In this document: in pieces, positions 1 to 64,000 of the stretch
Layout: each line of letters begins with the position of its first letter
Numbering within the stretch: position 1 is the stretch's first letter
Assembly (NCBI GenBank): GCA_017531845.1
Contig: JAFXKI010000011.1
Location: forward strand, 1-64,000
Source: Opitutales bacterium
GTDB lineage: Bacteria; Verrucomicrobiota; Verrucomicrobiia; Opitutales; UBA953
Direction of reading: 5' to 3'
Length of the DNA: 64,000 nucleotides
Notes under the pieces: generated by a model
The model's database searches: none
Told to the model about the DNA's origin: nothing
Seen by the model: the letters and a program-made list of their open reading frames with translations, nothing else
Position numbers and translations under genes: made by a program

Positions 1-1
1 C

Positions 2-1069
2 GAAGCGACGATTACAGCGGGAACGTATTCGAAGAAAGCCACGCTCCACAGTCCGGTGGAATTTAATTCCGGTTGGCTCAAGAACGCCCCCGACACGTTC
101 CCGCTCTCCGTCTCCTATCGCAATGCCGGAGGTCCCTACCGACTTTCCGTAACCGTTACCGTAAAAAGGTCGCTGAGAGAAGTGTATTTTGAAACCGAGT
201 TGAACACTCCGGATGAACTAAACCATGTTCCTGCGTATGACCAAGAAACCCTAACGAAAAAGAAGAAAGAGCGTTATTGTTTCGGATGCGCCGAGATTGC
301 TCATGTAAAAGTAAAAAGCAAAAAAGCAGACAAAGAGTTCTCGGAACTTCCAATCAGATGTTGGAATGATGCCGCACCGGATAAAGACAATAAATTTTGT
401 GCAGGCACAGATTGCCTCCCTGAAAACGGGGAAACGATGCGAGAATGTTACCTCTCCGCCGAATTTTCTGACGGAGAAATCATAGACGTAGATTTCACCG
501 TTAAATATCCCACGCATGAAGCAGCAATAGAGATAACAGAGGAAGAGTTCGTAAATGTATTACGCGCCGGGAACACAGCAGAAGCGGACATTTCTCAACA
601 ATTGATTGACTACCAAGGACACCCGTATCACGACGGACACTATTATTTGGCAACCGTTCATCCGACAGATGTTTCCTTCGCATATTTATATTTTTGGGAA
701 AACGAATATCCCGAAATGAAAACCGGTCTATTCGCGGAAGAAGGAATTAATACAGTTCACACGCCAAGCGCTCCTGTTCAACTGAATCCTCAAAATCAAT
801 GGACAGATCGCGCATATTTCGCATTAACATTTTCCGAAAACGTTATTACCAACGCTACTGAAGACGAAAATGGAAACGTCGGAATTTTAGTTTGGGTGTG
901 TCCCGTAAAATGGAAAATGAGCCCCCCTTACGCACCCAATACCTCTTTGGTTGCCGACGGCACATTATCGGATCGTATTCAAACGATACGACTTCGTAAA
1001 CCGGTGTCTCCGCCACCACTCCTCTCCGTTCTTGTTTCGAAACAATTTAACACCGGATGGGCGTCCTAA
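2..1069 (+). CDS. Hypothetical protein, 5' end cut by window edge
   Basis: The frame is open from the first complete codon of the window, so the true start lies upstream; 355 residues are visible. A GTG at 56 could serve as a start, but nothing favours it over an upstream one. The visible part is rich in Thr, Pro and aromatic residues, has alternating hydrophobic stretches typical of beta-rich extracellular domains, and no membrane segment. A short phrase near the start (FNSGW) recurs at the C-terminus (FNTGW). No family was recognised. The next gene starts one base after the stop, so the two are probably cotranscribed. The DNA looks AT-richer than the rest of the window and lacks the CGGGAACG word from 93 to 1896. 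Confidence 0.6.
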   Translation, partial: EATITAGTYSKKATLHSPVEFNSGWLKNAPDTFPLSVSYRNAGGPYRLSVTVTVKRSLREVYFETELNTPDELNHVPAYDQETLTKKKKERYCFGCAEIAHVKVKSKKADKEFSELPIRCWNDAAPDKDNKFCAGTDCLPENGETMRECYLSAEFSDGEIIDVDFTVKYPTHEAAIEITEEEFVNVLRAGNTAEADISQQLIDYQGHPYHDGHYYLATVHPTDVSFAYLYFWENEYPEMKTGLFAEEGINTVHTPSAPVQLNPQNQWTDRAYFALTFSENVITNATEDENGNVGILVWVCPVKWKMSPPYAPNTSLVADGTLSDRIQTIRLRKPVSPPPLLSVLVSKQFNTGWAS

Positions 1070-1070
1070 A

Positions 1071-1928
1071 ATGTTTTTAAAGCAATTACTAATCTTTCTT
1101 TTTTTGTTCCTTTGCGTAAGCTCCTACGCAGAGGAACAAAAAAAAACGAGACGCCCCCCAAGGGAAGAATGGCGAGCCCCCCGTATTGATGACCGAGGGA
1201 AAATCTACTATCATCCGGGAGACATTATTTTCCCGGCTGACAAAGACTTTTTGGATTTATCCCGAAAAGAGCGTTTTCGCGTTTTGTACAAACGTCGTGT
1301 TTCTTACGACGAATACTCAGACCCAAAATACGCTAAACCGAAATACGGTTCTCTCTATTATGAGGGCAATCCGCTCAGACCTGACCCCAAAATCGAAAAA
1401 GAGATTATCGCTAAACTTCACTTAATACGGCTGTTTTGCGACTCCTTTCGAGAAAAAATACCTGTTGCGACAATGCAGGAAAATGCGGAAATGGCATCTG
1501 CTCTCATCGCAGATTATCTAAGCGAAGACGAATGGGGGCAAGCGCGCATGGAAGCCGAAGAATTTAAGCTTCGCTCTCAGAACTTCACCGAAGCGTATAT
1601 AACGGATCAGTTGCGACACCGTAAAAACTTTTACGCTCGTCGCCTACGCCGAATAAGAGATATTAACAACATGACAACGTTGCTGTCCGGTTCTTGTGAT
1701 TTCGTCTATCTGCTCATCCGTGCATTTCCGGACGACATGGACAAAGCTGTTGAGCTTTACGAAAAGAGTTTGATTCCTCAAAAAACAGACTTCGGAAAAA
1801 TGTCCGAACGTTACCGGCGAGAACATACAAGAAAAAGCAAAAACATTCCTCCGCAATACCTTGATTGCTACAACGCCATCCGAGAAGCCGAAACACGGCG
1901 GGAACGCGAAAGAAATGCGGCAAAGTAA
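1071..1928 (+). CDS. Hypothetical secreted protein
   Basis: The protein has 285 residues and a clear Sec signal peptide: a Lys at position 4, a Leu/Phe-rich core, and a likely cleavage after Ser-Tyr-Ala near residue 20. The ATG at 1071 was chosen over an upstream in-frame start at 951 because it begins the signal peptide and sits one base after the previous stop. The mature part is strongly charged (Lys, Arg, Glu) and Tyr-rich, with helical stretches in the second half. No family was recognised. It converges on rnhB with only three bases between the stops and no terminator hairpin. It shares the AT-rich, motif-poor character of the preceding gene, and the two may have been acquired together. 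Confidence 0.65.
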   Translation: MFLKQLLIFLFLFLCVSSYAEEQKKTRRPPREEWRAPRIDDRGKIYYHPGDIIFPADKDFLDLSRKERFRVLYKRRVSYDEYSDPKYAKPKYGSLYYEGNPLRPDPKIEKEIIAKLHLIRLFCDSFREKIPVATMQENAEMASALIADYLSEDEWGQARMEAEEFKLRSQNFTEAYITDQLRHRKNFYARRLRRIRDINNMTTLLSGSCDFVYLLIRAFPDDMDKAVELYEKSLIPQKTDFGKMSERYRREHTRKSKNIPPQYLDCYNAIREAETRRERERNAAK

Positions 1929-1931
1929 GGC

Positions 1932-2726
1932 TTAAAACGCAAATTCGCTTTGTGCGGGCTCGGCGTCTTCACGCGGGAGTAAATCTTCCAAACCCGGAAT
2001 TCCGTCCGGCGACTGTGCTGCGAGGTTGCGCAAAAATTTCACGCGGTGTTGCGGCGTAATTCCGCGGGAACGTATCGCCGCGATGTGCACCGCCGTGCCG
2101 TAGCCTTTGTGCTCGCGGAACCCGTAGCCGGGAAATTCGCCGTCGAGAGCGACCATCATGCGATCGCGCGAAACTTTCGCCACGACGGACGCGAGCGCAA
2201 TCGCGAGGCTCGTCGCGTCGCCCTTAACAATCGCCTCGTGCCTCCAAACAAAAGGCGTAAGCGGACGCCCGTCCACCAGCATCGGCGGGAACGAGATTCC
2301 CCGGTCAAACAAGGGAGCGTCGTCCGTTCCCGCCGTTGCAAACGGGCACGGCGTTCCCGCCGGAAGTTTCGCCAAAATTCCTTCGACGGCGCGTTGCATC
2401 GCGAGCCGCGACGCACCGAGAATGTTGAGCGCGTCTATCTCGCGCACGCTCGCCGTTCCCGCCGAGAAAACGAGTTCGCCGCGACGCTCCCAATGCTCAA
2501 TCAACGCAAAAACTTCCTCACGCGTTTCCGGCGCGAGTTGCTTGGAATCGTTAATAAATTTCCCGCGCTTAATCGGCGTCGAATTTTCGTAAAATGCGCG
2601 CTTTACCCAAACCGCGCCGGCGACCACCGGTCCGGCGAAGCAACCGCGCCCGGCTTCGTCCACACCGACAACGCCGGGAACGCCTTCCGCCAAGCGGTTT
2701 TTATCAAACTGAAAAAGCTTCGCCAT
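1932..2726 (-). CDS. rnhB: Ribonuclease HII
   Basis: RNase HII removes ribonucleotides and RNA primers from RNA-DNA hybrids in the cytoplasm. At 264 residues it is slightly longer than usual because of a short C-terminal tail. The catalytic motif DEAGRG lies at residues 23-28 (Asp23, Glu24), NDSKQL follows around 59-64, and the later KGDATSLAIALASVVAKVSRD-type helix carries the further metal-binding Asp. It is the last gene of a leftward set DUF4230-like, nadK, rnhB, starting 19 bases after the nadK stop. Confidence 0.95.
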   Translation of the reverse strand: MAKLFQFDKNRLAEGVPGVVGVDEAGRGCFAGPVVAGAVWVKRAFYENSTPIKRGKFINDSKQLAPETREEVFALIEHWERRGELVFSAGTASVREIDALNILGASRLAMQRAVEGILAKLPAGTPCPFATAGTDDAPLFDRGISFPPMLVDGRPLTPFVWRHEAIVKGDATSLAIALASVVAKVSRDRMMVALDGEFPGYGFREHKGYGTAVHIAAIRSRGITPQHRVKFLRNLAAQSPDGIPGLEDLLPREDAEPAQSEFAF

Positions 2727-2745
2727 TTTTCCGAAAAAAAAACTT

Positions 2746-3573
2746 TTAAACCCAGCGCAATTTTTTTCTCAAAATATCGAACTCCGAAAGTCCTTCCGGC
2801 TGGAGGATATCCAAGCGTGTATCGGAAAGACGGATACGTAGCGGGAACGCGGACTCTCCGGCAAGCGGCGTGCGCCCGTCGATGGAAATGCCGACGGGAA
2901 CGCTCGGCGATTCGTTGCGAATTTCAATTTCCATGCTTTTCGGCAAGACCAGAGTCCGGTTCGAAAGCGTGTGCGGGCAAATCGGATTCAACGCAAAAAC
3001 CTCCGCGTCCGAATGAATCAGCGGACCGCCCGCGCCGAGGCTGTAAGCGGTGGAGCCCGTGCTTGTCGTTAAAATCAACCCGTCGCCGTGATACGTATTG
3101 ACGTGCCCGTAGTCGCGGGAATCCACGCGCAATGCCGTCATTTTGAAATTTTCCCACGCTTTAATTACGACATCGTTAAGCGCGAGTCGGCGCGTTCCCG
3201 CCGTATCATTTGCCAAACGGCATTCCAAAAGGCGATGCGGCACGCGGCGAAACCGTCCGGCAAAAACATCTTTCACGCACTGCGGCAAATCCTCCGCCGC
3301 GTAATTGGCGAGGTAGCCGAGCTTGCCGCGATTGATTCCGAAAATCGGCACTCCGTTTTCCGCCGCGCTTTCCACCGCGCCGAGTATCGTTCCGTCCCCA
3401 CCGATCACACAGCACGCGTCCGCGTTTTCAAGAAACGAAACGGGAACGGGATGCCCGCTGGTGAGCACAACTTCCGCGCCCAACTTTTTTGCAGCATCGG
3501 CAACCGAGCGGGCACAAATTTCCGCGCCGTCTTTTTCGGCGTTCCAAAGTATGGCAAGTTTACGAATTTGCAT
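2746..3573 (-). CDS. nadK: NAD kinase
   Basis: NAD kinase phosphorylates NAD to NADP, using ATP or polyphosphate. The protein has 275 residues, within the family range. The GGDGT nucleotide-binding motif is at about 58-62, followed by the conserved Gly-Ile-Asn-Arg-Gly-Lys-Leu-Gly-Tyr-Leu block. The Asn-Asp pair of the LND motif lies near 133, and the glycine-rich STGSTAYSLGAGGPLIH block near 167-181. It starts three bases after the stop of the upstream DUF4230-like gene and is probably cotranscribed with it and rnhB. Confidence 0.95.
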   Translation of the reverse strand: MQIRKLAILWNAEKDGAEICARSVADAAKKLGAEVVLTSGHPVPVSFLENADACCVIGGDGTILGAVESAAENGVPIFGINRGKLGYLANYAAEDLPQCVKDVFAGRFRRVPHRLLECRLANDTAGTRRLALNDVVIKAWENFKMTALRVDSRDYGHVNTYHGDGLILTTSTGSTAYSLGAGGPLIHSDAEVFALNPICPHTLSNRTLVLPKSMEIEIRNESPSVPVGISIDGRTPLAGESAFPLRIRLSDTRLDILQPEGLSEFDILRKKLRWV

Positions 3574-3576
3574 CGG

Positions 3577-4299
3577 TTAAATAGATACGGGAACGTTCGA
3601 AACGGAATCCGGAGCCGAAATTTCCGGCGGAGGGACTTCATCAACAAAGAAAATTCTAACCTTAAGCCTCGTATCCGGGCGTTCCCGCAACTCGCGGACG
3701 TCGCTCAGCCACTCTGAGACAAATTTTTCAAACGCCTTCCGCGCCGCCTCACGCACACCGGTAGATTTCGCATGGTTTTTCGCGGAAAGCACCAAGCGCA
3801 TCGAAATTTTTTTCTGAAGCTCGTCCGTCATTTCCTCACGGTTAAAACGCAAAACGCCGATGTCGCGCATCCATGCGATTCGCGACGTATCAAACGCGAC
3901 GGGCAATACCGGCTGAAGTTTCGGCGCAATCACCGTGCAAAGAATCTCGCCGTTGCGTTCTTCCGCGCTCACGGAAATCGGCTCGGAAATTTTGACAAAA
4001 AAACGAAAAACGGCAGGGATTTCCGCCCGCGAAACGGATTTTCCCAGTCCGGCGGGAACATTTTTCCAATCGTCTTCCTGCTCAAAAGTCAACACCGACT
4101 CCAAAACGGCAAGCTCAAGAATATCGCCCTGTGTGGCGCGAATACGCGAAATTTTTTCGGACACGCGATCCTGAATTTTGCGTTGCACAATCATTTCGCC
4201 GATCTCCGTTCCCGCCGCAACTTTCAGCGCGACAAACGCCCCGCCCGCAGCAGACGCCAGCATCGCAAGCAAAAACAGAGCTATTTTTATTTTTCGCAT
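3577..4299 (-). CDS. Membrane-anchored DUF4230-like protein
   Basis: The chosen ATG at 4299 begins a positively charged N-terminus (MRKIKIALF) and one hydrophobic segment of about 20 residues, giving 240 residues. An upstream in-frame start at 4413 would add 38 residues without coding character. The rest is predicted to be outside the cytoplasmic membrane. The central part (ELAVLES..., a run of beta strands ending in the APKLQPVLP block) resembles DUF4230 proteins, whose function is unknown; I place it there with moderate confidence. The C-terminus is Pro/Asp/Val-rich. It is the first gene of the nadK-rnhB set. A degenerate copy of the AAATTTCAATTT-type element lies just upstream, near 4346-4362. 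Confidence 0.55.
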   Translation of the reverse strand: MRKIKIALFLLAMLASAAGGAFVALKVAAGTEIGEMIVQRKIQDRVSEKISRIRATQGDILELAVLESVLTFEQEDDWKNVPAGLGKSVSRAEIPAVFRFFVKISEPISVSAEERNGEILCTVIAPKLQPVLPVAFDTSRIAWMRDIGVLRFNREEMTDELQKKISMRLVLSAKNHAKSTGVREAARKAFEKFVSEWLSDVRELRERPDTRLKVRIFFVDEVPPPEISAPDSVSNVPVSI

Positions 4300-4345
4300 A
4301 AAAATTTCCGGACTCCGCAGAAGTAAACTCCTTTTAACGCACACC

Positions 4346-4362
4346 CGCAAATTGAAATTTCC
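4346..4362 (-). repeat. Partial copy of the AT-rich dispersed element
   Basis: On the minus strand this reads AAATTTCAATTTGCGGG and then departs from the longer element (TGTG instead of AACG). It lies upstream of the DUF4230-like gene. It matches the first 17 bases of the full elements at 13695, 37929 (minus strand) and 48349. Confidence 0.6.
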
Positions 4363-4443
4363 CCGCAAAACGGGAACGCCGTTTTTTAAGACACAGTAAA
4401 CGAGTTCCCGCACGAAAAGTTGAAGGAAACTGCGAAACGCGGG

Positions 4444-5001
4444 CTAAGCTTCTCTGCCTTTCAGCTTTTCTTTTGCGGCGGCGAGAGAAAACTCACAGCC
4501 GCAGTAACATTGCCGATAAATTCCGAGCGCGGCGGAAATCTCCATCGTTCGCTTAAAGCCGTCCTTTTTCTTAAAATCCATTTCAAGAAAGCGTTCCGCA
4601 TCAATACTTTTTCCCACCTCAAAAATTATTTTCGAAGGCTTGTAACGGCTGACCGTGAGCGATGTCGTAAAACCGTCGAAACCGCGCTCCCGTGCCGCAT
4701 CCGCCGTGCGAGACAGCGAGTAGCGGAAACAACGCGGACAACGTGCGCCGCGCTCCGGCTCCGTCTCAAATCCGCGCACCGCGCGTTCCCGCCAATCTGC
4801 GTGATCCGGGGCGTCGACGATCAGCGGCACCTTGTAATGTGCGGCAAGTGTTTCAACGCCTTCCAGCCGGCGCAAAAATTCCTCGTGCGGATAAATATTG
4901 GCATTTGAATAAAAAAGTGCCACTTCGTGCCCTTCCGAGAGCAACAAATCCACACAATGCGCCGCGCAAACACCGCAACAGGTATGAAGCAAAATTTTCA
5001 T
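4444..5001 (-). CDS. queH: Epoxyqueuosine reductase QueH
   Basis: QueH is the DUF208-type enzyme that reduces epoxyqueuosine to queuosine in tRNA wobble positions; it is the non-homologous substitute for QueG. The protein has 185 residues. The N-terminal HTCCGVC motif directly after the first beta strand and the C-terminal CYCGCE motif are the paired cysteines of the family, and CPRC lies in the middle (RCPRCFRYS). The ATG at 5001 is chosen over a TTG nine bases upstream. queE and queD lie 15 kb away in the same window, so several steps of queuosine synthesis are encoded nearby but not together. Confidence 0.92.
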   Translation of the reverse strand: MKILLHTCCGVCAAHCVDLLLSEGHEVALFYSNANIYPHEEFLRRLEGVETLAAHYKVPLIVDAPDHADWRERAVRGFETEPERGARCPRCFRYSLSRTADAARERGFDGFTTSLTVSRYKPSKIIFEVGKSIDAERFLEMDFKKKDGFKRTMEISAALGIYRQCYCGCEFSLAAAKEKLKGREA

Positions 5002-5118
5002 AAAAACCAATCCGGGGAAAAATTAACGGGAACGCCGAAAATGCCAAGTTTTTAAAACTCCGCAAAAACGTTTTCGCTCGAAAATTGTCCCCGGGAACGC
5101 GCGAAAAAAACGTGCGCG

Positions 5119-5985
5119 TTACGCCAAATTCAGCTCAAGCTCTTCGTCTTGCTGCGGCGGGAACGGATCGGAACCTTCCTCGCGAGCATCACAGTAAATT
5201 TCGGCAAAAACCTCATCCTGACGCACGATAATTTGCCCGAGACGGGCAAGTTCCAAACACGCCAAGAACGTGGAAACCAGCACGGCAACCGTTAATTTTT
5301 CCGGCAAAAGCGACGTAAACGAAAAAGTTTTTTCCGTGCGAATTTTTGCCAAAATATCTTCCATGCGTTGCGCAATCGTAACGGAATCGCCTTGGATTTC
5401 TCCGGGTAAAATACGGTCTGCAAGGCGTTTCAGCACGAGATTAAAAACGTTCCACAAATCCATACGCCCGACAGGAGCGAGCGGGCGTTTTTCCGGTTCT
5501 TCTTCGGGAACGATATTTCGAGCCATAAATCCTTGGCGTTCCGCGATCAATTCCGAAATGTATTCCGAAGATTCCTTGAGCCGCTTGTATTGAATGAGCT
5601 GGCGCACCAGTTGCCAGCGCGGATCCGGATCTTCGTCCCCGCCTGTCTCGACGGCATTTTTATCCGGAATCGTCTCGCTGCTCGGAAGCAACATACGGCT
5701 TTTGATATACATCAGCGTTGCCGCCATCACAAAAAATTCCCCGGCGATATCGAGATCCAGCCGCTCGTTCCCGCGCAAAATCTCAAGATACTGCTTGGTG
5801 ACGGATTCTATCGGAATATCGTAAATGTCGATTTCGTTTTTGCGAATAAGGAAAAGGAGCAAATCCAACGGACCTTCAAACCGGGAAAGGCGGATAACGG
5901 GAGCTTCGTCTTCAAGAAGCCCGTCCCGAATTTTCGAATCCCGAAAATAGGGAAATTCATCCGTGCTTTTTTCCGTTCCCGTCAT
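5119..5985 (-). CDS. scpA: Segregation and condensation protein A
   Basis: ScpA is the kleisin subunit that bridges the SMC heads in the bacterial condensin with ScpB. The protein has 288 residues. The signature block FEGPLDLLLFLIRKNEIDIYDIP lies near residues 34-56 (first part FEGPLDLL). The VTKQYLEIL helix follows, and the C-terminal winged-helix part carries TFLACLELARLGQI. The start codon abuts the lptD stop, so it is probably expressed from the lptD transcript. An SMC or ScpB gene was not seen in the window. Confidence 0.93.
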   Translation of the reverse strand: MTGTEKSTDEFPYFRDSKIRDGLLEDEAPVIRLSRFEGPLDLLLFLIRKNEIDIYDIPIESVTKQYLEILRGNERLDLDIAGEFFVMAATLMYIKSRMLLPSSETIPDKNAVETGGDEDPDPRWQLVRQLIQYKRLKESSEYISELIAERQGFMARNIVPEEEPEKRPLAPVGRMDLWNVFNLVLKRLADRILPGEIQGDSVTIAQRMEDILAKIRTEKTFSFTSLLPEKLTVAVLVSTFLACLELARLGQIIVRQDEVFAEIYCDAREEGSDPFPPQQDEELELNLA

Positions 5986-8184
5986 TTAAAAAATCATAAG
6001 GCTTGCGCCGACATTAAAGCTGAAGTCGCTGTCATCTCCCGCGTTGCGGCGGTAGCGCATGGAATATTCGATTTCCCATGTGTTCCCGAGGCGTTGGCGC
6101 ACGCCGTAGATTTGGTCCGTCATTTCGTTGCGCAAATCATCGAAGCGCCACTCGGCAAATGCCGCCCAGAAGGAATTCAGTTTGTAACCGATCCCGCCGT
6201 AAATCTGGCGCGCGCGGGAATCCCCGTAGGCGGAAGGATAGGGATTTTTGTAAAGGTGAATGGTCCCGAAAGTCATTTCCCAGACATCGCCGTCGGTCAA
6301 CGTCATTCCGGTCGTCAACGCGTTTGTCGAAAAATCGTAAACATCCATGCGGTGTGTTACCGTAAAGCGCACCCAATCCGCAGGCGTTACCGCCAAATCA
6401 ATAAAGTTGTCAGACAACGTGCGCGTATCGCCCGGACGATATGTTTTTCGAAAATCCTGATAAATATTGAGCTCTACAAGATCGCGGGAGCCATAGCCTT
6501 CGGCGCGCGTTTGAAAAAGATTTTCCAAGCCGATACGGAACGTGTGTTCATCGTAGAGTTGGTCGATTGCGCGATTGTCGTTCAAATCGATAACCGTTGG
6601 GCGGGAAAGATAAATCTCGCGATCAATTGCGGGAATACGGTGGTCTCCGACCGTCGGGTTCGGAATGTAGCGATACTGCAAAACGGGGCGCAGAACATGG
6701 CGCAATCCGTTAATTCCCCAAGTATCGTTGCGGTAATTATTCGTTCCCGAGAAAATGAAATCCATGTCGAAGCCGACCTGCCCGAGCGTGCGCGTGTAGG
6801 ATTCGTCCGGATTTGCACCGGTTGTTTCTCCGTAACAGGTTGTCATTACGCCGAGCACGGGAGTAAACGACGCAAAGTTCCCGAATTTAATCGGAGCCGT
6901 CCAGCCCACATAAACATTGGCGCGGGAGCTTTCCGTCAAATCCGCTCGCTCGTTCCCGAGGACTCCGTAGCGGAAAAAGTCAAACTGATCCGAAGACTCC
7001 TCGCGTAAGAACGCATACGATGCATTGAAGTGCTGATAAATTCCGGTTTTTCCGAGCTCCGTCGGCTGCAAATCGAAACGCAATTCCGGCAGGCGTTGTT
7101 GCACGTTTTGATAATCGTTTACATGCAGGCGCGTGAACGCGGAAACATAAAAATAATCGTCCGGCAAAACGAACTCGACGTAGCTGTCCGGATTTTGATT
7201 TTCATCATAAATCGTCGGTCGGAAATCGCGCATTGCCTCAGAATCGCTCCACTTATGAAGCGAGGCGGAAATTTCCAGACGCTCCAAGTTCTGTTTGTGG
7301 AACCAATCAATAAATCCCCGATTCCCGCCGATTGCGTTCCCGTAAATATCGTCTTCCCGCGAAGCCGTATCATTGATGTAGCCGGAGCGAAAATATCCGC
7401 GCATTTTCAGCGGGAACGCCGAATCATAAGTATCATACGCGGCGGCGGGACCGATGAGCACGCCCGAGCGCTCGTAAAAATCAAGTGCCACCCCGGGCTC
7501 AAACTCATCCCAAAGCGTCAGATACGTCTCCGAACGGAAAAACATGCCTGCCGAGCCGCTGTCCCCCGGATTAAACCAAACGCGTACGGGCGGACGGTCG
7601 AAACGCATCACGGACAGCGCCGGTAACGGTAGCACGGGAACGCCCGCCACGCGAAATACGGACTTCCCCAAATGGAAATAATCCGCATCCGCTTCGTAGG
7701 ACAAATAATCCGCCGTAAACGAAAGCGAGGACCAGTGCGGCTCGCCCAAATAAAACGCGGCGTCCACAATTTTGGCAAATTCCCGGGAAGCCGTTATCGA
7801 CTCACCGCCAAAAAATACAATCTCCCGACCGCCGCGCGTGTTCTTCGCCACTAAACGCTGCTTGGTCCCGTCAAATTCCGCCGAATCAAAAATAAATCGC
7901 ACCCCCTGAAAGTCCAAAGTCGCCGGCATGGGAATTTGCGCGGTTTGCGTTTCCGCATTGTAAACCATTTCTTCGGTGCGCAATTGCAACGCTCCCGCAG
8001 AAACGCGCACGCCGCCGCTCAAATACTGCATTCCGTCGTCCGCCGAAAGCCGAATATCTCCGGCGTCAATAATCGTATCCGTTTCCGTAAACGGAGTTTC
8101 TCCGGCAAACAATGACGCCGCGCCGATAAAAAAGAGCACGGATTGAGAGGTTATTTTTAGAAAATGAGAGCGATTTCTAAGCAC
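5986..8184 (-). CDS. lptD: LPS assembly outer-membrane protein LptD
   Basis: LptD is the outer-membrane beta-barrel that inserts lipopolysaccharide into the outer leaflet. The 732-residue protein begins with a signal peptide (about 1-28, ending in SLFAG). It then has an OstA-like N-terminal domain (about 35-200, with paired short beta repeats such as GMQYLSGGVRVSAG), and a long C-terminal barrel rich in Tyr, Phe and Asp that ends in a terminal Phe. Cysteines for the disulfides of the E. coli protein are largely absent. It is followed directly by scpA. With the LptF-type gene at 40490 it shows that the organism exports LPS. Confidence 0.88.
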   Translation of the reverse strand: MLRNRSHFLKITSQSVLFFIGAASLFAGETPFTETDTIIDAGDIRLSADDGMQYLSGGVRVSAGALQLRTEEMVYNAETQTAQIPMPATLDFQGVRFIFDSAEFDGTKQRLVAKNTRGGREIVFFGGESITASREFAKIVDAAFYLGEPHWSSLSFTADYLSYEADADYFHLGKSVFRVAGVPVLPLPALSVMRFDRPPVRVWFNPGDSGSAGMFFRSETYLTLWDEFEPGVALDFYERSGVLIGPAAAYDTYDSAFPLKMRGYFRSGYINDTASREDDIYGNAIGGNRGFIDWFHKQNLERLEISASLHKWSDSEAMRDFRPTIYDENQNPDSYVEFVLPDDYFYVSAFTRLHVNDYQNVQQRLPELRFDLQPTELGKTGIYQHFNASYAFLREESSDQFDFFRYGVLGNERADLTESSRANVYVGWTAPIKFGNFASFTPVLGVMTTCYGETTGANPDESYTRTLGQVGFDMDFIFSGTNNYRNDTWGINGLRHVLRPVLQYRYIPNPTVGDHRIPAIDREIYLSRPTVIDLNDNRAIDQLYDEHTFRIGLENLFQTRAEGYGSRDLVELNIYQDFRKTYRPGDTRTLSDNFIDLAVTPADWVRFTVTHRMDVYDFSTNALTTGMTLTDGDVWEMTFGTIHLYKNPYPSAYGDSRARQIYGGIGYKLNSFWAAFAEWRFDDLRNEMTDQIYGVRQRLGNTWEIEYSMRYRRNAGDDSDFSFNVGASLMIF

Positions 8185-8493
8185 GATTTATAAAAATTAA
8201 CTTAGTGAAAATCCTAATGATTTAGCCGGAAGTTGAAAGTTAAAAAGCGTCGGAAAATTTCACAACGAAGCGTTCCCGCCACAAAAAAGAAGAAACCGCG
8301 AATAAACACAAATATTCACAAATGTTTTTAACGCAAAGATGAAACCAAAACATCTGCGAATCTCTGCTCCGTCTGCGAAAAAAAAAACGGGAAGCGGCAC
8401 AATTTCCACTTCCCCGAAAAACCGATGAGTTCGAAAACGATTTTCTCCGCAAAACGTTTCCGTACGCAAATCGGAATACTCTTTCGCAAAAAA
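8185..8493. other. Intergenic region between lptD and nuoI
   Basis: This 309-base stretch lies upstream of lptD and downstream of nuoI. It is AT-rich, with one CGTTCCCGCC word at about 8272 and poly-A runs near 8380. Between about 8290 and 8375 it holds short phrases such as GCGAATAAACACAAATATTC and TCTGCGAATCTCTGC, which look like decayed repetitive intergenic DNA. No gene, RNA or convincing promoter was seen. Confidence 0.5.
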
Positions 8494-9021
8494 CTAAGCT
8501 CTTTTTTTCTTATCCCATTTGCGAACGGGATCCGGAATCGTGCCTCCAAGCTCGTAAAGCCTTTTCTTATCATTAATCATGCCCGCACGCGAATATCCGT
8601 TGAGAGAATATTCCCCCTGCAAAACGATTGCCGCTTCCGGACAAACTTCCTGGCACATGCCGCAATAAATACAGCGGAGCATGTTAATTTCAAATTTTGC
8701 CGGAGCCTTTTCGATATGCGCGTTCCCGCTTTCCGGATCAATTTCGCCCGGGGTGATGCGGATCGCCTTCGGCGGACAAACAAACTCGCAAAGCTGGCAG
8801 GACACGCACTTCTCGCGCCCGTTTTGGTCTTTTACCAAAGTCGGCACGCCGCGATAGCCTTTCGGAATCACCGGACGCTCAAACGGATATTTCAACGTAA
8901 CCGGCTTACGAAGCATGATACCGAGCGTAATTTTCATTCCCGCAAGCACCTGCGGAAGATAAAGTTTTTCCCACCAGCGCAAGGGCTTGCGCGTAATGAC
9001 TTTGATGTTTTGAGTCGCCAT
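8494..9021 (-). CDS. nuoI: NADH-quinone oxidoreductase subunit I
   Basis: NuoI carries the two 4Fe-4S clusters (N6a, N6b) of the complex I connecting module. The protein has 175 residues. The first cluster motif is CVSCQLCEFVCP near residue 72, and the second is CIYCGMCQEVCP near 116. It is third in a leftward nuoG-nuoH-nuoI cluster. No nuoJ-N follows: the next gene is lptD after a 309-base gap, so the complex I genes are split over the chromosome. Confidence 0.95.
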   Translation of the reverse strand: MATQNIKVITRKPLRWWEKLYLPQVLAGMKITLGIMLRKPVTLKYPFERPVIPKGYRGVPTLVKDQNGREKCVSCQLCEFVCPPKAIRITPGEIDPESGNAHIEKAPAKFEINMLRCIYCGMCQEVCPEAAIVLQGEYSLNGYSRAGMINDKKRLYELGGTIPDPVRKWDKKKRA

Positions 9022-9062
9022 TTTTTGAAAACCTTAAATTTGGAAATTAAAATCGGAAATTT

Positions 9063-10235
9063 TTACTTCAAAAGCGTTTCGTAAATTCCGAAGAAAACGA
9101 AATACGCCACGGCATTGGCAATCGCAAAAGGAAGCAAAAGCTTCCAGCCGATGCGCATGACCTGGTCAAACCGGAAACGCGGCACCGTCCAGCGAATCCA
9201 AATAATGACGAAAAGCATGAAAATGACTTTGACCACAAGGCACACAATTCCGAGCAATGTGCCGAGCATGCCGTCCAAACCGAGCGTCGGCATAAACGGC
9301 AACGCATGCCATCCGCCAAGGAAGAACATCACGAACAAAATCGAGCCGAGAATCATGTGCAGGTATTCACCCGTAAAGAACAAGCCGAATTTAAACGTGC
9401 CGTATTCCGTATGGAAGCCGCCGACCGTATCCGTTTCGGATTCCGGCATATCGAAAGGCTGGCGGTTCATTTCCGCAAGAAGCGCGACGAAATAAATCAC
9501 GGCAGATAGCGGAGCAAGCATCACGTTCCACCACGTTCCCTGCCCTTGCACAATGGCAAAAAGCGAAAGCGGATTATCCGACGTTCCCGCCGTAATCAGC
9601 ACCACCGGAAGAATAGCCAACACGAGCGAAAGCTCATACGAAATCAACTGCGCGCTCCCGCGAATCGATCCGAGGAACGGGTATTTGGAGTTCGACGCCC
9701 AGCCGCCGAGCACCACGCCGTAAACACCGAGAGAACTGATTGCGAACATAAACACAAAGCCCGGATTCATGTTGCAAAGCATCAGCGCGGTTTCTTCGCC
9801 CGTTTCTGGGGAAATGTAGCTCGTCCACGGAATCATCACCATCGTGATAATCGCCGGAGCAAGAGCCAAGCAGGGAGCAAGGCAATAATAAAACTTGTTC
9901 ACATGCTCGGGAAGCGGTTCCTGACGCATAAAAAGCTTACCGCCGTCCGCAAGCGGTTGGATAAATCCGCAATACGTCAAAACCTTCCCGAGAACGGGAA
10001 TCGCGGCAATCAGCGGCATCGTCGTAATGCTGGGACCGACACGCCCCTGCGCCCATGCGGCCGTTTTGCGTTCGAGCAAAACCGTGTAAAGGCAACAGCC
10101 CATAATGGCAAGCACCACTACCACGGCAAAAATCGCCTTCAAAATCAGCCCTGTCGTTCCCGCGTCGGGAAGCCACGCGTCGTTCACGCCCCAATCTTTG
10201 AGAATATCAAGAAGTCCTTGAGCAAATGCATCCAT
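9063..10235 (-). CDS. nuoH: NADH-quinone oxidoreductase subunit H
   Basis: NuoH is the membrane subunit that joins the peripheral arm of complex I to the membrane arm and helps form the quinone site. The 390-residue protein has about eight or nine hydrophobic segments. The family signatures are visible: ERKTAAWAQGRVGPS near residues 55-69 and the loop with EMNRQPFDMPESETD near 258-272. It starts 37 bases after nuoG and ends 41 bases before nuoI. Confidence 0.95.
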   Translation of the reverse strand: MDAFAQGLLDILKDWGVNDAWLPDAGTTGLILKAIFAVVVVLAIMGCCLYTVLLERKTAAWAQGRVGPSITTMPLIAAIPVLGKVLTYCGFIQPLADGGKLFMRQEPLPEHVNKFYYCLAPCLALAPAIITMVMIPWTSYISPETGEETALMLCNMNPGFVFMFAISSLGVYGVVLGGWASNSKYPFLGSIRGSAQLISYELSLVLAILPVVLITAGTSDNPLSLFAIVQGQGTWWNVMLAPLSAVIYFVALLAEMNRQPFDMPESETDTVGGFHTEYGTFKFGLFFTGEYLHMILGSILFVMFFLGGWHALPFMPTLGLDGMLGTLLGIVCLVVKVIFMLFVIIWIRWTVPRFRFDQVMRIGWKLLLPFAIANAVAYFVFFGIYETLLK

Positions 10236-10272
10236 GGGATTTTATGATTTTAAAATTAAAATTGAGATTTTC

Positions 10273-11955
10273 TTATTTCGCCGGCTTCCATTTAAGAGAA
10301 CCCGTTTCCGGAAACGCGATATTTGCCCACGGCGACGCGTCCAACAACGTTCCCGTGTCCGGAATTTTCGCATAATCAATGTTCGCGAGCACCGGGCAGG
10401 CTGCGCGGAGTTTTTCCCAAACGGAAGCCACGGAAACATCCGTCGCTACACTCGAAGAAGCGCGGGCAGCTAAGGTCGAAAGTATCGTCAAATCACTTTC
10501 CGTTCCCTTGATACCCGGAATCGCCGCCTCAAATTTCTGCAAACGGAATTCCTGATTGATAAACGTTCCCGCTTTTTCGAAAACGGTGCTCGACGGAAGC
10601 ACGACGGAAGCCTCTTCGCTCGTCGCGTTTTTCTGCGTTCCGAGATAAACGATTTCCACCTTTTTGAGTTGTTCTTCTGTAAGACCGAGCGAAGACAAAT
10701 CTTCGCCGCAAACAAAAACGGTTTTTACTTCGTCCGCATCAATTTTTGCCGCCAAAGCGGAAACTTCGGCTCCGTCAAAATCTTTTACCAACCCGGTAAC
10801 GAGCGCCCCGCGGCGATTCGGCGTGCGGTCTTCGGAAATCAGCATCCCGTCGTTTTCACCAAGCGTTTTCGCCAAATAAACGTTCCCGCCGACAGCCGCC
10901 GCAAGGCTTTTCAGAACAAACTGTTCCTCGACGGACATTTTGCCGGACGCCACAAATGCCGACGCACCGTTCTTCAAAAGCGCAAGTGCCGCATCGGCAG
11001 CTTCATCAAACGTAACTTCGCTTTCGCCGCGACGGAACCCCGTGAGGCGCGTTTCCGCTTCAACCGTCTTGTAGAGCATGCGACCGGAGTCGCTCATCCA
11101 TGCGACGTTCACCGCATCATTTTCGCGAGGCGTGATACGATAAATTTTCCCCTCGCGCGACCAAACCGTCGTGTTCACGCCGACGCTGGACTCCGTGCAA
11201 ATGCTCTTGGATTTTTTGAGGAACCAAACGCGCATTTTGAAGCGGAAATCCTTGCTCGTCATCGCGCCGACCGGGCAAACATCCACCACGTTGAGCGTGT
11301 AATTACCGTCGAGTTGCGTTCCCGGGTAGCAGTCAATTTCCGAATGCGAGCCGCGTTGCGTAACGCCGAGCACAGCCCGCCCCAAAATATCACGGCAGAA
11401 GCGAACACAGCGCGTGCAGCGAATGCAACGTTCGCCGTCATACATCACCTGCGGACCGAGGCTTTTATGCTTCGGCTTTACGTTTTTAGCATCGCGATAA
11501 CGCGAAACGCCTTTTCCGTATTGGGAAGAAAATTCCTGAAGCGTGCATTCGCCCGCCTGGTCGCAAATCGGGCAATCCAGCGGGTGGTTGGCGAGCAAAA
11601 ATTCCGTCACGCCTTCCCGGCTTGAAACCGTCATTTTGGAGTTCAGCTTCACATGCAACCCCGGGGAAACACTGGTTCCGCAGGCGATTGCCGGCTTCGG
11701 CATCCAGCCGATTTTCTGTTTTCCCGTAGCCTCGTCAATAACGGGTTCTCCGGTCGCACGGTCACGCATCGGCATCCCGATTTCAACGAGGCACATGCGG
11801 CAACTTCCCGCCATCGGCAATTTCGGATGATAGCAATAATGCGGAATTTCAATACCGACGGACTGCGCAGCATCGACAAGATTCTGCTTGGCGGCAACCT
11901 GATAATCCTTGCCGTCAATATTGATGGTTACGAGATTCGTTGTGTCTTCTGCCAT
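10273..11955 (-). CDS. nuoG: NADH-quinone oxidoreductase subunit G
   Basis: NuoG is the large Fe-S subunit of complex I. The start at 11955 (MAEDTTNL) is preferred over 11982 because the added residues are not family-like. The 560-residue protein has an N-terminal 2Fe-2S domain (HYCYHPKL, CRMC), the His/Cys cluster motif DCPICDQAGECTLQ, and the 4Fe-4S motif CIRCTRCVRFCRD followed by VVDVCPVGAM. It also has the start of the molybdopterin-oxidoreductase fold. It is much shorter than the roughly 900-residue E. coli protein, so the C-terminal domain is reduced, as in several non-proteobacterial forms. nuoE and nuoF do not lie upstream; a VWA gene does. Confidence 0.93.
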   Translation of the reverse strand: MAEDTTNLVTINIDGKDYQVAAKQNLVDAAQSVGIEIPHYCYHPKLPMAGSCRMCLVEIGMPMRDRATGEPVIDEATGKQKIGWMPKPAIACGTSVSPGLHVKLNSKMTVSSREGVTEFLLANHPLDCPICDQAGECTLQEFSSQYGKGVSRYRDAKNVKPKHKSLGPQVMYDGERCIRCTRCVRFCRDILGRAVLGVTQRGSHSEIDCYPGTQLDGNYTLNVVDVCPVGAMTSKDFRFKMRVWFLKKSKSICTESSVGVNTTVWSREGKIYRITPRENDAVNVAWMSDSGRMLYKTVEAETRLTGFRRGESEVTFDEAADAALALLKNGASAFVASGKMSVEEQFVLKSLAAAVGGNVYLAKTLGENDGMLISEDRTPNRRGALVTGLVKDFDGAEVSALAAKIDADEVKTVFVCGEDLSSLGLTEEQLKKVEIVYLGTQKNATSEEASVVLPSSTVFEKAGTFINQEFRLQKFEAAIPGIKGTESDLTILSTLAARASSSVATDVSVASVWEKLRAACPVLANIDYAKIPDTGTLLDASPWANIAFPETGSLKWKPAK

Positions 11956-12031
11956 TGGAAAAGTTAAAAAAATTATATTCAAGAAAGACTATCCATTTCC
12001 CGCGTTCCCGCAAGGAAGAAAACGGATGAGC

Positions 12032-12092
12032 GTTCCCGGGAAGCGGGAACCGGAAGCCGGAGACGGGCAACCGGGAACCGGAAGCCGGGAAT
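12032..12092. repeat. Short GC-rich direct repeats between nuoG and the VWA gene
   Basis: The 16-base phrase GGGAACCGGAAGCCGG occurs twice, at 12045-12060 and 12073-12088. Just before it, GTTCCCG GGAAG CGGGAAC forms a small perfect hairpin from about 12032. The words resemble the window-wide CGGGAACG motif with one changed base. It lies in the 163-base gap between the VWA stop and the nuoG start. Confidence 0.55.
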
Positions 12093-12118
12093 CCGACCGA
12101 CGAAATTCTCTTTAGCCT

Positions 12119-13462
12119 TTAATCTCCGGACTTTAATCTTTCCCGGCGCGGCTTTCTCAAATTCAAAATCGTGATTTCCCCGCCGGACGCCTCCACACAT
12201 TTTTCAAAAAACGCTTGTGGGCGGGAACGCACAGAGAACAAATAAAGCTTCGGCGCATTTTTCCGGGAAAAAGCGGTCTGCCATCCTTTTTCCCAGCTGC
12301 GCTCCCGCTCCGTCCGCCCGTCGCTCTCCGGAGCATAGGACGCATCCGCGTAAACGGTTTTCCCGCCGCGACGCTGGCGAATCCCGTCGCGAAAATCCGA
12401 AAAAACCACGAGCGCGTCGTAGCGTTCCCTCAAAAATACGTCAAGCCACGCGCCGAGTGTGCCCGCCGCGAAATGCGCGGAATATTTTCCGTAGATTACG
12501 CGCCCTTGACCCGAAAGTTTTGCGGTTTCCGTTTCGTCTTCCGCGCGCTTGCGTTTAAGCGCAACAAGCGTTTTCGCCTTCATTGCGCGCCCGCCGACCA
12601 CTTCTCCGTCGTGAATTTCCGTTTGCGCTCCCGAAAACGCAAAAATGTCCGCATCGGGAAATTTTTCATAAATTTCCGCTTTCACGGCAGGCAAAAAACT
12701 TTTCATAGAACCGGAACAATCCAAGAAAACGGCAATTTTTTGTGCTTTGATTTGTGCGCCGAGCAAAGTTTTAAATTTTTCGAGATGATTTTTCCCGTCT
12801 CCGATACCGATTCCCGCCCCCAAGCCGACTCCGCCGCCGAAACCGCGCAAGCCCGCCGCCTCGTTCCCGTGCACCGCGGATCCGCCTTCGCCGCCGAGTT
12901 TTTTCGCAAAATCCGACATCTTCATCGCGGGCATTTTCGGCATTTCCGGCAAAACCAATTTCGCGTTTTGACTTTTGGCAAAAATCTTCGGAGATTGCGT
13001 TTCCGGTATCTTCCGAAATGCTTTTTTCGACAAGCTTTCCCCGCGCCGAGCACTGCTTCCTCCGCTTCCGGAAACAAAAACCGATGCTTCGGGCCTCGGA
13101 TTTTCCAAAGCGGAAAAAACGTAAAACAACGCGAACACAATCAGCACAAAATGGAAAAGTATCGAAGCGGCAAAGCCCGTTCCGCCGATTTTTTTCCAGA
13201 ATTGCGAAAATACTCCCGGCGGACGGGAACGCACTTTTTCAATCTGAAAAATTCCGCTCCGCTCCGATTCTTTTTCCGAAACATCCGCCTCGCACTCCGC
13301 CGCAGGCTCCTTTTCCACACCCGCAGAAACCGCCACGGGAACGGGAATAACCACGGGAACGACAACCGGCGTAACCACCGATTGAACCACAATCACTTGC
13401 GGCGAAGCGGAAGCGGCAGGCGAAACCTCCGACGGAGTTTGTTCCTTTGCTGTATTCGACAT
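12119..13462 (-). CDS. Membrane-anchored VWA-like protein
   Basis: From the ATG at 13462 the protein has 447 residues; a GTG at 13546 would add 28 Arg-rich residues. The order is: a cytoplasmic Val/Pro-rich and acidic N-terminus (about 1-95), one transmembrane helix (ASILFHFVLIVFALFYVFSA, about 117-136), a linker rich in Lys and Met, a glycine-rich stretch (GFGGGVGLGAGIGIGDG, about 220-237), and a C-terminal domain that opens with IAVFLDCSGSM. That phrase is the DxSxS metal site of a von Willebrand factor A domain. Such proteins occur next to MotA/ExbB-type or secretion genes in Verrucomicrobiota, but none is adjacent here. The function is unknown. Confidence 0.65.
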   Translation of the reverse strand: MSNTAKEQTPSEVSPAASASPQVIVVQSVVTPVVVPVVIPVPVAVSAGVEKEPAAECEADVSEKESERSGIFQIEKVRSRPPGVFSQFWKKIGGTGFAASILFHFVLIVFALFYVFSALENPRPEASVFVSGSGGSSARRGESLSKKAFRKIPETQSPKIFAKSQNAKLVLPEMPKMPAMKMSDFAKKLGGEGGSAVHGNEAAGLRGFGGGVGLGAGIGIGDGKNHLEKFKTLLGAQIKAQKIAVFLDCSGSMKSFLPAVKAEIYEKFPDADIFAFSGAQTEIHDGEVVGGRAMKAKTLVALKRKRAEDETETAKLSGQGRVIYGKYSAHFAAGTLGAWLDVFLRERYDALVVFSDFRDGIRQRRGGKTVYADASYAPESDGRTERERSWEKGWQTAFSRKNAPKLYLFSVRSRPQAFFEKCVEASGGEITILNLRKPRRERLKSGD

Positions 13463-13601
13463 TTCGGAGAAGCGGATTTTTCGAGCGAGATAATTTTCGC
13501 GCAGTCTGCGTTCCCGCCCTTTTTCCGTCAACGAAAAAACAACCACACGACCGGTAGTTTTTATTGACTCTCTCTCCTAAACAATACTTTCTCAACTACG
13601 T

Positions 13602-13895
13602 ATGAAAAACAACAGCTCCCTTCTAAAAACACTCGGAATTTCAGCTCTTTCTCTCGCGGGAACGCTTTTTTACACGAAGTGCCGCGCTTCCGGCAAATTT
13701 CAATTTGCGGGAACGCGGAAGAATCCGTTTAATGAGGGGAAATCTTTATGCGCCTGCGCTCTCCAGTTTCGATATTTGTCGCCGCCGTCGCCACAATCGC
13801 GGGAACGGCACTTCCGAGTTCGGCAGACGAGGTGCGCTTGCTCGACGGCTCGCTCGTGCGCGGAAAAATCACTCATATCCGCGACGGAATTATGA
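13602..13895 (+). CDS. Possible remnant: signal peptide followed by the dispersed element
   Basis: The 97-codon frame begins with a good signal-peptide-like stretch (Lys-Asn-Asn start, then a Leu/Ala/Ser core, about 1-30). It then runs straight into a copy of the 23-base AT-rich dispersed element (13694-13716) and on into the next gene's start in another frame. This looks like the 5' end of a secreted-protein gene whose body was lost, or a chance frame. No product is proposed. Confidence 0.22.
   Translation: MKNNSSLLKTLGISALSLAGTLFYTKCRASGKFQFAGTRKNPFNEGKSLCACALQFRYLSPPSPQSRERHFRVRQTRCACSTARSCAEKSLISATEL
13694..13716 (+). repeat. Dispersed element: AT-rich 12-mer plus GCGGGAACGC (copy A)
   Basis: It reads C, then AAATTTCAATTT, then GCGGGAACGC (23 bases). 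The same 23 bases occur at 48348-48370 and, inverted, at 37908-37930; shorter relatives lie at 4346 and 35046. All copies are intergenic or in non-coding leader DNA near gene starts. Confidence 0.85.
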
Positions 13896-14815
13896 CAATT
13901 CAACCGTCTTTCTCCGAAAAACCCTTAGTCATCAAAATGGGCGAAATCGAAAATTTCGCCACGGACGATCCCGTATTCCTTATGATGAACACGGATGCCA
14001 CGTTCTACGGAACCGTCCTTCCCGGCTTCGGCGACACCGTCTCCATCAGCTCTCCGCACCACGGCATCTCCTCGGCGGGAACGCCGGAAATCTCCTGGCT
14101 TTGGAGAAAAGACGACCCGAGCCCCGCCGATTTGCGCGTGCAAAAAAAAGAGCGGCACTGGGAATTTACCTGCACCGCCGGTCTCAACGTTACAACGGGA
14201 ACGACAGAATCGTTTAACGGCCGCCTCGGATTCGACGCCATCAACGTCGGAGAGGTCGACAAACTCCGCATGTTCTCTTTCCTGCGCTACTCGGAAATTG
14301 AAGACACCGCCTCCGAAGACAATTTTCACATCGGAGCCGACTACGACGACGCCAAATACAAACCGATTCTTTGGTATGCGAAAACCGACAACGGCTACGA
14401 CCGCATCGCCAAACAAAACTTTTTTTCCACCACATCGCTCGGTCTCGGCTACCGCTTCGTCGAAAACGATTTTCAAACCTTCGACATCCGCCTTGGCGGA
14501 GCCTTCCGCTACGAAGCCTATGAGCGCGATGCCGGCGTGGACGACATTTCCACCCTCGCCTCCGAAATCGGTTTCGACAATGAATTTCGTTTGCCTTTCG
14601 GCAAAGTCGTAACCAATTTCACTTATTCTCCCGCTCTGGAAAATCCGCAGGAAAATTACCGCATTACGCACCATTCGTATTTACAAACTATTTACTATAA
14701 CGACCTTCTCGCCGTCAAAACCGGCATCACCAACACTTACAACAGCATTGTCGCCATCGGGAACAAAAATCTCGATACCACCGTTTACGTCGAACTGGTT
14801 TTCAAACTCAAATAA
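13748..14815 (+). CDS. DUF481-family outer-membrane protein
   Basis: The 355-residue protein has a signal peptide (cleavage after SSADE region, about 26), then a short beta-rich domain with the phrase LLDGSLVRGKI that precedes DUF481 barrels, and a C-terminal domain of alternating amphipathic strands ending in YVELVFKLK. DUF481 (YdiY type) proteins are predicted salt-induced or general outer-membrane barrels of unknown function. A strong ribosome-binding site (GAGGGGAA) lies about seven bases before the ATG. It is followed 18 bases later by gatC, which may share the transcript. Confidence 0.75.
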   Translation: MRLRSPVSIFVAAVATIAGTALPSSADEVRLLDGSLVRGKITHIRDGIMTIQPSFSEKPLVIKMGEIENFATDDPVFLMMNTDATFYGTVLPGFGDTVSISSPHHGISSAGTPEISWLWRKDDPSPADLRVQKKERHWEFTCTAGLNVTTGTTESFNGRLGFDAINVGEVDKLRMFSFLRYSEIEDTASEDNFHIGADYDDAKYKPILWYAKTDNGYDRIAKQNFFSTTSLGLGYRFVENDFQTFDIRLGGAFRYEAYERDAGVDDISTLASEIGFDNEFRLPFGKVVTNFTYSPALENPQENYRITHHSYLQTIYYNDLLAVKTGITNTYNSIVAIGNKNLDTTVYVELVFKLK

Positions 14816-14833
14816 TTTTTTTCAGAACAAAAA

Positions 14834-15133
14834 ATGCCTGACCACTCGCAAATCGATCTCGCACACGTTTCCGCGCTCGCACGTATCGAACTTTCCGATA
14901 CCGAAAAACAAAAATTCGCCGGAGACTTTCAAACCATTCTCGGATTTTTCGAAAAACTCAACGCTGTCGATGTCTCCGCGCTTGAACCCTGCGCGCACGC
15001 GTTCCCGGTTTACAATGTTTTGCGCGACGACGTTCCCGCGGAAACGCTTCCCGTCGAAGCTCTTCTGAAAAACGCTCCCGCCGCACGCGAAGACCAAATC
15101 GTCGTCCCCCGCGTCGTCGACGACAAAAGCTAA
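14834..15133 (+). CDS. gatC: Aspartyl/glutamyl-tRNA amidotransferase subunit C
   Basis: GatC is the small subunit of GatCAB, which amidates misacylated Glu-tRNA-Gln or Asp-tRNA-Asn. The 99-residue length is typical. The family pattern is clear: an N-terminal helix with VSALARIELSDTEKQKF, then the LEPCAHAFPVYNVLRDD block, and the C-terminal phrase IVVPRVVDD. gatA follows 500 bases downstream, separated by a four-helix-bundle gene. gatB was not seen in the window. Confidence 0.92.
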   Translation: MPDHSQIDLAHVSALARIELSDTEKQKFAGDFQTILGFFEKLNAVDVSALEPCAHAFPVYNVLRDDVPAETLPVEALLKNAPAAREDQIVVPRVVDDKS

Positions 15134-15143
15134 AAGTTTTCGC

Positions 15144-15172
15144 GCTGAGAGGCAATGGCTGAGAGCTGAGAG
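15144..15172. repeat. GCTGAGAG triple repeat
   Basis: The octamer GCTGAGAG occurs at 15144, 15158 and 15165 in the gap between gatC and the four-helix-bundle gene. I see no promoter or hairpin role for it. It resembles low-complexity intergenic words seen at 27172 and 43952. Confidence 0.5.
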
Positions 15173-15190
15173 GTATTTGCTTTTAGTAAA

Positions 15191-15586
15191 ATGGAAGAAG
15201 CGGTTTTTTCATTCGAAAAACTTTATGCGTGGCAAGATTCCATGCGCCTCGTAAAGCTCGTTTACGGTCTTTTGACAAAATTTCCGGAGCACGAGCAATT
15301 TGCGCTTTCCGCTCAACTTCGGCGCGCAGTTGTTTCCGTTCCTTCAAACATCGCAGAAGGGAACGGGCGATTTTCCGCCAAAGACCAACTCCGCTTTTTC
15401 GAAATCGCCTACGGTTCGTTGATGGAAGTTTTTTGCCAAATAAAAATCGCGCGGGAACTCGACTACATTTCCGAAATGGAATTAAGCGAGGCGAAAAACC
15501 TCATTCTCAGCATCGCCAAATCCCTCAGCGGGCTTTCTCGGCATCGCCGCCAAACCGAACAAAACGAAAATTCCAAAACCTTTTAA
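15191..15586 (+). CDS. Four-helix-bundle protein (S23/IVS type)
   Basis: The 131-residue all-helical protein carries the family signature: the YGLLTKFP helix, then VSVPSNIAEGNGR at about 50-62, and an FFEIAYGSLMEVFCQI helix. The family was first seen in intervening sequences of 23S rRNA and is common as solitary genes in Bacteroidota and Verrucomicrobiota. Pentameric structures are known but the role is not. Here it sits between gatC and gatA, outside any rRNA gene, which suggests a mobile or inserted origin. It contains one AAGGGAACGGG word. Confidence 0.85.
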   Translation: MEEAVFSFEKLYAWQDSMRLVKLVYGLLTKFPEHEQFALSAQLRRAVVSVPSNIAEGNGRFSAKDQLRFFEIAYGSLMEVFCQIKIARELDYISEMELSEAKNLILSIAKSLSGLSRHRRQTEQNENSKTF

Positions 15587-15632
15587 CGCATTTACCTCTA
15601 AGCCCTCAGCTCGCATCTATCATCTTTTTTTT

Positions 15633-17093
15633 ATGGATTCTTTAAATTTTAAAACGGCAACCGAACTTGCAACGCTCCTTGCGGAGAAAAAAATCTCCGC
15701 GCGGGAACTCATGCAGGCGCAACTCGACCGCATTCGCGCAACGGACGGAAAAATCCGCGCGTTTCTTTCCGTAGACGAAGCCGACGCGCTCGCGCAAGCC
15801 GACGCCGCTGACGCACGCCGCGCTGCGGGAACGACACTCGGCGCGCTCGACGGCGTTCCCGTCGCCATCAAAGACAATATCGCCGTTGCCGGGCAAAAAT
15901 GTTCCTGCGCGTCGAAAATGCTCGAAAATTTTGTTTCGCCCTACGATGCGACCGTCATTTCCAATTTGAAAAAATCCGGCGCAGTCATTTTCGGTCGTCT
16001 CAACATGGACGAATTCGCGATGGGCTCCTCGACGGAAAATTCCGCTTTCGCGAAAACCGCCAATCCGTGGAACACCGATTGCGTTCCCGGCGGCTCGTCC
16101 GGCGGCTCGGCGGCGGCGGTAGCGGCGGGAATGACGCCGCTCGCGCTCGGCTCGGATACGGGCGGGTCGATTCGCCAGCCGGCGAGTTTTTGCGGCATTG
16201 TCGGCTTCAAACCGACATACGGAACCGTTTCCCGCTACGGCGCGGTGGCGTTTGCGTCCTCGCTCGAACAAGTCGGACCGATGGCGCGTAGCGTTGCCGA
16301 CGCCGCTGCGCTTTACGACGTGCTCGCCTCGCCTTGCGCACACGATTCCACTGCGCTTCCGGGCGCGCGCACGCCGACGTTCCCGCAACTTTCCGTTCCC
16401 GCGAAACCGCGCAAAATCGGTTTGCCGAAAGAATTTTTCGGCGGCGATTCCGCCATCGACGAAGCCGTAAAAAAAGCCGCGGCGTGGTATGAATCTCAAG
16501 GCTGCGAAATTCGCGAAATTTCACTCCCGTCGATTAATCTCGCGATTCCGGCTTATTACATTATCGCAACGGCGGAAGCCTCGTCCAACCTCGCGCGCTT
16601 CGACGGCATTCGCTACACGCATCGCAGTGCGCGCGCGACCGACGCGATCGACATTTTTGCAAAAAGCCGCGGCGAAGGCTTCGGCGAAGAAGTCAAACGC
16701 CGCATCTTGCTCGGCACCTACGTGCTTTCCGCCGGCTACTACGACGCATATTACCTGCGTGCGCAAAAAATCCGCTCGCTCATCCGCAACGAATTTGAAA
16801 AAGCCTTTGCCGATGTCGACCTGATTCTTGCGCCGACAACGCCGGAAACCGCGTTCCCGCAGGGCGGAAAAACCTCCGATCCGCTCAAAATGTATCTCGG
16901 CGATATTTGCACCGTTCCCGCGAATCTGACCGGGCTTCCCGCCGTTTCGCTTCCCTGCGGCTTCGATGCCGCCGGCATGCCGATCGGGCTTCAGCTCATC
17001 GGGAAAGCCCTCGACGACGGGAACGTACTCGCCGCCGCTCACGCATTCGAGACCGCGCACGATTTCTCCGGTCGCGTTCCCGCAGGAATTTAA
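15633..17093 (+). CDS. gatA: Aspartyl/glutamyl-tRNA amidotransferase subunit A
   Basis: GatA is the glutaminase subunit of GatCAB. The 486-residue length is usual. The amidase signature is intact: the catalytic Lys in VAIKDNIAV (about 74), the Gly/Ser-rich GGSSGGSAAAVAAG block with the cis-Ser, and the nucleophile Ser in DTGGSIRQPA. It is separated from gatC by the S23-type gene. It carries eight or so CGGGAACG/CGTTCCCG words, among the densest of any gene here. Confidence 0.96.
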   Translation: MDSLNFKTATELATLLAEKKISARELMQAQLDRIRATDGKIRAFLSVDEADALAQADAADARRAAGTTLGALDGVPVAIKDNIAVAGQKCSCASKMLENFVSPYDATVISNLKKSGAVIFGRLNMDEFAMGSSTENSAFAKTANPWNTDCVPGGSSGGSAAAVAAGMTPLALGSDTGGSIRQPASFCGIVGFKPTYGTVSRYGAVAFASSLEQVGPMARSVADAAALYDVLASPCAHDSTALPGARTPTFPQLSVPAKPRKIGLPKEFFGGDSAIDEAVKKAAAWYESQGCEIREISLPSINLAIPAYYIIATAEASSNLARFDGIRYTHRSARATDAIDIFAKSRGEGFGEEVKRRILLGTYVLSAGYYDAYYLRAQKIRSLIRNEFEKAFADVDLILAPTTPETAFPQGGKTSDPLKMYLGDICTVPANLTGLPAVSLPCGFDAAGMPIGLQLIGKALDDGNVLAAAHAFETAHDFSGRVPAGI

Positions 17094-17143
17094 CGGGAAT
17101 AACTTAAGGATTTTAACAAATATAAAATCCTTAACATTCTTCC

Positions 17144-18142
17144 ATGGAGAAACATTTTCCATTCACCGAAACACCTGAAAATTCCGTCGGGGCACTCGGC
17201 GAAATCAAACTCATCGCTCGGATTCGCGAGGCTTTTCGAGAAATTTCTCCGCCCGCTCCACGCGGAATCGGCGACGATTGCGCCGTGCTTCCCGCCGTTC
17301 CGGAAAGTTTTTCCGCCGAAGTTTCAGCGGCTCTGCCGCAACGCCTCGTTACAACGGACAGTGTTATTTTCTCCAAGCATTTTGACGAAACCGTCTCTCC
17401 GGAAAACGCCGGAGCAAAGCTGATTCGCCGCAACGTAAGCGACATCGCGGCAACAGGCGGCGTTTCCGCCGATGCCGTGCTCGCGTTCGTTATGAGCGGA
17501 GATGTTTCCGCCGCGTGGTTTAAACGCTTCTTAAGCGGAATCGCCGGAGCCTGCATCGAGTGCGGCGTGGAACTCTCCGGAGGAGATATCGCCTCCGCAC
17601 CCGGAAAGAACTTTTTCTCGTCCACGCTCGCTCTTACCGGGTTTTCGGAAAATCCGCTCTTGCGCACCGGCGCATGCGAAGGCGATTTTCTTTACGTTAC
17701 GGGAACGCTCGGCGGAAGCATTTTGAAAAAGCATTTCGACTTCCGCCCGCGTATCGCCGAAGGAAGATTTCTCGCCGCGCTCGCGCCGGAAACCGTTCAC
17801 GCCTGCATCGACGTAACCGACGGGCTTCTCAAAGACCACTCTGCACTTTTGCCCGCGGGAACGCATGCCGAATTCGATTTCCGGGCAATTCCGATTTCCG
17901 ACGACGCAAGAACTCTCGGCGGTAACCTAATTCAACGCGCGTTTTGCGACGGGGAAGACTACGAACTGCTTATTGCCGTCGCGAAAACGCAAGCAGACTT
18001 TTTTGAGAAAACATGGCGGGAAAATTTCTCTCAAACCCGAATTTCTCGCATCGCAAAAATCGTTTCCGGCGGAGAGAATCCGGAACTTTTCCGCCGTCTC
18101 GCAAACGCCCGCGCCTACGAACATTTTCTTAACGGAAATTAA
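17144..18142 (+). CDS. thiL: Thiamine-monophosphate kinase
   Basis: ThiL phosphorylates thiamine monophosphate to thiamine pyrophosphate. The protein has 332 residues. The N-terminal GEIKLIARIRE helix and GIGDDCAVL motif (about 44-52) bind the nucleotide and metals. The NVSDIAATGG block and the later DVTDGLLKD block are also family-specific. No TPP-riboswitch pattern is visible upstream, in the 50 bases after gatA. Confidence 0.93.
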   Translation: MEKHFPFTETPENSVGALGEIKLIARIREAFREISPPAPRGIGDDCAVLPAVPESFSAEVSAALPQRLVTTDSVIFSKHFDETVSPENAGAKLIRRNVSDIAATGGVSADAVLAFVMSGDVSAAWFKRFLSGIAGACIECGVELSGGDIASAPGKNFFSSTLALTGFSENPLLRTGACEGDFLYVTGTLGGSILKKHFDFRPRIAEGRFLAALAPETVHACIDVTDGLLKDHSALLPAGTHAEFDFRAIPISDDARTLGGNLIQRAFCDGEDYELLIAVAKTQADFFEKTWRENFSQTRISRIAKIVSGGENPELFRRLANARAYEHFLNGN

Positions 18143-18239
18143 AAAGCACGAAAAAAAAAACGTTCCCGCCTACTTGACGGAAGCGCAGACGAATTCGCTG
18201 TTCCCGGATTCCCGCAAACATTCCCGCTTACGGAAATGT

Positions 18240-18947
18240 TTAAGCAACGAGCAAAGAAAAAATCTTTGCAACCATTTCACTAAAAGCAAAAAAAGCCGAC
18301 GCGACAAAACTCACCACCGGTCTGAAAATCATGCCCAAGACAGGATTTTCCGGCGGAATATTGATAGCAAGAAGCAAAATCCACCACGCATTCCGTGCGA
18401 TTTTGTTGAATGTTTCTTCGGTCATTCCGACGGCGTATCGCAACACGCGGGAACCGTCAAGCGGCGGCAACGGGATTAGATTAAAAATAGCTAAGCCCGC
18501 ATTCATGAAGACAAACATGAAGAAAAACGCGAACACGGTTTCGGGAACGGCATCCTGCGGGAACGCACCGAGTACTCCCAGAGAAAGCGCACCGACGAAC
18601 GCGAGAAGAAAGTTCATTCCCGGTCCGGAAAGCGTAATCAAAATATCGTCCGTGCGCCGGGTCTTCGGACGATTCAGCGAAACCTGCACGGGTTTACCCC
18701 AACCGATAAGCCCGAAAGGAAGTCCGCCGAAAAAGACAGGAACAAAAATCATAATTCCCGGAATCAGTAATGTGCCGAGCGGATCGATATGTGCCGCCGG
18801 ATTGAGCGTCACTCTCCCCTGCGCACGCGGGAGCGGGTCTCCGCGCTTGTCCGCAGTCCACGCATGCCCGAACTCATGCAACGAAATGCACAAAATTAAA
18901 ACGATAAACTGAATTGCCGCCCAACGTAGAGACTCAAAAAATTCCAT
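18240..18947 (-). CDS. Site-2 protease family (M50) membrane metalloprotease
   Basis: This is a 235-residue membrane protein with about five hydrophobic segments. The zinc motif HEFGH is at residues 24-28 in the first segment, and the second metal ligand lies in the conserved phrase PLPPLDGSRVL near 160-170. The length and the NPAAHIDPLGTLLIP phrase match the short, PDZ-less bacterial group similar to Rip/YwhC. Substrates are unknown. It is the third of a leftward set queE, TPR-like gene, M50, with a two-base gap to the TPR-like gene. Confidence 0.88.
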   Translation of the reverse strand: MEFFESLRWAAIQFIVLILCISLHEFGHAWTADKRGDPLPRAQGRVTLNPAAHIDPLGTLLIPGIMIFVPVFFGGLPFGLIGWGKPVQVSLNRPKTRRTDDILITLSGPGMNFLLAFVGALSLGVLGAFPQDAVPETVFAFFFMFVFMNAGLAIFNLIPLPPLDGSRVLRYAVGMTEETFNKIARNAWWILLLAINIPPENPVLGMIFRPVVSFVASAFFAFSEMVAKIFSLLVA

Positions 18948-18949
18948 AA

Positions 18950-19849
18950 TTATTTTTCTCTTCTTTTTCGATAAATGATTTCAAAAACTTTCCGACGGGA
19001 ACGCTCCAGCTGAGGGAATCCTATAGCTTCTCTCAAAATTGTATCAGCTTCTTCGATACGACCGAGCTCGGCAAGAACGCGCGCGCGGTGGAGCGAGACT
19101 GCGGCGGCTAAATCCTGCCGCTTTTGCACTTCAGGGAGGCGCGCAACATTTTCCCATGCGAGTAGCGCCGACTCCAAATCCGGAGTTTCAATGTCGTAAA
19201 ACGCTTCGGCGTAGCGCCAATAAAAATCCGTATTTTCGCCGGAAAGAATCGCGGCGAAGCGGAAGGCACGCAGCATCGCATCGTCAAGCACCGCACGACT
19301 TTCAACGCATTTTTCGGAGAGCAGAAACGCCCGGTTTTCGAGAAGAAATTCCCCGTAAAGTGCGGCGGATTCCGCGTCAGGAACGCCGATCGAGAACCCG
19401 TTCCGGAACCGCTCGAAGGCATCGCGGACGGCACCTTTTTCCGCCAGAATTGTTCCAAGTAAGAATTGAATCGGTGCCAAATCGGGGGCGAGCTTTTCCG
19501 CACGCAAAAGATATTTTTCGGCTCGCTCGTTTTCGCCTCCTTTATGCAGAAAATCGGCGTAAAAATATAATCCGGGAAATGAATCCGGGAATCGATCCAA
19601 GTGAGATTCAAAACGCGCCGCGATATCCGAAGCCCGGCGGGAACGCTCGTTTTCTGACAAGGCTTCCGCCTCCGAAAAAAAGTTTTCCCGGCGCGCAATA
19701 AGATCTTTCAGCTCTTCGAGCCATACTTCACCCGTCCGCGCCGCAACCAGAGTTTCCGCCTCGTCGGAAGCGGACGCAACGCCTGCATGCAACTCCGTCT
19801 CCGGAAAGACGCAGGCGGCAACCAACGACGCGAGCCAACGGAACTTCAT
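18950..19849 (-). CDS. Secreted TPR-like repeat protein
   Basis: The ATG at 19849 begins a signal-peptide-like stretch (MKFRWLASLVAACVF...) and lies one base beyond the queE stop; starts further up would lie inside queE. The 299-residue protein is nearly all helical, with degenerate tetratricopeptide repeats between about 60 and 280. Examples are the phrases LYFYADFLHKGGENERAEKYLLRAEKLAPD and RARVLAELGRIEEADTILREAIG. It is probably periplasmic. The function is unknown. The order queE, TPR, M50 suggests cotranscription rather than shared function. Confidence 0.65.
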   Translation of the reverse strand: MKFRWLASLVAACVFPETELHAGVASASDEAETLVAARTGEVWLEELKDLIARRENFFSEAEALSENERSRRASDIAARFESHLDRFPDSFPGLYFYADFLHKGGENERAEKYLLRAEKLAPDLAPIQFLLGTILAEKGAVRDAFERFRNGFSIGVPDAESAALYGEFLLENRAFLLSEKCVESRAVLDDAMLRAFRFAAILSGENTDFYWRYAEAFYDIETPDLESALLAWENVARLPEVQKRQDLAAAVSLHRARVLAELGRIEEADTILREAIGFPQLERSRRKVFEIIYRKRREK

Positions 19850-19850
19850 A

Positions 19851-20480
19851 CTAACGGACATCAAAAAGTTTGTGAAGTTGCCAACCGGCACGGAACGGAT
19901 GCCCACGGCGGCAAACGCAATCGGCAATTGCAGAAAGCACGGCAGGATTTCGGTGTTGAGACCATTCGGGATGAAGCCGGATTGTCGTGGTTTCGGGAAC
20001 GCGTTCACGGGAAATTTTTTCAATCCAAAAACCGATGTCTTCCGGCTCGGTGATAATGAGCTTAAGCTCCGATGCCCGAGCCCAATTTTCGGAAAGCGGC
20101 AGCCGCTTCGTTTTGGGGCTTATCGTAATCCAATCAAATTCTCCGCGAAGCGGGAACGCACCGCTCGTCTCCAAATGAACGGGAATATTTTTTGCGTGAA
20201 GTGCCTCACAAAGCGGGGAAAGGTCATGAATTGTCGGCTCCCCGCCGGTAATGACTGCGAAATCGGGATGCGCCGTAGCCGCCGCCTCGGCAAGAGCCTC
20301 CGGCGACATTTTTTGCACATCGCTTTCTCCGGCAGAGAGCCACGTTCCCGCCGAATCACACCACGGACATTGAATCGGGCAACCGTATAAACGGATAAAA
20401 AACGCCGAACGTCCGGAATGCTCACCCTCTCCCTGAAAAGAGTGAAACGTTTCAAATACACTGTAATTAAGATTCTTCAC
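19851..20480 (-). CDS. queE: 7-carboxy-7-deazaguanine synthase
   Basis: QueE is the radical SAM enzyme that makes 7-carboxy-7-deazaguanine from 6-carboxytetrahydropterin in queuosine synthesis. The 209-residue length fits. The CX3CX2C cluster motif is at residues 34-41 (Cys34, Cys38, Cys41), preceded by FHSFQGEGEHSGR, which binds substrate. The VITGGEPTIH and HLETSG blocks are present. queD lies 74 bases upstream on the same strand, so queD-queE form a likely transcript. Confidence 0.94.
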   Translation of the reverse strand: MKNLNYSVFETFHSFQGEGEHSGRSAFFIRLYGCPIQCPWCDSAGTWLSAGESDVQKMSPEALAEAAATAHPDFAVITGGEPTIHDLSPLCEALHAKNIPVHLETSGAFPLRGEFDWITISPKTKRLPLSENWARASELKLIITEPEDIGFWIEKISRERVPETTTIRLHPEWSQHRNPAVLSAIADCVCRRGHPFRAGWQLHKLFDVR

Positions 20481-20554
20481 GTTTTCGGATTTCCCGTTCC
20501 CGCCCGCGAAATTTTCTTTTCCCGAGCAAAAGTCCGAACGCCACGGAATTGCGC

Positions 20555-20983
20555 TTATTTCTCAAAATAAGCAAAATTTTTGCTGTCTTCTCCGACTTTA
20601 ATGGCTTTAAGCCATGCACGTCCGCCGGATTCGTCCCGAATTAATGCGTTAAAAATATCAAACAAATGCGTCGCCAGCCCTTCCGCCGAACAATTTTCCA
20701 ACACGTAAGGTTTAAAAAGATGCGGGAACGCGGAAAGCATTTTCAACCCTTCCGTATCGGATTTCGCGAACATACAGGCATGGTCAAGATTTTCTGAAAT
20801 CCAACGACTGATAAATTTGATGCCGCCAAAATCAATAACAAAGCCCAAATCGTCCAACTCATCACAAGCAAAAATCAACGTCAGCGACCAATTATGCCCG
20901 TGGACAAAACGGCAATGTCCCGGATGACGGTGCTGTAAGTGTCCGATCGGGATATCCGTATAAATTTTTTCACAGGTATGCAT
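20555..20983 (-). CDS. queD: 6-carboxytetrahydropterin synthase
   Basis: QueD converts dihydroneopterin triphosphate to 6-carboxytetrahydropterin. The ATG at 20983 is chosen over one 12 codons upstream because the protein family begins with this phrase; the product is 142 residues. The zinc and active-site region HLQHRHPGHCRFVHGHNW (about 15-32) holds the metal His residues and the catalytic Cys. The DFGGIKFISRWI helix and the C-terminal Glu-containing VGEDSKNF phrase complete the fold. It is followed by queE. Confidence 0.93.
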   Translation of the reverse strand: MHTCEKIYTDIPIGHLQHRHPGHCRFVHGHNWSLTLIFACDELDDLGFVIDFGGIKFISRWISENLDHACMFAKSDTEGLKMLSAFPHLFKPYVLENCSAEGLATHLFDIFNALIRDESGGRAWLKAIKVGEDSKNFAYFEK

Positions 20984-21053
20984 ACGCCCCAAGTATGCCC
21001 AAGCGGGAAATGCTTGCAAACAAGAATCGCTACCTGCTCACCCACCCCGGTAT

Positions 21054-21090
21054 AAAAAACTCCCCGGCAAGAAACCGGAGAGTTTTTTTG
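21054..21090 (-). terminator. Rho-independent terminator of the repeat lipoprotein gene
   Basis: The arms AAAAAACTCCCCGG and CCGGAGAGTTTTTT pair with one mismatch around a seven-base loop. Read on the minus strand the hairpin is followed by a U run. It lies 18 bases after the stop of the gene ending at 21109 and before queD. Confidence 0.75.
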
Positions 21091-21108
21091 AAGAAGAATG
21101 TTTACGAA

Positions 21109-22869
21109 TTATTCTCCGTAGCGAGCACGCACTTCCGCCTCGAGATCCGCACATGCTTTTTGGAATTCCTTCTCAGAAATTTCACCGTTTTTGCGCTGAC
21201 GGGAAAGATTCTTCAATTCATTTTCAATATCTTTCAGCGTGCGGTTCGGATCAAGTGCCGGTTTTTCCGGTTCTGCAGCCGGAGCGGCAGGTTCTTCGAC
21301 AGCAGGTTCCGGCTCTGCAGCCGGAGCGGGTTCTTCACCCTCTGCAGGAGCAGGCTCTTCGGCGACCTCGGGAGCCGGTTCCGGGGCAGGCTCTTCTGTC
21401 ACGTCAGCGACAGGCTCATCAAGCAAAGCTTCTTCTTCCGAAAAATCTTCCTCTTCTGCAGTTTCTTCTCCAGCCGGAGCTTCCGCGACAGGTTCTTCGG
21501 AAACAACCACTTCCGCCGGCTCTTCAGCTACAACGGGTTCTTCAGCTACGGCAACCACTTCCGGTTCTGCTGCGGGAACGGGTTCTTCCGTAGCTTCTGC
21601 AACTTCAACGACCGGCTCTTCGGAGACAATTTCTTCCGCAACAGGTTCTTCGGCTACTTCTTCGGAAACAACCACTTCCGCCGGCTCTTCAGCTACAACG
21701 GGTTCTTCTACAACCACGTCTTCAACGACGGGTTCTTCGACTACGGCAACCACTTCCGGTTCTGACGCGGGAACGGGTTCTTCCGTAACTTCCGCAACTT
21801 CAACGACCGGCTCTTCGGAGACAATTTCTTCCGCAACAGGTTCTTCGACAACTTCTTCGGAAACAACCACTTCCGCCGGCTCTTCGGAAACGACGGGTTC
21901 TTCGGCTGCGGCAACCACTTCCGGTTCTGCCGCGGGAACGGGTTCTTCCGTAGCTTCCGCAACTTCAACGACCGGCTCTTCGGAGACAATTTCTTCCGCA
22001 ACAGGTTCTTCGGCTACTTCTTCGGAAACAACCACTTCCGCCGGTTCTTCGGAAACGACGGGTTCTTCCGTAACCACATCTTCAACGACGGGTTCTTCGA
22101 CTACGGCAACCACTTCCGGTTCTGCTACGGGAACGGGTTCTTCCGTAACTTCCGCAACTTCAACGACCGGCTCTTCGGAGACAATTTCTTCCGCAACAGG
22201 TTCTTCGGCTACTTCTTCGGAAACAACCGCTTCCGCCGGTTCTTCGGTCACAACAGGTTCTTCTGCAATCACATCTTCAACGACGGGTTCTTCGACTACG
22301 GCAACCACTTCCGGTTCTGCTGCGGGAACGGGTTCTTCCGTAGCTTCTGCAACTTCAACGACCGGCTCTTCGGAGACAATTTCTTCCGCAACAGGTTCTT
22401 CGACTACTTCTTCGGAAACAACCGCTTCCGCCGGTTCTTCAGCTACAACGGGTTCTTCTGCAATCACGTCTTCAACGACGGGTTCTTCGACTACGGCAAC
22501 CACTTCCGGTTCTGCCGCGGGAACGGGTTCTTCCGTAACTTCCGCAACTTCGACGACCGGCTCTTCGACGGGCAGGAGCTCCGGAACGGGATAGTCTTCG
22601 AGGAAGGAACAAAGACCGTCCGCATCCTCCCAAGATTCCATGAGCATTTCCTCGGACTTATACCCGTCCTTAGAAAAAACGACCGTATGCGCCGTCGGCG
22701 TGGCGGTGCGATCTACTTCAAAAGTAAGCGGCGTAACACCGATTTCCGTCCCGTCAACCGTGACGGTAACGCCGTCCTGGTCTGCGAAATTAATGGTTTG
22801 AGTAGTTGCCGTGCACCCTGCAAAAGCGGCACAAAGCGTAACAAGTGTGAGGCTGGGGAATAATTTCAT
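21109..22869 (-). CDS. Lipoprotein with PEGA-like domain, six acidic repeats and SHOCT-like tail
   Basis: The 586-residue protein has a lipoprotein signal peptide ending in the lipobox AFAGC (Cys18). A PEGA-like beta domain (about 25-75, VTVTVDGTEIGVTPLTF) follows. Then comes a long Glu/Val/Pro/Ala region made of six repeats: four of about 65 residues and two shortened by about 10 residues, each opening with EPVVEVAE. The last about 45 residues form a charged helical pair (LKDIENELKNLSRQRKNGEI...) like a SHOCT tail. The acidic repeat probably forms an extended spacer holding the PEGA domain away from the membrane or wall. The neighbouring gene at 22943 has the same PEGA plus SHOCT plan without the repeats. 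A long Ser/Thr frame on the other strand is a by-product of the repeat. Confidence 0.75.
   Translation of the reverse strand: MKLFPSLTLVTLCAAFAGCTATTQTINFADQDGVTVTVDGTEIGVTPLTFEVDRTATPTAHTVVFSKDGYKSEEMLMESWEDADGLCSFLEDYPVPELLPVEEPVVEVAEVTEEPVPAAEPEVVAVVEEPVVEDVIAEEPVVAEEPAEAVVSEEVVEEPVAEEIVSEEPVVEVAEATEEPVPAAEPEVVAVVEEPVVEDVIAEEPVVTEEPAEAVVSEEVAEEPVAEEIVSEEPVVEVAEVTEEPVPVAEPEVVAVVEEPVVEDVVTEEPVVSEEPAEVVVSEEVAEEPVAEEIVSEEPVVEVAEATEEPVPAAEPEVVAAAEEPVVSEEPAEVVVSEEVVEEPVAEEIVSEEPVVEVAEVTEEPVPASEPEVVAVVEEPVVEDVVVEEPVVAEEPAEVVVSEEVAEEPVAEEIVSEEPVVEVAEATEEPVPAAEPEVVAVAEEPVVAEEPAEVVVSEEPVAEAPAGEETAEEEDFSEEEALLDEPVADVTEEPAPEPAPEVAEEPAPAEGEEPAPAAEPEPAVEEPAAPAAEPEKPALDPNRTLKDIENELKNLSRQRKNGEISEKEFQKACADLEAEVRARYGE
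21480..22590 (-). repeat. Tandem repeat, unit 195 bases (short form 165), about six units
   Basis: The DNA behind the acidic repeats has a 195-base unit; two units lack 30 bases. Units are nearly identical at the DNA level. Each holds one CGGGAACGG word in the codons for Val-Pro-Ala. Unit number is likely to vary between strains by recombination. Confidence 0.85.
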
Positions 22870-22942
22870 AAAGGTATAGCTTCGATGTTTAGGGCTGTAA
22901 GGGTAGAAGTTTTTTTAAGGATTCTCAATCCAAAATTTCCTG

Positions 22943-23599
22943 TTAAAACGCTTTTTCATAAGTCCCGAGACGGGGAGCTTTAAGTAAGCGGTTTTCGTTG
23001 TAGGTATTGTAGAGAGCCTCGTGAAGCGTATGATATTCGTCGTCCGTTATTTTTTTCTGCTGATAAAGCCTTTTAAGAATTTTTTCCTGAAGACGAAAAT
23101 CCGTAAAATCCGTCGGTTTTGCCCGCAGAGAAAATTCTCTTGCCGCAGGCGACATTTTCGCTCCGGAAGCGGGAACGTCATTCCCCTCGGCGCTTTGCTT
23201 TTCAGCCGCAACTCCGGCGTCCTCGACAAGCGGCGCGTTCTGAGATTCGCGTTCCCGCAAAGCCAAACTTTCCGGGGTGATTTTGACTAAGGACAGCTCC
23301 ACACTTTCGAGGATATCGGCGCGCCCGTGTTCGTCCGTAAAAGACTCAAGCACGACATCCTCATCGAAAAAGCCCGGCTTGGAAAAGCGCACGGAATAAT
23401 ACCCCAGACGGGAAAGGAGCTCGGTTCGCGGCGTTGTCCCACAATTTTTCCCGTTAATAAAAATCGTCGCCCCTTGAGGCTCCGAGGAGAATTCCACTTC
23501 TTTCCACACACTGTCTCCGGAAGAGCGGCACGCTGAAAAGAATACGCACAGACAGGAGAAAAAAACGGCAACGACAATATTTTTGATTCGAAAGTTCAT
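22943..23599 (-). CDS. PEGA-domain lipoprotein
   Basis: The ATG at 23599 starts a lipoprotein signal peptide (MNFRIKNIVVAVFF..., lipobox FSAC, Cys about 24), giving 218 residues. A PEGA domain follows (about 33-75, with SSEPQGATIFINGKNCGTTP), then a charged linker and a helical tail (EKILKRLYQQKKITDDEYHTL) resembling a SHOCT domain. It looks like a short paralogue of the repeat lipoprotein immediately downstream. PEGA domains occur in surface and S-layer-associated proteins; the exact role is not known. It diverges from the tRNA promoter at 23626. Confidence 0.75.
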   Translation of the reverse strand: MNFRIKNIVVAVFFSCLCVFFSACRSSGDSVWKEVEFSSEPQGATIFINGKNCGTTPRTELLSRLGYYSVRFSKPGFFDEDVVLESFTDEHGRADILESVELSLVKITPESLALRERESQNAPLVEDAGVAAEKQSAEGNDVPASGAKMSPAAREFSLRAKPTDFTDFRLQEKILKRLYQQKKITDDEYHTLHEALYNTYNENRLLKAPRLGTYEKAF

Positions 23600-23625
23600 A
23601 GCAATTGAAAGAGTTGACTTGCGCC

Positions 23626-23654
23626 TTGACAATAAATGAAAAACAACACATACT
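23626..23654 (+). promoter_or_regulatory. Sigma-70-type promoter of the tRNA pair
   Basis: TTGACA at 23626-23631 is a perfect -35 box, followed after 17 bases by CATACT (23649-23654), an acceptable -10. It lies about 40 bases before tRNA-Thr. Confidence 0.65.
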
Positions 23655-23691
23655 TTCAACTTAATTTTTCGGCTGGTAGCCGGACCTCTCG

Positions 23692-23767
23692 GCCAGCATA
23701 GCACAGTTGGTAGTGCAGCCGCCTTGTAAGCGGCAGGTCGTCAGTTCGAGTCTGACTGCTGGCTCCA
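23692..23767 (+). tRNA. tRNA-Thr (anticodon TGT)
   Basis: The acceptor stem GCCAGCA pairs with TGCTGGC. The D stem is GCAC/GTGC, and the anticodon stem GCCGC/GCGGC encloses CT-TGT-AA with the anticodon at 23725-23727. The T arm is GTCAG-TTCGAGT-CTGAC. The 3' CCA is encoded (23765-23767). It is nine bases before tRNA-Gln. Confidence 0.97.
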
Positions 23768-23776
23768 GTTCTTTTT

Positions 23777-23851
23777 TGCCCGATAGTGTAACGGTCAGCA
23801 CCAATGACTCTGACTCATTTAGTCCAGGTTCGAATCCTGGTCGGGCAACCA
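23777..23851 (+). tRNA. tRNA-Gln (anticodon CTG)
   Basis: The acceptor TGCCCGA pairs with TCGGGCA. The anticodon stem AATGA/TCATT encloses CT-CTG-AC (anticodon 23810-23812). The T arm is CAGG-TTCGAAT-CCTG. CCA is encoded at 23849-23851. Confidence 0.96.
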
Positions 23852-23859
23852 CTTTCCCA

Positions 23860-23904
23860 CAACAAGCCTGCGAGCTAAAACGATTCCGCAGGCTTGTTTT
23901 TTTT
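23860..23904 (+). terminator. Terminator of the tRNA pair
   Basis: AACAAGCCTGCG and CGCAGGCTTGTT are perfect 12-base arms around a 12-base loop, followed by a run of eight T. Confidence 0.92.
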
Positions 23905-23941
23905 GAAACGATTCTGCGTTCCCGGCGACAATGCTTCCCGC

Positions 23942-25150
23942 CTACATCCAGCGCTTGACACGGAAGAAAATAACCGACGCGACAATGAATGCGACCATCA
24001 CCCCGAGCGTTACGAAATATCCGTATTCCGTATTTAATTCGGGAATGTTCTTAAAATTCATCCCGTAAATTCCGGCAATACAGGTCAACGGAACAAAAAT
24101 CGCAGTAACGACGGTCAGCACGCGCAAAACATCGCTCGTATGCCGCTCATGCTCGGTGTGATAAAAATCCTGAAGCTCCTGCAAAATCATACGCGCGTGC
24201 TCTATACGGTCAAACGCCCGCAACGTATGGTCATAAAGGTCGGAAAAATACATATCCATTTCCGGCGGCAACATCGGATGGTCGTAACGCTCGAACGTAC
24301 GGACCATGTCCCGAAGCGGATAAATCATACGCCCGAGGCGAATCACGAGGCGTTTCATACGATAAACGGTGCGAATATTTTCGCCTTCCGTGTCCGGATC
24401 GGAATCATCCCTTACTGTATCTTCCTCAAGATCCGTAATTGCGTCTTCAATTTCATCGGTCAGGTGAAGCATACGGTCAACGAGCGCGTCAATGAGCGCG
24501 TAAAGGAGATACGGCGAGCCCCACTTGCGGATTTTTCCGGAGTTTTCCGCAATTCGCCGCTCAATGTTTTCAAAAACAAGCTCCCGCTTTTCGTGAAAGG
24601 AAATAAGGAAGTTCGGACCTGCGACAAAGGAAATCTGCTGCCCGCGGGGCTGGAGTTCTTCCACCCCGAGGCGCACGGCACGCGTTACCGCAAGAATCAT
24701 CTCTCCGTATTCTTCAAACTTCGGTCGCGACCACTCGGAAACAATATCTTCCTGTGCGAGCATAGGGATATTGAACAACGCACCGACAACATGCACTTGT
24801 TGCGGGTCTTTCATCCCCATCATCTGCACCCAAACCATGCCCGGGCGGTTGGCAAAATCGCTTAAGCGATCCGCATCCGAAAACTCATCGAGCGAATATC
24901 CGGACTCATCATAACAGACCACACGAAATTGAGCCGTTTCCTGCGTATCAAACGGAGACTCAATCGGAAGCGCTCCCGGCTCAAGTCCGATTTCCATCGC
25001 ATCATCTTCCTCCACAAGCGGGGAAGGAGACAACGTTCCCGCGTTTTTCGGAAAAAACTTTTGGAGATACGGGCGAGCCTTCCGACGCAGAAAGCGTTTA
25101 AAGTGAACCCATGCCGTGCGACGCCGGCGCATGTATCTTTTTCGTGTCAT
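23942..25150 (-). CDS. corA: CorA-type magnesium/cobalt transporter
   Basis: CorA forms a pentameric Mg2+ channel in the inner membrane. The 402-residue protein has a long cytoplasmic N-terminal domain, with an extra basic, low-complexity start of about 60 residues. Two C-terminal transmembrane helices follow, with the signature GMN at 363-365 at the end of the first. The C-terminus VKRWM is basic as usual. It starts 30 bases after the stop of the diadenylate cyclase gene on the same strand, so the two are probably cotranscribed. Confidence 0.93.
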   Translation of the reverse strand: MTRKRYMRRRRTAWVHFKRFLRRKARPYLQKFFPKNAGTLSPSPLVEEDDAMEIGLEPGALPIESPFDTQETAQFRVVCYDESGYSLDEFSDADRLSDFANRPGMVWVQMMGMKDPQQVHVVGALFNIPMLAQEDIVSEWSRPKFEEYGEMILAVTRAVRLGVEELQPRGQQISFVAGPNFLISFHEKRELVFENIERRIAENSGKIRKWGSPYLLYALIDALVDRMLHLTDEIEDAITDLEEDTVRDDSDPDTEGENIRTVYRMKRLVIRLGRMIYPLRDMVRTFERYDHPMLPPEMDMYFSDLYDHTLRAFDRIEHARMILQELQDFYHTEHERHTSDVLRVLTVVTAIFVPLTCIAGIYGMNFKNIPELNTEYGYFVTLGVMVAFIVASVIFFRVKRWM

Positions 25151-25180
25151 AACCCGCGTTCCCTTTCGTTGCGTTCCCGT

Positions 25181-26557
25181 TTAAACCGTTCTCGACACGG
25201 AGCGATCAAGCAAAACTATCGGCTCTCCGTGGCGAAAAAGAGTAACTTGCCCGGACGAAGAAACACAAACCGCCGTACAATCCGCGACCGATGAAATCGC
25301 CGCCGCCGCCGCATGACGCGTCCCCAAACCGGACTGCAGAGAAAGATGAGAATCCACCGCTGTAAGACGGCTTCCTGCGGAATACACCGCTCCGTCTCCG
25401 TCAATGACAAACGCACCATCAATCAACGCCCATTCCTTTATCGTTTCTTCGATAAACGGATTGAGGATATTCCGGTCTTCCGCGCGATACCCGCTGAACG
25501 GATTCATCACCAACTGCTCAATATACGGAGTGATTTTTTCCAAATCTCCAAGCACCAAAATCGTCCCAACCGGCTTCCCCTCGCGCCCTTCCGCGGCGAG
25601 CTCGGTCGCGATCCCGATCGCACGTTCAAGCACCTCCGGACGCACATGCGCGGGAACGAACGAGCTTCCTCGCTTTACCATAATCGAGGGGAACTCCTGC
25701 GCCGCCTCAATCACGATCATCGAATCCAACTTGTTACTTCCGTCCCCGCCGCCAAGACAGCAGACACGATCCGTCGACTTGATACTTCCGCGCATCAGCC
25801 CGACAAACAACGCCGCCCGCAACTGAGACATACGGTGAGAACCGTAAGAGCTGACATGAATAACCTCCGGCTTTTTCCCGGAAGGATAAATAAAATCCGT
25901 ATTGCTTTCCGAAACAATAATCGTTCGGAAGGATGTTTCCGTCGGATCCGTCAATGACACGGTAGACGAGAACGTATCCGCAAAAAACAGTAAGACCTGA
26001 CAGCGCGTTGCCTTCGCCAAACGCGCCGCCGTCTTTGCAAACTGCCGATTCCACCGCGTTTCCTGCAATTTGGAAGATTGCTCCGCTCCACGGAAAATCT
26101 GCATAACTTCGCGACGAAACGCATTTAAATCGCCGACTTTCGCCAGCACCGTTTCATCCTCATCCTCAAGTTCGTGAACCAAGGACGAAAGCACCGTCAG
26201 ATAACGCCGCCCGTGCTTAGGCGCCAAAACAAGAAATATCACGCGAAACCCGGAAACGGTTCCCGCATCTTTTTCGCTCCCACCTTCCTCCGCGGAAACA
26301 GGATTCGGCAAGCGTCCGACGGCAATCACCGTCGTCTGCACCAGCGACGTGCACACACTCGGCAACAATGCCCAATCCCCGACTCTCCGCTGCATCTGCG
26401 CTTCCCGCGCGATCAGCTCCACTCGAAGCTGAGCACGCTCCTCATCCGGCGTTCCCGCCGGCAAAGCCACCGCAAGTAATTCGTCCAGCGCCGACGGCAA
26501 CTCCCGACTCTTCAAATCAAGAATTCTGTTCTTCGATAAAAACCGATCAATGCGCAT
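25181..26557 (-). CDS. Diadenylate cyclase (DacZ-like) with EIIA-like N-terminal domain
   Basis: The C-terminal part (about 300-458) is a DAC domain, which makes cyclic di-AMP from two ATP. It has the DGAFVI motif at 380-385, SAGSRL, and GTRHAAA at 412-418 (RHxxA type). It is preceded by an alpha/beta domain as in DacZ (phrases ATELAAEGREGKPVGTILVLGD and NPFSGYRAEDRNILNPFIEETIKEW). The first about 150 residues resemble a PTS EIIA type 2 (PtsN) fold, but the place of the active His reads ALLPS, so phosphotransfer is unlikely; it may be a sensor. The domain assignments are from motif reading. The protein has no membrane helix. Transcription continues into corA, which fits the known link between c-di-AMP and ion balance. 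Confidence 0.8.
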   Translation of the reverse strand: MRIDRFLSKNRILDLKSRELPSALDELLAVALPAGTPDEERAQLRVELIAREAQMQRRVGDWALLPSVCTSLVQTTVIAVGRLPNPVSAEEGGSEKDAGTVSGFRVIFLVLAPKHGRRYLTVLSSLVHELEDEDETVLAKVGDLNAFRREVMQIFRGAEQSSKLQETRWNRQFAKTAARLAKATRCQVLLFFADTFSSTVSLTDPTETSFRTIIVSESNTDFIYPSGKKPEVIHVSSYGSHRMSQLRAALFVGLMRGSIKSTDRVCCLGGGDGSNKLDSMIVIEAAQEFPSIMVKRGSSFVPAHVRPEVLERAIGIATELAAEGREGKPVGTILVLGDLEKITPYIEQLVMNPFSGYRAEDRNILNPFIEETIKEWALIDGAFVIDGDGAVYSAGSRLTAVDSHLSLQSGLGTRHAAAAAISSVADCTAVCVSSSGQVTLFRHGEPIVLLDRSVSRTV

Positions 26558-26579
26558 TTTTTTTACAGAGACTCAGGTT

Positions 26580-26615
26580 AAAAAAAAAGCAGGCGGAAAT
26601 TTAATTCCGACCTGC
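26580..26615 (-). terminator. Terminator of nuoA
   Basis: GCAGG and CCTGC with inner CGGA/TCCG form a hairpin (26589-26615). On the minus strand it is followed by nine U. It lies eight bases beyond the nuoA stop. Confidence 0.85.
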
Positions 26616-26623
26616 CGTGAAAA

Positions 26624-27022
26624 TTATCGCTCCCAGTCGAGTGCGCCCTTCTTCACTTCATACCACAGGCCGAAAATAACAATACCTATGAAAACGGCCA
26701 AAGACCAAACAATCGTCAATCCCAAGCCTTGAGCAAGGAAATCACGATAAATCAACGCCGACGGAATCAAAAACACGACTTCGATATCGAACAAAATAAA
26801 CAGCATCGCCGTCAGGTAAAACCGCACGGAAAAACGCGGATGCACAGTCCCCTCTCCCTTCAAACCGCATTCGTAAGGAAGCTTTTGAGAACAGTTAGAA
26901 CGCCCTTTTTGACCGAAAATGTGGCTCGCAATAATAATCAGCACCGGCAACGCACAGCCGATGATGACTTGCACCAAAATCGGGAAATAACTTGTCAAAT
27001 TCGAGTCGGACATATCGCCCAT
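26624..27022 (-). CDS. nuoA: NADH-quinone oxidoreductase subunit A
   Basis: NuoA is a small three-helix membrane subunit of complex I. From the ATG at 27022 the product is 132 residues; ATG 27013 is an equally possible start. The signature loop YECGLKGEG followed by RFSVRFYLTAMLFILFDIEVVF is intact. It stands alone with its own terminator, far from nuoGHI at 8.5-12 kb and with no nuoB next to it. Confidence 0.93.
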   Translation of the reverse strand: MGDMSDSNLTSYFPILVQVIIGCALPVLIIIASHIFGQKGRSNCSQKLPYECGLKGEGTVHPRFSVRFYLTAMLFILFDIEVVFLIPSALIYRDFLAQGLGLTIVWSLAVFIGIVIFGLWYEVKKGALDWER

Positions 27023-27360
27023 TATTGAACGCCTTGCACGTTTTTTTTGCAAGAGCTTTTCGATACAAAAAACAGTTTTTGAGCTACGAAAACACAGAAG
27101 CACAGGAGCAACAGTTTTTTTTTCAACTGCTTCGCCACATCGCAACTTGAAGCAAAGTTTTCCAAGTAATTCTCACGGAGCCACGGAGACTCGGAGTTTT
27201 TTATTTGCGGTTAATTTTTTGCCGCAGATGAAACAAATATTCGAAGATTTTCTTAAAAAAAACTTCTCGGCGTTGCGGCTTGGCACAAAAAAAACGTTCC
27301 CGCACAAAACCGACTTTCGTCGCGCGGGAACGCTTTTCTTCAGGTCTTACGCCCTAGCCG
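27023..27360. other. Intergenic region upstream of nuoA, downstream of sdhB
   Basis: This 338-base stretch holds the sdh terminator at its right end (27286-27340). A repeat of CACGGAG, CCACGGAG, ACTCGGAG lies at 27174-27196, together with phrases such as GAAAACACAGAAGCACAGGAG near 27087. These look like decayed short-period repeats common in intergenic DNA of this phylum. No gene was seen; the nuoA promoter should lie in the left third but no clear boxes are visible. Confidence 0.5.
27286..27340 (-). terminator. sdh operon terminator built from an inverted pair of the CGGGAACG word
   Basis: CGTTCCCGC (27295-27303) and GCGGGAACG (27324-27332) are perfect 9-base arms. An inner stem CGAC/GTCG sits in the loop. 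On the minus strand the hairpin is followed by a run of eight U (AAAAAAAA at 27287-27294 on plus). It lies about 30 bases beyond the sdhB stop. Confidence 0.85.
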
Positions 27361-28152
<792 letters not shown>

Positions 28153-28185
28153 GATTTATTCCTTATCTTTAAGCATTAAGCTCTC

Positions 28186-30198
28186 TTATTTATACGAGCG
28201 CGTTGCGAGGTGAACGTTTTCGTAAACGAGCGGTTCCTGAACGCGAACGGGCTCCTTGTCTTCGCCCTGGTATTCCCAAACGCCGACGTGGTGGAATTTT
28301 TCGTCCACGCGTTGCGCTTCGCCTTCGTCGGTCGCATATTCCGAGCGGAAATGCCCGCCGCAGGATTCGTCACGTTCCCGTGCGTCGAGGCAAAGGAGTT
28401 CGGCAAATTCGAGGAAGTCTGCCACGCGAGCCGCTCTTTCGAGTTCGATATTGAGCGTATCTTTATCGCCGACGACGCGAACGTTTTTCCAGAAGTCTTC
28501 GCGAAGCGTTTTGATCTCAGCAATAGCTTCGGTGAGACCTTCCTTTGTGCGAGCCATACCGCACTTTTCCCAGATAATGTGTCCGAGTTTCTGGTGGAAG
28601 TAGCGGGGCGATTTGTCGCCCTTGACCGCCATCAGTTTTTCAATGCGTTCGCGAACAGCCGTTTCCGCCGCAGCGTATTCCGGGTGATCTTCCTTCTTCG
28701 GAGCGCCCTTGAGACCGCATTTCGCGAGGTAGTCCGGAATCGCCGCCGGAAGCACAAAGTAACCGTCGGAAAGTCCCTGCATGAGCGCGGACGCACCGAG
28801 ACGGTTTGCCCCGTGGTCGGAGAAGTTGGCTTCGCCGCCGACAAACAAGCCCGGGATCGTGGACATCAAATTGTAGTCCACCCAAAGACCGCCCATCGTG
28901 TAGTGGGACGCCGGATAAATCTGCATCGGGTTCTTATACGGATTCACGCCCGTAATGTTTTCATACATGTCGAACAGGTTTCCGTAACGGTCGCGAATAA
29001 CATCTTCGCCGAGGCGGTTGATCGCATCGCGGAAGTCGAGGAAGACGCCGAACCCTGTCGGAGCCACACCGCGACCGTCGTCGCAGGCTTCCTTCGCCGC
29101 GCGGGAGGAAATATCTCGCGGAGCGAGATTCCCGAAGCTCGGGTATTTGCGTTCCAGATAGTAGTCGCGATCTTCGTCCTTAACGTCGTTCGGATTGAGT
29201 TTGCCTTCGCGAATCAGTTTCGCCTGTTCGCGGGATTTCGGCACCCAAACACGACCGTCGTTGCGGAGGGATTCCGACATGAGCGTGAGCTTGGACTGCT
29301 GTTCTCCGTGAACCGGAATGCAGGTCGGGTGAATTTGCGTGTAGCACGGATTGGCGAAACCTGCGCCGTGTTTGTAGGCGCGGAAAGCCGCCGTAACGTT
29401 GCAACCCTGCGCATTCGTCGAAAGATAAAATACGTTCCCGTAGCCGCCCGTGCAAAGCACAACGCAATCGGCGTTCCACGATTTCACTTCTCCCGTAACC
29501 ATGTTGCGGGTAACAATACCTTTCGCTTCGCCGTTGACGACGACAAGGTCCATCATTTCGTGGCGGTTATACATTTTAACCGTCCCGAGCCCGATCTGCT
29601 TCGAAAGTGCGGAATACGCACCGAGAAGCAATTGCTGTCCGGTTTGACCGCGTGCATAGAATGTGCGGGAAACCTGCGCACCGCCAAAAGAACGGTTCGC
29701 GAGCGTTCCTCCGTATTCACGGGCAAACGGAACACCCTGCGCCACGCATTGGTCAATAATCGCATTGGAAACTTCAGCCAAGCGGTAAACGTTGCCTTCG
29801 CGGGCGCGGAAGTCGCCGCCCTTAATCGTATCGTAGAAAAGGCGATAAACGGAGTCGCCGTCGTTCTGGTAATTTTTCGCGGCGTTGATCCCGCCCTGCG
29901 CGGCAATCGAGTGTGCGCGGCGCGGGCTGTCCTGATAGCAGAAGCAGCTGACGTTAAAGCCCATTTCCCCGAGCGATGCGGCAGCCGCACCGCCGGCGAG
30001 ACCGGAACCGACCACGATTACGTGATACTTACGGCGATTTGCGGGATTGACGAGCTTGTATTCAAACTTACGCTTGCCCCACTTTCCGGCAATCGGTCCG
30101 TCCGGAATTTGAGAAATCTTTGCGGCAAATTCTTTCGGATCCGAAACCGCCTGCCATTTCGAAGCAAATTTAACTTCGGGAGTAACGTTGGAACTCAT
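28186..30198 (-). CDS. sdhA: Succinate dehydrogenase/fumarate reductase flavoprotein subunit
   Basis: This is the catalytic FAD subunit of complex II. The 670-residue length matches the B-type enzymes of Bacteroidota and relatives. The FAD-binding phrase [20 protein letters not shown] lies near 47-66, followed by the [16 protein letters not shown] block with the FAD-linked His. The active-site Arg/His blocks (QIHPTCIP, the [12 protein letters not shown] block) and [22 protein letters not shown] are intact. It lies between sdhC and sdhB. A very long frame on the other strand is a shadow. Confidence 0.96.
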
Positions 30199-30225
30199 TT
30201 TATAAATTCTCCTTAAAATTCGGGG

Positions 30226-31074
30226 TTATTTCGCGGGAACGTCGCAAGCATCCGCGCTGCAGCACGGGCAGGAAACTTCGACAATCGGAGCCGTCGTATT
30301 CGGGTTCGGTTTAATGATGCCCGTGAGCACACCGGCGGGAACGGCAATCAAGCCGCCACAGACCGCAATGCAGTAAACCACCGCAATGCCGCGGAAAATC
30401 GGGCGCATTTTTTCGTTGCGCAGACCGACGGATTGGAACATTGAGTGCACGCCGTGCGAAAGGTGCGAGAAAAGGCAGATCATGCTCACCACATAAACGA
30501 GCGAAATCCACGGATTCGCGAACGCATTGTAAACCATCTGGTAAACGTCAAAAACCTTGTAGGAGAGCGTCGATTCTGCATTCCCGTGTTGTCCGAGGTA
30601 GCCGAAAATGCCTTCTCCGCCGACAGCCGTAATCGTCGTCGCCCCTTCATACGCCGCCATACCGCAAAGCCCGGCTTCTTTGAACACCGTAAATTGCAGA
30701 ATATGGAAAACGACAAAAGCGAGAAGAACAATCCCGGAAAGAATCATCGCACGAGCCGACCACGCCGCATAGCGCGTCGCATTTGCCGCGTATTTTTCCG
30801 GTCCGCGCGCCGCAAGATTTTCCATCTTCAAGTGGATCGCCAAGCCGAAGTGCACCACAAAGCACAACAGCATAAACAAGCGGAACCCCCACAGGGCAAC
30901 CGGCGGCAGGCTATGCAACAAATGCGCATAGGTATTGATTTTTTCGGGAGCCTGGAACATCTGCAAATTGCCCACCACGTGGACAATGAGGAACAGCACG
31001 AGAACCAGACCGGTAACTGCCATCAGGTATTTTTTTACAACCGACGGCACGCGGCAGCAGCATTTTTCGCTCAT
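30226..31074 (-). CDS. sdhC: Succinate dehydrogenase cytochrome b subunit, B-type
   Basis: This is the membrane anchor of complex II that binds two haems and reduces menaquinone. The 282-residue protein has five hydrophobic segments with the haem His residues (FLIVHVVGNLQMF, FVVHFGLAIHL, FVVFHILQF and the FSHLSHGVHSMFQS segment). It is longer than usual at the C-terminus, which has a Cys-rich tail (CPCCSADAC). The N-terminus also has three adjacent Cys. It is the first gene of sdhCAB. Confidence 0.92.
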   Translation of the reverse strand: MSEKCCCRVPSVVKKYLMAVTGLVLVLFLIVHVVGNLQMFQAPEKINTYAHLLHSLPPVALWGFRLFMLLCFVVHFGLAIHLKMENLAARGPEKYAANATRYAAWSARAMILSGIVLLAFVVFHILQFTVFKEAGLCGMAAYEGATTITAVGGEGIFGYLGQHGNAESTLSYKVFDVYQMVYNAFANPWISLVYVVSMICLFSHLSHGVHSMFQSVGLRNEKMRPIFRGIAVVYCIAVCGGLIAVPAGVLTGIIKPNPNTTAPIVEVSCPCCSADACDVPAK

Positions 31075-31463
31075 AAGTTTTGATAAGTTTTGGATAATGA
31101 AAGGATTTGAGGCCTGCCTTCGCGACCTTCGCGAAGACGCCGCAAAATGTGCCTCTTTTCCGGGCTTTTTTCAATCTCTTTTTCGCCGCCCCGCCATAAT
31201 GAGAATGAGTATTAATAAGCCTCGGAAGCAAATTCGAAAATCAAATCCCCTCCCGCGGGCGACAGGAAAAACGGCCCCCATAACACAAGGCGGGAATGCA
31301 GATGATTTTCTCTCTTCAGGCGGTGTTTTTTAGAAAAAAATCTCTTTCGCCTCCGCTTATACAATAATCTCGCTTCGCTCAAAATTTCATGCAAAATTCG
31401 GAGCGTGCGGGAACGTATTCTGCAATTCACCTACCCTCAACCCCTAAAATACGAAGGAAAACA
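31075..31463. other. Divergent intergenic region sdhC / phasin-like gene
   Basis: This 389-base stretch separates two divergent transcripts, so it should hold two promoters. I see a palindrome TTCGCGAA at 31126-31135, AT-rich patches at 31210-31240 and 31340-31380, and one GCGGGAACG word at 31409. A good ribosome-binding site (AAGGAAA) lies before the ATG at 31464. No gene or structured RNA was recognised. Confidence 0.45.
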
Positions 31464-31805
31464 ATGCTCGAAAATCTACAGGAAACCCTGAAAAAAACGC
31501 TTTTCGCCGGCGTGGGTGCCACCGTTATGTCTGCCGACGCGGTAAAATCCGCGCTTTCGGACCTCGTCAGCAAAGGCAAACTCTCCGCAGAAGACGCGAA
31601 GGTCGCCTTCGATAAAGCTGCAACCCGGGGCGAAGAAGACGCGAAGGCGATTTACGAAAAAGCTACGGCAAAAGGCAAGGAAGCCCTCGAAAGCGTAATT
31701 TGCTCCAAAAAGATCGACGCCCTCGAAAAACGCGTCGCCGCCCTTGAAGAAAAACTCGGCAACGTTCCCGCCGAAAACCCCTGCACCCCGCCCGACGGGC
31801 AATAA
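31464..31805 (+). CDS. Phasin-like coiled-coil protein
   Basis: The 113-residue protein starts at the ATG preceded by AAGGAAA. It opens with a short hydrophobic helix (LQETLKKTLFAGVGATVMSAD), followed by a SKGKLSAEDAKVAFDK motif and long Ala/Lys/Glu helices with a C-terminal coiled coil (LEKRVAALEEKLG). This is the layout of PhaR/phasin-like small proteins and of PHA-synthesis regulator-like families. A polyhydroxyalkanoate role cannot be shown, as no PHA genes are nearby. A hairpin terminator follows seven bases after the stop. Confidence 0.6.
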   Translation: MLENLQETLKKTLFAGVGATVMSADAVKSALSDLVSKGKLSAEDAKVAFDKAATRGEEDAKAIYEKATAKGKEALESVICSKKIDALEKRVAALEEKLGNVPAENPCTPPDGQ

Positions 31806-31811
31806 ACGACA

Positions 31812-31839
31812 GGCGGGAACGCAAAAACCCGTTCCCGCC
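31812..31839 (+). terminator. Hairpin of an inverted CGGGAACG pair after the phasin-like gene
   Basis: GGCGGGAACG (31812-31821) and CGTTCCCGCC (31830-31839) are perfect 10-base arms around an eight-base loop, followed by ATTTCTCT. It lies directly after the stop at 31805. Confidence 0.8.
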
Positions 31840-31865
31840 ATTTCTCTACGCCAGATTCCGGAACG

Positions 31866-33536
31866 ATGTTTTCGAACCGAAGAAAATCGCCGATTAAGAC
31901 GATTGCGATGTTGCGCAACGGTATCCGTGCGAAGGAAATCTTCGTCGTACTCTTGCGCAACGGGTTTAACGAACTCATCGACAAAATTTACAGCCCGAAA
32001 TCATTTTTTCGGCATCTCATTCCCAAGCCGGACAAAAGCGTTACGCTTTGGAGGCGCATTCGCGTTACCTGTGAAGAGCTGGGTCCGACTTTTGTCAAAT
32101 TCGGGCAAATCGTCAGCACCCGCGAAGACATTCTCCCGGCTCCGCTGATAGAAGAGTTAAAACAACTCCGTGACAGCGTTTCGCCCGCGCCGTGGGAACA
32201 AATCGAACCGGTTTTTAACGAAGAACTCGAAAACGGAATTGATTTTTATTTTTCGGAATTTAATACAACGCCGGCAGCGGCAGGAAGCGTCGGACAAGTT
32301 TACCGCGCGCGTTTGAAAACCGGAGAAAACGTCGCCGTCAAAATCCGCCGCCCGGGCGCGGCGCGCAACATGACGCGCGATTTCGAAATTCTCTCCTGGC
32401 TCATCGACCGCGCCGCAGAACGTTTCCCGGAGCTCGCCTCCTACGATCTTGCAGGAATTCTTGAGGAAATCCGTAGCGGAGTTTTACGCGAAACAGACTT
32501 CTCCTTTGAAGCCCGCAATGCCGAGCATTTTAATGCCGAAAACCCGTTCCCGGAAGTTTTTGCGCCAAAGATTTTTCCGCGAATTTCAACATCGCGCGTA
32601 CTCGTTTCCGAGTGGATCGACGGAATAGCTCCCGGCAAAAACGGCGTTCCCGCGCCTGCCTCCGCCGCCCAAGGCGCGCGCTCGCTTTTTCACCAAATTT
32701 TCACCGCCGGTTTTTTCCACGCAGACCCGCACAGCGGGAACGTCTTGCTCACTTCGGATAATCGTGTTTGCTTCATCGATTGGGGCATCGCGGGAACGCT
32801 CTCGCGAAAAATGCGCTACTTCCTTGCCGACATTTTTGCCGCCGCCGCAGAAGGCAACGCCGAAAAAGTCTTCCAAGTCGTTTTGAAAACCTATCCGCCC
32901 GCAGAGCGCATCAACAAAGCGAAAGCGGAATCGGAAATCGCCGTCGTTTTGCGGCGGCATCAAAATTTCGAGCAAAAAGAAGGTTCCCTCGGACACATGA
33001 TTTTCGATATGTTGCGCGTGTTTTCCGATTGCGGGCTTCCGCTCCCGCGAGACTATGCGCTACTCGCGAAATCGGTTATCGTCATGGAAGAAACCGGTCG
33101 CGCCGCCGATCCCGAATTTAATATCCAGCCCTTTGCAAAAGAAGCACTCAACCGCCTTTACCTGGAACGCTGGAATCCGAAGACTCTCGTCGGAGACACG
33201 CTTCGCGGCGCGGAGCGCCAATTCGCCTACATCAAGGAAATGCCGGAATCCGTCCAGCGCATTCTTTGGAAAATCGAAAAAGGCGAAGCTAAAATCGAAA
33301 TCGAGCATCGCGGCATGAGCGCAATGCGTAATACGCTCGACAAAGCGACCAACCGCCTATCGCTTGCGCTCATTATCGGCGCGCTTCTCGTTGCCTCCGC
33401 CCTACTCGTTTGCTCCGATTCGTTTGTCGGCAACGAAACGCGCGGCTTTACCCACCATCTCGGCGTTACCGGATTCATTGTCGCGGCGATTTGGACAGCG
33501 TGGCTTTCCTGGATTATCCTGCGCCGAAAAAATTAA
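31866..33536 (+). CDS. ABC1/UbiB-family atypical kinase
   Basis: The 556-residue protein carries the UbiB/AarF family marks: the KxGQ motif in GPTFVKFGQIVSTREDILP (about 78-96), the Ala-rich loop AAAGSVGQVY near 139, the Lys in NVAVKIRRPG, and HADPHSGNVL with the later IDWG (DFG-like). Two hydrophobic segments close the C-terminus. Family members support isoprenoid-quinone synthesis or act as ATPases on lipids; with menaquinone-type complex II nearby, a role in quinone homeostasis is plausible but inferred. It is probably transcribed on its own. Confidence 0.88.
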   Translation: MFSNRRKSPIKTIAMLRNGIRAKEIFVVLLRNGFNELIDKIYSPKSFFRHLIPKPDKSVTLWRRIRVTCEELGPTFVKFGQIVSTREDILPAPLIEELKQLRDSVSPAPWEQIEPVFNEELENGIDFYFSEFNTTPAAAGSVGQVYRARLKTGENVAVKIRRPGAARNMTRDFEILSWLIDRAAERFPELASYDLAGILEEIRSGVLRETDFSFEARNAEHFNAENPFPEVFAPKIFPRISTSRVLVSEWIDGIAPGKNGVPAPASAAQGARSLFHQIFTAGFFHADPHSGNVLLTSDNRVCFIDWGIAGTLSRKMRYFLADIFAAAAEGNAEKVFQVVLKTYPPAERINKAKAESEIAVVLRRHQNFEQKEGSLGHMIFDMLRVFSDCGLPLPRDYALLAKSVIVMEETGRAADPEFNIQPFAKEALNRLYLERWNPKTLVGDTLRGAERQFAYIKEMPESVQRILWKIEKGEAKIEIEHRGMSAMRNTLDKATNRLSLALIIGALLVASALLVCSDSFVGNETRGFTHHLGVTGFIVAAIWTAWLSWIILRRKN

Positions 33537-33678
33537 GAGGTCGAAAACCGTTTTTTTCAGACAAAAAGCCAAATCCGCCAAGAGAAAAAACGCGACGGTT
33601 TTGTACCTTCGTGAAAGATTTTTAAGCCTTGGAAGAAGCCGGATTCTGCTCCGCACGGGAACGCGCCGCCGTCGCCAA

Positions 33679-33733
33679 TAAAAAAAGCGTTCCCGCTTAA
33701 GCCGGCTCTCGCCGCACGGGAACGCTTCTCTTT
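33679..33733. terminator. Bidirectional terminator (inverted CGGGAACG pair) between ubiB-like gene and argG
   Basis: AAGCGTTCCCG (33685-33695) and CGGGAACGCTT (33717-33727) are perfect 11-base arms. An A run lies on the left and a T-rich run on the right, so it can serve both converging genes. A further CGGGAACGC word lies 30 bases to the left. Confidence 0.85.
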
Positions 33734-33760
33734 TAGCCTTAATCGTTAGGCTCTCAAAAC

Positions 33761-34993
33761 TTACATCATGTTTTCCGGACCGTTGACCTTGGCGTTCACC
33801 TTGAGGCGAAGCGCGTTCAGGTGGATGAAGCCGGAGGCGTCGTCCTGGTCGTAAGCATTGGTCGGGTCGGCTTCCATCGTCGCGATGTCCGGATTGTAGA
33901 GCGAGCACGGCGACTTGCGGCCGGCGACATAGCAGTTGCCCTTGTAGAGCTTGACGCGCACCGTTCCCGTGACGTTTTTCTGCGTTTCCGTAACAAGAGC
34001 CTGCAACGCGAGGCGTTCCGGCGCATACCAGAATCCGTTGTAAACGAGTTCCGCATATTTCGGAATGAGGCTGTCACGCAAGTGCATCGTATCGCGATCC
34101 ATCGTGATGGATTCCATCTGGCGATGCGCGAAGAAAAGAATTGCTCCGCCCGGGGTTTCATAAACGCCGCGCGACTTCATGCCGACAAAACGGTTTTCAA
34201 CCATGTCAACGCGCCCGATGCCGTGCTTTCCGCCGAGCTTGTTGAGCGTTTGCATCACTTCAAGCGGCGTCATTTTCTTGCCGTCGATGGCGACGCAGTT
34301 ACCTTTTTCAAAATCGAGCTCGATAAATTCCGGTGCGTCGGGAGCGTCTTCCGGAGCGACGGAGAGTTTGAACATCGCCTTGTTTTCCGGGCAAAACGCG
34401 TCGAACCACGGATCTTCCATAATTCCTGCTTCGTAGGAAATGTGGAGCAAATTGCGGTCCATCGAATACGGCTTTTTCATGCTCGCTTCGACGGGAAGCC
34501 CCTGCGCCACGCAGTAATCGATCATTTCCTTGCGCCCCGGGAACTGCGCGCGGAACGTTTCGTCGCGCCACGGAGCGATGATTTTCAAATCCGGAGCGAG
34601 CGCGGCAGCGGCGAGCTCAAAGCGCACCTGGTCGTTGCCCTTGCCCGTCGCACCGTGAGCGATGGCATCGCAACCTTCCGCCTTGGCGATTTCGACCATA
34701 CGTTTCGCGATGAGCGGACGCGCAATCGACGTGCCGAGGAAGTATTGTCCTTCGTAAATCGCTCCCGCCTGCATCATCGGGAAAATGAAGTCGCGGGCAA
34801 ATTCTTCCTGCAAATCTTCAATGTAAATTTTGGAAGCACCGGTTTTCTTGCTCTTTTCTTCGAGCCCGGAAAGCTCTTCTTCCTGTCCGACGTTCGCGCA
34901 GTAAGCGACCATTTCGGCGTTGTATTTTTCTTTAATCCAGGAAAGGAGCACGGACGTGTCCAATCCGCCGGAATATGCGAGAAGAATCTTCAT
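33761..34993 (-). CDS. argG: Argininosuccinate synthase
   Basis: ArgG joins citrulline and aspartate with ATP in arginine synthesis. The 410-residue length is normal. The ATP motif AYSGGLDTS is at residues 5-13, and the phrases [17 protein letters not shown]-like blocks and [24 protein letters not shown] are typical. It stands alone, with argH not seen. A partial copy of the AT-rich element lies upstream at 35046-35078. Confidence 0.96.
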
Positions 34994-35045
34994 AGCAATG
35001 ATTGTTTTGTGTGGTTAAAAAGTAAGCGGGAATCATGCGCCGCGT

Positions 35046-35078
35046 TCCCGCGAAAATCAAATTGAAATTTAGCGAAGT
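35046..35078 (-). repeat. Variant copy of the AT-rich dispersed element upstream of argG
   Basis: On the minus strand AAATTTCAATTTG is followed by six extra bases and then GCGGGAACG. It is the same parts as the full element but with a spacer. It lies about 50 bases upstream of the argG start. Confidence 0.55.
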
Positions 35079-35134
35079 CAAACAGGGATCTCGGACAAAC
35101 ACGAATTTTAGGAAATATTTTAATGCGATAAAGC

Positions 35135-35353
35135 CTACCAGTGAGGCGGCTTCTCGTTGGCGGGCGGGACGTTCCCGTCGCCGCCGAGTGTTTCCGTTTT
35201 TTCCGCAAGAGAACGCAGCGCCCGGCGCAATCTGTCCACTTCCCTCGAAAGCTCAACCAGTGTTTGGTTTTGCTTGGAAACGTAATCATCAAGATACGTC
35301 AGCTTGATTTCAAGCTCTCGCAAGCGTTCCCGCGTGGATTCCGACTCATCCAT
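35135..35353 (-). CDS. slyX: SlyX-family small coiled-coil protein
   Basis: The 72-residue protein has an N-terminal coiled coil (RLRELEIKLTYLDDYVSKQNQTLVELSREVDRL, shown by heptads of Leu/Ile/Val) and the characteristic end KPPHW (usually PPHY). SlyX proteins are widespread in Gram-negative bacteria and have no assigned function. Its start is two bases after the autotransporter stop. Confidence 0.85.
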   Translation of the reverse strand: MDESESTRERLRELEIKLTYLDDYVSKQNQTLVELSREVDRLRRALRSLAEKTETLGGDGNVPPANEKPPHW

Positions 35354-35355
35354 CG

Positions 35356-37860
35356 TTAAAATTCCTTACTTAAGCCGATTCCGAACATGTGGCTGAGGCT
35401 TCCGGAAAACGAGGTCTGAACGCGGTAAACAGCGTCCGCCGTCCAATTGTCACCGAGAGTCAGTCCGACGCGCGGAGCGATTTCAAACGACATCGGCTCG
35501 TCGACCGTTCCTCGGATTTTACTGCGGGAACCCTGATATTCCACAAACTCCGAAGTAATTTCCGGCCGCTCTCCGAATGAGCCGACAAAGCCAAAATCTA
35601 TCCCGAAAACTTTTCCTTCGTCCGCAAAATATTCGAAGCCGGAACCGACACGCAAACGGTAATGGTTATAAATCAGACGATTCAAATCCAAGCGGCTCGC
35701 GGAGCCGGATTCAGTCAATCCTCCGGCATAGGAAAAATTGTATTCAAAACGTAAATACGGCGTAAAATACAAATCCTTTTCAATCTCCGCACGATAGTTG
35801 TAGGCGACAAAAAGCCCGGCATCGACGCCGTCGGTATTTCCGAAATTTTCTCCGAGTGCCGTCTTTCGATTAATGTCGTAATGATGCACGCCGACGGAAG
35901 CGCCGACCGTCAAAAACCAATTGGAAAATTTCGGCGTAAACACCGCAAAAATTTTGGCACGTGCCGCAATATCTTCGAGTGTACCGCCTCCTCCGTGCGG
36001 ATTTGCGGAACCGTGATGAAGCCCTACGGAAAAGCCCGCGATGCGCTCGTCGTCCAACCAGCTATGCCCGCCCAAATACGCACCGAGGTTATCAAAATCA
36101 TAAACCGGATTATCATTCTTCTTCTCGTGATCGACAAAATCCGTAATCAACCCGGAAAAAAACGTGAAATTTGCGGGAACGCGGACACCGTCCGAAGACG
36201 GAGGCGGAGTCCGGCGCGCGCGGGAGATTTCGAGCAAGACCATATCGAGTTCCGTGCCGGACTGCCGAATCGCCATCTCGGCAAGGGAACAATACGGGAG
36301 CGCAGAAAAATTATTTACCGTATCCGTCACGGAATTCGCACCGGAAAGCGCAACGGCTTGCGCGATTTTATTCATTTCATTTGATTGCCCGACGATATAG
36401 TCAACAAAGCTCGAAATTCCGTCGTGCTCATCAAACGAAGCGCGCTTGCGCACATTCCGGTTTTCGACGGTCGCGGCACCGTATTGCCCTTCCGCAATTC
36501 CGCCCACGCCCGGCAGCAACAGCGTAACGTTATCCGAGTAGTAAGCGACTTGCTCAAAAGCTCCCGTCGTCTTCTCCGGATCAGATTCAAAAATAACGAA
36601 ACGATGCCCGGCGGGAAGATTTTGCCCGCCAGCAAGAATCAGTGTCCCTCCCAACTCGACGTTCCCGTTGGCGACGACATTTCCCGCGCGCACGGCGCCG
36701 GCGACGACATCGACATCCACGCGAAGCGCGCCGCCGGAATTGCCGGCATAATCGAAACTTGTTTCCGTCGGGAAATAAACGCCGTATTCGGTCTTCTCAA
36801 TTTTGAGATTACCGTTGACGGTGAGCGTGTCTCCGCTTGTTGCGTAAAGCGTTCCCGCGCCGAGCTGCCATGCTCCGAAAGTGTTTTGCCCGACTTTTGA
36901 GTTCCAATCCGCAACGGAAGAAAAGGCGGTTCCGGCAACGTTCACGTTTCCTGCAACGGTAGTGTGCCCGCCGAAATGCGCGCCGGGATTAACCTGTATT
37001 TCCGAAGAGGCGATTTCAGCCGCTTTTGCTTCGGGATTGTAATATTCACGCCCGTCGGAACCGGTTACCGTATCGCGGACAAAGAGCATTCCGCCCGCGT
37101 TGATGGTGGTTTTTCCCGTATACGTTTGGTCGATACCTTCTTTAAAATACGTGATTGCCGAGCCGTTAAAAACGAGTTCTCCGGCGCCGGAAATTTTTCC
37201 GGAGTAATCAATTTTATCTGCGCCGGAAGCTGCTTTTCTGTTGAAAATCAATTTTGCGGAATTTTCAAGATTCACGTTCCCGGCAAGCGTCGCAAGCGAG
37301 CCGGTTTCGCCGGTACCGATCTGCAAAGCCGCGCCGGAAAGCACGTTTATCTGCCTAAATGCCGCATCCATCTCCACCGTCAGCGTTCCCGCGTTCACGT
37401 TTAACAGATTTCCGGCGAGCCGCGTCGATGTCAGCGTTCCTGTCGAAACGACCGTGCCGACGCGCTCCGCATCCTCGACAGTCAGATTCGAATCCGTGGA
37501 GGAAAAAACGAGAGCAACCGTTGCTTTATTGGTAATCGTCGGGTTTGCGGTTCCGGAAAACGTGATATTGCTTCCGAGCGTAAGCGTGCCGCCAAGCACC
37601 TCTATCCGGGACAGATCAATATTACCGTCGAGCATCAATCCGGCGCTTCCGGTTTTAACAAGAGAGCCGCCGCCCGTTAAATCTCCGGAGAATGTATCGT
37701 TTATCTGCTGGTTGACGACAAGCCGCTCGTCAGGTTTCACTTCCCGAAGCCCGTTCCCGCCAAGATTGTTTATCGGAATTTCCGTAACGGCAAAAGCCGT
37801 CGTTGCCGACAGCCATGCGGCGGCACAAAAAAAGGCGAAAGAAACGTAGCGGGCGTTCAT
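35356..37860 (-). CDS. Autotransporter-type outer-membrane beta-barrel protein
   Basis: From the ATG at 37860 the protein has 834 residues; an upstream in-frame start runs through a copy of the dispersed element and is not used. A signal peptide (about 1-23, ending in TTAFA) is followed by a passenger of about 500 residues with Gly-rich beta-helix repeats (GGGSLVKTGSAGLMLDGN, GGTLTLGSNITFSG). The C-terminal about 270 residues form an autotransporter barrel with alternating aromatic strands, ending in Phe. Passenger function is unknown; the short helix-type passenger suggests adhesion or surface display. slyX is immediately downstream. Confidence 0.85.
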   Translation of the reverse strand: MNARYVSFAFFCAAAWLSATTAFAVTEIPINNLGGNGLREVKPDERLVVNQQINDTFSGDLTGGGSLVKTGSAGLMLDGNIDLSRIEVLGGTLTLGSNITFSGTANPTITNKATVALVFSSTDSNLTVEDAERVGTVVSTGTLTSTRLAGNLLNVNAGTLTVEMDAAFRQINVLSGAALQIGTGETGSLATLAGNVNLENSAKLIFNRKAASGADKIDYSGKISGAGELVFNGSAITYFKEGIDQTYTGKTTINAGGMLFVRDTVTGSDGREYYNPEAKAAEIASSEIQVNPGAHFGGHTTVAGNVNVAGTAFSSVADWNSKVGQNTFGAWQLGAGTLYATSGDTLTVNGNLKIEKTEYGVYFPTETSFDYAGNSGGALRVDVDVVAGAVRAGNVVANGNVELGGTLILAGGQNLPAGHRFVIFESDPEKTTGAFEQVAYYSDNVTLLLPGVGGIAEGQYGAATVENRNVRKRASFDEHDGISSFVDYIVGQSNEMNKIAQAVALSGANSVTDTVNNFSALPYCSLAEMAIRQSGTELDMVLLEISRARRTPPPSSDGVRVPANFTFFSGLITDFVDHEKKNDNPVYDFDNLGAYLGGHSWLDDERIAGFSVGLHHGSANPHGGGGTLEDIAARAKIFAVFTPKFSNWFLTVGASVGVHHYDINRKTALGENFGNTDGVDAGLFVAYNYRAEIEKDLYFTPYLRFEYNFSYAGGLTESGSASRLDLNRLIYNHYRLRVGSGFEYFADEGKVFGIDFGFVGSFGERPEITSEFVEYQGSRSKIRGTVDEPMSFEIAPRVGLTLGDNWTADAVYRVQTSFSGSLSHMFGIGLSKEF

Positions 37861-37907
37861 GAATAAAAAATACGATAAAAAATTTCGAAGAAGATAAAGT
37901 CCGCTTT

Positions 37908-37930
37908 GCGTTCCCGCAAATTGAAATTTG
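37908..37930 (-). repeat. Dispersed element (copy C, inverted)
   Basis: The minus strand reads C, AAATTTCAATTT, GCGGGAACGC, identical over 23 bases to the copies at 13694 and 48348; two further bases (AA) match the latter. It lies between the autotransporter start and the metallophosphoesterase stop. Confidence 0.85.
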
Positions 37931-37933
37931 GAC

Positions 37934-38806
37934 TCACGGCTTTGAGGCGACAAAGTCTACAATGAGAATTTCCGGCGGACAAAACAGGCGCATCGGCAGA
38001 ATGCTCGTTCCCAAACCGCGGGAAACGAACATGCGCCCGCTCCCGGGAACGTCTTTCAGCCCGTAAGCAAAATCCGTTCCGACTCGGCGAGTGGAGCTGA
38101 CCATTGCAAACCCGCCCGGTAAGCAAATCTGCCCTCCGTGCGTATGCCCGCATAGGGTAAAATCCACAGCGCTTTTTCCGACGAGCACGGGATAAGCGTC
38201 CGGCGAATGCGTAAGCACGACCGTCGGCATTTTTTCCTGCGCCTCGAACTTCGGGAAAATATCGGGAACGGCACCGAAGGAATCCGGATCCAACGTTACC
38301 ACCACCTGCATTTGCGCTCCCGTGCGCGGAGCTTCGAAAGGTATTACCGTTTTTCTAAATACGTGAATATCCTGCGCTCTAAAAGCCTTCATTAACGCAT
38401 GGTTTCCGCTGAACGCGTCGTGGTTGCCCAAGCATCCCAATACGGGAACGCATGAGGAAAGCGGACGCAAGCCGCGCGCAATTTCCTCCGCCGACATCAT
38501 TTCCTCTTTTTTCGTCCCTTTAACGTAATCTCCAAGCAAAAAGACGACATCCGGATTCAGCGAAAGTGCCTTTCTCACAATGCGGGAGAGGCGTTTTTCC
38601 TCTCCTTTTCCGCGCCCAAAATGCAAATCCGAAAGCACCACGGCACGCATATTCTTCTGCGTTCCCGCCCACTGCCTGACAGGAACTTCAATTTCCGTAA
38701 CCGTCAGCATCGCCGGCTCAACAAAACGTGCCCACGTAAGAAGCGCGACACCGCAAAGCACTGCGAACCCGCCGACAATTATCAGGCGCACCAGAAATTT
38801 CCTCAT
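37934..38806 (-). CDS. Membrane-anchored calcineurin-type metallophosphoesterase
   Basis: The ATG at 38806 gives 290 residues starting with a basic N-terminus and one transmembrane helix (FLVRLIIVGGFAVLCGVALLTW, about 5-26). The dimetal phosphoesterase motifs follow in order: SDLHFG, GDYVKG, GCLGNHD, LTHSP and GHTHGGQ. This is the plan of the YkuE/YaeI group, which includes enzymes of lipid or UDP-sugar-lipid hydrolysis. The substrate here is unknown. Confidence 0.88.
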   Translation of the reverse strand: MRKFLVRLIIVGGFAVLCGVALLTWARFVEPAMLTVTEIEVPVRQWAGTQKNMRAVVLSDLHFGRGKGEEKRLSRIVRKALSLNPDVVFLLGDYVKGTKKEEMMSAEEIARGLRPLSSCVPVLGCLGNHDAFSGNHALMKAFRAQDIHVFRKTVIPFEAPRTGAQMQVVVTLDPDSFGAVPDIFPKFEAQEKMPTVVLTHSPDAYPVLVGKSAVDFTLCGHTHGGQICLPGGFAMVSSTRRVGTDFAYGLKDVPGSGRMFVSRGLGTSILPMRLFCPPEILIVDFVASKP

Positions 38807-38970
38807 AAGAACCGTTACGATACAAAAAAAATTCCGTAAAACGCCACGATTTTTTTGCCGAACCGGAGGGTTTTCTTCGCCAATTTTTGCGGAAACGCCG
38901 AAGATCCGGCGAAAAATACTCACCAATAGTGGGTTGCGGGAGGTGGCGGAAATCTGCTTTACTTGCGCTC

Positions 38971-40320
38971 ATGTTTGAAAATCTGACCGATCGCATGACT
39001 AACGCCCTGCGCAACCTGCGCGGACTCGGCAAAATTTCCGAATCGAATATCGCCGACGCTCTCGCCGACGTGCGCACGGCCCTTCTCTCCGCCGATGTGC
39101 ATTTCCGCGTTGCGCGCGAATTTTGCGACCGCGTCAAAGAAACCTGCCTCGGGCAAAACGTTCTCGCCGGAGTGGCTCCGGGACAAATGGCGGTGAAAAT
39201 CATTCACGACGAATTAGTCAGGCTTCTCGGCGAAAATTCCACGCAGTTTTCACAGGTTCGCCCGCTCAAAGTCATGCTCGTCGGGCTTCACGGAAGCGGG
39301 AAAACCACTTCTGCCGGAAAGCTCGCGCGCTACCTGCGCTCTCACGGCAACTACCGCCCCGCTCTCGTTGCCTGCGACGTTTACCGCCCTGCCGCTATCG
39401 ACCAGCTTGAAACGCTCGCCACCGCCACGGGAACGCCGTTTTACTGCGACCGCGATTCGAAAGACGTTCCCGCCATCGGCGAAAAATTTTTACGCGAAGC
39501 CGTCAACAACTCCGCAGACCTGATTATTTTCGATACCGCCGGGCGGCTCCAAATCGACGAAAATTTAATTGAAGAAATCAAACGCCTGCGGGAACGCATT
39601 CAGCCGGACGAAGTCCTGCTCGTTGCCGACTCTGCGCTCGGACAGGAAGCCGTGAACGTCGCCAAACATTTTCATGAGGCCGTTAATCTCACCGGAATCG
39701 TGCTCACGAAGCTCGACGGCGATGCGCGCGGCGGGGCGGCACTCTCAATGAAAACAATCACGGGCGTGCCGATCAAGTTCATGGGCACGGGCGAAAAGCT
39801 CGAAGATTTTTCGCCTTTCCATCCGGATCGCATGGCACAACGCATTCTCGGAATGGGCGATGTCGTTTCACTTGTCGAAAAAGCCCAGGAAACCATCGAT
39901 CAAAAAGAAGCCGAACGCCTTGCCGAGAAAATGAAGAAGGCGGATTTCGACCTCGAAGATTTTCTCGCCCAGCTTCAGCAAATGAAAAAAATGGGACCGC
40001 TCGGCAACATCATGAAAATGATGCCGGGCATGAGCGGGCTTCAAGTCGGAGAAAAAGAAGAAAAAAAGCTGAAGCGCACCGAAGCGATTATTCAGTCCAT
40101 GACGAAAAAAGAACGTGCCCGTCCGGAAATCCTGAACGGCTCCCGCCGCGCGCGCATCGCAAAAGGGTCGGGAACGAAGGTTTCGGACGTGAACGCACTT
40201 CTTAAGCAATTTTCACAAATGCGCCAGATGATGAAAATGCTTAAAGGCGGCAAAATGAAGGCACTCATGCGCGGTCTCGGAGGAAAACTTCCCGGCATGG
40301 GCGGCAGGTTCCCGTTCTGA
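38971..40320 (+). CDS. ffh: Signal recognition particle protein Ffh
   Basis: Ffh binds signal sequences and SRP RNA and delivers ribosomes to FtsY. The ATG at 38971 gives 449 residues. The N domain is followed by the GTPase motifs [15 protein letters not shown] (G1), [17 protein letters not shown] and [10 protein letters not shown]. The C-terminal M domain is Met-rich ([16 protein letters not shown]..., ending in [12 protein letters not shown] type repeats). I looked for an SRP RNA gene in the flanks and saw none. Confidence 0.96.
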
Positions 40321-40489
40321 TTGCGGCGCGCCCGAAAAAGTTCGAGTTGTCCGCCGGTTTAGTGCGGACGTTCGCGAACGCCGAAAATTTCCGACGGGAA
40401 CGCATTTTTGATGCCTTGCGCACCGTGCGTGAATTTTTCCGCGAAAAAAAAATCTTTCTAAATATATCGGTGTTATTCATTATTTCGGA

Positions 40490-41599
40490 ATGCCTCTAAT
40501 CGACCGACACATTCTTTGGGAGTGGCTGAAAATTTTTGCAATGGCACTCATTGCGATGATTGGCATGTTGCTCATTTCCGCAATTTACAACAACCTTGAG
40601 GATTTGTTGACATGGGGCGTGTCGACGGCGGAATCCGTCGAGTTTTTCGCGATGATTGCGATGGGCTTCCTCCCCATTGTCATTCCGGTTTCGCTTCTCG
40701 TTTCCCTTTTGTTTGCCCTCGGGCATTTGCACAAGAATCAGGAACTAACGGCGATGCGTGCCGCCGGGCTCGGGATTTTCCGCATCACGCGCGCCCTTTG
40801 GATCGCCGGTGCCGCGCTATCCTTCCTGATGCTTGCGCTAAACGCCTCTCTCGTGCCCTATGCCACGGAACGCGCCGCGACGATCCTTTCCGAAGGTGAA
40901 CTCAAATACCGCGAAAGCAAAGGCGACTTCAACCGAGCCAGCGTTCGCGGAGAAACCCTTTTTTTTAACAACGCCTCCGCGCGCCGCAACTGGTATATCG
41001 CCAACTACAATCCCTACACGCACAAAGCCTACGGGATGAATGTTTACACGTACGACGAGCGCGGGCGCATCACTCACGCCCTCGTTTCCGAAACCGCCTC
41101 GTTTGACGAAGCGTCCCGCACGTGGACGTTGAAAAACGGTAAAGAACTTTTTTACGAAAACGGACAGCTCCTGCGTCAACCGAAGTTTTCCGAGCGTAAA
41201 GAATCCGAATTTTCGGAAAATCCCTCGCTCATGGCGCTCATCGGACGCAAAACGAGCGACCTTTCACTTCCCGAAATTCGCCAGATTCTCAACGAGACCG
41301 ACGCGCAAAGCAATCCGCGCATTTCCGAATACGAGGTTTACTACAACTCGGTTTTGGCAAGCCCGTTTTGTTGCCTTATCGTCGTCGGAATCGCGATCCC
41401 GTTTGCCGTCGCCGGCGTGCGCGTCAATCCGATGGTCGGAGTTTCCAAATCCATCGGGCTTTTTGCCGCGTACTATTTGCTAACTAATATTTTTAACATG
41501 CTCGGAGCAAGCCAATGGTTGCCGCCGGTTGTTGCCGCGTGGGCGCCGAATTTGCTCATGTTCGCCTACGCGATTTATCTTTGCCGCAAGGTGAATTAA
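40490..41599 (+). CDS. LptF/LptG-family permease
   Basis: LptF and LptG form the transmembrane pair of the LptB2FG transporter that extracts LPS from the inner membrane. The 369-residue protein has about six hydrophobic segments, with a large periplasmic beta-jellyroll part between the third and fourth (about 105-290). The phrases LLSAIY near the start, QELTAMRAAGLGIFRI near 83-98 and the C-terminal ALPVVAAWAPNLL-type end fit YjgP/YjgQ. Whether it is F or G cannot be decided; the order next to an RluA-type gene gives no help. Confidence 0.85.
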   Translation: MPLIDRHILWEWLKIFAMALIAMIGMLLISAIYNNLEDLLTWGVSTAESVEFFAMIAMGFLPIVIPVSLLVSLLFALGHLHKNQELTAMRAAGLGIFRITRALWIAGAALSFLMLALNASLVPYATERAATILSEGELKYRESKGDFNRASVRGETLFFNNASARRNWYIANYNPYTHKAYGMNVYTYDERGRITHALVSETASFDEASRTWTLKNGKELFYENGQLLRQPKFSERKESEFSENPSLMALIGRKTSDLSLPEIRQILNETDAQSNPRISEYEVYYNSVLASPFCCLIVVGIAIPFAVAGVRVNPMVGVSKSIGLFAAYYLLTNIFNMLGASQWLPPVVAAWAPNLLMFAYAIYLCRKVN

Positions 41600-41627
41600 C
41601 CCTACGGCGTTAAACCGGAAGCCGAAA

Positions 41628-42521
41628 ATGAGCGAACCGGAACCCTGGTTTCCGATTCATCATTTTCGGGCTCTTTTCCCGAAAATGTTTTCTCCGAAAC
41701 GCAATCCCGATTGTTGCGCGTTCCCGCCTCCGGGAGCGCAGGCGAAAAACGCGCCGCTGATAAAGCCGGAAGAATTACCGGCATGGATTATTGAGGAAGA
41801 CGCAGATTTCCTCGCGTTTAACAAACCGGGGTGGGTTGTTTGCCACCCGTCAAAAAACGGTCCGTGGTCGAGCCTCGTCGGTGCCGTACGCGAATGGCGC
41901 GGCGGTGAAACCATGCACCTTGTTTCGCGCCTTGATCGCGAGACCAGCGGAATCATTCTCATCGCGCTCAACCGCGAAGCTGCAAGCAAAAGTCAAAAAG
42001 CCGTCGAGCGACGTTGGGTTTCCAAAACCTATCTTGCCATTCTTGAAGGAGAAATGAGCGAGCCGCAACTCGTCGACGCACCGTTGCGCCCGGACACGGC
42101 AAGCCCCGTTCTCGTCAAGCAGTGCGTGGGCGAAGGTCCGGACGCACAAACCGCCGTCACATTTTTCGAACCGCTGTATCGCGGGAACGAATACACGCTC
42201 GCTCGCGTGGAGCTTCACACGGGAAGGAAACATCAAATCCGCGCCCACGCGCAATACATCGGGCACTGCGTTGTCGGAGACAAACTTTACGGGCACAACG
42301 AACGCCTTTACCTGGATTTTTGCGAAAAAGGCTGGACAGCGCGCCACGATGCCGAACTCGCGCTCCCGCGCCAAGCATTACATGCCGCGCGCCTCGTTTT
42401 TAAAAGTCCGGAATTCCAACGTACCTTTTCTGCGCCTCTTCCCGACGACATGAGAAACTTTTGTTACACGCGCCTCGGAATGTCCGCCGAAGCCTTGCAA
42501 CAAGCCGAAACGCTGGACTAA
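41628..42521 (+). CDS. RluA-family pseudouridine synthase
   Basis: The 297-residue protein contains the RluA catalytic block HLVSRLDRETSGI with the catalytic Asp, preceded by the KPGWVVCHPS phrase. The later phrase TGRKHQIRAHAQYIGHCVVGDKLYG is also diagnostic. It lacks an S4 domain; instead the first 50 residues are a poorly conserved Pro-rich leader. The target (rRNA or tRNA uridine) is not clear from the sequence. It is preceded by the LptF-type gene at 29 bases and followed by the acyltransferase three bases later. Confidence 0.9.
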   Translation: MSEPEPWFPIHHFRALFPKMFSPKRNPDCCAFPPPGAQAKNAPLIKPEELPAWIIEEDADFLAFNKPGWVVCHPSKNGPWSSLVGAVREWRGGETMHLVSRLDRETSGIILIALNREAASKSQKAVERRWVSKTYLAILEGEMSEPQLVDAPLRPDTASPVLVKQCVGEGPDAQTAVTFFEPLYRGNEYTLARVELHTGRKHQIRAHAQYIGHCVVGDKLYGHNERLYLDFCEKGWTARHDAELALPRQALHAARLVFKSPEFQRTFSAPLPDDMRNFCYTRLGMSAEALQQAETLD

Positions 42522-42524
42522 AAA

Positions 42525-43868
42525 ATGTTTTCAGAAACCGACAAAATACTTCCGCTCGCGGAAAGCCGTTCCCGCTTGGCGTGGATTGATTGCGCACGTT
42601 GGATTGCGATGTTCCTTGTCATCGCCTGCCACGCCTGCGATCCGTTCAACTGTAGCCCGGAATCAACGAGCAATCCGGAATTTCTGCGCTGGGGCGCGTT
42701 CTGGGGCTCTATGTTGCGCCCGAGCGTCCCGATTTTCGTGATGCTTACGGGCGCACTCTTATTGCCGGTTCGCGAATCCTCGCTCGGAGGTTTTTACAAA
42801 AAGCGCATTCCGCGCGTGCTGTTTCCGTTTCTGATTTGGTCCGTTGTTTACACGCTGTTCCCGTGGTTTTCGGGGCTGATTTCAGCGTCTCCCGAAGCGG
42901 CAAAAGAGCTTGTCCTCACGTTTTTCCCCTATGCGGGATTTATGAACGGCGGGAACGGTCCGACGACCACGCTTCCCGCCGCGCTTGAAACGCTGGCGAC
43001 CGTTCCGTTTTCGTTCAACTATTTTACCGTTCACATGTGGTATGTTTACATGCTGATCGGGCTGTATCTTTATCTGCCTATTTTCTCCGCTTGGGTGGAA
43101 AAAGTTTCAATGAAAACCAAGTGGGCGTTTCTCGGCATTTGGGCGGGAACGCTCCTCATTCCCTATGCGGATGTTTTCCTCACGCCGCACTTGCCCTTCG
43201 GAAGCGGCTATCTTTTCGGCACTTGCTCGTGGAACGCTTTCGGCACTTTCTACGCTTTTGCGGGATTTAACGGCTACCTGCTCCTCGGGCACGTCCTCGC
43301 GCAGGCGGCTCCTGCAATCAGCCTGAAAAAAGCTCTCGTCATCGGGCTGCCGCTACTCGTTGTAGGAACGCTTTTGACCTATCTCGGCTTTTTCTGGGTA
43401 CGCCTTATGGGAAGCCTCGACTCTCCGGCAGTTTTTGACGCGCTTGCAAACGGCGGGCACCTCGCCGCCCTTCTCGCCGATGCCGCGCGTGCACTCGCGG
43501 GAACGTCTCCGGAACAAATTTCCGCCACCGCCAAAATGTTTCAAGCCGAGCCGATGGTGGAACTTTTCTGGACGTACTGCTCTCTCAATGTCGTGCTTTC
43601 GAGCGCGGCTCTGTTTTTGCTGATTTCCAAAATCAAAATTACTTCCGGTCGCTTTTCCGGTTTTCTCTCCACTCTCGGCAAACTCGGCTTCGGTATTTAC
43701 CTCGTTCACTACTTTTTTGTAGGGCCGAGCTATGTGCTTGCCGTTAAGATCGGTGTGCCGCTCGAGCTGCAAATTCCCGTCTCCGCCGCGTTCGCGTTTG
43801 CCGCCACCTACCTTGCCGTGCGTGCGCTCTACGCGATTCTGCCTCGTCCTAAAATCTTCCTCGGATAA
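42525..43868 (+). CDS. Acyltransferase 3 family membrane protein
   Basis: The 447-residue protein has about ten hydrophobic segments. The first carries the family phrase AWIDCARWIAMFLVIACHACDPF, with the active His in IACHA near 35. The SVPIFVMLTGALLLP and FYKKRIPRVLFPFLIWSVVYT phrases also fit. Such enzymes O-acetylate surface sugars or other lipid-linked glycans (OafA/WecH group). It starts three bases after the pseudouridine synthase stop. An inserted loop of about 70 residues (near 290-350) is unusual. Confidence 0.85.
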   Translation: MFSETDKILPLAESRSRLAWIDCARWIAMFLVIACHACDPFNCSPESTSNPEFLRWGAFWGSMLRPSVPIFVMLTGALLLPVRESSLGGFYKKRIPRVLFPFLIWSVVYTLFPWFSGLISASPEAAKELVLTFFPYAGFMNGGNGPTTTLPAALETLATVPFSFNYFTVHMWYVYMLIGLYLYLPIFSAWVEKVSMKTKWAFLGIWAGTLLIPYADVFLTPHLPFGSGYLFGTCSWNAFGTFYAFAGFNGYLLLGHVLAQAAPAISLKKALVIGLPLLVVGTLLTYLGFFWVRLMGSLDSPAVFDALANGGHLAALLADAARALAGTSPEQISATAKMFQAEPMVELFWTYCSLNVVLSSAALFLLISKIKITSGRFSGFLSTLGKLGFGIYLVHYFFVGPSYVLAVKIGVPLELQIPVSAAFAFAATYLAVRALYAILPRPKIFLG

Positions 43869-43951
43869 AACCCAAACGAAACACGGAATTTCAGCCGCTT
43901 AACGCAACACTCACGAAAAATTTCGCCCTCGAATCCGTATCGTCCCTCTTT

Positions 43952-43975
43952 AACCTTTCACCTTCAACCTTTCAC
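43952..43975. repeat. Short direct repeat AACCTTTCAC
   Basis: AACCTTTCAC occurs at 43952-43961 and 43966-43975 in the 124-base gap before mnmA. It resembles other low-complexity intergenic words in the window. I see no hairpin. Confidence 0.5.
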
Positions 43976-43992
43976 GTTTAGTCTTTTTCGCT

Positions 43993-45069
43993 ATGGCAAA
44001 AGTTTTGGTAGCTCTTTCCGGTGGTGTGGACAGCGCCGTTGCTGCGCTTCTTCTCAAGCGTGAAGGGCACGACGTTCACGCCGCCTATATGCGCACGTGG
44101 ATGAACGAAGAAGGCGGAAAATTTTACGGCGAATGCCCCTGGGAAGACGATGTCGCCAACGCACGCGCGGTTGCCGAGAAACTGGAGATCCCGTTCAAAG
44201 TCGTCGACTTAATCAACGATTACCGCGAGCACATCGTCTCGTATCTTGTAGACGGATACAAAAATGGCGTAACGCCGAATCCGGACGTGCTCTGCAACCG
44301 AGAAATGAAATTCGGCGTATTCGCGCGAAAAGCTTTTGCCGAGGGTTTTGAATTTGTCGCTACCGGGCATTACGCACAACGGCGCGGGAACGCCGACGGG
44401 TCAGCGGATATTCTTTGCGGGAACGACCCTAACAAGGATCAAAGTTATTTCCTTGCCCTGCTCAAACAGGAGCAAGTCCGGCGCGCTCTTTTTCCCGTCG
44501 GGCATTTGCTGAAACCGGAATTGCGCAAAATCGCAGAAGAAGCCGGGCTTCCCAACGCCAAGCGCAAAGACAGCCAGGGGATTTGCTTTATCGGGAAAAT
44601 CCGCATCAACGAATTTCTCGAACAATATATTCCCGAAAAGCCGGGAAAAATCGTCAACACCGCAGGGAGAATTCTCGGCGAACACAAAGGTTTGCATCGT
44701 TACACGATCGGACAACGGCGCGGCATCAATATCCCGTCAAACACCGACAATGAATACTACGTCGTTGTCGCAAAGCGTTTTGAGGAAAACGAGCTCGTTG
44801 TCGCATTTGATCACCCCGACGTTCCCGGGCTCTATACGGACGAATCTTTCGTAAACAATCTTTCGTGGTTAAACAAGCCCGTCACGGAAAAATGCGAATT
44901 ACTCGCTCGCGTGCGCTACCGCGATGCCTCCACTCCGATTATTTTCACGCCTGACGGGAACGGCGGCGCACACATTGCTTACAAACACACTCAGCGCGCA
45001 ATTGCCTCCGGGCAAATTCTCGCGCTCTACGACGGGAACGTGCTTCTCGGCGGCGGCGTATATTTGTGA
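43993..45069 (+). CDS. mnmA: tRNA-specific 2-thiouridylase
   Basis: MnmA thiolates uridine 34 of Lys, Glu and Gln tRNAs. The protein has 358 residues. The ATP-pyrophosphatase motif [13 protein letters not shown] lies at 9-21. The first catalytic Cys is in [13 protein letters not shown] and the second in [10 protein letters not shown]. The C-terminal beta-barrel has RYRDASTP and [14 protein letters not shown]. It follows the acyltransferase gene after 124 bases, so may have its own promoter. Confidence 0.96.
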
Positions 45070-45112
45070 AAAACAGGCAATCCGAGAGCGAAATCCGGCT
45101 TCGGATAGCCAT

Positions 45113-45143
45113 GAAAAAAGTGCCCTTCCGAACAGAAGGGCAC
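45113..45143 (-). terminator. Terminator of the cyclophilin gene
   Basis: GTGCCCTTC (45120-45128) and GAAGGGCAC (45135-45143) pair perfectly around CGAACA. On the minus strand the hairpin is followed by six U. It lies about 60 bases beyond the stop at 45202. Confidence 0.88.
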
Positions 45144-45201
45144 CGGAGATTTTTAAGGGAAGCAACGTCGGATACGGCGGGCTTTCCCGAAAGATGTGCA
45201 A

Positions 45202-45870
45202 TTATTTTGCGGAATCGGCGGGAACGATTTCGACGCTCAAAACTTCGATACGCTTGACCGGTTTGCTTTTTTCGCGTCCGGAAGAAACGCAAGGTGTCGT
45301 GGCGATTTTCTCCAATACATCGTCGCCCTTAATTACCTTTCCGAAAGCCGTGTATTGCCCGTCGAGGAAACGTGCATCCCCGTGGCAGATGAAAAACTGG
45401 CTTCCCGCGCTGTCCGGGTGCATGGCTCGCGCCATTGAGAGCACACCGCGCACGTGCTGTTTTTTGTTAAATTCCGCCTTGATCGTATAGCCGGGACCGC
45501 CCGTTCCCCATTCGGCTTCGAGAGCCTTATCCTTGGTTTTCGGGTCGCCGCCCTGAATCATAAACCCGCTGATGATGCGGTGAAAGCAGGTACCGTTATA
45601 AAAACCGCTTTGGGCAAGTTTTTTGAAGTTTTCGACCGTTTTGGGAGCGACATCCGGCCAAAATTCGACCGTCATCGAGCCTTCCGTTGTGTTGATTACT
45701 GCAACTTCCGTCATGTTTTTGTTCATTGTAGGTTGATTTTCTTTGTGAATATTTTTTTCTGCATCGGGAATTTCGCTCATGTTTCCGAGGAAATGGCAAG
45801 CCGCTAAAACAGCGACACCCCCAAACAGCGTTCCCGCGAAAAGTCTTTTGAAAAATTTTGAAAAAATCAT
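45202..45870 (-). CDS. Peptidyl-prolyl cis-trans isomerase (cyclophilin), lipoprotein
   Basis: The ATG at 45870 gives 222 residues with a lipoprotein signal peptide (lipobox VLAAC). A short linker is followed by a cyclophilin domain with FHRIISGFMIQGGDP, GVLSMARAMHPDSAGSQFFIC and GKVIKGDDVLEKI. The family fold is complete. An internal start (MNKNMTEVAV) would give a cytoplasmic form of about 165 residues; no clear ribosome-binding site favours it. The likely role is folding of envelope proteins. It follows murA by 39 bases on the same strand. Confidence 0.9.
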   Translation of the reverse strand: MIFSKFFKRLFAGTLFGGVAVLAACHFLGNMSEIPDAEKNIHKENQPTMNKNMTEVAVINTTEGSMTVEFWPDVAPKTVENFKKLAQSGFYNGTCFHRIISGFMIQGGDPKTKDKALEAEWGTGGPGYTIKAEFNKKQHVRGVLSMARAMHPDSAGSQFFICHGDARFLDGQYTAFGKVIKGDDVLEKIATTPCVSSGREKSKPVKRIEVLSVEIVPADSAK

Positions 45871-45909
45871 GGCGGGAACGCTAACACTTCGGAGGATGTG
45901 CGGCAAATT

Positions 45910-47211
45910 TTATTCGCCCAAAAACTCCGAAGGCATGTCGGTGTGCTTAAGGCGCACGATGTCCGCGCCTAAGCGCGCAAGCTGCACTTCGAATTTTTCG
46001 TAACCGCGATCGAGGTGGTAAATGCGTTGCACCCACGTTTCGCCTTCTGCGGCGAGTCCGGCGAGCACGAGCGCCGCCGAGGCACGCAAGTCAGAAGCCA
46101 TCACCGGCGCTCCCGACAGAGCGGAAACGCCTTTGATGATTGCACTCGGACCTTCGATTGCGATATCCGCGCCCATGCGCAAAAGCTCGGGAACGTGCAT
46201 GAAGCGATTCGGATAAATGCGCTCGGTGATGATGCTGAGCCCCGGCGTCAACGCGAGTACTGCGGAAAATTGCGCCTGTAAATCCGTCGGGAAACCCGGA
46301 TGCGGGAGCGTAACAATATCAATCGGGCGGAGAGTTTTAATCAAATCTCCGCGCACGCGGATGTCGCTCGGGGAAAGTGTTTCAAAGGGGATTCCCGCTT
46401 CGTCCATTTTGTCCAAAAATGCGCCGAGGTGCGCGGCAACGGCTCCGTGCACGGTAACATCTCCGCGCGTAATTGCACCGCAGAGCAAATGCGTTCCCGC
46501 TTCGATGCGGTCCGGAATCACGGTATATTCACACCCGTGAAGTTTTTCCACGCCTTCGATTTCGAGCATCGGAGAACCGATTCCGGAAATTTTTGCGCCC
46601 ATTTTAACGAGCATTCGGCAAAGATCCTGCACTTCCGGCTCGCACGCAGCGCAGTCAATATGCGTAATTCCGGGCGCGCGCACCGCCGCCATTAAAATAT
46701 TTGCCGTTCCCGTGACGGTGCTTCCGTAGCGACCGCCGAGAAAAACATACGCGCCTCGCAGCTTCGATGCGTCAATGCGCATCATTCCCGCGTGATTTTC
46801 GATGAAACAGCCGAGTTTTTTCAGCCCCTTAATGTGCAAATCGATCGGACGCTGTCCGATGACGCAGCCGCCGGGAAGCGGAATCTCAGCATGGCTGAGC
46901 CGACCGACCAGAGCGCCCATGACGCAAATGGACGCACGCATTTTCCTCACCAGTTCATAAGGCGTTTTAGGCTGAACCTCCGTCGCGGTAATCCGCCAAG
47001 CGTTTCCGCCGAGCGGCTCAGCGGTTGCACCCTGATGGCGCAAAATCTCAATCATGAAGCGGGAGTCGCTCAAGTCGGGAACGTTGCGCAACACGCAGGG
47101 TTCGTCCGTTAAAAGCGTAGCCGCCAAAAGCGGCAAACATGCATTTTTTGCCCCGCCGACCGTAACTTCTCCGTGTAAAGCGTTCCCGCCTCTGATTCTT
47201 AAAACGTCCAT
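45910..47211 (-). CDS. murA: UDP-N-acetylglucosamine 1-carboxyvinyltransferase
   Basis: MurA adds enolpyruvate from PEP to UDP-GlcNAc in the first committed step of peptidoglycan synthesis. The 433-residue protein starts with the [16 protein letters not shown] block (Lys22-type active residue). The active-site loop with Cys is [13 protein letters not shown], so it is of the fosfomycin-sensitive Cys type. [13 protein letters not shown] and the [11 protein letters not shown]-type block complete the fold. The cyclophilin gene follows it. Confidence 0.96.
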
Positions 47212-47385
47212 AGGAAAAAAGTGCTGCAGAGTTTGAAGCGCGCCGCGCCTCTTCGCGATTCAAAAATGGAGACACCGGCGGAGGATTCGGGATGCGGGAA
47301 CGCGCACAGGCAAAAAGCTTTAATTTCTCTTGTCTTTTAAGCTTCGGGAACGCATGATTCTTACTTTCGAACATCTGAAACCTTT

Positions 47386-48276
47386 ATGAGCAAAAAATTA
47401 CTTTCATTCCTTGCCGTTGCTTCTTTCGTCGTTTCCGCGTTCGCCGCGGACGAAGCACCGGCTCCCGAAACGGAAAAAATTTCCCAAAACGATAATAACA
47501 ACACTATGTCAAACACCACTTCCAAGCTCGATTTTATCGAACAAAACGGACAAAAATTCATCCACGTTTCCTCCATCGGAACGGTCGACGCCAACCGCCA
47601 GTTCATGCAGAATGTTAATCTCGTGAACCAGCAACGCCGCCAAATCTCGATTCTCGACGAAGCCCGCAAGCTCGTTTCCACCAAAGAAGCTCAGGACGCA
47701 CTCGCCAAGGAAATCGAAAACGCCGCCAAGAAGCTGAATGAAAACAACGCGACGATGGCGAAGAGCTACGGCTACTCTCTCGACCGCAAATACATCCACG
47801 CAATCGTCAAAACCCGCGTTTTCATCAAGCTTACGGACGAAGAATACAAAAAAGCGAAAGACGATCCGAAAACCAAGCCGGAAGATCTTCTCGTTAAGGG
47901 CGACGACAAGTTCCGCCTCATCGTCGTCATCCCGACAATCGAAGAGAACAATGACTTCCGCCGCAACGTCCAGCTCGTTCAGGCGCAACGCAACCAACTC
48001 GTTCGGATGAAACAGGCGGCTGAAGCTTCCTCCGGCGAACAAAAAGCCAAAATCGAAGAAGATATGAAGAAAGCCGAAGAAGTGCTCGTCAAAAACAACG
48101 AAGAAATGACGAAACGCTACGGCTTCTCCCTCGCCCGTGACTATCTCATGGAAGTCGAAGAATCCAAGCTTTACACGCAGGTCAACGAAGAAGAATTCCT
48201 CAAAGCTGAAAAAGCCGCGGAAGACGCTTCCCTCGCCGCTGACGCAAAAGCCGTTATCGAAGAAGCCAAGCAATAA
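47386..48276 (+). CDS. Secreted protein with an internally duplicated domain
   Basis: The 296-residue protein has a Sec signal peptide (about 1-20, ending in AFA). Two related halves follow: about 60-155 (FMQNVNLVNQQRRQI..., ending in SYGYSLDRKYIHAIV, LTDEEYKKA) and about 175-270 (FRRNVQLVQAQRNQL..., ending in RYGFSLARDYLMEVE, VNEEEFLKA). Both have a helical, Gln/Asn/Lys/Glu-rich core, then the same (S/R)YG(Y/F)SL phrase and a Glu-Glu helix. I do not recognise the family. A hairpin terminator follows 20 bases after the stop. Confidence 0.7.
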   Translation: MSKKLLSFLAVASFVVSAFAADEAPAPETEKISQNDNNNTMSNTTSKLDFIEQNGQKFIHVSSIGTVDANRQFMQNVNLVNQQRRQISILDEARKLVSTKEAQDALAKEIENAAKKLNENNATMAKSYGYSLDRKYIHAIVKTRVFIKLTDEEYKKAKDDPKTKPEDLLVKGDDKFRLIVVIPTIEENNDFRRNVQLVQAQRNQLVRMKQAAEASSGEQKAKIEEDMKKAEEVLVKNNEEMTKRYGFSLARDYLMEVEESKLYTQVNEEEFLKAEKAAEDASLAADAKAVIEEAKQ

Positions 48277-48296
48277 TCCGCTTCGCTTTTATTGCG

Positions 48297-48334
48297 AAAA
48301 AACACGCGTTCCCGCAAGGAGCGCGTGTTTTTTG
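48297..48334 (+). terminator. Terminator after the duplicated-domain gene
   Basis: AAAAAACACGCG and CGCGTGTTTTTT are 12-base perfect arms around a 13-base loop; the T run follows. The CGTTCCCGC word lies across the 5' arm and loop. Confidence 0.88.
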
Positions 48335-48347
48335 TCTCCCGAAAATA

Positions 48348-48370
48348 CAAATTTCAATTTGCGGGAACGC
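48348..48370 (+). repeat. Dispersed element: AT-rich 12-mer plus GCGGGAACGC (copy B)
   Basis: It is identical over 23 bases to the copies at 13694 and (inverted) 37908. It lies just after the terminator and about 50 bases before the radical SAM gene. Confidence 0.85.
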
Positions 48371-48417
48371 AATCCGCATTTCAGACTAATGCGGAAATTC
48401 CTGCTCCCTTTTCTGCC

Positions 48418-49650
48418 ATGAAGCCCGAAAAAACAAAAGCTCCGCGCGCGTTTAACGTAATGACCAAGCCCATCGGTGCGCTGTGCAACCTCAATTGCAC
48501 CTACTGCTACTATCTCGAAAAGCACGGGCTTTACGCAGGCACAAAAATGCCGCGCATGAGCGATGAAATTCTTGAGCGCTTCATTCAAGAATACATTGCC
48601 TCTCAAGACGTTCCCGAGGTGCAGTTCGTTTGGCAAGGCGGCGAGCCCTCGCTCCTCGGGATTGATTTTTTTCAAAAAGTACTCGCGCTCCAAGAAAAAT
48701 ACGCCGACGGGAAAAAAATCGAAAACGCGTTCCAGACCAACGGAACGCTCATCAACGAAGCCTGGGCAGCATTTCTTGCCGACAACCGCTTCCTCGTAGG
48801 GCTCAGCATCGACGGACCGCGCGAACTCCACGACGCGCGCCGCGTCACGCGGGCGGGAACGCCGAGCTTCGATCTTGTTTTCGCAGGAATGCAACAACTC
48901 AAGCGATTCGGAGCCGAGTTCAACACACTCACCGTTGTCGGCGATCACAACGTCCGCCACGCAATCGAAGTCTACGAATTTTTACGAGAAAGCGGTTCCG
49001 GTTTTATTCAATTTATCCCGCTGGTGGAACGTCCGGCGACTGCCTCCGACGCGCCGATGCGCTTTGCCGGACCGCCGGATTTGGAGACGGGAACGCTCGG
49101 AGATCCGCTCGTTACGCCCTGGTCCGTAAAACCGAACGATTACGGCGATTTTCTCTGTAAAATTTACGATGTGTGGGTGCGCCGCGATGTCGGGCAAACC
49201 TTTGTGCAGCTCTTCGATGTCGCGCTTTGCGCCTGGGCGGGAGTTCCCGCGCCGCTCTGCGTTTTTCGCGAAAAATGCGGAAGTGCGCTCGCACTTGAAC
49301 ACAACGGAGACGTTTTTTCCTGCGACCACTTTGTTTACCCGAAGTACAAGCTCGGGAACGTGCAAACGGATTCCCTCGCCAAACTCGCCGCGCTCCCGCA
49401 GCAAAAAAAATTCGGCGAGCTCAAAGCTTCCTCGCTTCCCCGCGTCTGCCGGAAATGCGGAGTGCGCTTCGCCTGCCACGGAGAATGCCCGAAACACCGT
49501 TTTTTGTATTCTCCCGAAGGCGAACCCGGGCTCAACTATTTTTGCGCCGCCTACAAAAAGTTTTTCTCACACGTCGGTCCGACAATGAGCCGCATGAAAA
49601 CACTTCTCGACCAAGGACGCGCCCCTGCCGAAATCATGAAGGAGCTCTGA
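48418..49650 (+). CDS. Anaerobic sulfatase-maturating enzyme-type radical SAM protein
   Basis: The ATG at 48418 gives 410 residues. The radical SAM motif CNLNCTYCYY is at about 22-31 (CX3CX2C). The QGGEP and SIDGP blocks follow, and the C-terminal SPASM region has the CSCDH-, CRKCGVRFACHGECPKHR- and FCAAYKKFF-type cysteine phrases. This is the plan of anSME, which converts Cys or Ser to formylglycine in sulfatases. No sulfatase is in the window, so the substrate protein is elsewhere. Mucin-degrading Verrucomicrobiota carry many sulfatases. Confidence 0.9.
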   Translation: MKPEKTKAPRAFNVMTKPIGALCNLNCTYCYYLEKHGLYAGTKMPRMSDEILERFIQEYIASQDVPEVQFVWQGGEPSLLGIDFFQKVLALQEKYADGKKIENAFQTNGTLINEAWAAFLADNRFLVGLSIDGPRELHDARRVTRAGTPSFDLVFAGMQQLKRFGAEFNTLTVVGDHNVRHAIEVYEFLRESGSGFIQFIPLVERPATASDAPMRFAGPPDLETGTLGDPLVTPWSVKPNDYGDFLCKIYDVWVRRDVGQTFVQLFDVALCAWAGVPAPLCVFREKCGSALALEHNGDVFSCDHFVYPKYKLGNVQTDSLAKLAALPQQKKFGELKASSLPRVCRKCGVRFACHGECPKHRFLYSPEGEPGLNYFCAAYKKFFSHVGPTMSRMKTLLDQGRAPAEIMKEL

Positions 49651-49702
49651 GTTTTCAAAGGAAAACACCCCGTTTCACTTTAAAAATCCGGCGGGAACGG
49701 CA

Positions 49703-49888
49703 TTACCGCCTGCCGGAACATTTCGGAGAAGAAGACGCTTCGGAAATAACCTGCGCGCGCACGGGAACGTACGAACACTTTCGGGCGCAGCAACGCGGGC
49801 AACACCATTCCTCGCGAAGCTCGTACCACTTCACACCTTCTTTTTCCTCATCAAAAACAAATTTACACACGCTGCACCGATATTTCAT
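49703..49888 (-). CDS. Rubredoxin-like protein
   Basis: The ATG at 49888 gives 61 residues. The first knuckle CSVC and the second CPRC (within CCPRCCARK) bind one iron, and the DEEKEGVKWYEL phrase between them is that of rubredoxins. An extra Cys flanks the second knuckle on each side. The C-terminal 17 residues are a Ser-rich extension. It converges with the radical SAM gene; no redox partner is visible nearby. Confidence 0.8.
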   Translation of the reverse strand: MKYRCSVCKFVFDEEKEGVKWYELREEWCCPRCCARKCSYVPVRAQVISEASSSPKCSGRR

Positions 49889-49990
49889 AGCACCCCGAAA
49901 GCGCAACGTCCCGCCGCTTTTGTCTAAAAACTCGGCGAAAAAAATCGCTCCTCGAACAAAGCGAGAAAGGCTTTCCGCTTTTATCAGGGC

Positions 49991-50080
49991 TTAGGCGGTT
50001 TTAGTAAGTTTTGGGTAGTTTTAGTAAAAATCACCTAAAACCCACTAAAACCACCTAAAAGTTCCTAAAACCTAATAAAT
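49991..50080. repeat. Ten-base-period CTAAAA repeats, inverted about a centre near 50030
   Basis: The right half reads as consecutive 10-base units with CTAAAA at the end (CACCTAAAAC, CCACTAAAAC, CACCTAAAAG, TCCTAAAACC). The left half shows the complementary phrase (GGTTTTAGTA, AGTTTTGGGT, AGTTTTAGTA). About seven imperfect units are present, so the block is both tandem and inverted. It lies in the gap before the SDR gene (its 3' side) and marks the left edge of the accessory region. Confidence 0.6.
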
Positions 50081-50158
50081 TACGCCTCTTCAAAAATCCG
50101 GATTTTGCCTAAAATTTCCTGTACGCAAGCAAACGATCGCGGCGCTCATTCGTAAAAT

Positions 50159-50917
50159 TTACATTCCGGCACCACCGTCAATATTGATTGATGTTCCCGT
50201 CATCCACGAAGAGGCGTCAGAAAGGAGATAAACCGCGAGCGGAGCGATGTCTGCGGGAACACCGTATCGCCCGAGCGGATACGTTTTTTCGTTTTCTTTG
50301 TAAGTCTCGATATCAATTTTTGTGTTACTTAAAATATTCGTCCAAACCATTCCCGGAAGTATGCTGTTTACGCGAATCCGTCTCGATGCGAGTTCCACGG
50401 CAAGCGTCTTTGCGTATGCGATGATTCCGGCTTTGCTTGCACTATAAACTGCATTTCCCGGAGTTTGCCTCAATGCAGCAAGTGATGCAGTAAAGACAAT
50501 ACTCCCGCCGTCTGCCACTTTCTTCTTTTTAAGCAAAGATTTTTGTAAAAGGACCGGAGACTCCAAATTTGTCCGCAAAATATTTTGCATATCGCCTTCC
50601 TTGATAAATTGGCAAGTCATACGCTTATTGATTCCCGCATTGTGAACAACGCCGTTCAGAACGGGAAGATCCGCCACAAGTGCCTCGATTCCCGAGCTGT
50701 CCGCCAAATCTGCGGGAACGGCGAGATGCTCTTCGTTCCCGGTAGCAACGGATATTTCTGCGAGCGTCGCTTTTAAGCGCTCAACATTACGCCCGGAAAC
50801 AACGATACGTGCTCCCATTTTGGCGCATTCGTACGCTATTTCGCGCCCTATTCCGGACGATGCACCCGTCACCAGAATCGTTTTCCCTCTTAAAGAAAAA
50901 GGATTGTATTCTGCCAT
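50159..50917 (-). CDS. Short-chain dehydrogenase/reductase (FabG-like)
   Basis: The 252-residue protein has the NAD(P) motif TGASSGIG (18-25), the NNAG-type phrase VVHNAGI, the catalytic YSASK (about 157-161) and the C-terminal GTSINIDGGAGM end. The fold is complete. It lies three bases after the chimeric aminotransferase/KAS III ORF on the same strand. In O-antigen and capsule loci an SDR of this group is often paired with a KAS III gene, probably building an acyl or modified sugar group; that pairing is the best clue to its former role here. Confidence 0.88.
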   Translation of the reverse strand: MAEYNPFSLRGKTILVTGASSGIGREIAYECAKMGARIVVSGRNVERLKATLAEISVATGNEEHLAVPADLADSSGIEALVADLPVLNGVVHNAGINKRMTCQFIKEGDMQNILRTNLESPVLLQKSLLKKKKVADGGSIVFTASLAALRQTPGNAVYSASKAGIIAYAKTLAVELASRRIRVNSILPGMVWTNILSNTKIDIETYKENEKTYPLGRYGVPADIAPLAVYLLSDASSWMTGTSINIDGGAGM

Positions 50918-50920
50918 TGA

Positions 50921-51385
50921 TTACACTTCCACGAGTTCACTGACTTTACAATCGACAAACGGAACGACAGCCGTCGCCCAAGTCATTCCGACACCGAATG
51001 CACTTAAAAGCAATTTACGTTCACCGCACATGCGCTCCCGCAGTTCCGAAGCAATCGTCAGCGGAACAGAAACCGAAGATGTATTCCCGAATTTTTCAAC
51101 ACACGACGGAATTTTCTTCGCATCCAATTTCAATTTTTTCGCCAAGTAGGAATTGATGAAGTTATTCGCTTGGTGAAACACGTAAAAATCGAGCGCCTCT
51201 TTGTCCGTTCCCGCACTGAGCGCAACCACGTGGCGATTTTCCCCGAGATACGCCGAGAGTCCCGCTTCAAACGCGTTCACGTTCGGACCGAGCGGCACCA
51301 CCCAATTCGTGTCGAAGGCTTCTTTGATAAAGTCTTGTTCATGCCCGCCCATGTGCGCGAGCGAAAGCCAAATTTTTTTGTTCAT
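50921..51385 (-). CDS. Chimeric ORF: DegT aminotransferase start joined to KAS III end
   Basis: The 154-residue frame is a fusion. Residues 1-60 match the N-terminus of DegT/DnrJ aminotransferases (IWLSLAHMGG, NWVVPLGPNVNAFE, ALSAGT). Residues 61-154 match the C-terminal third of 3-oxoacyl-ACP synthase III, with FHQAN (His) and FGNTSS (Asn). The KAS III active Cys and the aminotransferase Lys are both missing, so neither activity can remain. The junction falls on a GCGGGAACG word (51206-51214), which codes Ala-Gly-Thr. In the intact DegT gene at 52905 the same SGT codons also contain GGGAACG. I infer a deletion between two words, unless it is an assembly artefact. Confidence 0.7.
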   Translation of the reverse strand: MNKKIWLSLAHMGGHEQDFIKEAFDTNWVVPLGPNVNAFEAGLSAYLGENRHVVALSAGTDKEALDFYVFHQANNFINSYLAKKLKLDAKKIPSCVEKFGNTSSVSVPLTIASELRERMCGERKLLLSAFGVGMTWATAVVPFVDCKVSELVEV

Positions 51386-51421
51386 GCAGAGTTTTAATAG
51401 AAGAAATCGTAATTTTGCTAC

Positions 51422-51449
51422 TTTTGCAAATCTTTGATTAGCAAAGAAT
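51422..51449. repeat. Left copy of a 28-base imperfect direct repeat
   Basis: TTTTGCAAATC, GATTAGCA and GAAT recur in the same order and spacing at 54433-54460 (23 of 28 bases agree). The two copies flank the WbuC-WecA-DegT-RHH block. It may be a chance or a module border. Confidence 0.4.
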
Positions 51450-51532
51450 GCCTAAGATTATTTTTTGAGCTCAAAAATAAGCACGTTGATTTTTGCCCGG
51501 GAAATCTGTGCGGAATAAAGTTCTTGTTCAGA

Positions 51533-51943
51533 ATGAACGTCATTACTCAAGAGATTCTCGACAATCTCAGCGCCGAAGCCCGGCAAAGCCCGCGAGGACG
51601 GAAAAACTACAATTTTCACGAAAATCTTGATGCTCCCGCGCAGCGCCTGTTAAACGCGCTTGAGCCGGGAACGGAAATTCCCGTTCATCGCCATCCGCAC
51701 ACGGCGGAAACGTATTTTGTCGTCCGCGGAAAGGTCTGTGTCTCGTTTTTCGACGACAACGGAAAACCGACAAATTCCGCCGAGCTCTGCCCGACGCAAG
51801 AAAATTACGGCGTGCACATTCCCGCAGGAACGTGGCACGGACTTGAAGTTCTCGAGAGCGGAACCGTCATTTTTGAAGTTAAAGACGGTCCTTACACACC
51901 GATTTCCCCGAGCGACATTTTAACACGCACTCTTTCCGCATGA
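51533..51943 (+). CDS. WbuC-family cupin fold protein
   Basis: The ATG at 51533 gives 136 residues; longer starts at 51434 run through non-coding DNA. The cupin metal motifs are visible: PVHRHPHTAETYFVVRG with the first His/Glu set, and PAGTWHGLEVLESG with the second His. The N-terminal RGRKNYNFHE phrase is that of the WbuC group found in O-antigen loci. Its role there is unproven, possibly sugar isomerisation. Its stop overlaps the next start (ATGA). Confidence 0.85.
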   Translation: MNVITQEILDNLSAEARQSPRGRKNYNFHENLDAPAQRLLNALEPGTEIPVHRHPHTAETYFVVRGKVCVSFFDDNGKPTNSAELCPTQENYGVHIPAGTWHGLEVLESGTVIFEVKDGPYTPISPSDILTRTLSA

Positions 51944-52908
51944 GCCTTTATTCCCTGCTTCTCGTTCCCGCGCTTTTTGCGATGGAACTGATTTATTTCA
52001 AAATCGCCGACCGCTTTAACATCGTTGACAAGCCCAACGCGCGTAGCTCGCACACGACGCTCACGCGGCGCGGCGGCGGCATTATTTTCCTACTTGCTGC
52101 GGTTTGGTGGTCTGCCGCGCACGGATTTGCGTTCCCGTGGTTCCTCGGAGGACTCGTTTTGATTGCAGGCATCAGTTTTGTTGACGACCTCGTTTCCGTT
52201 TCCAACAAAATCCGCCTGCTCTGCCACTTTGCGGCGTTTGCAATGATGTTTCACGAGTGGACGCTTTTCTCGACGTTCCCGTGGTGGATTTCCGTCGTCG
52301 CGCTCATTTTTTGCGTCGGCATCATCAATGCCTACAACTTCATGGACGGCATCAACGGCATCACGGGCGGCTATTCGCTCGCCGTCCTAGGTGCGCTGGC
52401 GTGGGTCAATTTTCAAACGCCGTTCACGGAAAATTCCCTGCTTTGGACGATGATTGCCGCCGTGCTCGTTTTTTGTTTTTTCAATTTCAGAAAACGCGCC
52501 TTGTGCTTCGCCGGCGATGTCGGATCCGTCGCAATTGCGTTTGTCATCCTGTTTTTCCTCGGAAAACTGATGATTGAAACCGGCGACGTAACTTGGATTG
52601 TGCTTCTGCTCGTTTACGGCGTGGACAGCGTATTGACGATTGTTCACCGCCTCATGCTTCACGAAAATATCGGCGAAGCGCACCGCAAGCATCTTTACCA
52701 AATTTTATCAAACGAGCTCCGCGTCCCGCACACGCGCGTTTCGCTCGGCTATTTTTCGGTTCAAGCGCTGATTTCCGCCGGATTCATTCTTGTTGCTCCG
52801 GCGGGAACGCTCGCGCGCTGGGCCTTTCTCATTGTCGCGGGAACGCTCCTAAGCGTTTTTTACGCGCTGTTTATGAAAAAATATTTTCATCTCCATCTAT
52901 CCAAATGA
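51940..52908 (+). CDS. WecA/WbpL-type undecaprenyl-phosphate glycosyl-1-phosphate transferase
   Basis: This membrane enzyme moves a sugar-1-phosphate from its UDP form to undecaprenyl phosphate, the first step in O-antigen or capsule units. The 322-residue protein has about ten hydrophobic segments. The DD motif is FVDDLVS (near 87-93), the second is NAYNFMDGINGITGG (near 130-144), and FAGDVGS follows (near 190). The HRxxx-type loop EAHRKHLYQ is present. Start and stop overlap with both neighbours by four bases, so wbuC-wecA-degT form one transcript. Confidence 0.9.
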   Translation: MSLYSLLLVPALFAMELIYFKIADRFNIVDKPNARSSHTTLTRRGGGIIFLLAAVWWSAAHGFAFPWFLGGLVLIAGISFVDDLVSVSNKIRLLCHFAAFAMMFHEWTLFSTFPWWISVVALIFCVGIINAYNFMDGINGITGGYSLAVLGALAWVNFQTPFTENSLLWTMIAAVLVFCFFNFRKRALCFAGDVGSVAIAFVILFFLGKLMIETGDVTWIVLLLVYGVDSVLTIVHRLMLHENIGEAHRKHLYQILSNELRVPHTRVSLGYFSVQALISAGFILVAPAGTLARWAFLIVAGTLLSVFYALFMKKYFHLHLSK

Positions 52909-54044
52909 CTCCTTCTCAAAAACGAATTTGGCTCTCGCCGCCGCACCTTTCCGGCTCGGAGGAAAAATACCTCGCGCAAACGCTCGCGAGCGGTTGGATT
53001 GCCCCTGCGGGAGAAAATATCGAAGCTTTTGAAGATGCCGTAACGTCGACACTCGACGAAAAAATGTTCGGCGTTGCCGTCAATTCGGGAACGGCGGCAA
53101 TTCATCTCGGGCTGATTCAACTCGGTGTCGGCGCGAGCGACGAAGTCATTTGCCAAAGCTTTACCTTTGCGGCGAGCGCGAATCCGGTTGTTTATTGCGG
53201 CGGCGTTCCCGTGTTCGTCGATTCCGAGGAAGACACTTGGAACATGGATCCGGTTTTGCTCGAAAAAGCAATTCTCGACCGCAAGGCAAAAACCGGGAAA
53301 CTCCCGAAGGCAATCGTTCCCGTGCACCTTTACGGCATGCCGGCGAAGATGGACGAAATTTGCGCCGTCTCGGAAAAATACGGCGTTCCCGTGCTCGAAG
53401 ATGCCGCCGAAGCGCTCGGTGCGGAATACAAAGGGCGCAAATGCGGCTCTTTCGGCGATTTCGCCGCAATCTCTTTCAATGGAAACAAAGTGATTACGAC
53501 CAGCGCCGGCGGCATCGCGCTTTGCCGTTCCCGAGAAATTCGCGAAAACGTACTCAAGCTCGCAACGCAGGCGCGGGAAAACCGTCCGTATTACCACCAC
53601 GAAAAAATCGGCTACAATTACCGCATGAGCAATATTTGCGCGGGAATCGGGCGCGGGCAAATGGAAGTGCTCGATGCGCACGTGGCTCGACGCCGCGAAA
53701 TCCACGCGCTCTACACGCAACTGCTCGCGGGAACGCCGGGAATCATCGTCAAGCAAGCGCCGGGCGCGGAATTTAATTCCAATTTTTGGCTGACCTGTAT
53801 TCTCGTCGAACCCGAATCCGGCATCACCAATACCCGGTTGCGGGAACACTTGGCGCAAGCAAATATCGAATCCCGCCTGCTTTGGAAGCCCATGCATTTG
53901 CAGCCCGTTTACGCACAAAATCCGTTTTACGGGAACGGCGTTTCCGAAAATCTTTTCAATCGCGGACTTTGTCTGCCTTCCGGAAGCAGCATGACGGACG
54001 AGGACGTTGCGCGAGTCGTCGCTACGATAAAACGCGCCGCGTAA
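52905..54044 (+). CDS. DegT/DnrJ/EryC1-family aminotransferase
   Basis: This PLP enzyme transaminates a nucleotide-linked keto sugar. The ATG at 52905 overlaps the transferase stop, and the product is 379 residues. The phrases NSGTAAIHLGL (61-71), EDAAEALGAEYKG and SFNGNKVITTSAGG carry the PLP and Lys sites. The C-terminal ESRLLWKPMHLQPVY phrase is typical. The PLP-phosphate-binding SGT codons contain the GGGAACG word at 53087-53093. The related truncated copy is fused to KAS III at 50921. Confidence 0.92.
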   Translation: MTPSQKRIWLSPPHLSGSEEKYLAQTLASGWIAPAGENIEAFEDAVTSTLDEKMFGVAVNSGTAAIHLGLIQLGVGASDEVICQSFTFAASANPVVYCGGVPVFVDSEEDTWNMDPVLLEKAILDRKAKTGKLPKAIVPVHLYGMPAKMDEICAVSEKYGVPVLEDAAEALGAEYKGRKCGSFGDFAAISFNGNKVITTSAGGIALCRSREIRENVLKLATQARENRPYYHHEKIGYNYRMSNICAGIGRGQMEVLDAHVARRREIHALYTQLLAGTPGIIVKQAPGAEFNSNFWLTCILVEPESGITNTRLREHLAQANIESRLLWKPMHLQPVYAQNPFYGNGVSENLFNRGLCLPSGSSMTDEDVARVVATIKRAA

Positions 54045-54062
54045 AAAAACAGCTTCAAACCT

Positions 54063-54090
54063 GCGTTCCCGTGGCAAAACACCGGAACGC
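54063..54090 (+). terminator. Hairpin after the DegT gene with one CGGGAACG-type arm
   Basis: GCGTTCCCGTG and CACCGGAACGC pair over 11 bases with one mismatch around GCAAAA, followed by TTTCCT. One arm is the exact word and the other is one base off. Confidence 0.55.
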
Positions 54091-54101
54091 TTTCCTCCGT
54101 A

Positions 54102-54132
54102 AATAAAAAGCCCGCGGAAATCTCACGCGGGC
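54102..54132 (-). terminator. Terminator of the RHH gene
   Basis: GCCCGCG (54110-54116) and CGCGGGC (54126-54132) pair around nine bases. Read on the minus strand the hairpin is followed by UUUUUAUUU. It lies about 27 bases beyond the stop at 54159. Confidence 0.75.
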
Positions 54133-54158
54133 GAAATTGAAACAATTCATCGTAGGGC

Positions 54159-54389
54159 TCAAGCGTTAGCGCTTGGAGACGGAGAGAGCGAAAAGTTGAT
54201 CTTGCTACGCGGCACGCAACAAAGCGGAAACACGATCTCTTTTTCCGCTTCAAAATAATCCAATGCCGATTCGAGCGTTGCTCGCACCAGCGCCGACGAA
54301 GAAACGCCCGTTTGCTTTTCAAAAGCTCTCAACCGAGCCAGCAAATCTTCATCCATACGGACGCCAAGCTGATACGTTTTCTTTTTCAT
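54159..54389 (-). CDS. Ribbon-helix-helix-type regulator
   Basis: The ATG at 54389 gives 76 residues. The first 50 have the ribbon-helix-helix pattern: a short strand (YQLGVRM), then helix 1 (EDLLARLRAFEKQTG), a turn (VSSS) and helix 2 (ALVRATLESALDYFEAE). The last 20 residues are unlike the family. No toxin gene adjoins it, so an antitoxin role is not supported. It lies between the DegT and epimerase genes, on the strand opposite DegT, and has its own terminator. Confidence 0.7.
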   Translation of the reverse strand: MKKKTYQLGVRMDEDLLARLRAFEKQTGVSSSALVRATLESALDYFEAEKEIVFPLCCVPRSKINFSLSPSPSANA

Positions 54390-54432
54390 CGGGGAAAAAT
54401 CATAAAAGCTTCTTGCGAAAAACAAACGAAAT

Positions 54433-54460
54433 TTTTGCAAATCAAAGATTAGCAGCGAAT
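54433..54460. repeat. Right copy of a 28-base imperfect direct repeat
   Basis: See the copy at 51422-51449. It lies just upstream of the RHH gene start, between it and the epimerase gene. Confidence 0.4.
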
Positions 54461-54513
54461 ACTCATTTCCGATGTCCGAGCTTCAAAAGATTTTGTGCCC
54501 GTTTTCGATTTTT

Positions 54514-55455
54514 CTATTTTTCGGAAAAATATTTTATCGTTGCTGCAATGCCGTCGCGCACGGGAACGGGAAGTTTTTCTACACCGAGAGCGCGCTTGAT
54601 TTTTGCGTTTGAAACGACGTAATTTTCCGTAAGCTTGTTGAGGCGATCTTTGTTAAACGGCAAGTGCAAGAGCGTTCCCGCCGATGCCGCCAAGCGCAAA
54701 AATCCTGCGGGAACGCAAACTACGCGAGCCGTCTTCCCGTGCACCGAGCAAATCGTTCGCACCAAATCATTGGTCGAAAGCGGCTCGTCATCCGCAACAT
54801 TGTAAATTCCGGACGGCGGAGATTTTTCCAGCATTTGCGCCAAAATAAATTCCAAATTCTCTATCGCCAAAAACGAGCGGCGATTGTCAAATGCGCCAAG
54901 CGGCCAAGGCAAACCGCGCCTTACGACAGCGTAGAGCAAATTTAAATTTCCCTTGTTACCGGGACCGTGAATCATGCACGGACGAATTATATAAACGCGC
55001 TTTCCGCCGGATTCGTCTTTTTCAAAATCAAAATTTTCGCGCAAAAAACTTTCTGCCGCGATTTTGCTTTCTCCGTAGGGTCCGACCGGCGCAGGAACGA
55101 CGTCCTCCGTCAGCGCACCGCCGGAAACAAAATCCGCCGCAGCCTTTACTGAACTGAAAAAGTAAAAATGCTTCGCCGGGGATTTGAGAAACCAGGCGAA
55201 AATCTTTTTCGTCAGCTCCGTATTTACATCAAAGTAAACCTGCGCACCCGCACGATTTTTCAAATCGTGAGCTTTTCCCGCAAGGTGAATCACGGCGTCA
55301 ACGGCGGGTAGCGTTCCCGCCTTCAAATCCGCCCAAGAAAACTCCGCAGAGCCGGGTTGCGCGCTTAGCCCGAAAATTTCGTGTCCATTTTTCTTAAACG
55401 CCACCGAAATATTTTTTCCGACAAATCCGCCGATTCCCGTGATGAGAATTTTCAT
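54514..55455 (-). CDS. NAD-dependent epimerase/dehydratase (WbpV-like)
   Basis: The 313-residue extended SDR has the NAD motif TGIGGFVG (6-13), a YGESK catalytic phrase (about 130) and RPCMIHGPGNKGN. The family includes GalE/WbpV-type UDP-HexNAc C4-epimerases that work with WbpL transferases, and a WbpL-like gene lies 2 kb away. Its start codon overlaps the stop of the upstream epimerase by one base, so it depends on that gene for translation. The two epimerases look like paralogues. Confidence 0.88.
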   Translation of the reverse strand: MKILITGIGGFVGKNISVAFKKNGHEIFGLSAQPGSAEFSWADLKAGTLPAVDAVIHLAGKAHDLKNRAGAQVYFDVNTELTKKIFAWFLKSPAKHFYFFSSVKAAADFVSGGALTEDVVPAPVGPYGESKIAAESFLRENFDFEKDESGGKRVYIIRPCMIHGPGNKGNLNLLYAVVRRGLPWPLGAFDNRRSFLAIENLEFILAQMLEKSPPSGIYNVADDEPLSTNDLVRTICSVHGKTARVVCVPAGFLRLAASAGTLLHLPFNKDRLNKLTENYVVSNAKIKRALGVEKLPVPVRDGIAATIKYFSEK

Positions 55456-56456
55456 TACGCCGCCTCCTTTTCAACCGCGACGTAACGCGGCGGGAACAAA
55501 ACCGCGTTCCCGCGGAAAACAAGCGAATTAACTTTTATTAACGGGGGGAGGGGGGGGGGTAGTGCGATGTAGTTTTCGAGAATTTCGGCGGGAGTCCAGC
55601 CGAGTTCAGCGCGCGCTTTCGCGTTCGAGAACGTCAACGTTTCCGTAATCTTTTTCAGTCGAGAAGAGTCAATCGGCGCTTTTCCCAAGCAACAATCTCC
55701 GATGAGAGCCAAGCATTTTGCCAGCCAAAGCGGAATCGCAATCGGTTCTTTTTTTCCGAGCTGTCGGGAAATCAATTTCTCCAACTCAAGAAAACTCGGC
55801 GCACAGGTTGCGCACGCGTTGAAAATTCCGCCTTTTGCCTCGGAAAGCAGAGCCAAGCGGGCGAGATCTTCAACCATCACGATACTTTTTCGCGCCGCGC
55901 CCTGCCCGATTCTCAAATATTTTCCGGATTTCATGCCGCGCACCATCGCGCCGAGATTTCCCGGAGCGTCCGGTCCCGCAATCAGCGACGGACGCAAAAT
56001 TGTGAGAACGACTCCGTGTTTATCGCACCAATCTTTTAAAAAGGCTTCAGCCGCAATTTTACTTTTCGCATACGGCGACGTTCCCGCGAGCGCACTCTCC
56101 TCCGATATATTTTCTCCGCTTTCTTTCCCGTAAACAGCAACCGTGCTGATAAAAACGAACGCTTCCGGCGTTCCCGCGCGTTCCAATGCCGCGCAGAGAT
56201 TTTGCGTTCCCGTTAAATTGACATCAAAAAAAACTTTCGCCTCCGCTTCGGTTCGCGGCACGCTATGAGCCTTTCCGGCAGCATGAACGACAAGATCCGG
56301 TTTTTCCGACAAGCAGGGAATTTCACTTGCGAGATCCGCGACAATCGCGCTTCCCGAAGCGCGCCCCAAGGTCGTAACAACGTAATGTTTATCCAAAACG
56401 GGAAGTATATTTTTCCCGACAAATCCGGACGCCCCGGTCAGCAAAAGCTTTTTCAT
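55455..56456 (-). CDS. NAD-dependent epimerase/dehydratase with a poly-C tract near its end
   Basis: The ATG at 56456 gives 333 residues. The motifs TGASGFVG (7-14), the catalytic phrase YAKSK and RPSLIAGPDAPGN fit the extended SDR family. After the usual end near GWTPAEILENYIAL comes a Pro-rich stretch from C10-T-C6, then about 30 non-conserved residues. With nine or eleven C in the longer run the reading frame ends within about 12 codons. In the present state the stop overlaps the start of the next gene. Phase variation is inferred, not shown. Confidence 0.85.
   Translation of the reverse strand: MKKLLLTGASGFVGKNILPVLDKHYVVTTLGRASGSAIVADLASEIPCLSEKPDLVVHAAGKAHSVPRTEAEAKVFFDVNLTGTQNLCAALERAGTPEAFVFISTVAVYGKESGENISEESALAGTSPYAKSKIAAEAFLKDWCDKHGVVLTILRPSLIAGPDAPGNLGAMVRGMKSGKYLRIGQGAARKSIVMVEDLARLALLSEAKGGIFNACATCAPSFLELEKLISRQLGKKEPIAIPLWLAKCLALIGDCCLGKAPIDSSRLKKITETLTFSNAKARAELGWTPAEILENYIALPPPLPPLIKVNSLVFRGNAVLFPPRYVAVEKEAA
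55543..55559 (-). repeat. Homopolymer tract C10-T-C6 (on plus strand G6-A-G10)
   Basis: The plus strand holds GGGGGG (55543-55548), A (55549), and ten G (55550-55559). It lies within codons of the epimerase gene and is the longest homopolymer of G or C in the window. Such tracts are prone to slippage. Confidence 0.9.
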
Positions 56457-56558
56457 TCGGGAAATTCTCACATTTCGTTTTTAAGCAGACAAGATTCAAA
56501 ATTTCAAAAATTCATTTTCACCTTGCGGGAACGCGGCGGAAAGAGTTTCTTTTCGACT

Positions 56559-57497
56559 ATGAAAAAAACCTTGCAGGAAGCACCGGGACTCTGCCACCGC
56601 TTAAGCTGGAACGAAATTGATCCCGATTATCTCAAAACCATTGTTTCGCTCGCTCGCGACGAAGATATTGCGGGAACGGGACTTTGCTCCGCGATGCGCC
56701 CGAAGCGCGCCGGAGACCCGACAACGGAAACGACGGCTCCGCAGGGAAAAATCGCTTCCGCGCGCTTCGTTGCACGCAAACCTTGCACACTTTCCGGGCT
56801 TGCGCTTGTTCCCGTCATCCTCGAAATCTACGGAGGAAAAGTTTCCGCACAAATGAACGTCGCGGACGGCGAGAGCGTTCCCGCCGGAACCGTCATCGGA
56901 TCCATCTCCGGCGATGCGGCTCAAATGCTCACGGCGGAGCGCGTGATGCTGAACTTTCTCCAGCGAATGAGCGGGATTGCCACGCAAACGGCAAAATATG
57001 TTCAGGCCCTCGGCAACACCGAAACACGTTTGCTTGACACGAGAAAAACGACTCCCGGGCATCGCGTGCTTGACAAATACGCCGTCGGTTGCGGCGGTGC
57101 ATGGAACCACCGCATCGGGCTTTACGATCGACTCATGCTTAAAGACAACCACCTCGCGGCAGATGAATCCGTAGCGGGAACGCGCCTTGCGAATCTTATA
57201 AGGCATTCCCGCAGTCAACGGCCTGACCTGCTCTGCGAAGTCGAGGTAGACGCGATCGCACAAATTCCGCCCGTTCTCGAAGCCGGAGCAGACATTATTC
57301 TGCTCGATAATTTTTCCGTCGAAGATTTGAAAAAAGCCGTTGAACTTATCGGCGACGAGGCGTGGACGGAAATCAGCGGCGGAGTTTCGCTTGAAAGCCT
57401 ACCGGTTCTCGGAACCGTCGGTGCCGACTTCGTTTCCTGCGGAGCGCTTACCCACAACGTTCCATGGATCGATATCGGGCTTGATTGGGACGAATAA
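56559..57497 (+). CDS. nadC: Quinolinate phosphoribosyltransferase (nicotinate-nucleotide pyrophosphorylase)
   Basis: NadC makes nicotinate mononucleotide from quinolinate in NAD synthesis. From the ATG at 56559 the protein has 312 residues. The typical phrases are AERVMLNFLQRMSGIAT, LDTRKTTPGHRVLDKYAV and HRIGLYDRLMLKDNH, and the later EVEVDAIAQIPPVLEAGADIILLDN block. It diverges from the epimerase genes and has its own terminator. An Ala-rich N-terminal difference from other NadC proteins is minor. Confidence 0.95.
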   Translation: MKKTLQEAPGLCHRLSWNEIDPDYLKTIVSLARDEDIAGTGLCSAMRPKRAGDPTTETTAPQGKIASARFVARKPCTLSGLALVPVILEIYGGKVSAQMNVADGESVPAGTVIGSISGDAAQMLTAERVMLNFLQRMSGIATQTAKYVQALGNTETRLLDTRKTTPGHRVLDKYAVGCGGAWNHRIGLYDRLMLKDNHLAADESVAGTRLANLIRHSRSQRPDLLCEVEVDAIAQIPPVLEAGADIILLDNFSVEDLKKAVELIGDEAWTEISGGVSLESLPVLGTVGADFVSCGALTHNVPWIDIGLDWDE

Positions 57498-57577
57498 CCC
57501 GAACTTTTTCGGGAGAGAAGCGAGAAGACACCCGAAAATCAGAAACCGGCGACATTTCTAATCTCTTCCCCTGTATC

Positions 57578-57620
57578 GGCTTCCTCAAAAGACAAACTTT
57601 TAGAGGAAGCCTTTTGTTTT
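57578..57620 (+). terminator. Terminator of nadC
   Basis: GGCTTCCTC (57578-57586) and GAGGAAGCC (57603-57611) pair, extended by AAAAG/CTTTT, followed by TTTTGTTTT. Confidence 0.85.
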
Positions 57621-57640
57621 GACTTCTTTTTCTTGAATAA

Positions 57641-57683
57641 AAAAGCGTTCCCGCGAAATAATCTTCATCGCGGGAACGCTTTT
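57641..57683. terminator. Bidirectional terminator: 16-base perfect inverted pair of the CGGGAACG word
   Basis: AAAAGCGTTCCCGCGA (57641-57656) and TCGCGGGAACGCTTTT (57668-57683) pair perfectly around an 11-base loop. On the right T-rich DNA follows, and on the left an A run, so it can end both nadC and the secretin transcript. Confidence 0.93.
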
Positions 57684-57702
57684 GATTTTTCGGAAACGCT
57701 AA

Positions 57703-60597
57703 TTAAAGCGAACCGGCAGAACTCGGCGTATTTGCCGCCTCTTCAGCAGCATTTTCCGTCGGGCGAGTGGATTCACGATAAAGCACGCCGGAAGAAGTCA
57801 TGAACGTCGGGTTCGAGTAAATTTCGGCAGGACTTGTTCCCCGGAAGGTCGAAATTGCAGCAGAACCGCCGCGGGAAATCAGGTTCCCCGTGATGAACAC
57901 AAGAAGATTTTTCTTTTGAACAGCCTTAGATGTGCCACGGAACGCAGATCCGATAAGGGGAAGATCCCCGAGAATCGGAACTTTGTCGTCCACCGTGCGG
58001 ATTTCTTCACGCATCAAGCCCCCGATCACCATTGTCGCCCCGTCCGCAATTGTAACGGAGGTTTTAACGCGACGAATGTTAAATACCGGTTGGTAGTAAG
58101 TCATCGGCGTCGTAACAATTGTAGATCCGACCATGGAAACCGCCGTTCCGCCGTAGTCCATGAAGCCTTCAAATTCCATGATTTTGAGATCGTCAATCGT
58201 GAGCTTAATGGAGTTATCCGCGTTCACGGTCGGCGTAACATTGAGGATGATACCAACTTTTTCAAATTCTTCGGAAGTCGTACGATCGAATTGCGGGACA
58301 GCCGGAGCAATCGTAACCGTTCCGCCGCCGCTACTCCAATTGTTATTATTATTGTTGTTGCTACCGGAAGAAGAAACTTCCATTTGCGGATCATCGTAGG
58401 AGGACGGGAAATTGATCAGTTGGGCGATTTCAATTTCCGCCGGCTGTTCGGTTTCAACCGTTAAGCTCGGAGCCGCCATGATATCCGCCCCCGACTTGTT
58501 ATCAAGAAGGTTTAGCAACAAATAGACATCGTAATCGTCAAGCGTCCCGACTTTTCCGACGAAGCTCGGGACTGCACTTCCGAAGACACCGTCTGCGACA
58601 TCACTGGGATTAGAGACCCCGGACGGACCGAAATAGAGCGAACCCCGCACGGAAGGCACCGGGCTGTCGAAAGATTGCCACTGCATTTTTCCGTCATTTT
58701 CTCCGACAATGTTTCCTTCGTCATCATAGATGTACTGAGGAGCATTTCCGATTTGGATTTTCTTCGTTCCCGCGTCGACGGCGTGCGTTTCATGAGAGCC
58801 GCGATTATACGTTCCCGCGCGAACGATTCCGTCCTTTGCGAGACGCCAGTTAGCGGTGGCTTCATGGAGTGCCGTGTCGCTGACTTCAATAAATTTGGCT
58901 TCGATGTTGACCTGTTTAATGGAGTCTTCGTCGAGCTTCTGAATCGTGCGGCGAATTTTTTCGATCGTCTTCGGGTCGGAATGGACGACGGTGAAAACGT
59001 TTTCGTCGCAGGTAATCGTGTCTTCCGGACCGAACTTAATACCGCGCTTTTGGAAGTAAAGCTTCGGAACATCCGTTTCGTCGACTTCCGGAGCGGCTGC
59101 TGCGGCTGCTCCGCCCCAGGGATCGTTTCCGGCGTCTGCCGTCGCCGCCGTTGCAGAAGCGCGCATCACGGATTTTTTCATCTTTTCGATTGCATTCGTC
59201 GACGGAATTTCGACTTCGAGAAGATTGGTGTTCCCGATTGCCGGGTGAACTTCGACGATGCCGTCGCGAATATCGTAGGAATAATTCGCTCGACGGAGAA
59301 TCAGGTCGAGCACCTTCGAAAGCGGCTGGCTTTGAATAGAAAGATTGATCGGAGGCAGATCCGCAAGCCCCTGAACGCCTTCTGCGATAACAATGTCGAG
59401 CCCGCGCCCGGTCGGGTCGTAGCTCTTTGCGAGTTCGTTCAAGGTATCAATTGCGCTCTGAAGATCTGCGTTACGAAGGGAGACCGTGATGAGCAGGCGA
59501 TCCATCTTGAGCTTGAGCGGATCCTGATTCGGATCTTTTTCAGCAGCTTTTGCTTCAACGGAGAACGCACGACCGAATCCCCAGGATTCCGATGCGTGGT
59601 TAAGCATCGTTGTGCGGGTCACTTCGTGGTTATAGGCAGCGGAATTCGCGAGAATCTCATTGATGCGGAGCTTCTTGGCTTTTGCCTGCATGTTGTTCGC
59701 ATCATAGAGCAGAACGTTATCGTAATAGCGCAAAGCTCCTTCGTAATCGCCGTAGAGATAGAGGGAATTTGCCTTTGCGAGAAGCGTTTCCGTTTCCGAT
59801 TCATCGCGCTTGAGCGCAGGATTCAGATTGTAGGGATCATACGCGTCCGGGGTCTTGCACCATGCGTCGAAATAAGTTTTAAGGCTGAGATAAAGGCGAT
59901 GCTTTTCTCCTACGATGTTTTTAACTTCGTTCAAGTAAGATTCCGCTTCTTTCGGAGCACGCTTAGCGATGGCGTCCTGAAGATACGCCGCAGAAATTTG
60001 AGCACGAACCAACTTGACCTTATCCTGCTCGGCGACGGTAGACGGGAGCACCGGCAATACCGTGCGGGCGCGATCCACAGCCGAAATCGCTTCGGGGAGG
60101 CGATGGCGAGCCAGATGATCGCTCGCTTCTTCAAGATGGCGTTCCGCCATGAGAATCGCGCTACGATTGCGGGCGCGAGCATCATCAATCATCCCGTCCG
60201 CCACCGACGCATCCGACACCCCATTTTGCTTTTCCAATGCCCGCTGACGAATGAGGGAGATTTTATCTCTAAACGGCACGGCGGCAACGTTGTCCGGGAG
60301 CGCGGATTCCGCTTCGCTCAAAAGAGCAAGCGCATCATCCGTGCGACCTTGCGCAATGTATCCGTTCGCTTTAAAAAGTGCGGCGTCGACTTCTTTGAAT
60401 ACGGCAGAATAACGCTTCACGACGCGTTCAAGTGCCGTTTCTTCCGAATCGGCAGGCGCGGGAGCATTAGACTCGGCGTTGTTAACCGGTGCTTCTCCTT
60501 CTTCCGCGAAAGCGGCAGGCGCGACGACACCGGAAGCGACCGTTGTCGAGACGAGAATTGAGGAGAACAGATTTTGGAGGCGCAGGAGCTTATTCAT
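57703..60597 (-). CDS. Type IV pilus secretin, Amuc_1098-like
   Basis: The 964-residue protein has a signal peptide (about 1-31), a long helical TPR-like region (about 40-340), a secretin N-type domain (about 380-480) and a C-terminal secretin barrel. The barrel has the phrases VAIVGSTIVTTPMTYYQPVFNIRRVKTSVTI and GGLMREEIRTVDDKVPILGDLPLIGSAFR. This plan and the operon order match Akkermansia Amuc_1098. A low-complexity run of Asn (SSSGSNNNNNN) interrupts the barrel near 765. It is the last gene of the pilus operon; a terminator lies 20 bases after the stop. No CGGGAACG word occurs in its first two thirds. Confidence 0.88.
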   Translation of the reverse strand: MNKLLRLQNLFSSILVSTTVASGVVAPAAFAEEGEAPVNNAESNAPAPADSEETALERVVKRYSAVFKEVDAALFKANGYIAQGRTDDALALLSEAESALPDNVAAVPFRDKISLIRQRALEKQNGVSDASVADGMIDDARARNRSAILMAERHLEEASDHLARHRLPEAISAVDRARTVLPVLPSTVAEQDKVKLVRAQISAAYLQDAIAKRAPKEAESYLNEVKNIVGEKHRLYLSLKTYFDAWCKTPDAYDPYNLNPALKRDESETETLLAKANSLYLYGDYEGALRYYDNVLLYDANNMQAKAKKLRINEILANSAAYNHEVTRTTMLNHASESWGFGRAFSVEAKAAEKDPNQDPLKLKMDRLLITVSLRNADLQSAIDTLNELAKSYDPTGRGLDIVIAEGVQGLADLPPINLSIQSQPLSKVLDLILRRANYSYDIRDGIVEVHPAIGNTNLLEVEIPSTNAIEKMKKSVMRASATAATADAGNDPWGGAAAAAAPEVDETDVPKLYFQKRGIKFGPEDTITCDENVFTVVHSDPKTIEKIRRTIQKLDEDSIKQVNIEAKFIEVSDTALHEATANWRLAKDGIVRAGTYNRGSHETHAVDAGTKKIQIGNAPQYIYDDEGNIVGENDGKMQWQSFDSPVPSVRGSLYFGPSGVSNPSDVADGVFGSAVPSFVGKVGTLDDYDVYLLLNLLDNKSGADIMAAPSLTVETEQPAEIEIAQLINFPSSYDDPQMEVSSSGSNNNNNNNWSSGGGTVTIAPAVPQFDRTTSEEFEKVGIILNVTPTVNADNSIKLTIDDLKIMEFEGFMDYGGTAVSMVGSTIVTTPMTYYQPVFNIRRVKTSVTIADGATMVIGGLMREEIRTVDDKVPILGDLPLIGSAFRGTSKAVQKKNLLVFITGNLISRGGSAAISTFRGTSPAEIYSNPTFMTSSGVLYRESTRPTENAAEEAANTPSSAGSL

Positions 60598-60667
60598 GCG
60601 AGGGGCGATTTCTCGAGGTGAGAGGTTTAATTAAGGGGTTTAAAAACTATGGAGTAATTTGAAATAT

Positions 60668-61678
60668 TTATCGCTCGGGAGAGAGAACACGCTCCGTCGT
60701 TTTCGGAGCTTTTGTTTTCTTATCCAGCACAGAGGATTGTTTTTCAATTCTTGCTTCTTGAGCGGAAATGTCAAGTCCTTTAATGCGAAAAACGTCCTCT
60801 CCAAGGCGGATTTCTTTGCCGGTTTCAACGAATTTAAACGGAGCAGACGAAGATTCGCGGGAAGCGATCTCCCGAACGATCTCTTTTCGTCCGGGAACGC
60901 GGGTTTCGCTATAAAGCCATTCCGTCGACCCGTCCGTAAAAACGGCTTCCGTTCTGTTTTTGTCCAAAATCGGTTCGACGCCGATAACGAATTCACGCGG
61001 AGCTCGTCCGGACTCATCAATAACGACTGCCGAGTATTTTTTGCTGAATCCGCTGGCACTCATTTGCTGCGTAATACGAAATTCCTTGAGCTTTGCTCCG
61101 GTCTTTTCGATGGTTACCGGCTTTTCGGGAACAAGGCGAACGGTGCGCACACCATTTACCGTATCGTCCTTCAGCGTAATCGGCAGCATGCTCTGCGAGC
61201 CGAAATTCAATATTCTTGAAACGGGGCGTTTCCCCGAAATATCCGAAATATTCAACACGGCGGCGTAGCGTCCGGGGGTCGTGGACTCCGGAACAGGTTC
61301 CGTTCCCGCCGAATACGAATTGATGACGAGGCGAAACTTCGGATGAGAAAGAGATTTTAGGGTTAACCCGAACACCTCTTCCGGAGGCGGAGGAAGCTCT
61401 TTTGCAAAATACTGCTTCTGCTTGGAATCCCAGCTGATTTCCGGAGCGGAAAACAAATCGTAGTTCCAGCCGGCTTCAAGATCAAGCGCGGGAGTGCCCC
61501 AAGCGAACTTTCCTTTTTCCGGGGAAGCGTCTGACCAAGCTTCAACTTCCGCTCCGTTCAAAGATTTTGCAGAAGCGTTTTTCTTCAAATTCTGAGGCGC
61601 GAGCAGCGCGTAGGCGACGCATCCGCCCACGCACGCGAGCAACCCGACGACAAAAAGAAGTTTATCAGAATTTTTCAT
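60668..61678 (-). CDS. Amuc_1099-like pilus-operon protein
   Basis: The 336-residue protein has an N-terminal membrane anchor (KLLFVVGLLACVGGCVAYALL, about 6-26) and a predicted periplasmic beta-rich remainder with little conservation. Between the Amuc_1100-like and the secretin genes, its place is that of Amuc_1099 in Akkermansia. It may link the inner-membrane complex to the secretin, as PilP does, but this is inferred from position. A gap of 70 bases separates it from the secretin. Confidence 0.6.
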   Translation of the reverse strand: MKNSDKLLFVVGLLACVGGCVAYALLAPQNLKKNASAKSLNGAEVEAWSDASPEKGKFAWGTPALDLEAGWNYDLFSAPEISWDSKQKQYFAKELPPPPEEVFGLTLKSLSHPKFRLVINSYSAGTEPVPESTTPGRYAAVLNISDISGKRPVSRILNFGSQSMLPITLKDDTVNGVRTVRLVPEKPVTIEKTGAKLKEFRITQQMSASGFSKKYSAVVIDESGRAPREFVIGVEPILDKNRTEAVFTDGSTEWLYSETRVPGRKEIVREIASRESSSAPFKFVETGKEIRLGEDVFRIKGLDISAQEARIEKQSSVLDKKTKAPKTTERVLSPER

Positions 61679-61684
61679 GGTAAA

Positions 61685-62848
61685 TTATTCCTCCTCGTTC
61701 TCTTCAACGGCTACCGGATTTTCGACGGGCGTAACGTATTCCAGTGTTACCCAAAATTCAGAAAGTGCCTCAGGCGAAACAACGGATTTAATCGGCGCCA
61801 CGGGAACAACCGGCTCTGCGACGGCAGCCGTGTCCGTTCCTGCAGAAGCCGTTCCGAAAATATCAAAATCATCCGCCGCAGGAGCCGGAGCGGTATCCAC
61901 TCCGGGAACTGGAACCGTCGCCGGAGGATTCAACTCGTTTTTCTTCGCATCAATATCCCCCGCGCTTACCGGAGAAACGGCAATGTCGCGAATGTAAATC
62001 GGATAATCCCCGTTTCCGGAAAACGCGGAAACAAAATCCCGCAGCACGGAAGTCGGAGCCACAAACCCTATCTGAAACGCCACAGCATCCACGGCGTTCG
62101 GAACGCGCAACGACGGGAACGGCATCCCGCGGGAATTGCCGGCATACACAAGCCGGTAAAGTCCGGATTCCGCCGACGTCTCCGTCGGCGCGACGGAAAG
62201 TTCATCTTTGTTGACGGGAGCGTTGGTCGCACCGTCTTTTTTCGGCAACTCGGCGGCTTCACGGCGGATTCCTTTAATCCAAAGAAACACGCGCTTGTCC
62301 GGCGGCAAGAGATTTACGTTGCGCAACGTGTTTTCCACATTGTTTCGGGCACCGACAAGTTTTTCTACGAGCAATTGCACCACTTTCTGCTCCGTTCCGA
62401 GAAGCGGGAGCGCTTTTTCGTCCGGCTTAACCGAAAGATAGCGGGAAAAGCCGAAAGACCTTGCATCCGAATCGAGCACGATTTTATCGGACTCTATTTT
62501 TGCAATGTGATTGTTTACGGTGCTGATCAAAGAGCTTTTAAATTCTTCACCGTCCGCCGTTTGCTTCGGGAGAAAGTCCGCGGCACGCTTACCTTTCACC
62601 GCCACAATCTTTTGAGTCTTCGCGTCGGCGAGTTTTTTCGAATTTGCGGACTCAACCGCGAGATTTTCTTCCGTCAGAGCGGGAGCCTCTCCCTGATTTG
62701 CAAGTCGTTTCAGCGATTTTTCGGTTTTTTCAATCACCGTTTTAGTCTTTGAGATGGAAAGATATTCCCACACACAAAGACCGACTCCGGCGAGAAAAGC
62801 CAACGCGAATACGCTGATAATAGCCGTAAAAACTTTATCTTTTTTCAT
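61685..62848 (-). CDS. Amuc_1100-like pilus-operon protein
   Basis: The 387-residue protein has a short cytoplasmic N-terminus, one transmembrane helix (VFTAIISVFALAFLAGVGLCVWEYL, about 6-30), then a helical part with coiled-coil character (SKTKTVIEKTEKSLKRL). Alternating alpha/beta blocks and a Pro/Ala/Val-rich region (about 315-360) follow. PilO has such a plan, and Amuc_1100, which sits in this position, has a PilO-like fold. The stop is six bases before the next gene. The identity rests on operon position and architecture rather than on strong motifs. Confidence 0.6.
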   Translation of the reverse strand: MKKDKVFTAIISVFALAFLAGVGLCVWEYLSISKTKTVIEKTEKSLKRLANQGEAPALTEENLAVESANSKKLADAKTQKIVAVKGKRAADFLPKQTADGEEFKSSLISTVNNHIAKIESDKIVLDSDARSFGFSRYLSVKPDEKALPLLGTEQKVVQLLVEKLVGARNNVENTLRNVNLLPPDKRVFLWIKGIRREAAELPKKDGATNAPVNKDELSVAPTETSAESGLYRLVYAGNSRGMPFPSLRVPNAVDAVAFQIGFVAPTSVLRDFVSAFSGNGDYPIYIRDIAVSPVSAGDIDAKKNELNPPATVPVPGVDTAPAPAADDFDIFGTASAGTDTAAVAEPVVPVAPIKSVVSPEALSEFWVTLEYVTPVENPVAVEENEEE

Positions 62849-62851
62849 TCG

Positions 62852-64000
62852 TTAAATTCCTTTCTCGGGTTTCAGAACGAGCTTAAGCGTAAGCGTCGGG
62901 AAATTCGGCTGAGAAACATTCGCCTGATCGCTGATTTTTTCCACAAAATCCGATTTCTTAAACGCATTGAGAACAGCCCGTCGACGACTGTTGAACGCAG
63001 CCGCATTATGTTCCGGCTTCAAGCCGTCCACTTCCGGAATCAACAAGCGCAACTTAAGTTCAACTTCCGTGCGCAAAACCGGTTTTTGCAACTCGTCTTC
63101 TTCCGACATCGCATCCGGAGCGACAAGATTCCGGGAAACACGAAGCGAATCAACCCATACGTGGCGATGCGAAGAATACGTTTTTTCTCCTTCCTCCGAA
63201 ACGACAGGCGCCTGCAAAGAATCTACGCATTTTTGCATATCGGCAAGGAAGGCGGACCACTTTTCACGGGAAGCGAGAACACCGTCAAGCGTTTCCACGT
63301 AAGCGGAGAGCGGACGATTTGTTTCCGCAAACTCCGCCAAACGAGACTGAACCCCTTTCAGGGCTTTTTCTTCCGCGACCAATTTCTTGCTTTCGGTGAC
63401 AAGTGCCTTGTCGGTTTCGCACAAACCGACAAATGCCGGCCACGGAGCCAAGGCAAACAATAACGCCGCCGCAATAAAGAACGGTTTTTTCTTCGAAAAA
63501 GCAATATCCGCAGCCATTTGCGGAGGAAGCAAATTCACCTGCGTATAGGAAGTATCAAGAAGCTCCGCCGCATCACCGACGACTTCCGAGAGCTGAAACC
63601 GCACAGAGTCAAAATATCCGGCATCCACACCGGCTCCGACCTGAACGGGAACGGTCGGTTCAAAATATTCCACGGGAACGCGTTGCGATTCCGCCAATGC
63701 GTCCGAGAGCCCGGGCAGAAGCGAGCCGCGGCCGGTCAAAAGAATCTTCACCGGAGCACCTTTCGGATTCTGGCGCTTTTGATTCACTATACGGCGGGTA
63801 ATTTCCTGACTCAAACGCCGACAAAAAGCCTGCGCATTTTCCTTTATTTTGAGTACATGCGGATCATCTTCCGCAACATCCATCACGCCCGTAAAATAAT
63901 TCACTTTAAGACGCTCCGCCGCCGGGAACGGCTTCCCGATAGAATCCGCTATCGACTGCGTCAAAAAGTTTCCGCCGACGGCACAGTTCTGAATGCTGAA
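62852..64000 (-). CDS. PilM/PilN-like pilus assembly protein, 5' end outside the window
   Basis: The frame is open to the window edge; 382 residues of the C-terminal part are visible. The first 140 are the end of an actin-like ATPase fold (VKILLTGRGSLLPGLSDALAE, EYFEPTVPVQVG). A VNLLPPQMA phrase and one transmembrane helix (FFIAAALLFALAPWPAFVGL) follow, which is the start of a PilN-type domain. Thus PilM and PilN appear fused, as in Amuc_1101. It is first of the visible pilus genes. The start at 63964 inside the window is not the true one. Confidence 0.75.
   Translation of the reverse strand, partial: FSIQNCAVGGNFLTQSIADSIGKPFPAAERLKVNYFTGVMDVAEDDPHVLKIKENAQAFCRRLSQEITRRIVNQKRQNPKGAPVKILLTGRGSLLPGLSDALAESQRVPVEYFEPTVPVQVGAGVDAGYFDSVRFQLSEVVGDAAELLDTSYTQVNLLPPQMAADIAFSKKKPFFIAAALLFALAPWPAFVGLCETDKALVTESKKLVAEEKALKGVQSRLAEFAETNRPLSAYVETLDGVLASREKWSAFLADMQKCVDSLQAPVVSEEGEKTYSSHRHVWVDSLRVSRNLVAPDAMSEEDELQKPVLRTEVELKLRLLIPEVDGLKPEHNAAAFNSRRRAVLNAFKKSDFVEKISDQANVSQPNFPTLTLKLVLKPEKGI

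Follow-up and report, generated by a model that had tools for sequence, protein, structure and literature searches.

The signals that set diadenylate cyclase activity are, to our knowledge, largely open. In E. coli, unphosphorylated PtsN binds TrkA and inhibits it. Three sources describe PtsN of Proteobacteria as acting on the potassium proteins TrkA and KdpD (PMC7900238; PMC13104625; PMC9239096), and a discussion in the first sets PtsN-type and c-di-AMP control of potassium side by side, in different bacteria (PMC7900238). Among diadenylate cyclases, one further source gives the DacZ class a pyruvate-kinase-C-like N-terminal fold and bacterial relatives, relays a report that Haloferax volcanii DacZ makes c-di-AMP, and names five DacD representatives that are, by name, Verrucomicrobia or Opitutae (PMC6741144). 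Two genera among these representatives can be placed close to the DNA studied here: Lacunisphaera belongs to Opitutales, and Coraliomargarita to the class that contains it, Opitutia. The 2013 work of Corrigan and Gruendling is said to have drawn the DacD class with a PTS EIIA domain. Our literature search, which covered titles and the starts of abstracts and had most subscription reviews outside its reach, returned no paper on an EIIA-cyclase fusion and none linking Opitutus with c-di-AMP.

The window—the whole stretch of 64,000 nucleotides analyzed, from an Opitutales bacterium—contains a gene that would bring these two systems together in one protein. The features of its locus all lie on the minus strand:

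23942..25150, minus strand: corA, CorA-type Mg2+/Co2+ transporter (PF01544, 208.7 bits; TIGR00383, 213.6 bits, cut-off 200.75)
25181..26557, minus strand: gene for a predicted EIIA-DacZ_P-DAC diadenylate cyclase (458 aa, ATG start; near-full-length matches across the order)
25223..25597, minus strand: DAC catalytic domain, residues 321–445 (PF02457, 65 bits, cut-off 27)
25313..25318, minus strand: RH of the RHxxA motif, residues 414–415 (present in 150/150 order proteins; letters checked)
25412..25420, minus strand: DGA motif, residues 380–382 (D380 and G381 in 150/150, A382 in 134/150; letters checked)
25706..26038, minus strand: DacZ_P domain, residues 174–284 (PF21755, 32.4 bits, cut-off 27.4)
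26087..26557, minus strand: EIIA-2/PtsN-fold domain, residues 1–157 (PF00359, 24.2 bits, with a PtsN fold match at Z 16.2; end set by eye on the model)
26357..26359, minus strand: codon for Ser67, at the phospho-histidine place (from alignments; letters checked)
26579..26616, minus strand: element resembling an intrinsic terminator, a hairpin with a T-run in the gap from nuoA to the cyclase gene (−17.5 kcal/mol; z −4.4 relative to shuffled sequence)
26624..27022, minus strand: nuoA, NADH-quinone oxidoreductase chain 3 (PF00507, 94.3 bits; start codon set by eye)

The three-domain EIIA-DacZ_P-DAC layout of 25181–26557 is confirmed: Pfam places PTS_EIIA_2, DacZ_P, and DAC in that order along the window protein, and plus-strand frame 1 across the same interval is broken by stops. 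A sequence-only reading of this DNA, which gave no strand, had proposed that a DacZ-like part precedes a DAC domain bearing DGA and RHxxA motifs, and both parts are recovered above their Pfam cut-offs. Against PF00359 (PTS_EIIA_2, cut-off 27), the window protein scores 24.2 bits (E 3.5e-5) in the Pfam search; the genome search puts it at 27.0 bits, and in relatives the EIIA part scores as high as 93.6 bits. Among 43 diverse relatives (alignment A1), Pfam finds DAC in 43, DacZ_P in 41, and PTS_EIIA_2 in 40, with no PTS_EIIA_2 match in the other three. Loss of the DAC active residues, which would have counted against a cyclase, is not seen in the alignment: D380, G381, R414, and H415, along with G324, E326, G412, and S433, are identical in 150/150 order proteins. 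The window's own genome contains exactly one DAC match; because no other DAC-domain protein was found there, this is probably its only c-di-AMP synthase.

The N-terminal domain is predicted to have an EIIA-2 fold. For an AlphaFold model of residues 1–165 (alignment of 40 sequences; pLDDT 76), the top solved matches in Foldseek and VIA-align are PtsN/EIIA-Ntr structures, among them 3urr_B (E 1.4e-7, Z 16.2, rmsd 2.2 over 139 residues) and 1a6j_A (Z 16.2, rmsd 2.5 over 140 residues). Anion exchanger and BTR1 cytoplasmic domains also match, at Z of about 10 to 13, under the best PTS entries. Since PtsN structures rank first in the fold search, the earlier assignment of residues 1–150 to a PtsN/EIIA-2 fold is not refuted, and the model matches bear it out. 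The same reading had noticed that the phosphoryl histidine is missing and that ALLPS stands at the site; our alignments agree, with Ser67 at that place.

Searching genomes with the window protein gave matches in 156 of the 177 genomes of the order (taken to be Opitutales), most of the listed matches covering residues 1 to about 455; proteins were read from 150 of these 156 genomes. Seven of the 150 are short (<350 aa): two lie at a contig end (G295, G409), one has an inner stop (G425), and four are whole (G303, G325, G363, G393). In families f77 and f78, which have reduced genomes of about 1 Mb, the cyclases are 303–343 aa long (L101, L102, L103, L228) and therefore too short for an EIIA domain. 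A survey of 52 order genomes for DAC found a match in 49, exactly one in 46 of these 49 and two in G179, G208, and G261.

Outside the order, the architecture extends to family f10 of the same class, where 7/7 genomes match over residues 1–452 and the site histidine is present in 7/7. Two further families of the phylum, f89 and f132, were represented by one protein each in the Pfam search; both show EIIA and DAC above cut-off, with DacZ_P above cut-off in the f89 protein and below it, at 22.7 bits, in the f132 protein, and three f89/f132 proteins carry the site histidine. A pair of genes, with products of about 281 and 449 aa, clusters with the cyclase in f89 (L118, L119), with one gene between and a permease-like gene nearby; in L118 an EIIA domain lies in the longer one. 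Most other families of the class, f10 excepted, carry a higher-scoring DAC type (PF02457, E about 1e-30 to 1e-41), which we take to be the CdaA type. Among named records, the relatives are MAGs labeled "Opitutales bacterium" (rectal samples of deer and goat) and one "Verrucomicrobia bacterium" MAG; Methanoregula is related by the DAC part only. The DAC protein of the Methanoregula loci L005 and L006 is 567 aa long, and in L005 Pfam identifies a response-regulator, a PAS, and a DAC domain, making it a cyclase whose input is of the two-component type.

Most members of the family retain the residue that the window protein has lost. Among the 150 order proteins, the phospho-histidine is kept in 115 and changed in 28, the remaining 7 being the short proteins; the loop around it has the consensus G-x-G-[VIC]-x-[LIMV]-P-H-x-R. 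The site is changed in all six proteins from the window's genus (Ser in four, Asn, Cys), and the histidine is kept in G398, the one other DAC-bearing genus of the window's family. Several lineages, the window's genus included, thus have no phosphorylatable histidine and keep their cyclase residues. The label "inactive," which the sequence-only reading had given to the EIIA-like domain, fits the window's genus and a few other lineages but not the family. Its suggestion of a phosphotransfer sensor on a cyclase is likewise better reworded: because 115 of 150 proteins keep the phospho-histidine, the layout is possibly that of a phosphorylation-controlled cyclase, whose input has been lost in the window's genus.

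The proteins that would deliver the phosphate are widespread in the order. Enzyme I (PF05524) was found in 132 of the 177 genomes, HPr in 142, and EIIA_2 in 145; here and below, where enzyme I, HPr, PgpH, or DAC is called absent, the searches were of draft genomes 50 to 100% complete. Proteins with the histidine kept come from 101 genomes with and 14 without enzyme I, those with it changed from 12 with and 16 without, and the short ones from 1 with and 6 without. Loss of the histidine and loss of enzyme I are associated (Fisher p 9e-9, kinship ignored), an association that is suggestive only, as tree-aware tests are not significant. On a tree built from the remainder of the protein, the site switches state 11 times. 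An independent-pairs test gave a median p of 1, with too few informative pairs; changes per branch length were 7 in 16.7 for rows lacking enzyme I versus 4 in 30.1 for rows with it (p 0.06), leaning to the former. A strict rule of "no enzyme I, no histidine" was rejected: 14 histidine-keeping proteins come from genomes where enzyme I was not matched, and six of these belong to f65, a family in which 6/9 proteins show this combination. The strict rule is also broken by the window's genus, f62, and G422, which have lost the histidine with enzyme I present.

Histidine, enzyme I, and HPr occur together for 95 of the 150 proteins. In 52 of these 95 genomes, drawn from 14 families, there is a single EIIA_2 match; this match is the cyclase's own frame in the 42 of 52 genomes where its place was listed, and was assumed to be so in the other 10. 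The fused domain is thus apparently the only EIIA-2 match in 52 HPr-bearing genomes. The other 43 genomes have further EIIA_2 matches, so that the relay may serve other proteins there.

A degenerate enzyme I or HPr was considered as the cause of the change in the window's genus and rejected: in the four of its six genomes that were read (G000, G150, G256, G407), enzyme I (TSH) and HPr (GIHARPA) both keep their histidine. The window's own genome, G000, also has a second, free PtsN-like EIIA with an intact GLALPHGR motif, at G000:C1:110899-111270 (L236) on the minus strand, immediately ahead of a gene for a ClC chloride channel. Comparable free EIIA genes are present in G150, G183, and G359, making four of the six genomes of the genus with G000; no second, free EIIA match was found in G407 or G256.

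The wider genomic context points to potassium, and less to magnesium, as the putative output. A PgpH-type hydrolase (PF07698) is present in 156 of the 177 order genomes and tends to accompany the cyclase: 147 genomes have both DAC and PgpH, 9 have DAC only, 9 PgpH only, and 12 neither (Fisher p 4e-8, kinship ignored; one PgpH-less and one DAC-less genome entered from tallies only). Within the window's family, all 7 genomes with DAC have both PgpH and TrkA_C, whereas 8 genomes of genera g2 and g138 (94–99% complete; G098, G251, G351, G371, G382, G390, G416, G423) gave no DAC, PgpH, or TrkA_C match. This pattern in g2 and g138 seems to reflect loss of the whole c-di-AMP/RCK potassium circuit, a natural knockout, and the joint absence may represent a single event. 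PgpH and TrkA_C are present and a DAC match is absent in G145, a genome 98% complete.

Under the stricter of our search filters, c-di-AMP riboswitches were found in 8 of the 177 order genomes and not in the other 169. Seven of the eight carry the cyclase; the eighth, G299, is 50% complete and has no cyclase match. The same-strand ORFs after the eight riboswitches encode TrkH in four cases, K_trans in one, AA_permease_2 in two (one of these in G299), and Band_7 in one. Five of the seven relatives that combine cyclase and riboswitch therefore have the riboswitch ahead of a K+ transporter gene.

The best explanation of these observations is probably, and we hold it with moderate confidence, an EIIA-fed cyclase that receives a PEP relay and sets K+ transport, and that in the window's genus has been left with no phosphate input. 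Phosphate would pass from PEP through enzyme I and HPr to the N-terminal EIIA-2/PtsN domain of the cyclase family, and the phosphorylation state of that domain, relayed via DacZ_P, would tune the DAC domain. The c-di-AMP so made would act on K+ transport by way of TrkA_C (RCK_C) proteins, in some species also via riboswitches before K+ transporter genes, and would be degraded by PgpH. Directly observed are the domain make-up, the invariant catalytic residues, the pattern at the histidine site, and the co-occurrences; from these we infer the enzyme activity, the transfer of phosphate to EIIA, the direction of the effect, and the potassium outcome; for the direction, our guess, by analogy with PtsN and TrkA in E. 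coli, is that unphosphorylated EIIA would raise c-di-AMP. In the window's genus, where the histidine is replaced (by Ser67 in the window protein) and enzyme I and HPr are still in place, joined in four of six genomes by the separate histidine-bearing PtsN-like EIIA, the fused domain may serve as a scaffold or docking surface blind to phosphate, which either holds a single fixed state or is read by a different partner.

A broader proposal is put forward tentatively, at a little short of even confidence. In the order and in some other Verrucomicrobiota, the PEP relay would in many genomes have a diadenylate cyclase as its end point, so that c-di-AMP would record metabolic state directly and pass it on to potassium transport; the link between PtsN and K+ and that between c-di-AMP and K+ would be joined in one protein, and several lineages would then have cut the phosphate input and kept the cyclase. 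If true, this would unite two potassium-control systems so far placed in different bacteria. A cyclase that carries a PTS domain points to both a testable input (PEP, enzyme I, and HPr) and a testable output (K+ transport), for which lineages lacking the histidine, the EIIA domain, or the whole pathway are natural controls.

The alternative that survives best concerns the window's genus itself, where the EIIA domain could be decaying and functionless, leaving a cyclase that is constitutive or controlled only via DacZ_P or by transcription. We regard this as possible, if somewhat doubtful. Identity of the EIIA part to the consensus of histidine-keeping proteins is 0.34 in the genus versus 0.59 in the reference set, the third lowest value of six groups, and Y58, L59, and G62 are lost along with H67 in 6/6 proteins, R69 in 5/6; the four f77/f78 proteins too short for the domain also fit a history of decay. 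However, the reading frame is open over its full length in 6/6 genomes of the genus, DacZ_P has diverged there about equally (0.38), and the window domain is still modeled as a PtsN fold, though the relatives' alignment helps that model.

Less probable, and in our judgment unlikely, is that EIIA serves throughout as a phosphate-independent docking or dimerization module, with the histidine contributing binding geometry and partners such as K+ channels or HPr setting cyclase activity. Replacement of the histidine by tyrosine in f62 (5/5) and f79 (8/10) is what such a module would allow: Y58, L59, G60, G62, P66, and R69 are kept in every one of these proteins, so the domain stays under selection with no phosphorylatable histidine. 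R11, E26, L27, G81, R82, Y119, and L123 are likewise kept in 6/6 proteins of the window's genus despite the loss of the loop. Yet conservation of P66, H67, and R69 rounds to 100% in the 101 rows with both histidine and enzyme I, and most genomes have enzyme I and HPr as well, which plain docking does not need.

The neighborhood of the gene was compared across 84 loci (88 less four repeats), including 8 genomes outside the order; many of these loci have a flank of 1–1.5 kb, and the counts are lower bounds. Directly upstream of the cyclase gene and on the same strand, nuoA is found in at least 59 of the 84 loci (63 less the same four repeats; e.g., L113, L130, L131). The terminator-like hairpin between the two genes leaves about 20 bases before the ATG, so that read-through, or a promoter further upstream, would drive the cyclase. 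No RNA element was found at the locus, two tRNAs being the only elements in the window over the Rfam cut-offs. Elsewhere in the window, a 586-aa ORF at 21109–22869 (minus strand) consists mostly of repeated acidic EEPV-type units.

Downstream, corA begins 30 bases past the cyclase stop on the same strand, as the sequence-only reading had noted and the coordinates confirm, and the adjacency is found in at least 5 of the 84 loci, all in the window's genus (5/6 genomes; not G256). That the pair is a control unit in which c-di-AMP or the state of the cyclase governs Mg2+ uptake is very improbable, despite the short gap and its recurrence within the genus: the arrangement was not found in the other 79 loci, many of them with flanks of 1–1.5 kb, and no CorA domain beyond the transporter family scores above cut-off in Pfam or NCBIfam. 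Being limited to one genus among the 84 loci, the pair says little on general function; a general dac-corA unit is rejected, and the earlier suggestion that magnesium uptake may fall under the same control seems improbable beside the evidence for potassium.

Set against known systems, the catalytic core appears nearest to DacZ. In Haloferax volcanii DacZ and M. jannaschii CdaZ, as in the window protein, DacZ_P precedes a DAC domain that has the DGA motif, and the best NCBIfam match of the window protein is DacZ (NF041371). At 87.3 bits against an equivalog cut-off of 430, however, the window protein is not filed as DacZ itself; unlike DacZ and CdaZ, it is bacterial and has an extra N-terminal EIIA domain. 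CdaA-type cyclases share the DAC domain but have no EIIA. With PtsN/EIIA-Ntr of the nitrogen PTS, the family has in common the fold, in most relatives the phospho-histidine loop, and the theme of K+ control; it differs in that the domain is fused to a cyclase and, in the window's genus, has no phospho-histidine, and the enzyme I and HPr considered here may be of another type. The EIIA-DacZ_P-DAC architecture is probably the class DacD of Corrigan and Gruendling (2013), of which the window protein would be a member with no phospho-histidine. The present analysis adds the pattern of histidine retention and change, the co-occurrence with enzyme I and HPr, the concerted lack of pathway matches in sister genera, and the neighbor statistics.

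Follow-up and report, generated by a model that had tools for sequence, protein, structure and literature searches.

Can a change in the length of a short homopolymer set the translation of the following gene, while leaving the gene that carries it in working order? The question is raised by two adjoining epimerase genes in the 64,000-nucleotide stretch of Opitutales DNA that we analysed (hereafter the window), where the initial annotation had claimed a C10-T-C6 sequence near the C-terminus of the first epimerase. Direct reading of the minus strand at 55543-55559 confirms this exactly, giving ...GCACTA-C10-T-C6-GTTAATAAAAG..., and simulated changes in tract length reproduce the further claim that C9 and C11 close the frame early whereas C10 holds it open to the start of the second epimerase: past the tract, the frame reaches a stop at 9 nt with C9 and at 19 nt with C11, and with C10 it stays open for 92 nt and ends on a TAA that overlaps the ATG of gene 2 (TAATG). 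The locus thus shares with known contingency loci a C/G homopolymer long enough for frequent slippage and a length change that alters the reading frame with a defined result (C9, C10, C11), and in the C10 frame it shows the overlap of one gene's stop with the next gene's start that is expected of translationally coupled genes. The features concerned are as follows:

55455 to 56456, minus strand: gene 1, SDR-family NAD-dependent epimerase/reductase (Pfam Epimerase PF01370), stop TAA at 55455-55457
54514 to 55455, minus strand: gene 2, second SDR-family epimerase/reductase (Pfam Epimerase), its ATG within the TAATG of the gene 1 stop
55550 to 55559, minus strand: C10 homopolymer, the proposed slippage switch, read directly
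55543 to 55549, minus strand: T-C6 continuation of C10 (T at 55549, C6 at 55543-55548), read directly
55538 to 55540, minus strand: early stop reached with C9
55528 to 55530, minus strand: early stop reached with C11
55458 to 55559, minus strand: non-conserved tail, with translation confined to the C10 (mod 3) frame
55463 to 55468, minus strand: Shine-Dalgarno sequence AGGAGG of gene 2, within the tail, read directly

Apart from C10, no C/G run in the 64-kb window exceeds 6 bases. At least three CCCCCCCC matches appear in 18 of 100 dinucleotide shuffles of the window, so that, on the window alone, the C10 is unusual but not impossible.

The two SDR proteins are 34% identical, with the YxxxK motif visible in the alignment for both, and the conserved part of gene 1 ends at about residue 299. 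A homologue of gene 1, L040, comes from a MAG contig that bears the label uncultured Prevotella, and matches residues 2-293 at 58% identity. It stops a few residues past the conserved GW-P---EN motif, where the window tract starts, in an overlap with the start of a WecA-like gene. Since this homologue ends where the tract begins, the tail falls outside the conserved enzyme, and the gene 1 protein would therefore probably survive its loss in working form. An AlphaFold model of gene 1, built on a three-row alignment, reached a mean pLDDT of 49, which is too poor for judging the tail, and within the genus we found no orthologue of gene 1, the best match being 35-36% identical over part of the gene. 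In the initial annotation, the C-terminal tail had been a further output of the switch; the tail is indeed open to translation in the C10 frame only, but it lies beyond the conserved enzyme. The surface-polysaccharide setting that had been claimed holds up, as the neighbours include a WecA-like gene (Glycos_transf_4), a DegT aminotransferase and a WbuC-type cupin; the epimerase pair, of sugar-nucleotide type but putative as to the exact sugar, is accordingly of the surface or host-interaction kind typical of contingency loci.

Translational coupling of overlapping genes can operate by start-site unmasking. From the anatomy above and the comparison with relatives below, the locus is likely to be a phase-variable translational-coupling switch, and we lean, on somewhat better than even terms, towards the specific reading that the tract acts as a slipped-strand switch of coupling located immediately downstream of the functional part of gene 1. 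A tract of C10 (by rule also C7 or C13) would keep gene 1 in the linking frame, so that ribosomes would continue through about 31 codons of dispensable tail and the structured gene 2 leader before stopping on the gene 2 start codon (TAATG), from which gene 2 would be translated by coupling. At other lengths, they would stop 9-19 nt past the tract, with about 75-85 nt still to go to gene 2, whose start would stay partly buried and whose product would be weakly made. Gene 1 would be little affected, working in all states. The assembled C10 would thus represent the linked state with gene 2 on, and C9 or C11 the unlinked state with gene 2 low. We infer that the tract slips in living populations, with effects on gene 2 and on the surface glycan. 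Because gene 2 carries its own good Shine-Dalgarno sequence, coupling may nonetheless matter little to it.

The same layout recurs at gene junctions in related species. Five other species of the genus carry poly-C at the 3' ends of surface-polysaccharide genes, in a shared design in which the end of the conserved domain is followed by the tract and, usually, one length class in three is open to the next ATG. The other two length classes stop within 4-32 nt, and the linking stop overlaps the next ATG, often with a GAAAGGAG-like Shine-Dalgarno sequence and GCCGCATGA before it. In the relatives' cases that were scanned, Pfam domains finish ahead of the tract. These junctions, with the assembled tract, its predicted state and the length of the link, are:

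L095: Wzy-like polymerase; C11, linked, 154 nt
L096: octopine-dehydrogenase-like gene; C11, unlinked, 93 nt
L102, L105 and L130: PglD-like acyltransferase to GNAT, 65 nt; C10 linked in L102, C11 unlinked in L105, C10 linked in L130
L102, L105 and L130: ATP-grasp junction; C12 unlinked in L102 and C14 linked in L105, with a 744-nt open link in both; C10 linked in L130, 153 nt
L133: hexapeptide transferase; C11, unlinked, 91 nt
L074: junction to a short ORF; C10, linked, 175 nt

The 744-nt link of L102 and L105 includes an antisense ORF that looks toxin-like by eye. A gene related to that of the PglD-like acyltransferase junction is found at L158 (G007 contig 121), where the acyltransferase cassette is duplicated. 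Here two of the three length classes point to the next gene, in one case directly and in the other by way of a mini-ORF relay. Orthologous junctions differ between species in their predicted state, with C10 linked against C11 unlinked in one case and C12 unlinked against C14 linked in the other, and the flanks of the PglD junction are nearly identical in L102 and L105, yet tract length and predicted state differ.

How much of this layout would arise by chance? A linking frame alone is found at 19-20% of control or random positions and at 18 of 70 tract-free junctions, and we therefore rejected an open frame to the next ATG as stand-alone evidence. Of the 44 C-sense tracts that have a downstream gene close by, 9 show the full pattern, with one linking frame and a stop within 33 nt in each of the others, compared with 1.0% of control positions. 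In two of these nine there is no upstream gene, and three are mutually orthologous. Counting five independent gene junctions gives P of about 6e-5, and six junctions, with the L133 start re-called, give about 4e-6; as the controls and the class definition were set after the first cases had been seen, both values are guides only. Among G-sense tracts, 1 of 28 shows the full pattern (C-sense versus G-sense, p = 0.08).

If the switch works by coupling, one would expect the downstream start to be masked in the mRNA. We computed the energy needed to open the region from -14 to +10 around the downstream start, and obtained a median of 14.7 kcal/mol at 12 junctions versus 6.3 kcal/mol at 288 control starts, with 5.7 kcal/mol at 30 naturally overlapping starts (p = 1e-4 for buried starts at nine independent junctions). 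The junction class still stands out against composition-preserving shuffles (p of about 0.006), a signal driven by L096, L105, L130, L133, L095 and L074, and there is little masking at L130b, L105c and L158. At L133, an 11-bp stem holds the AUG in one arm and the Shine-Dalgarno sequence in the loop. A stem common to L102, L105 and L130 has two pairs changed on both sides across the three sequences, a covariation that is suggestive only, as 55 of 500 shuffles did equally well. The window has a predicted hairpin of its own:

55453 to 55487, minus strand: predicted 11-bp hairpin, arms 55477-55487 and 55453-55463, with the gene 2 AUG in the 3' arm and the Shine-Dalgarno sequence mostly in the loop

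Its arrangement is like that at L133, its strength is what composition predicts (z -0.58; 0.20 by a second shuffle comparison), and it yields to a different fold when 110 nt are considered. The gene 2 start in the window lies at the 92nd percentile of controls, and at z 0.2 relative to shuffles. The initial claim that tract length sets the coupling to gene 2 thus gains from the recurring architecture, the orthologue pairs in opposite states and the group-level burial of starts, the last being a property of the junction class.

The strongest rival in which the tract still switches is transcriptional polarity: in the unlinked lengths of a slippery, phase-variable tract, the untranslated, hairpin-containing spacer would allow Rho, or an inverted octamer pair, to end transcription before gene 2. 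The early stops do leave about 75-85 nt untranslated (up to 740 nt at L102 and L105), polarity would account for the junctions without a buried start (L130b, L158), and the spacer in the window contains such a pair:

55490 to 55512, minus strand: inverted octamer pair, CGGGAACG at 55505-55512 and partner GTTCCCGC at 55490-55497, one end base imperfect

However, no U-run follows the hairpin, so that as read it is not an intrinsic terminator, and translational control better accounts for the buried starts seen at most junctions; we consider polarity unlikely, though credible. A reading that dispenses with switching altogether is that an ordinary homopolymer came by drift to lie in a tail that is not conserved, with an open frame that is due to chance or is the relic of overlapping genes. 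The frequency of the linking frame at control positions (19%), the local hairpin that does not go beyond composition, and the presence of only five such tracts in the organism's own genome are all as drift would have it, but the layout with two early stops recurs in other species, and orthologues with near-identical flanks change state, and we hold this reading to be quite unlikely.

Least probable, in our assessment, is a sequencing or assembly error in the length of the tract, with the true gene ending shortly past it. Homopolymers of this size are error-prone, and a comparable tract in one relative (L102 5238-5251) borders an assembly gap; against this, long C tracts occupy the same orthologous sites in independent genomes, and a miscount by one or two bases would leave the tract in place.

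We surveyed C/G tracts in the genome and its relatives, inspecting the sequences of most tracts of the genus, with one genome per species. The assembly (1.69 Mb, 11 contigs) contains five C/G runs of at least 9 bases (9, 10, 10, 11 and 12 bases). The G11 tract on contig 11 frameshifts a hexapeptide acyltransferase adjoining glycosyltransferase genes, which would be intact with G10 or G13; this is the textbook intragenic layout, and we count it in favour of the slipped-strand switch. Each of the seven other species of the genus has 6-37 tracts per genome; within the same family, genus g2 mostly has 0-4, and g3 and g4 have higher and variable numbers. The 40 tracts of G009, from another genus, were set aside, since the sampled ones lack the coupling layout and look incidental.

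The genus also has classical intragenic and promoter-like tracts. A poly-C tract in an MmeI-like type IIG enzyme (L078 2422-2431) lies between the target-recognition and C-terminal domains, with a similar case, by eye, at L117 2480-2494, and another tract is found in a type I specificity-like subunit gene (L123 2543-2553); such tracts in the relatives' restriction-modification genes are possible phasevarions. At L089, L091, L092, L093, L125 and L160, G/C tracts fit, by eye, the spacer between promoter-like hexamers (for example, TTGACA-acttttgaG9-TAAGAT at L092), and some of the promoter-like tracts lie upstream of genes that appear, by eye, to encode PEP-CTERM-like tails.

Simple-sequence contingency loci of poly-G/C are classical in Campylobacter, Neisseria and Helicobacter (reviewed in PMC8355987), and share several features with the tracts seen here: a C/G homopolymer of 9-15 bases in surface-glycan genes, a three-frame logic, and a genome-wide set that includes restriction-modification genes and promoter-like spacers. 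Unlike in those loci, the present tract lies past the functional domain, leaving gene 1 whole and making the next gene the likely target. In Akkermansia muciniphila, a gut bacterium, as the present organism may be too, that likewise has long C/G tracts in surface-polysaccharide genes, phase variation by mononucleotide repeats has been proposed, including at an acyltransferase with a C10 repeat; the proposal, in the portion of PMC3048395 consulted, makes no link to translational coupling of the kind suggested here. The switch proposed here also resembles tlpB-hp0102 of Helicobacter pylori, where the length of a G-repeat controls a downstream LPS glycosyltransferase gene; unlike the window tract, that repeat is in a 5' leader and acts through the sRNA RepG with graded control, and its authors considered direct translational coupling unlikely (PMC8295292). 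The overlap of the gene 1 stop with the gene 2 ATG and the buried starts at several junctions are like those of classical translational coupling, from which the present arrangement would differ in that a slippery tract makes the coupling switchable. Our literature search of open-licence papers found no published case joining a slippery repeat with translational coupling.

We tentatively suggest, at a little less than even confidence, that these junctions form a distinct contingency class, with poly-C past the functional end, a dispensable tail in one frame and a masked start, such that the next gene is switched and the first is spared, recurring across the genus and including mini-ORF relay versions (L158). 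If so, slippage would switch a gene without breaking the gene that bears the repeat, and coupling would become heritable and reversible. Such loci would escape scans for phase variation that consider only disrupted genes or spacers in promoters, since the tract-bearing gene looks intact in every state. A little-studied lineage would also gain a broad phase-variable repertoire (glycans, restriction-modification, surface proteins).

Two further observations concern the window more generally. An ORF at 50921-51385 (minus strand) joins the N-terminus of a DegT aminotransferase to the C-terminus of a ketoacyl-ACP synthase III, as if two genes had been fused by deletion or an assembly chimera had formed. 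The octamer CGGGAACG occurs in 192 copies in the window versus 6 expected, and in 5192 copies genome-wide versus 86 for the reversed control, a density of about 1 per 325 bases, with an extended consensus of approximately GCGGGAACGC. Elsewhere in the genus, five species have about 5.3-6.6 thousand copies each, G001 has 1362 and G007 has 546, and all other genera tested are near the control level; the octamer resembles a DNA-uptake or similar signal specific to the genus.
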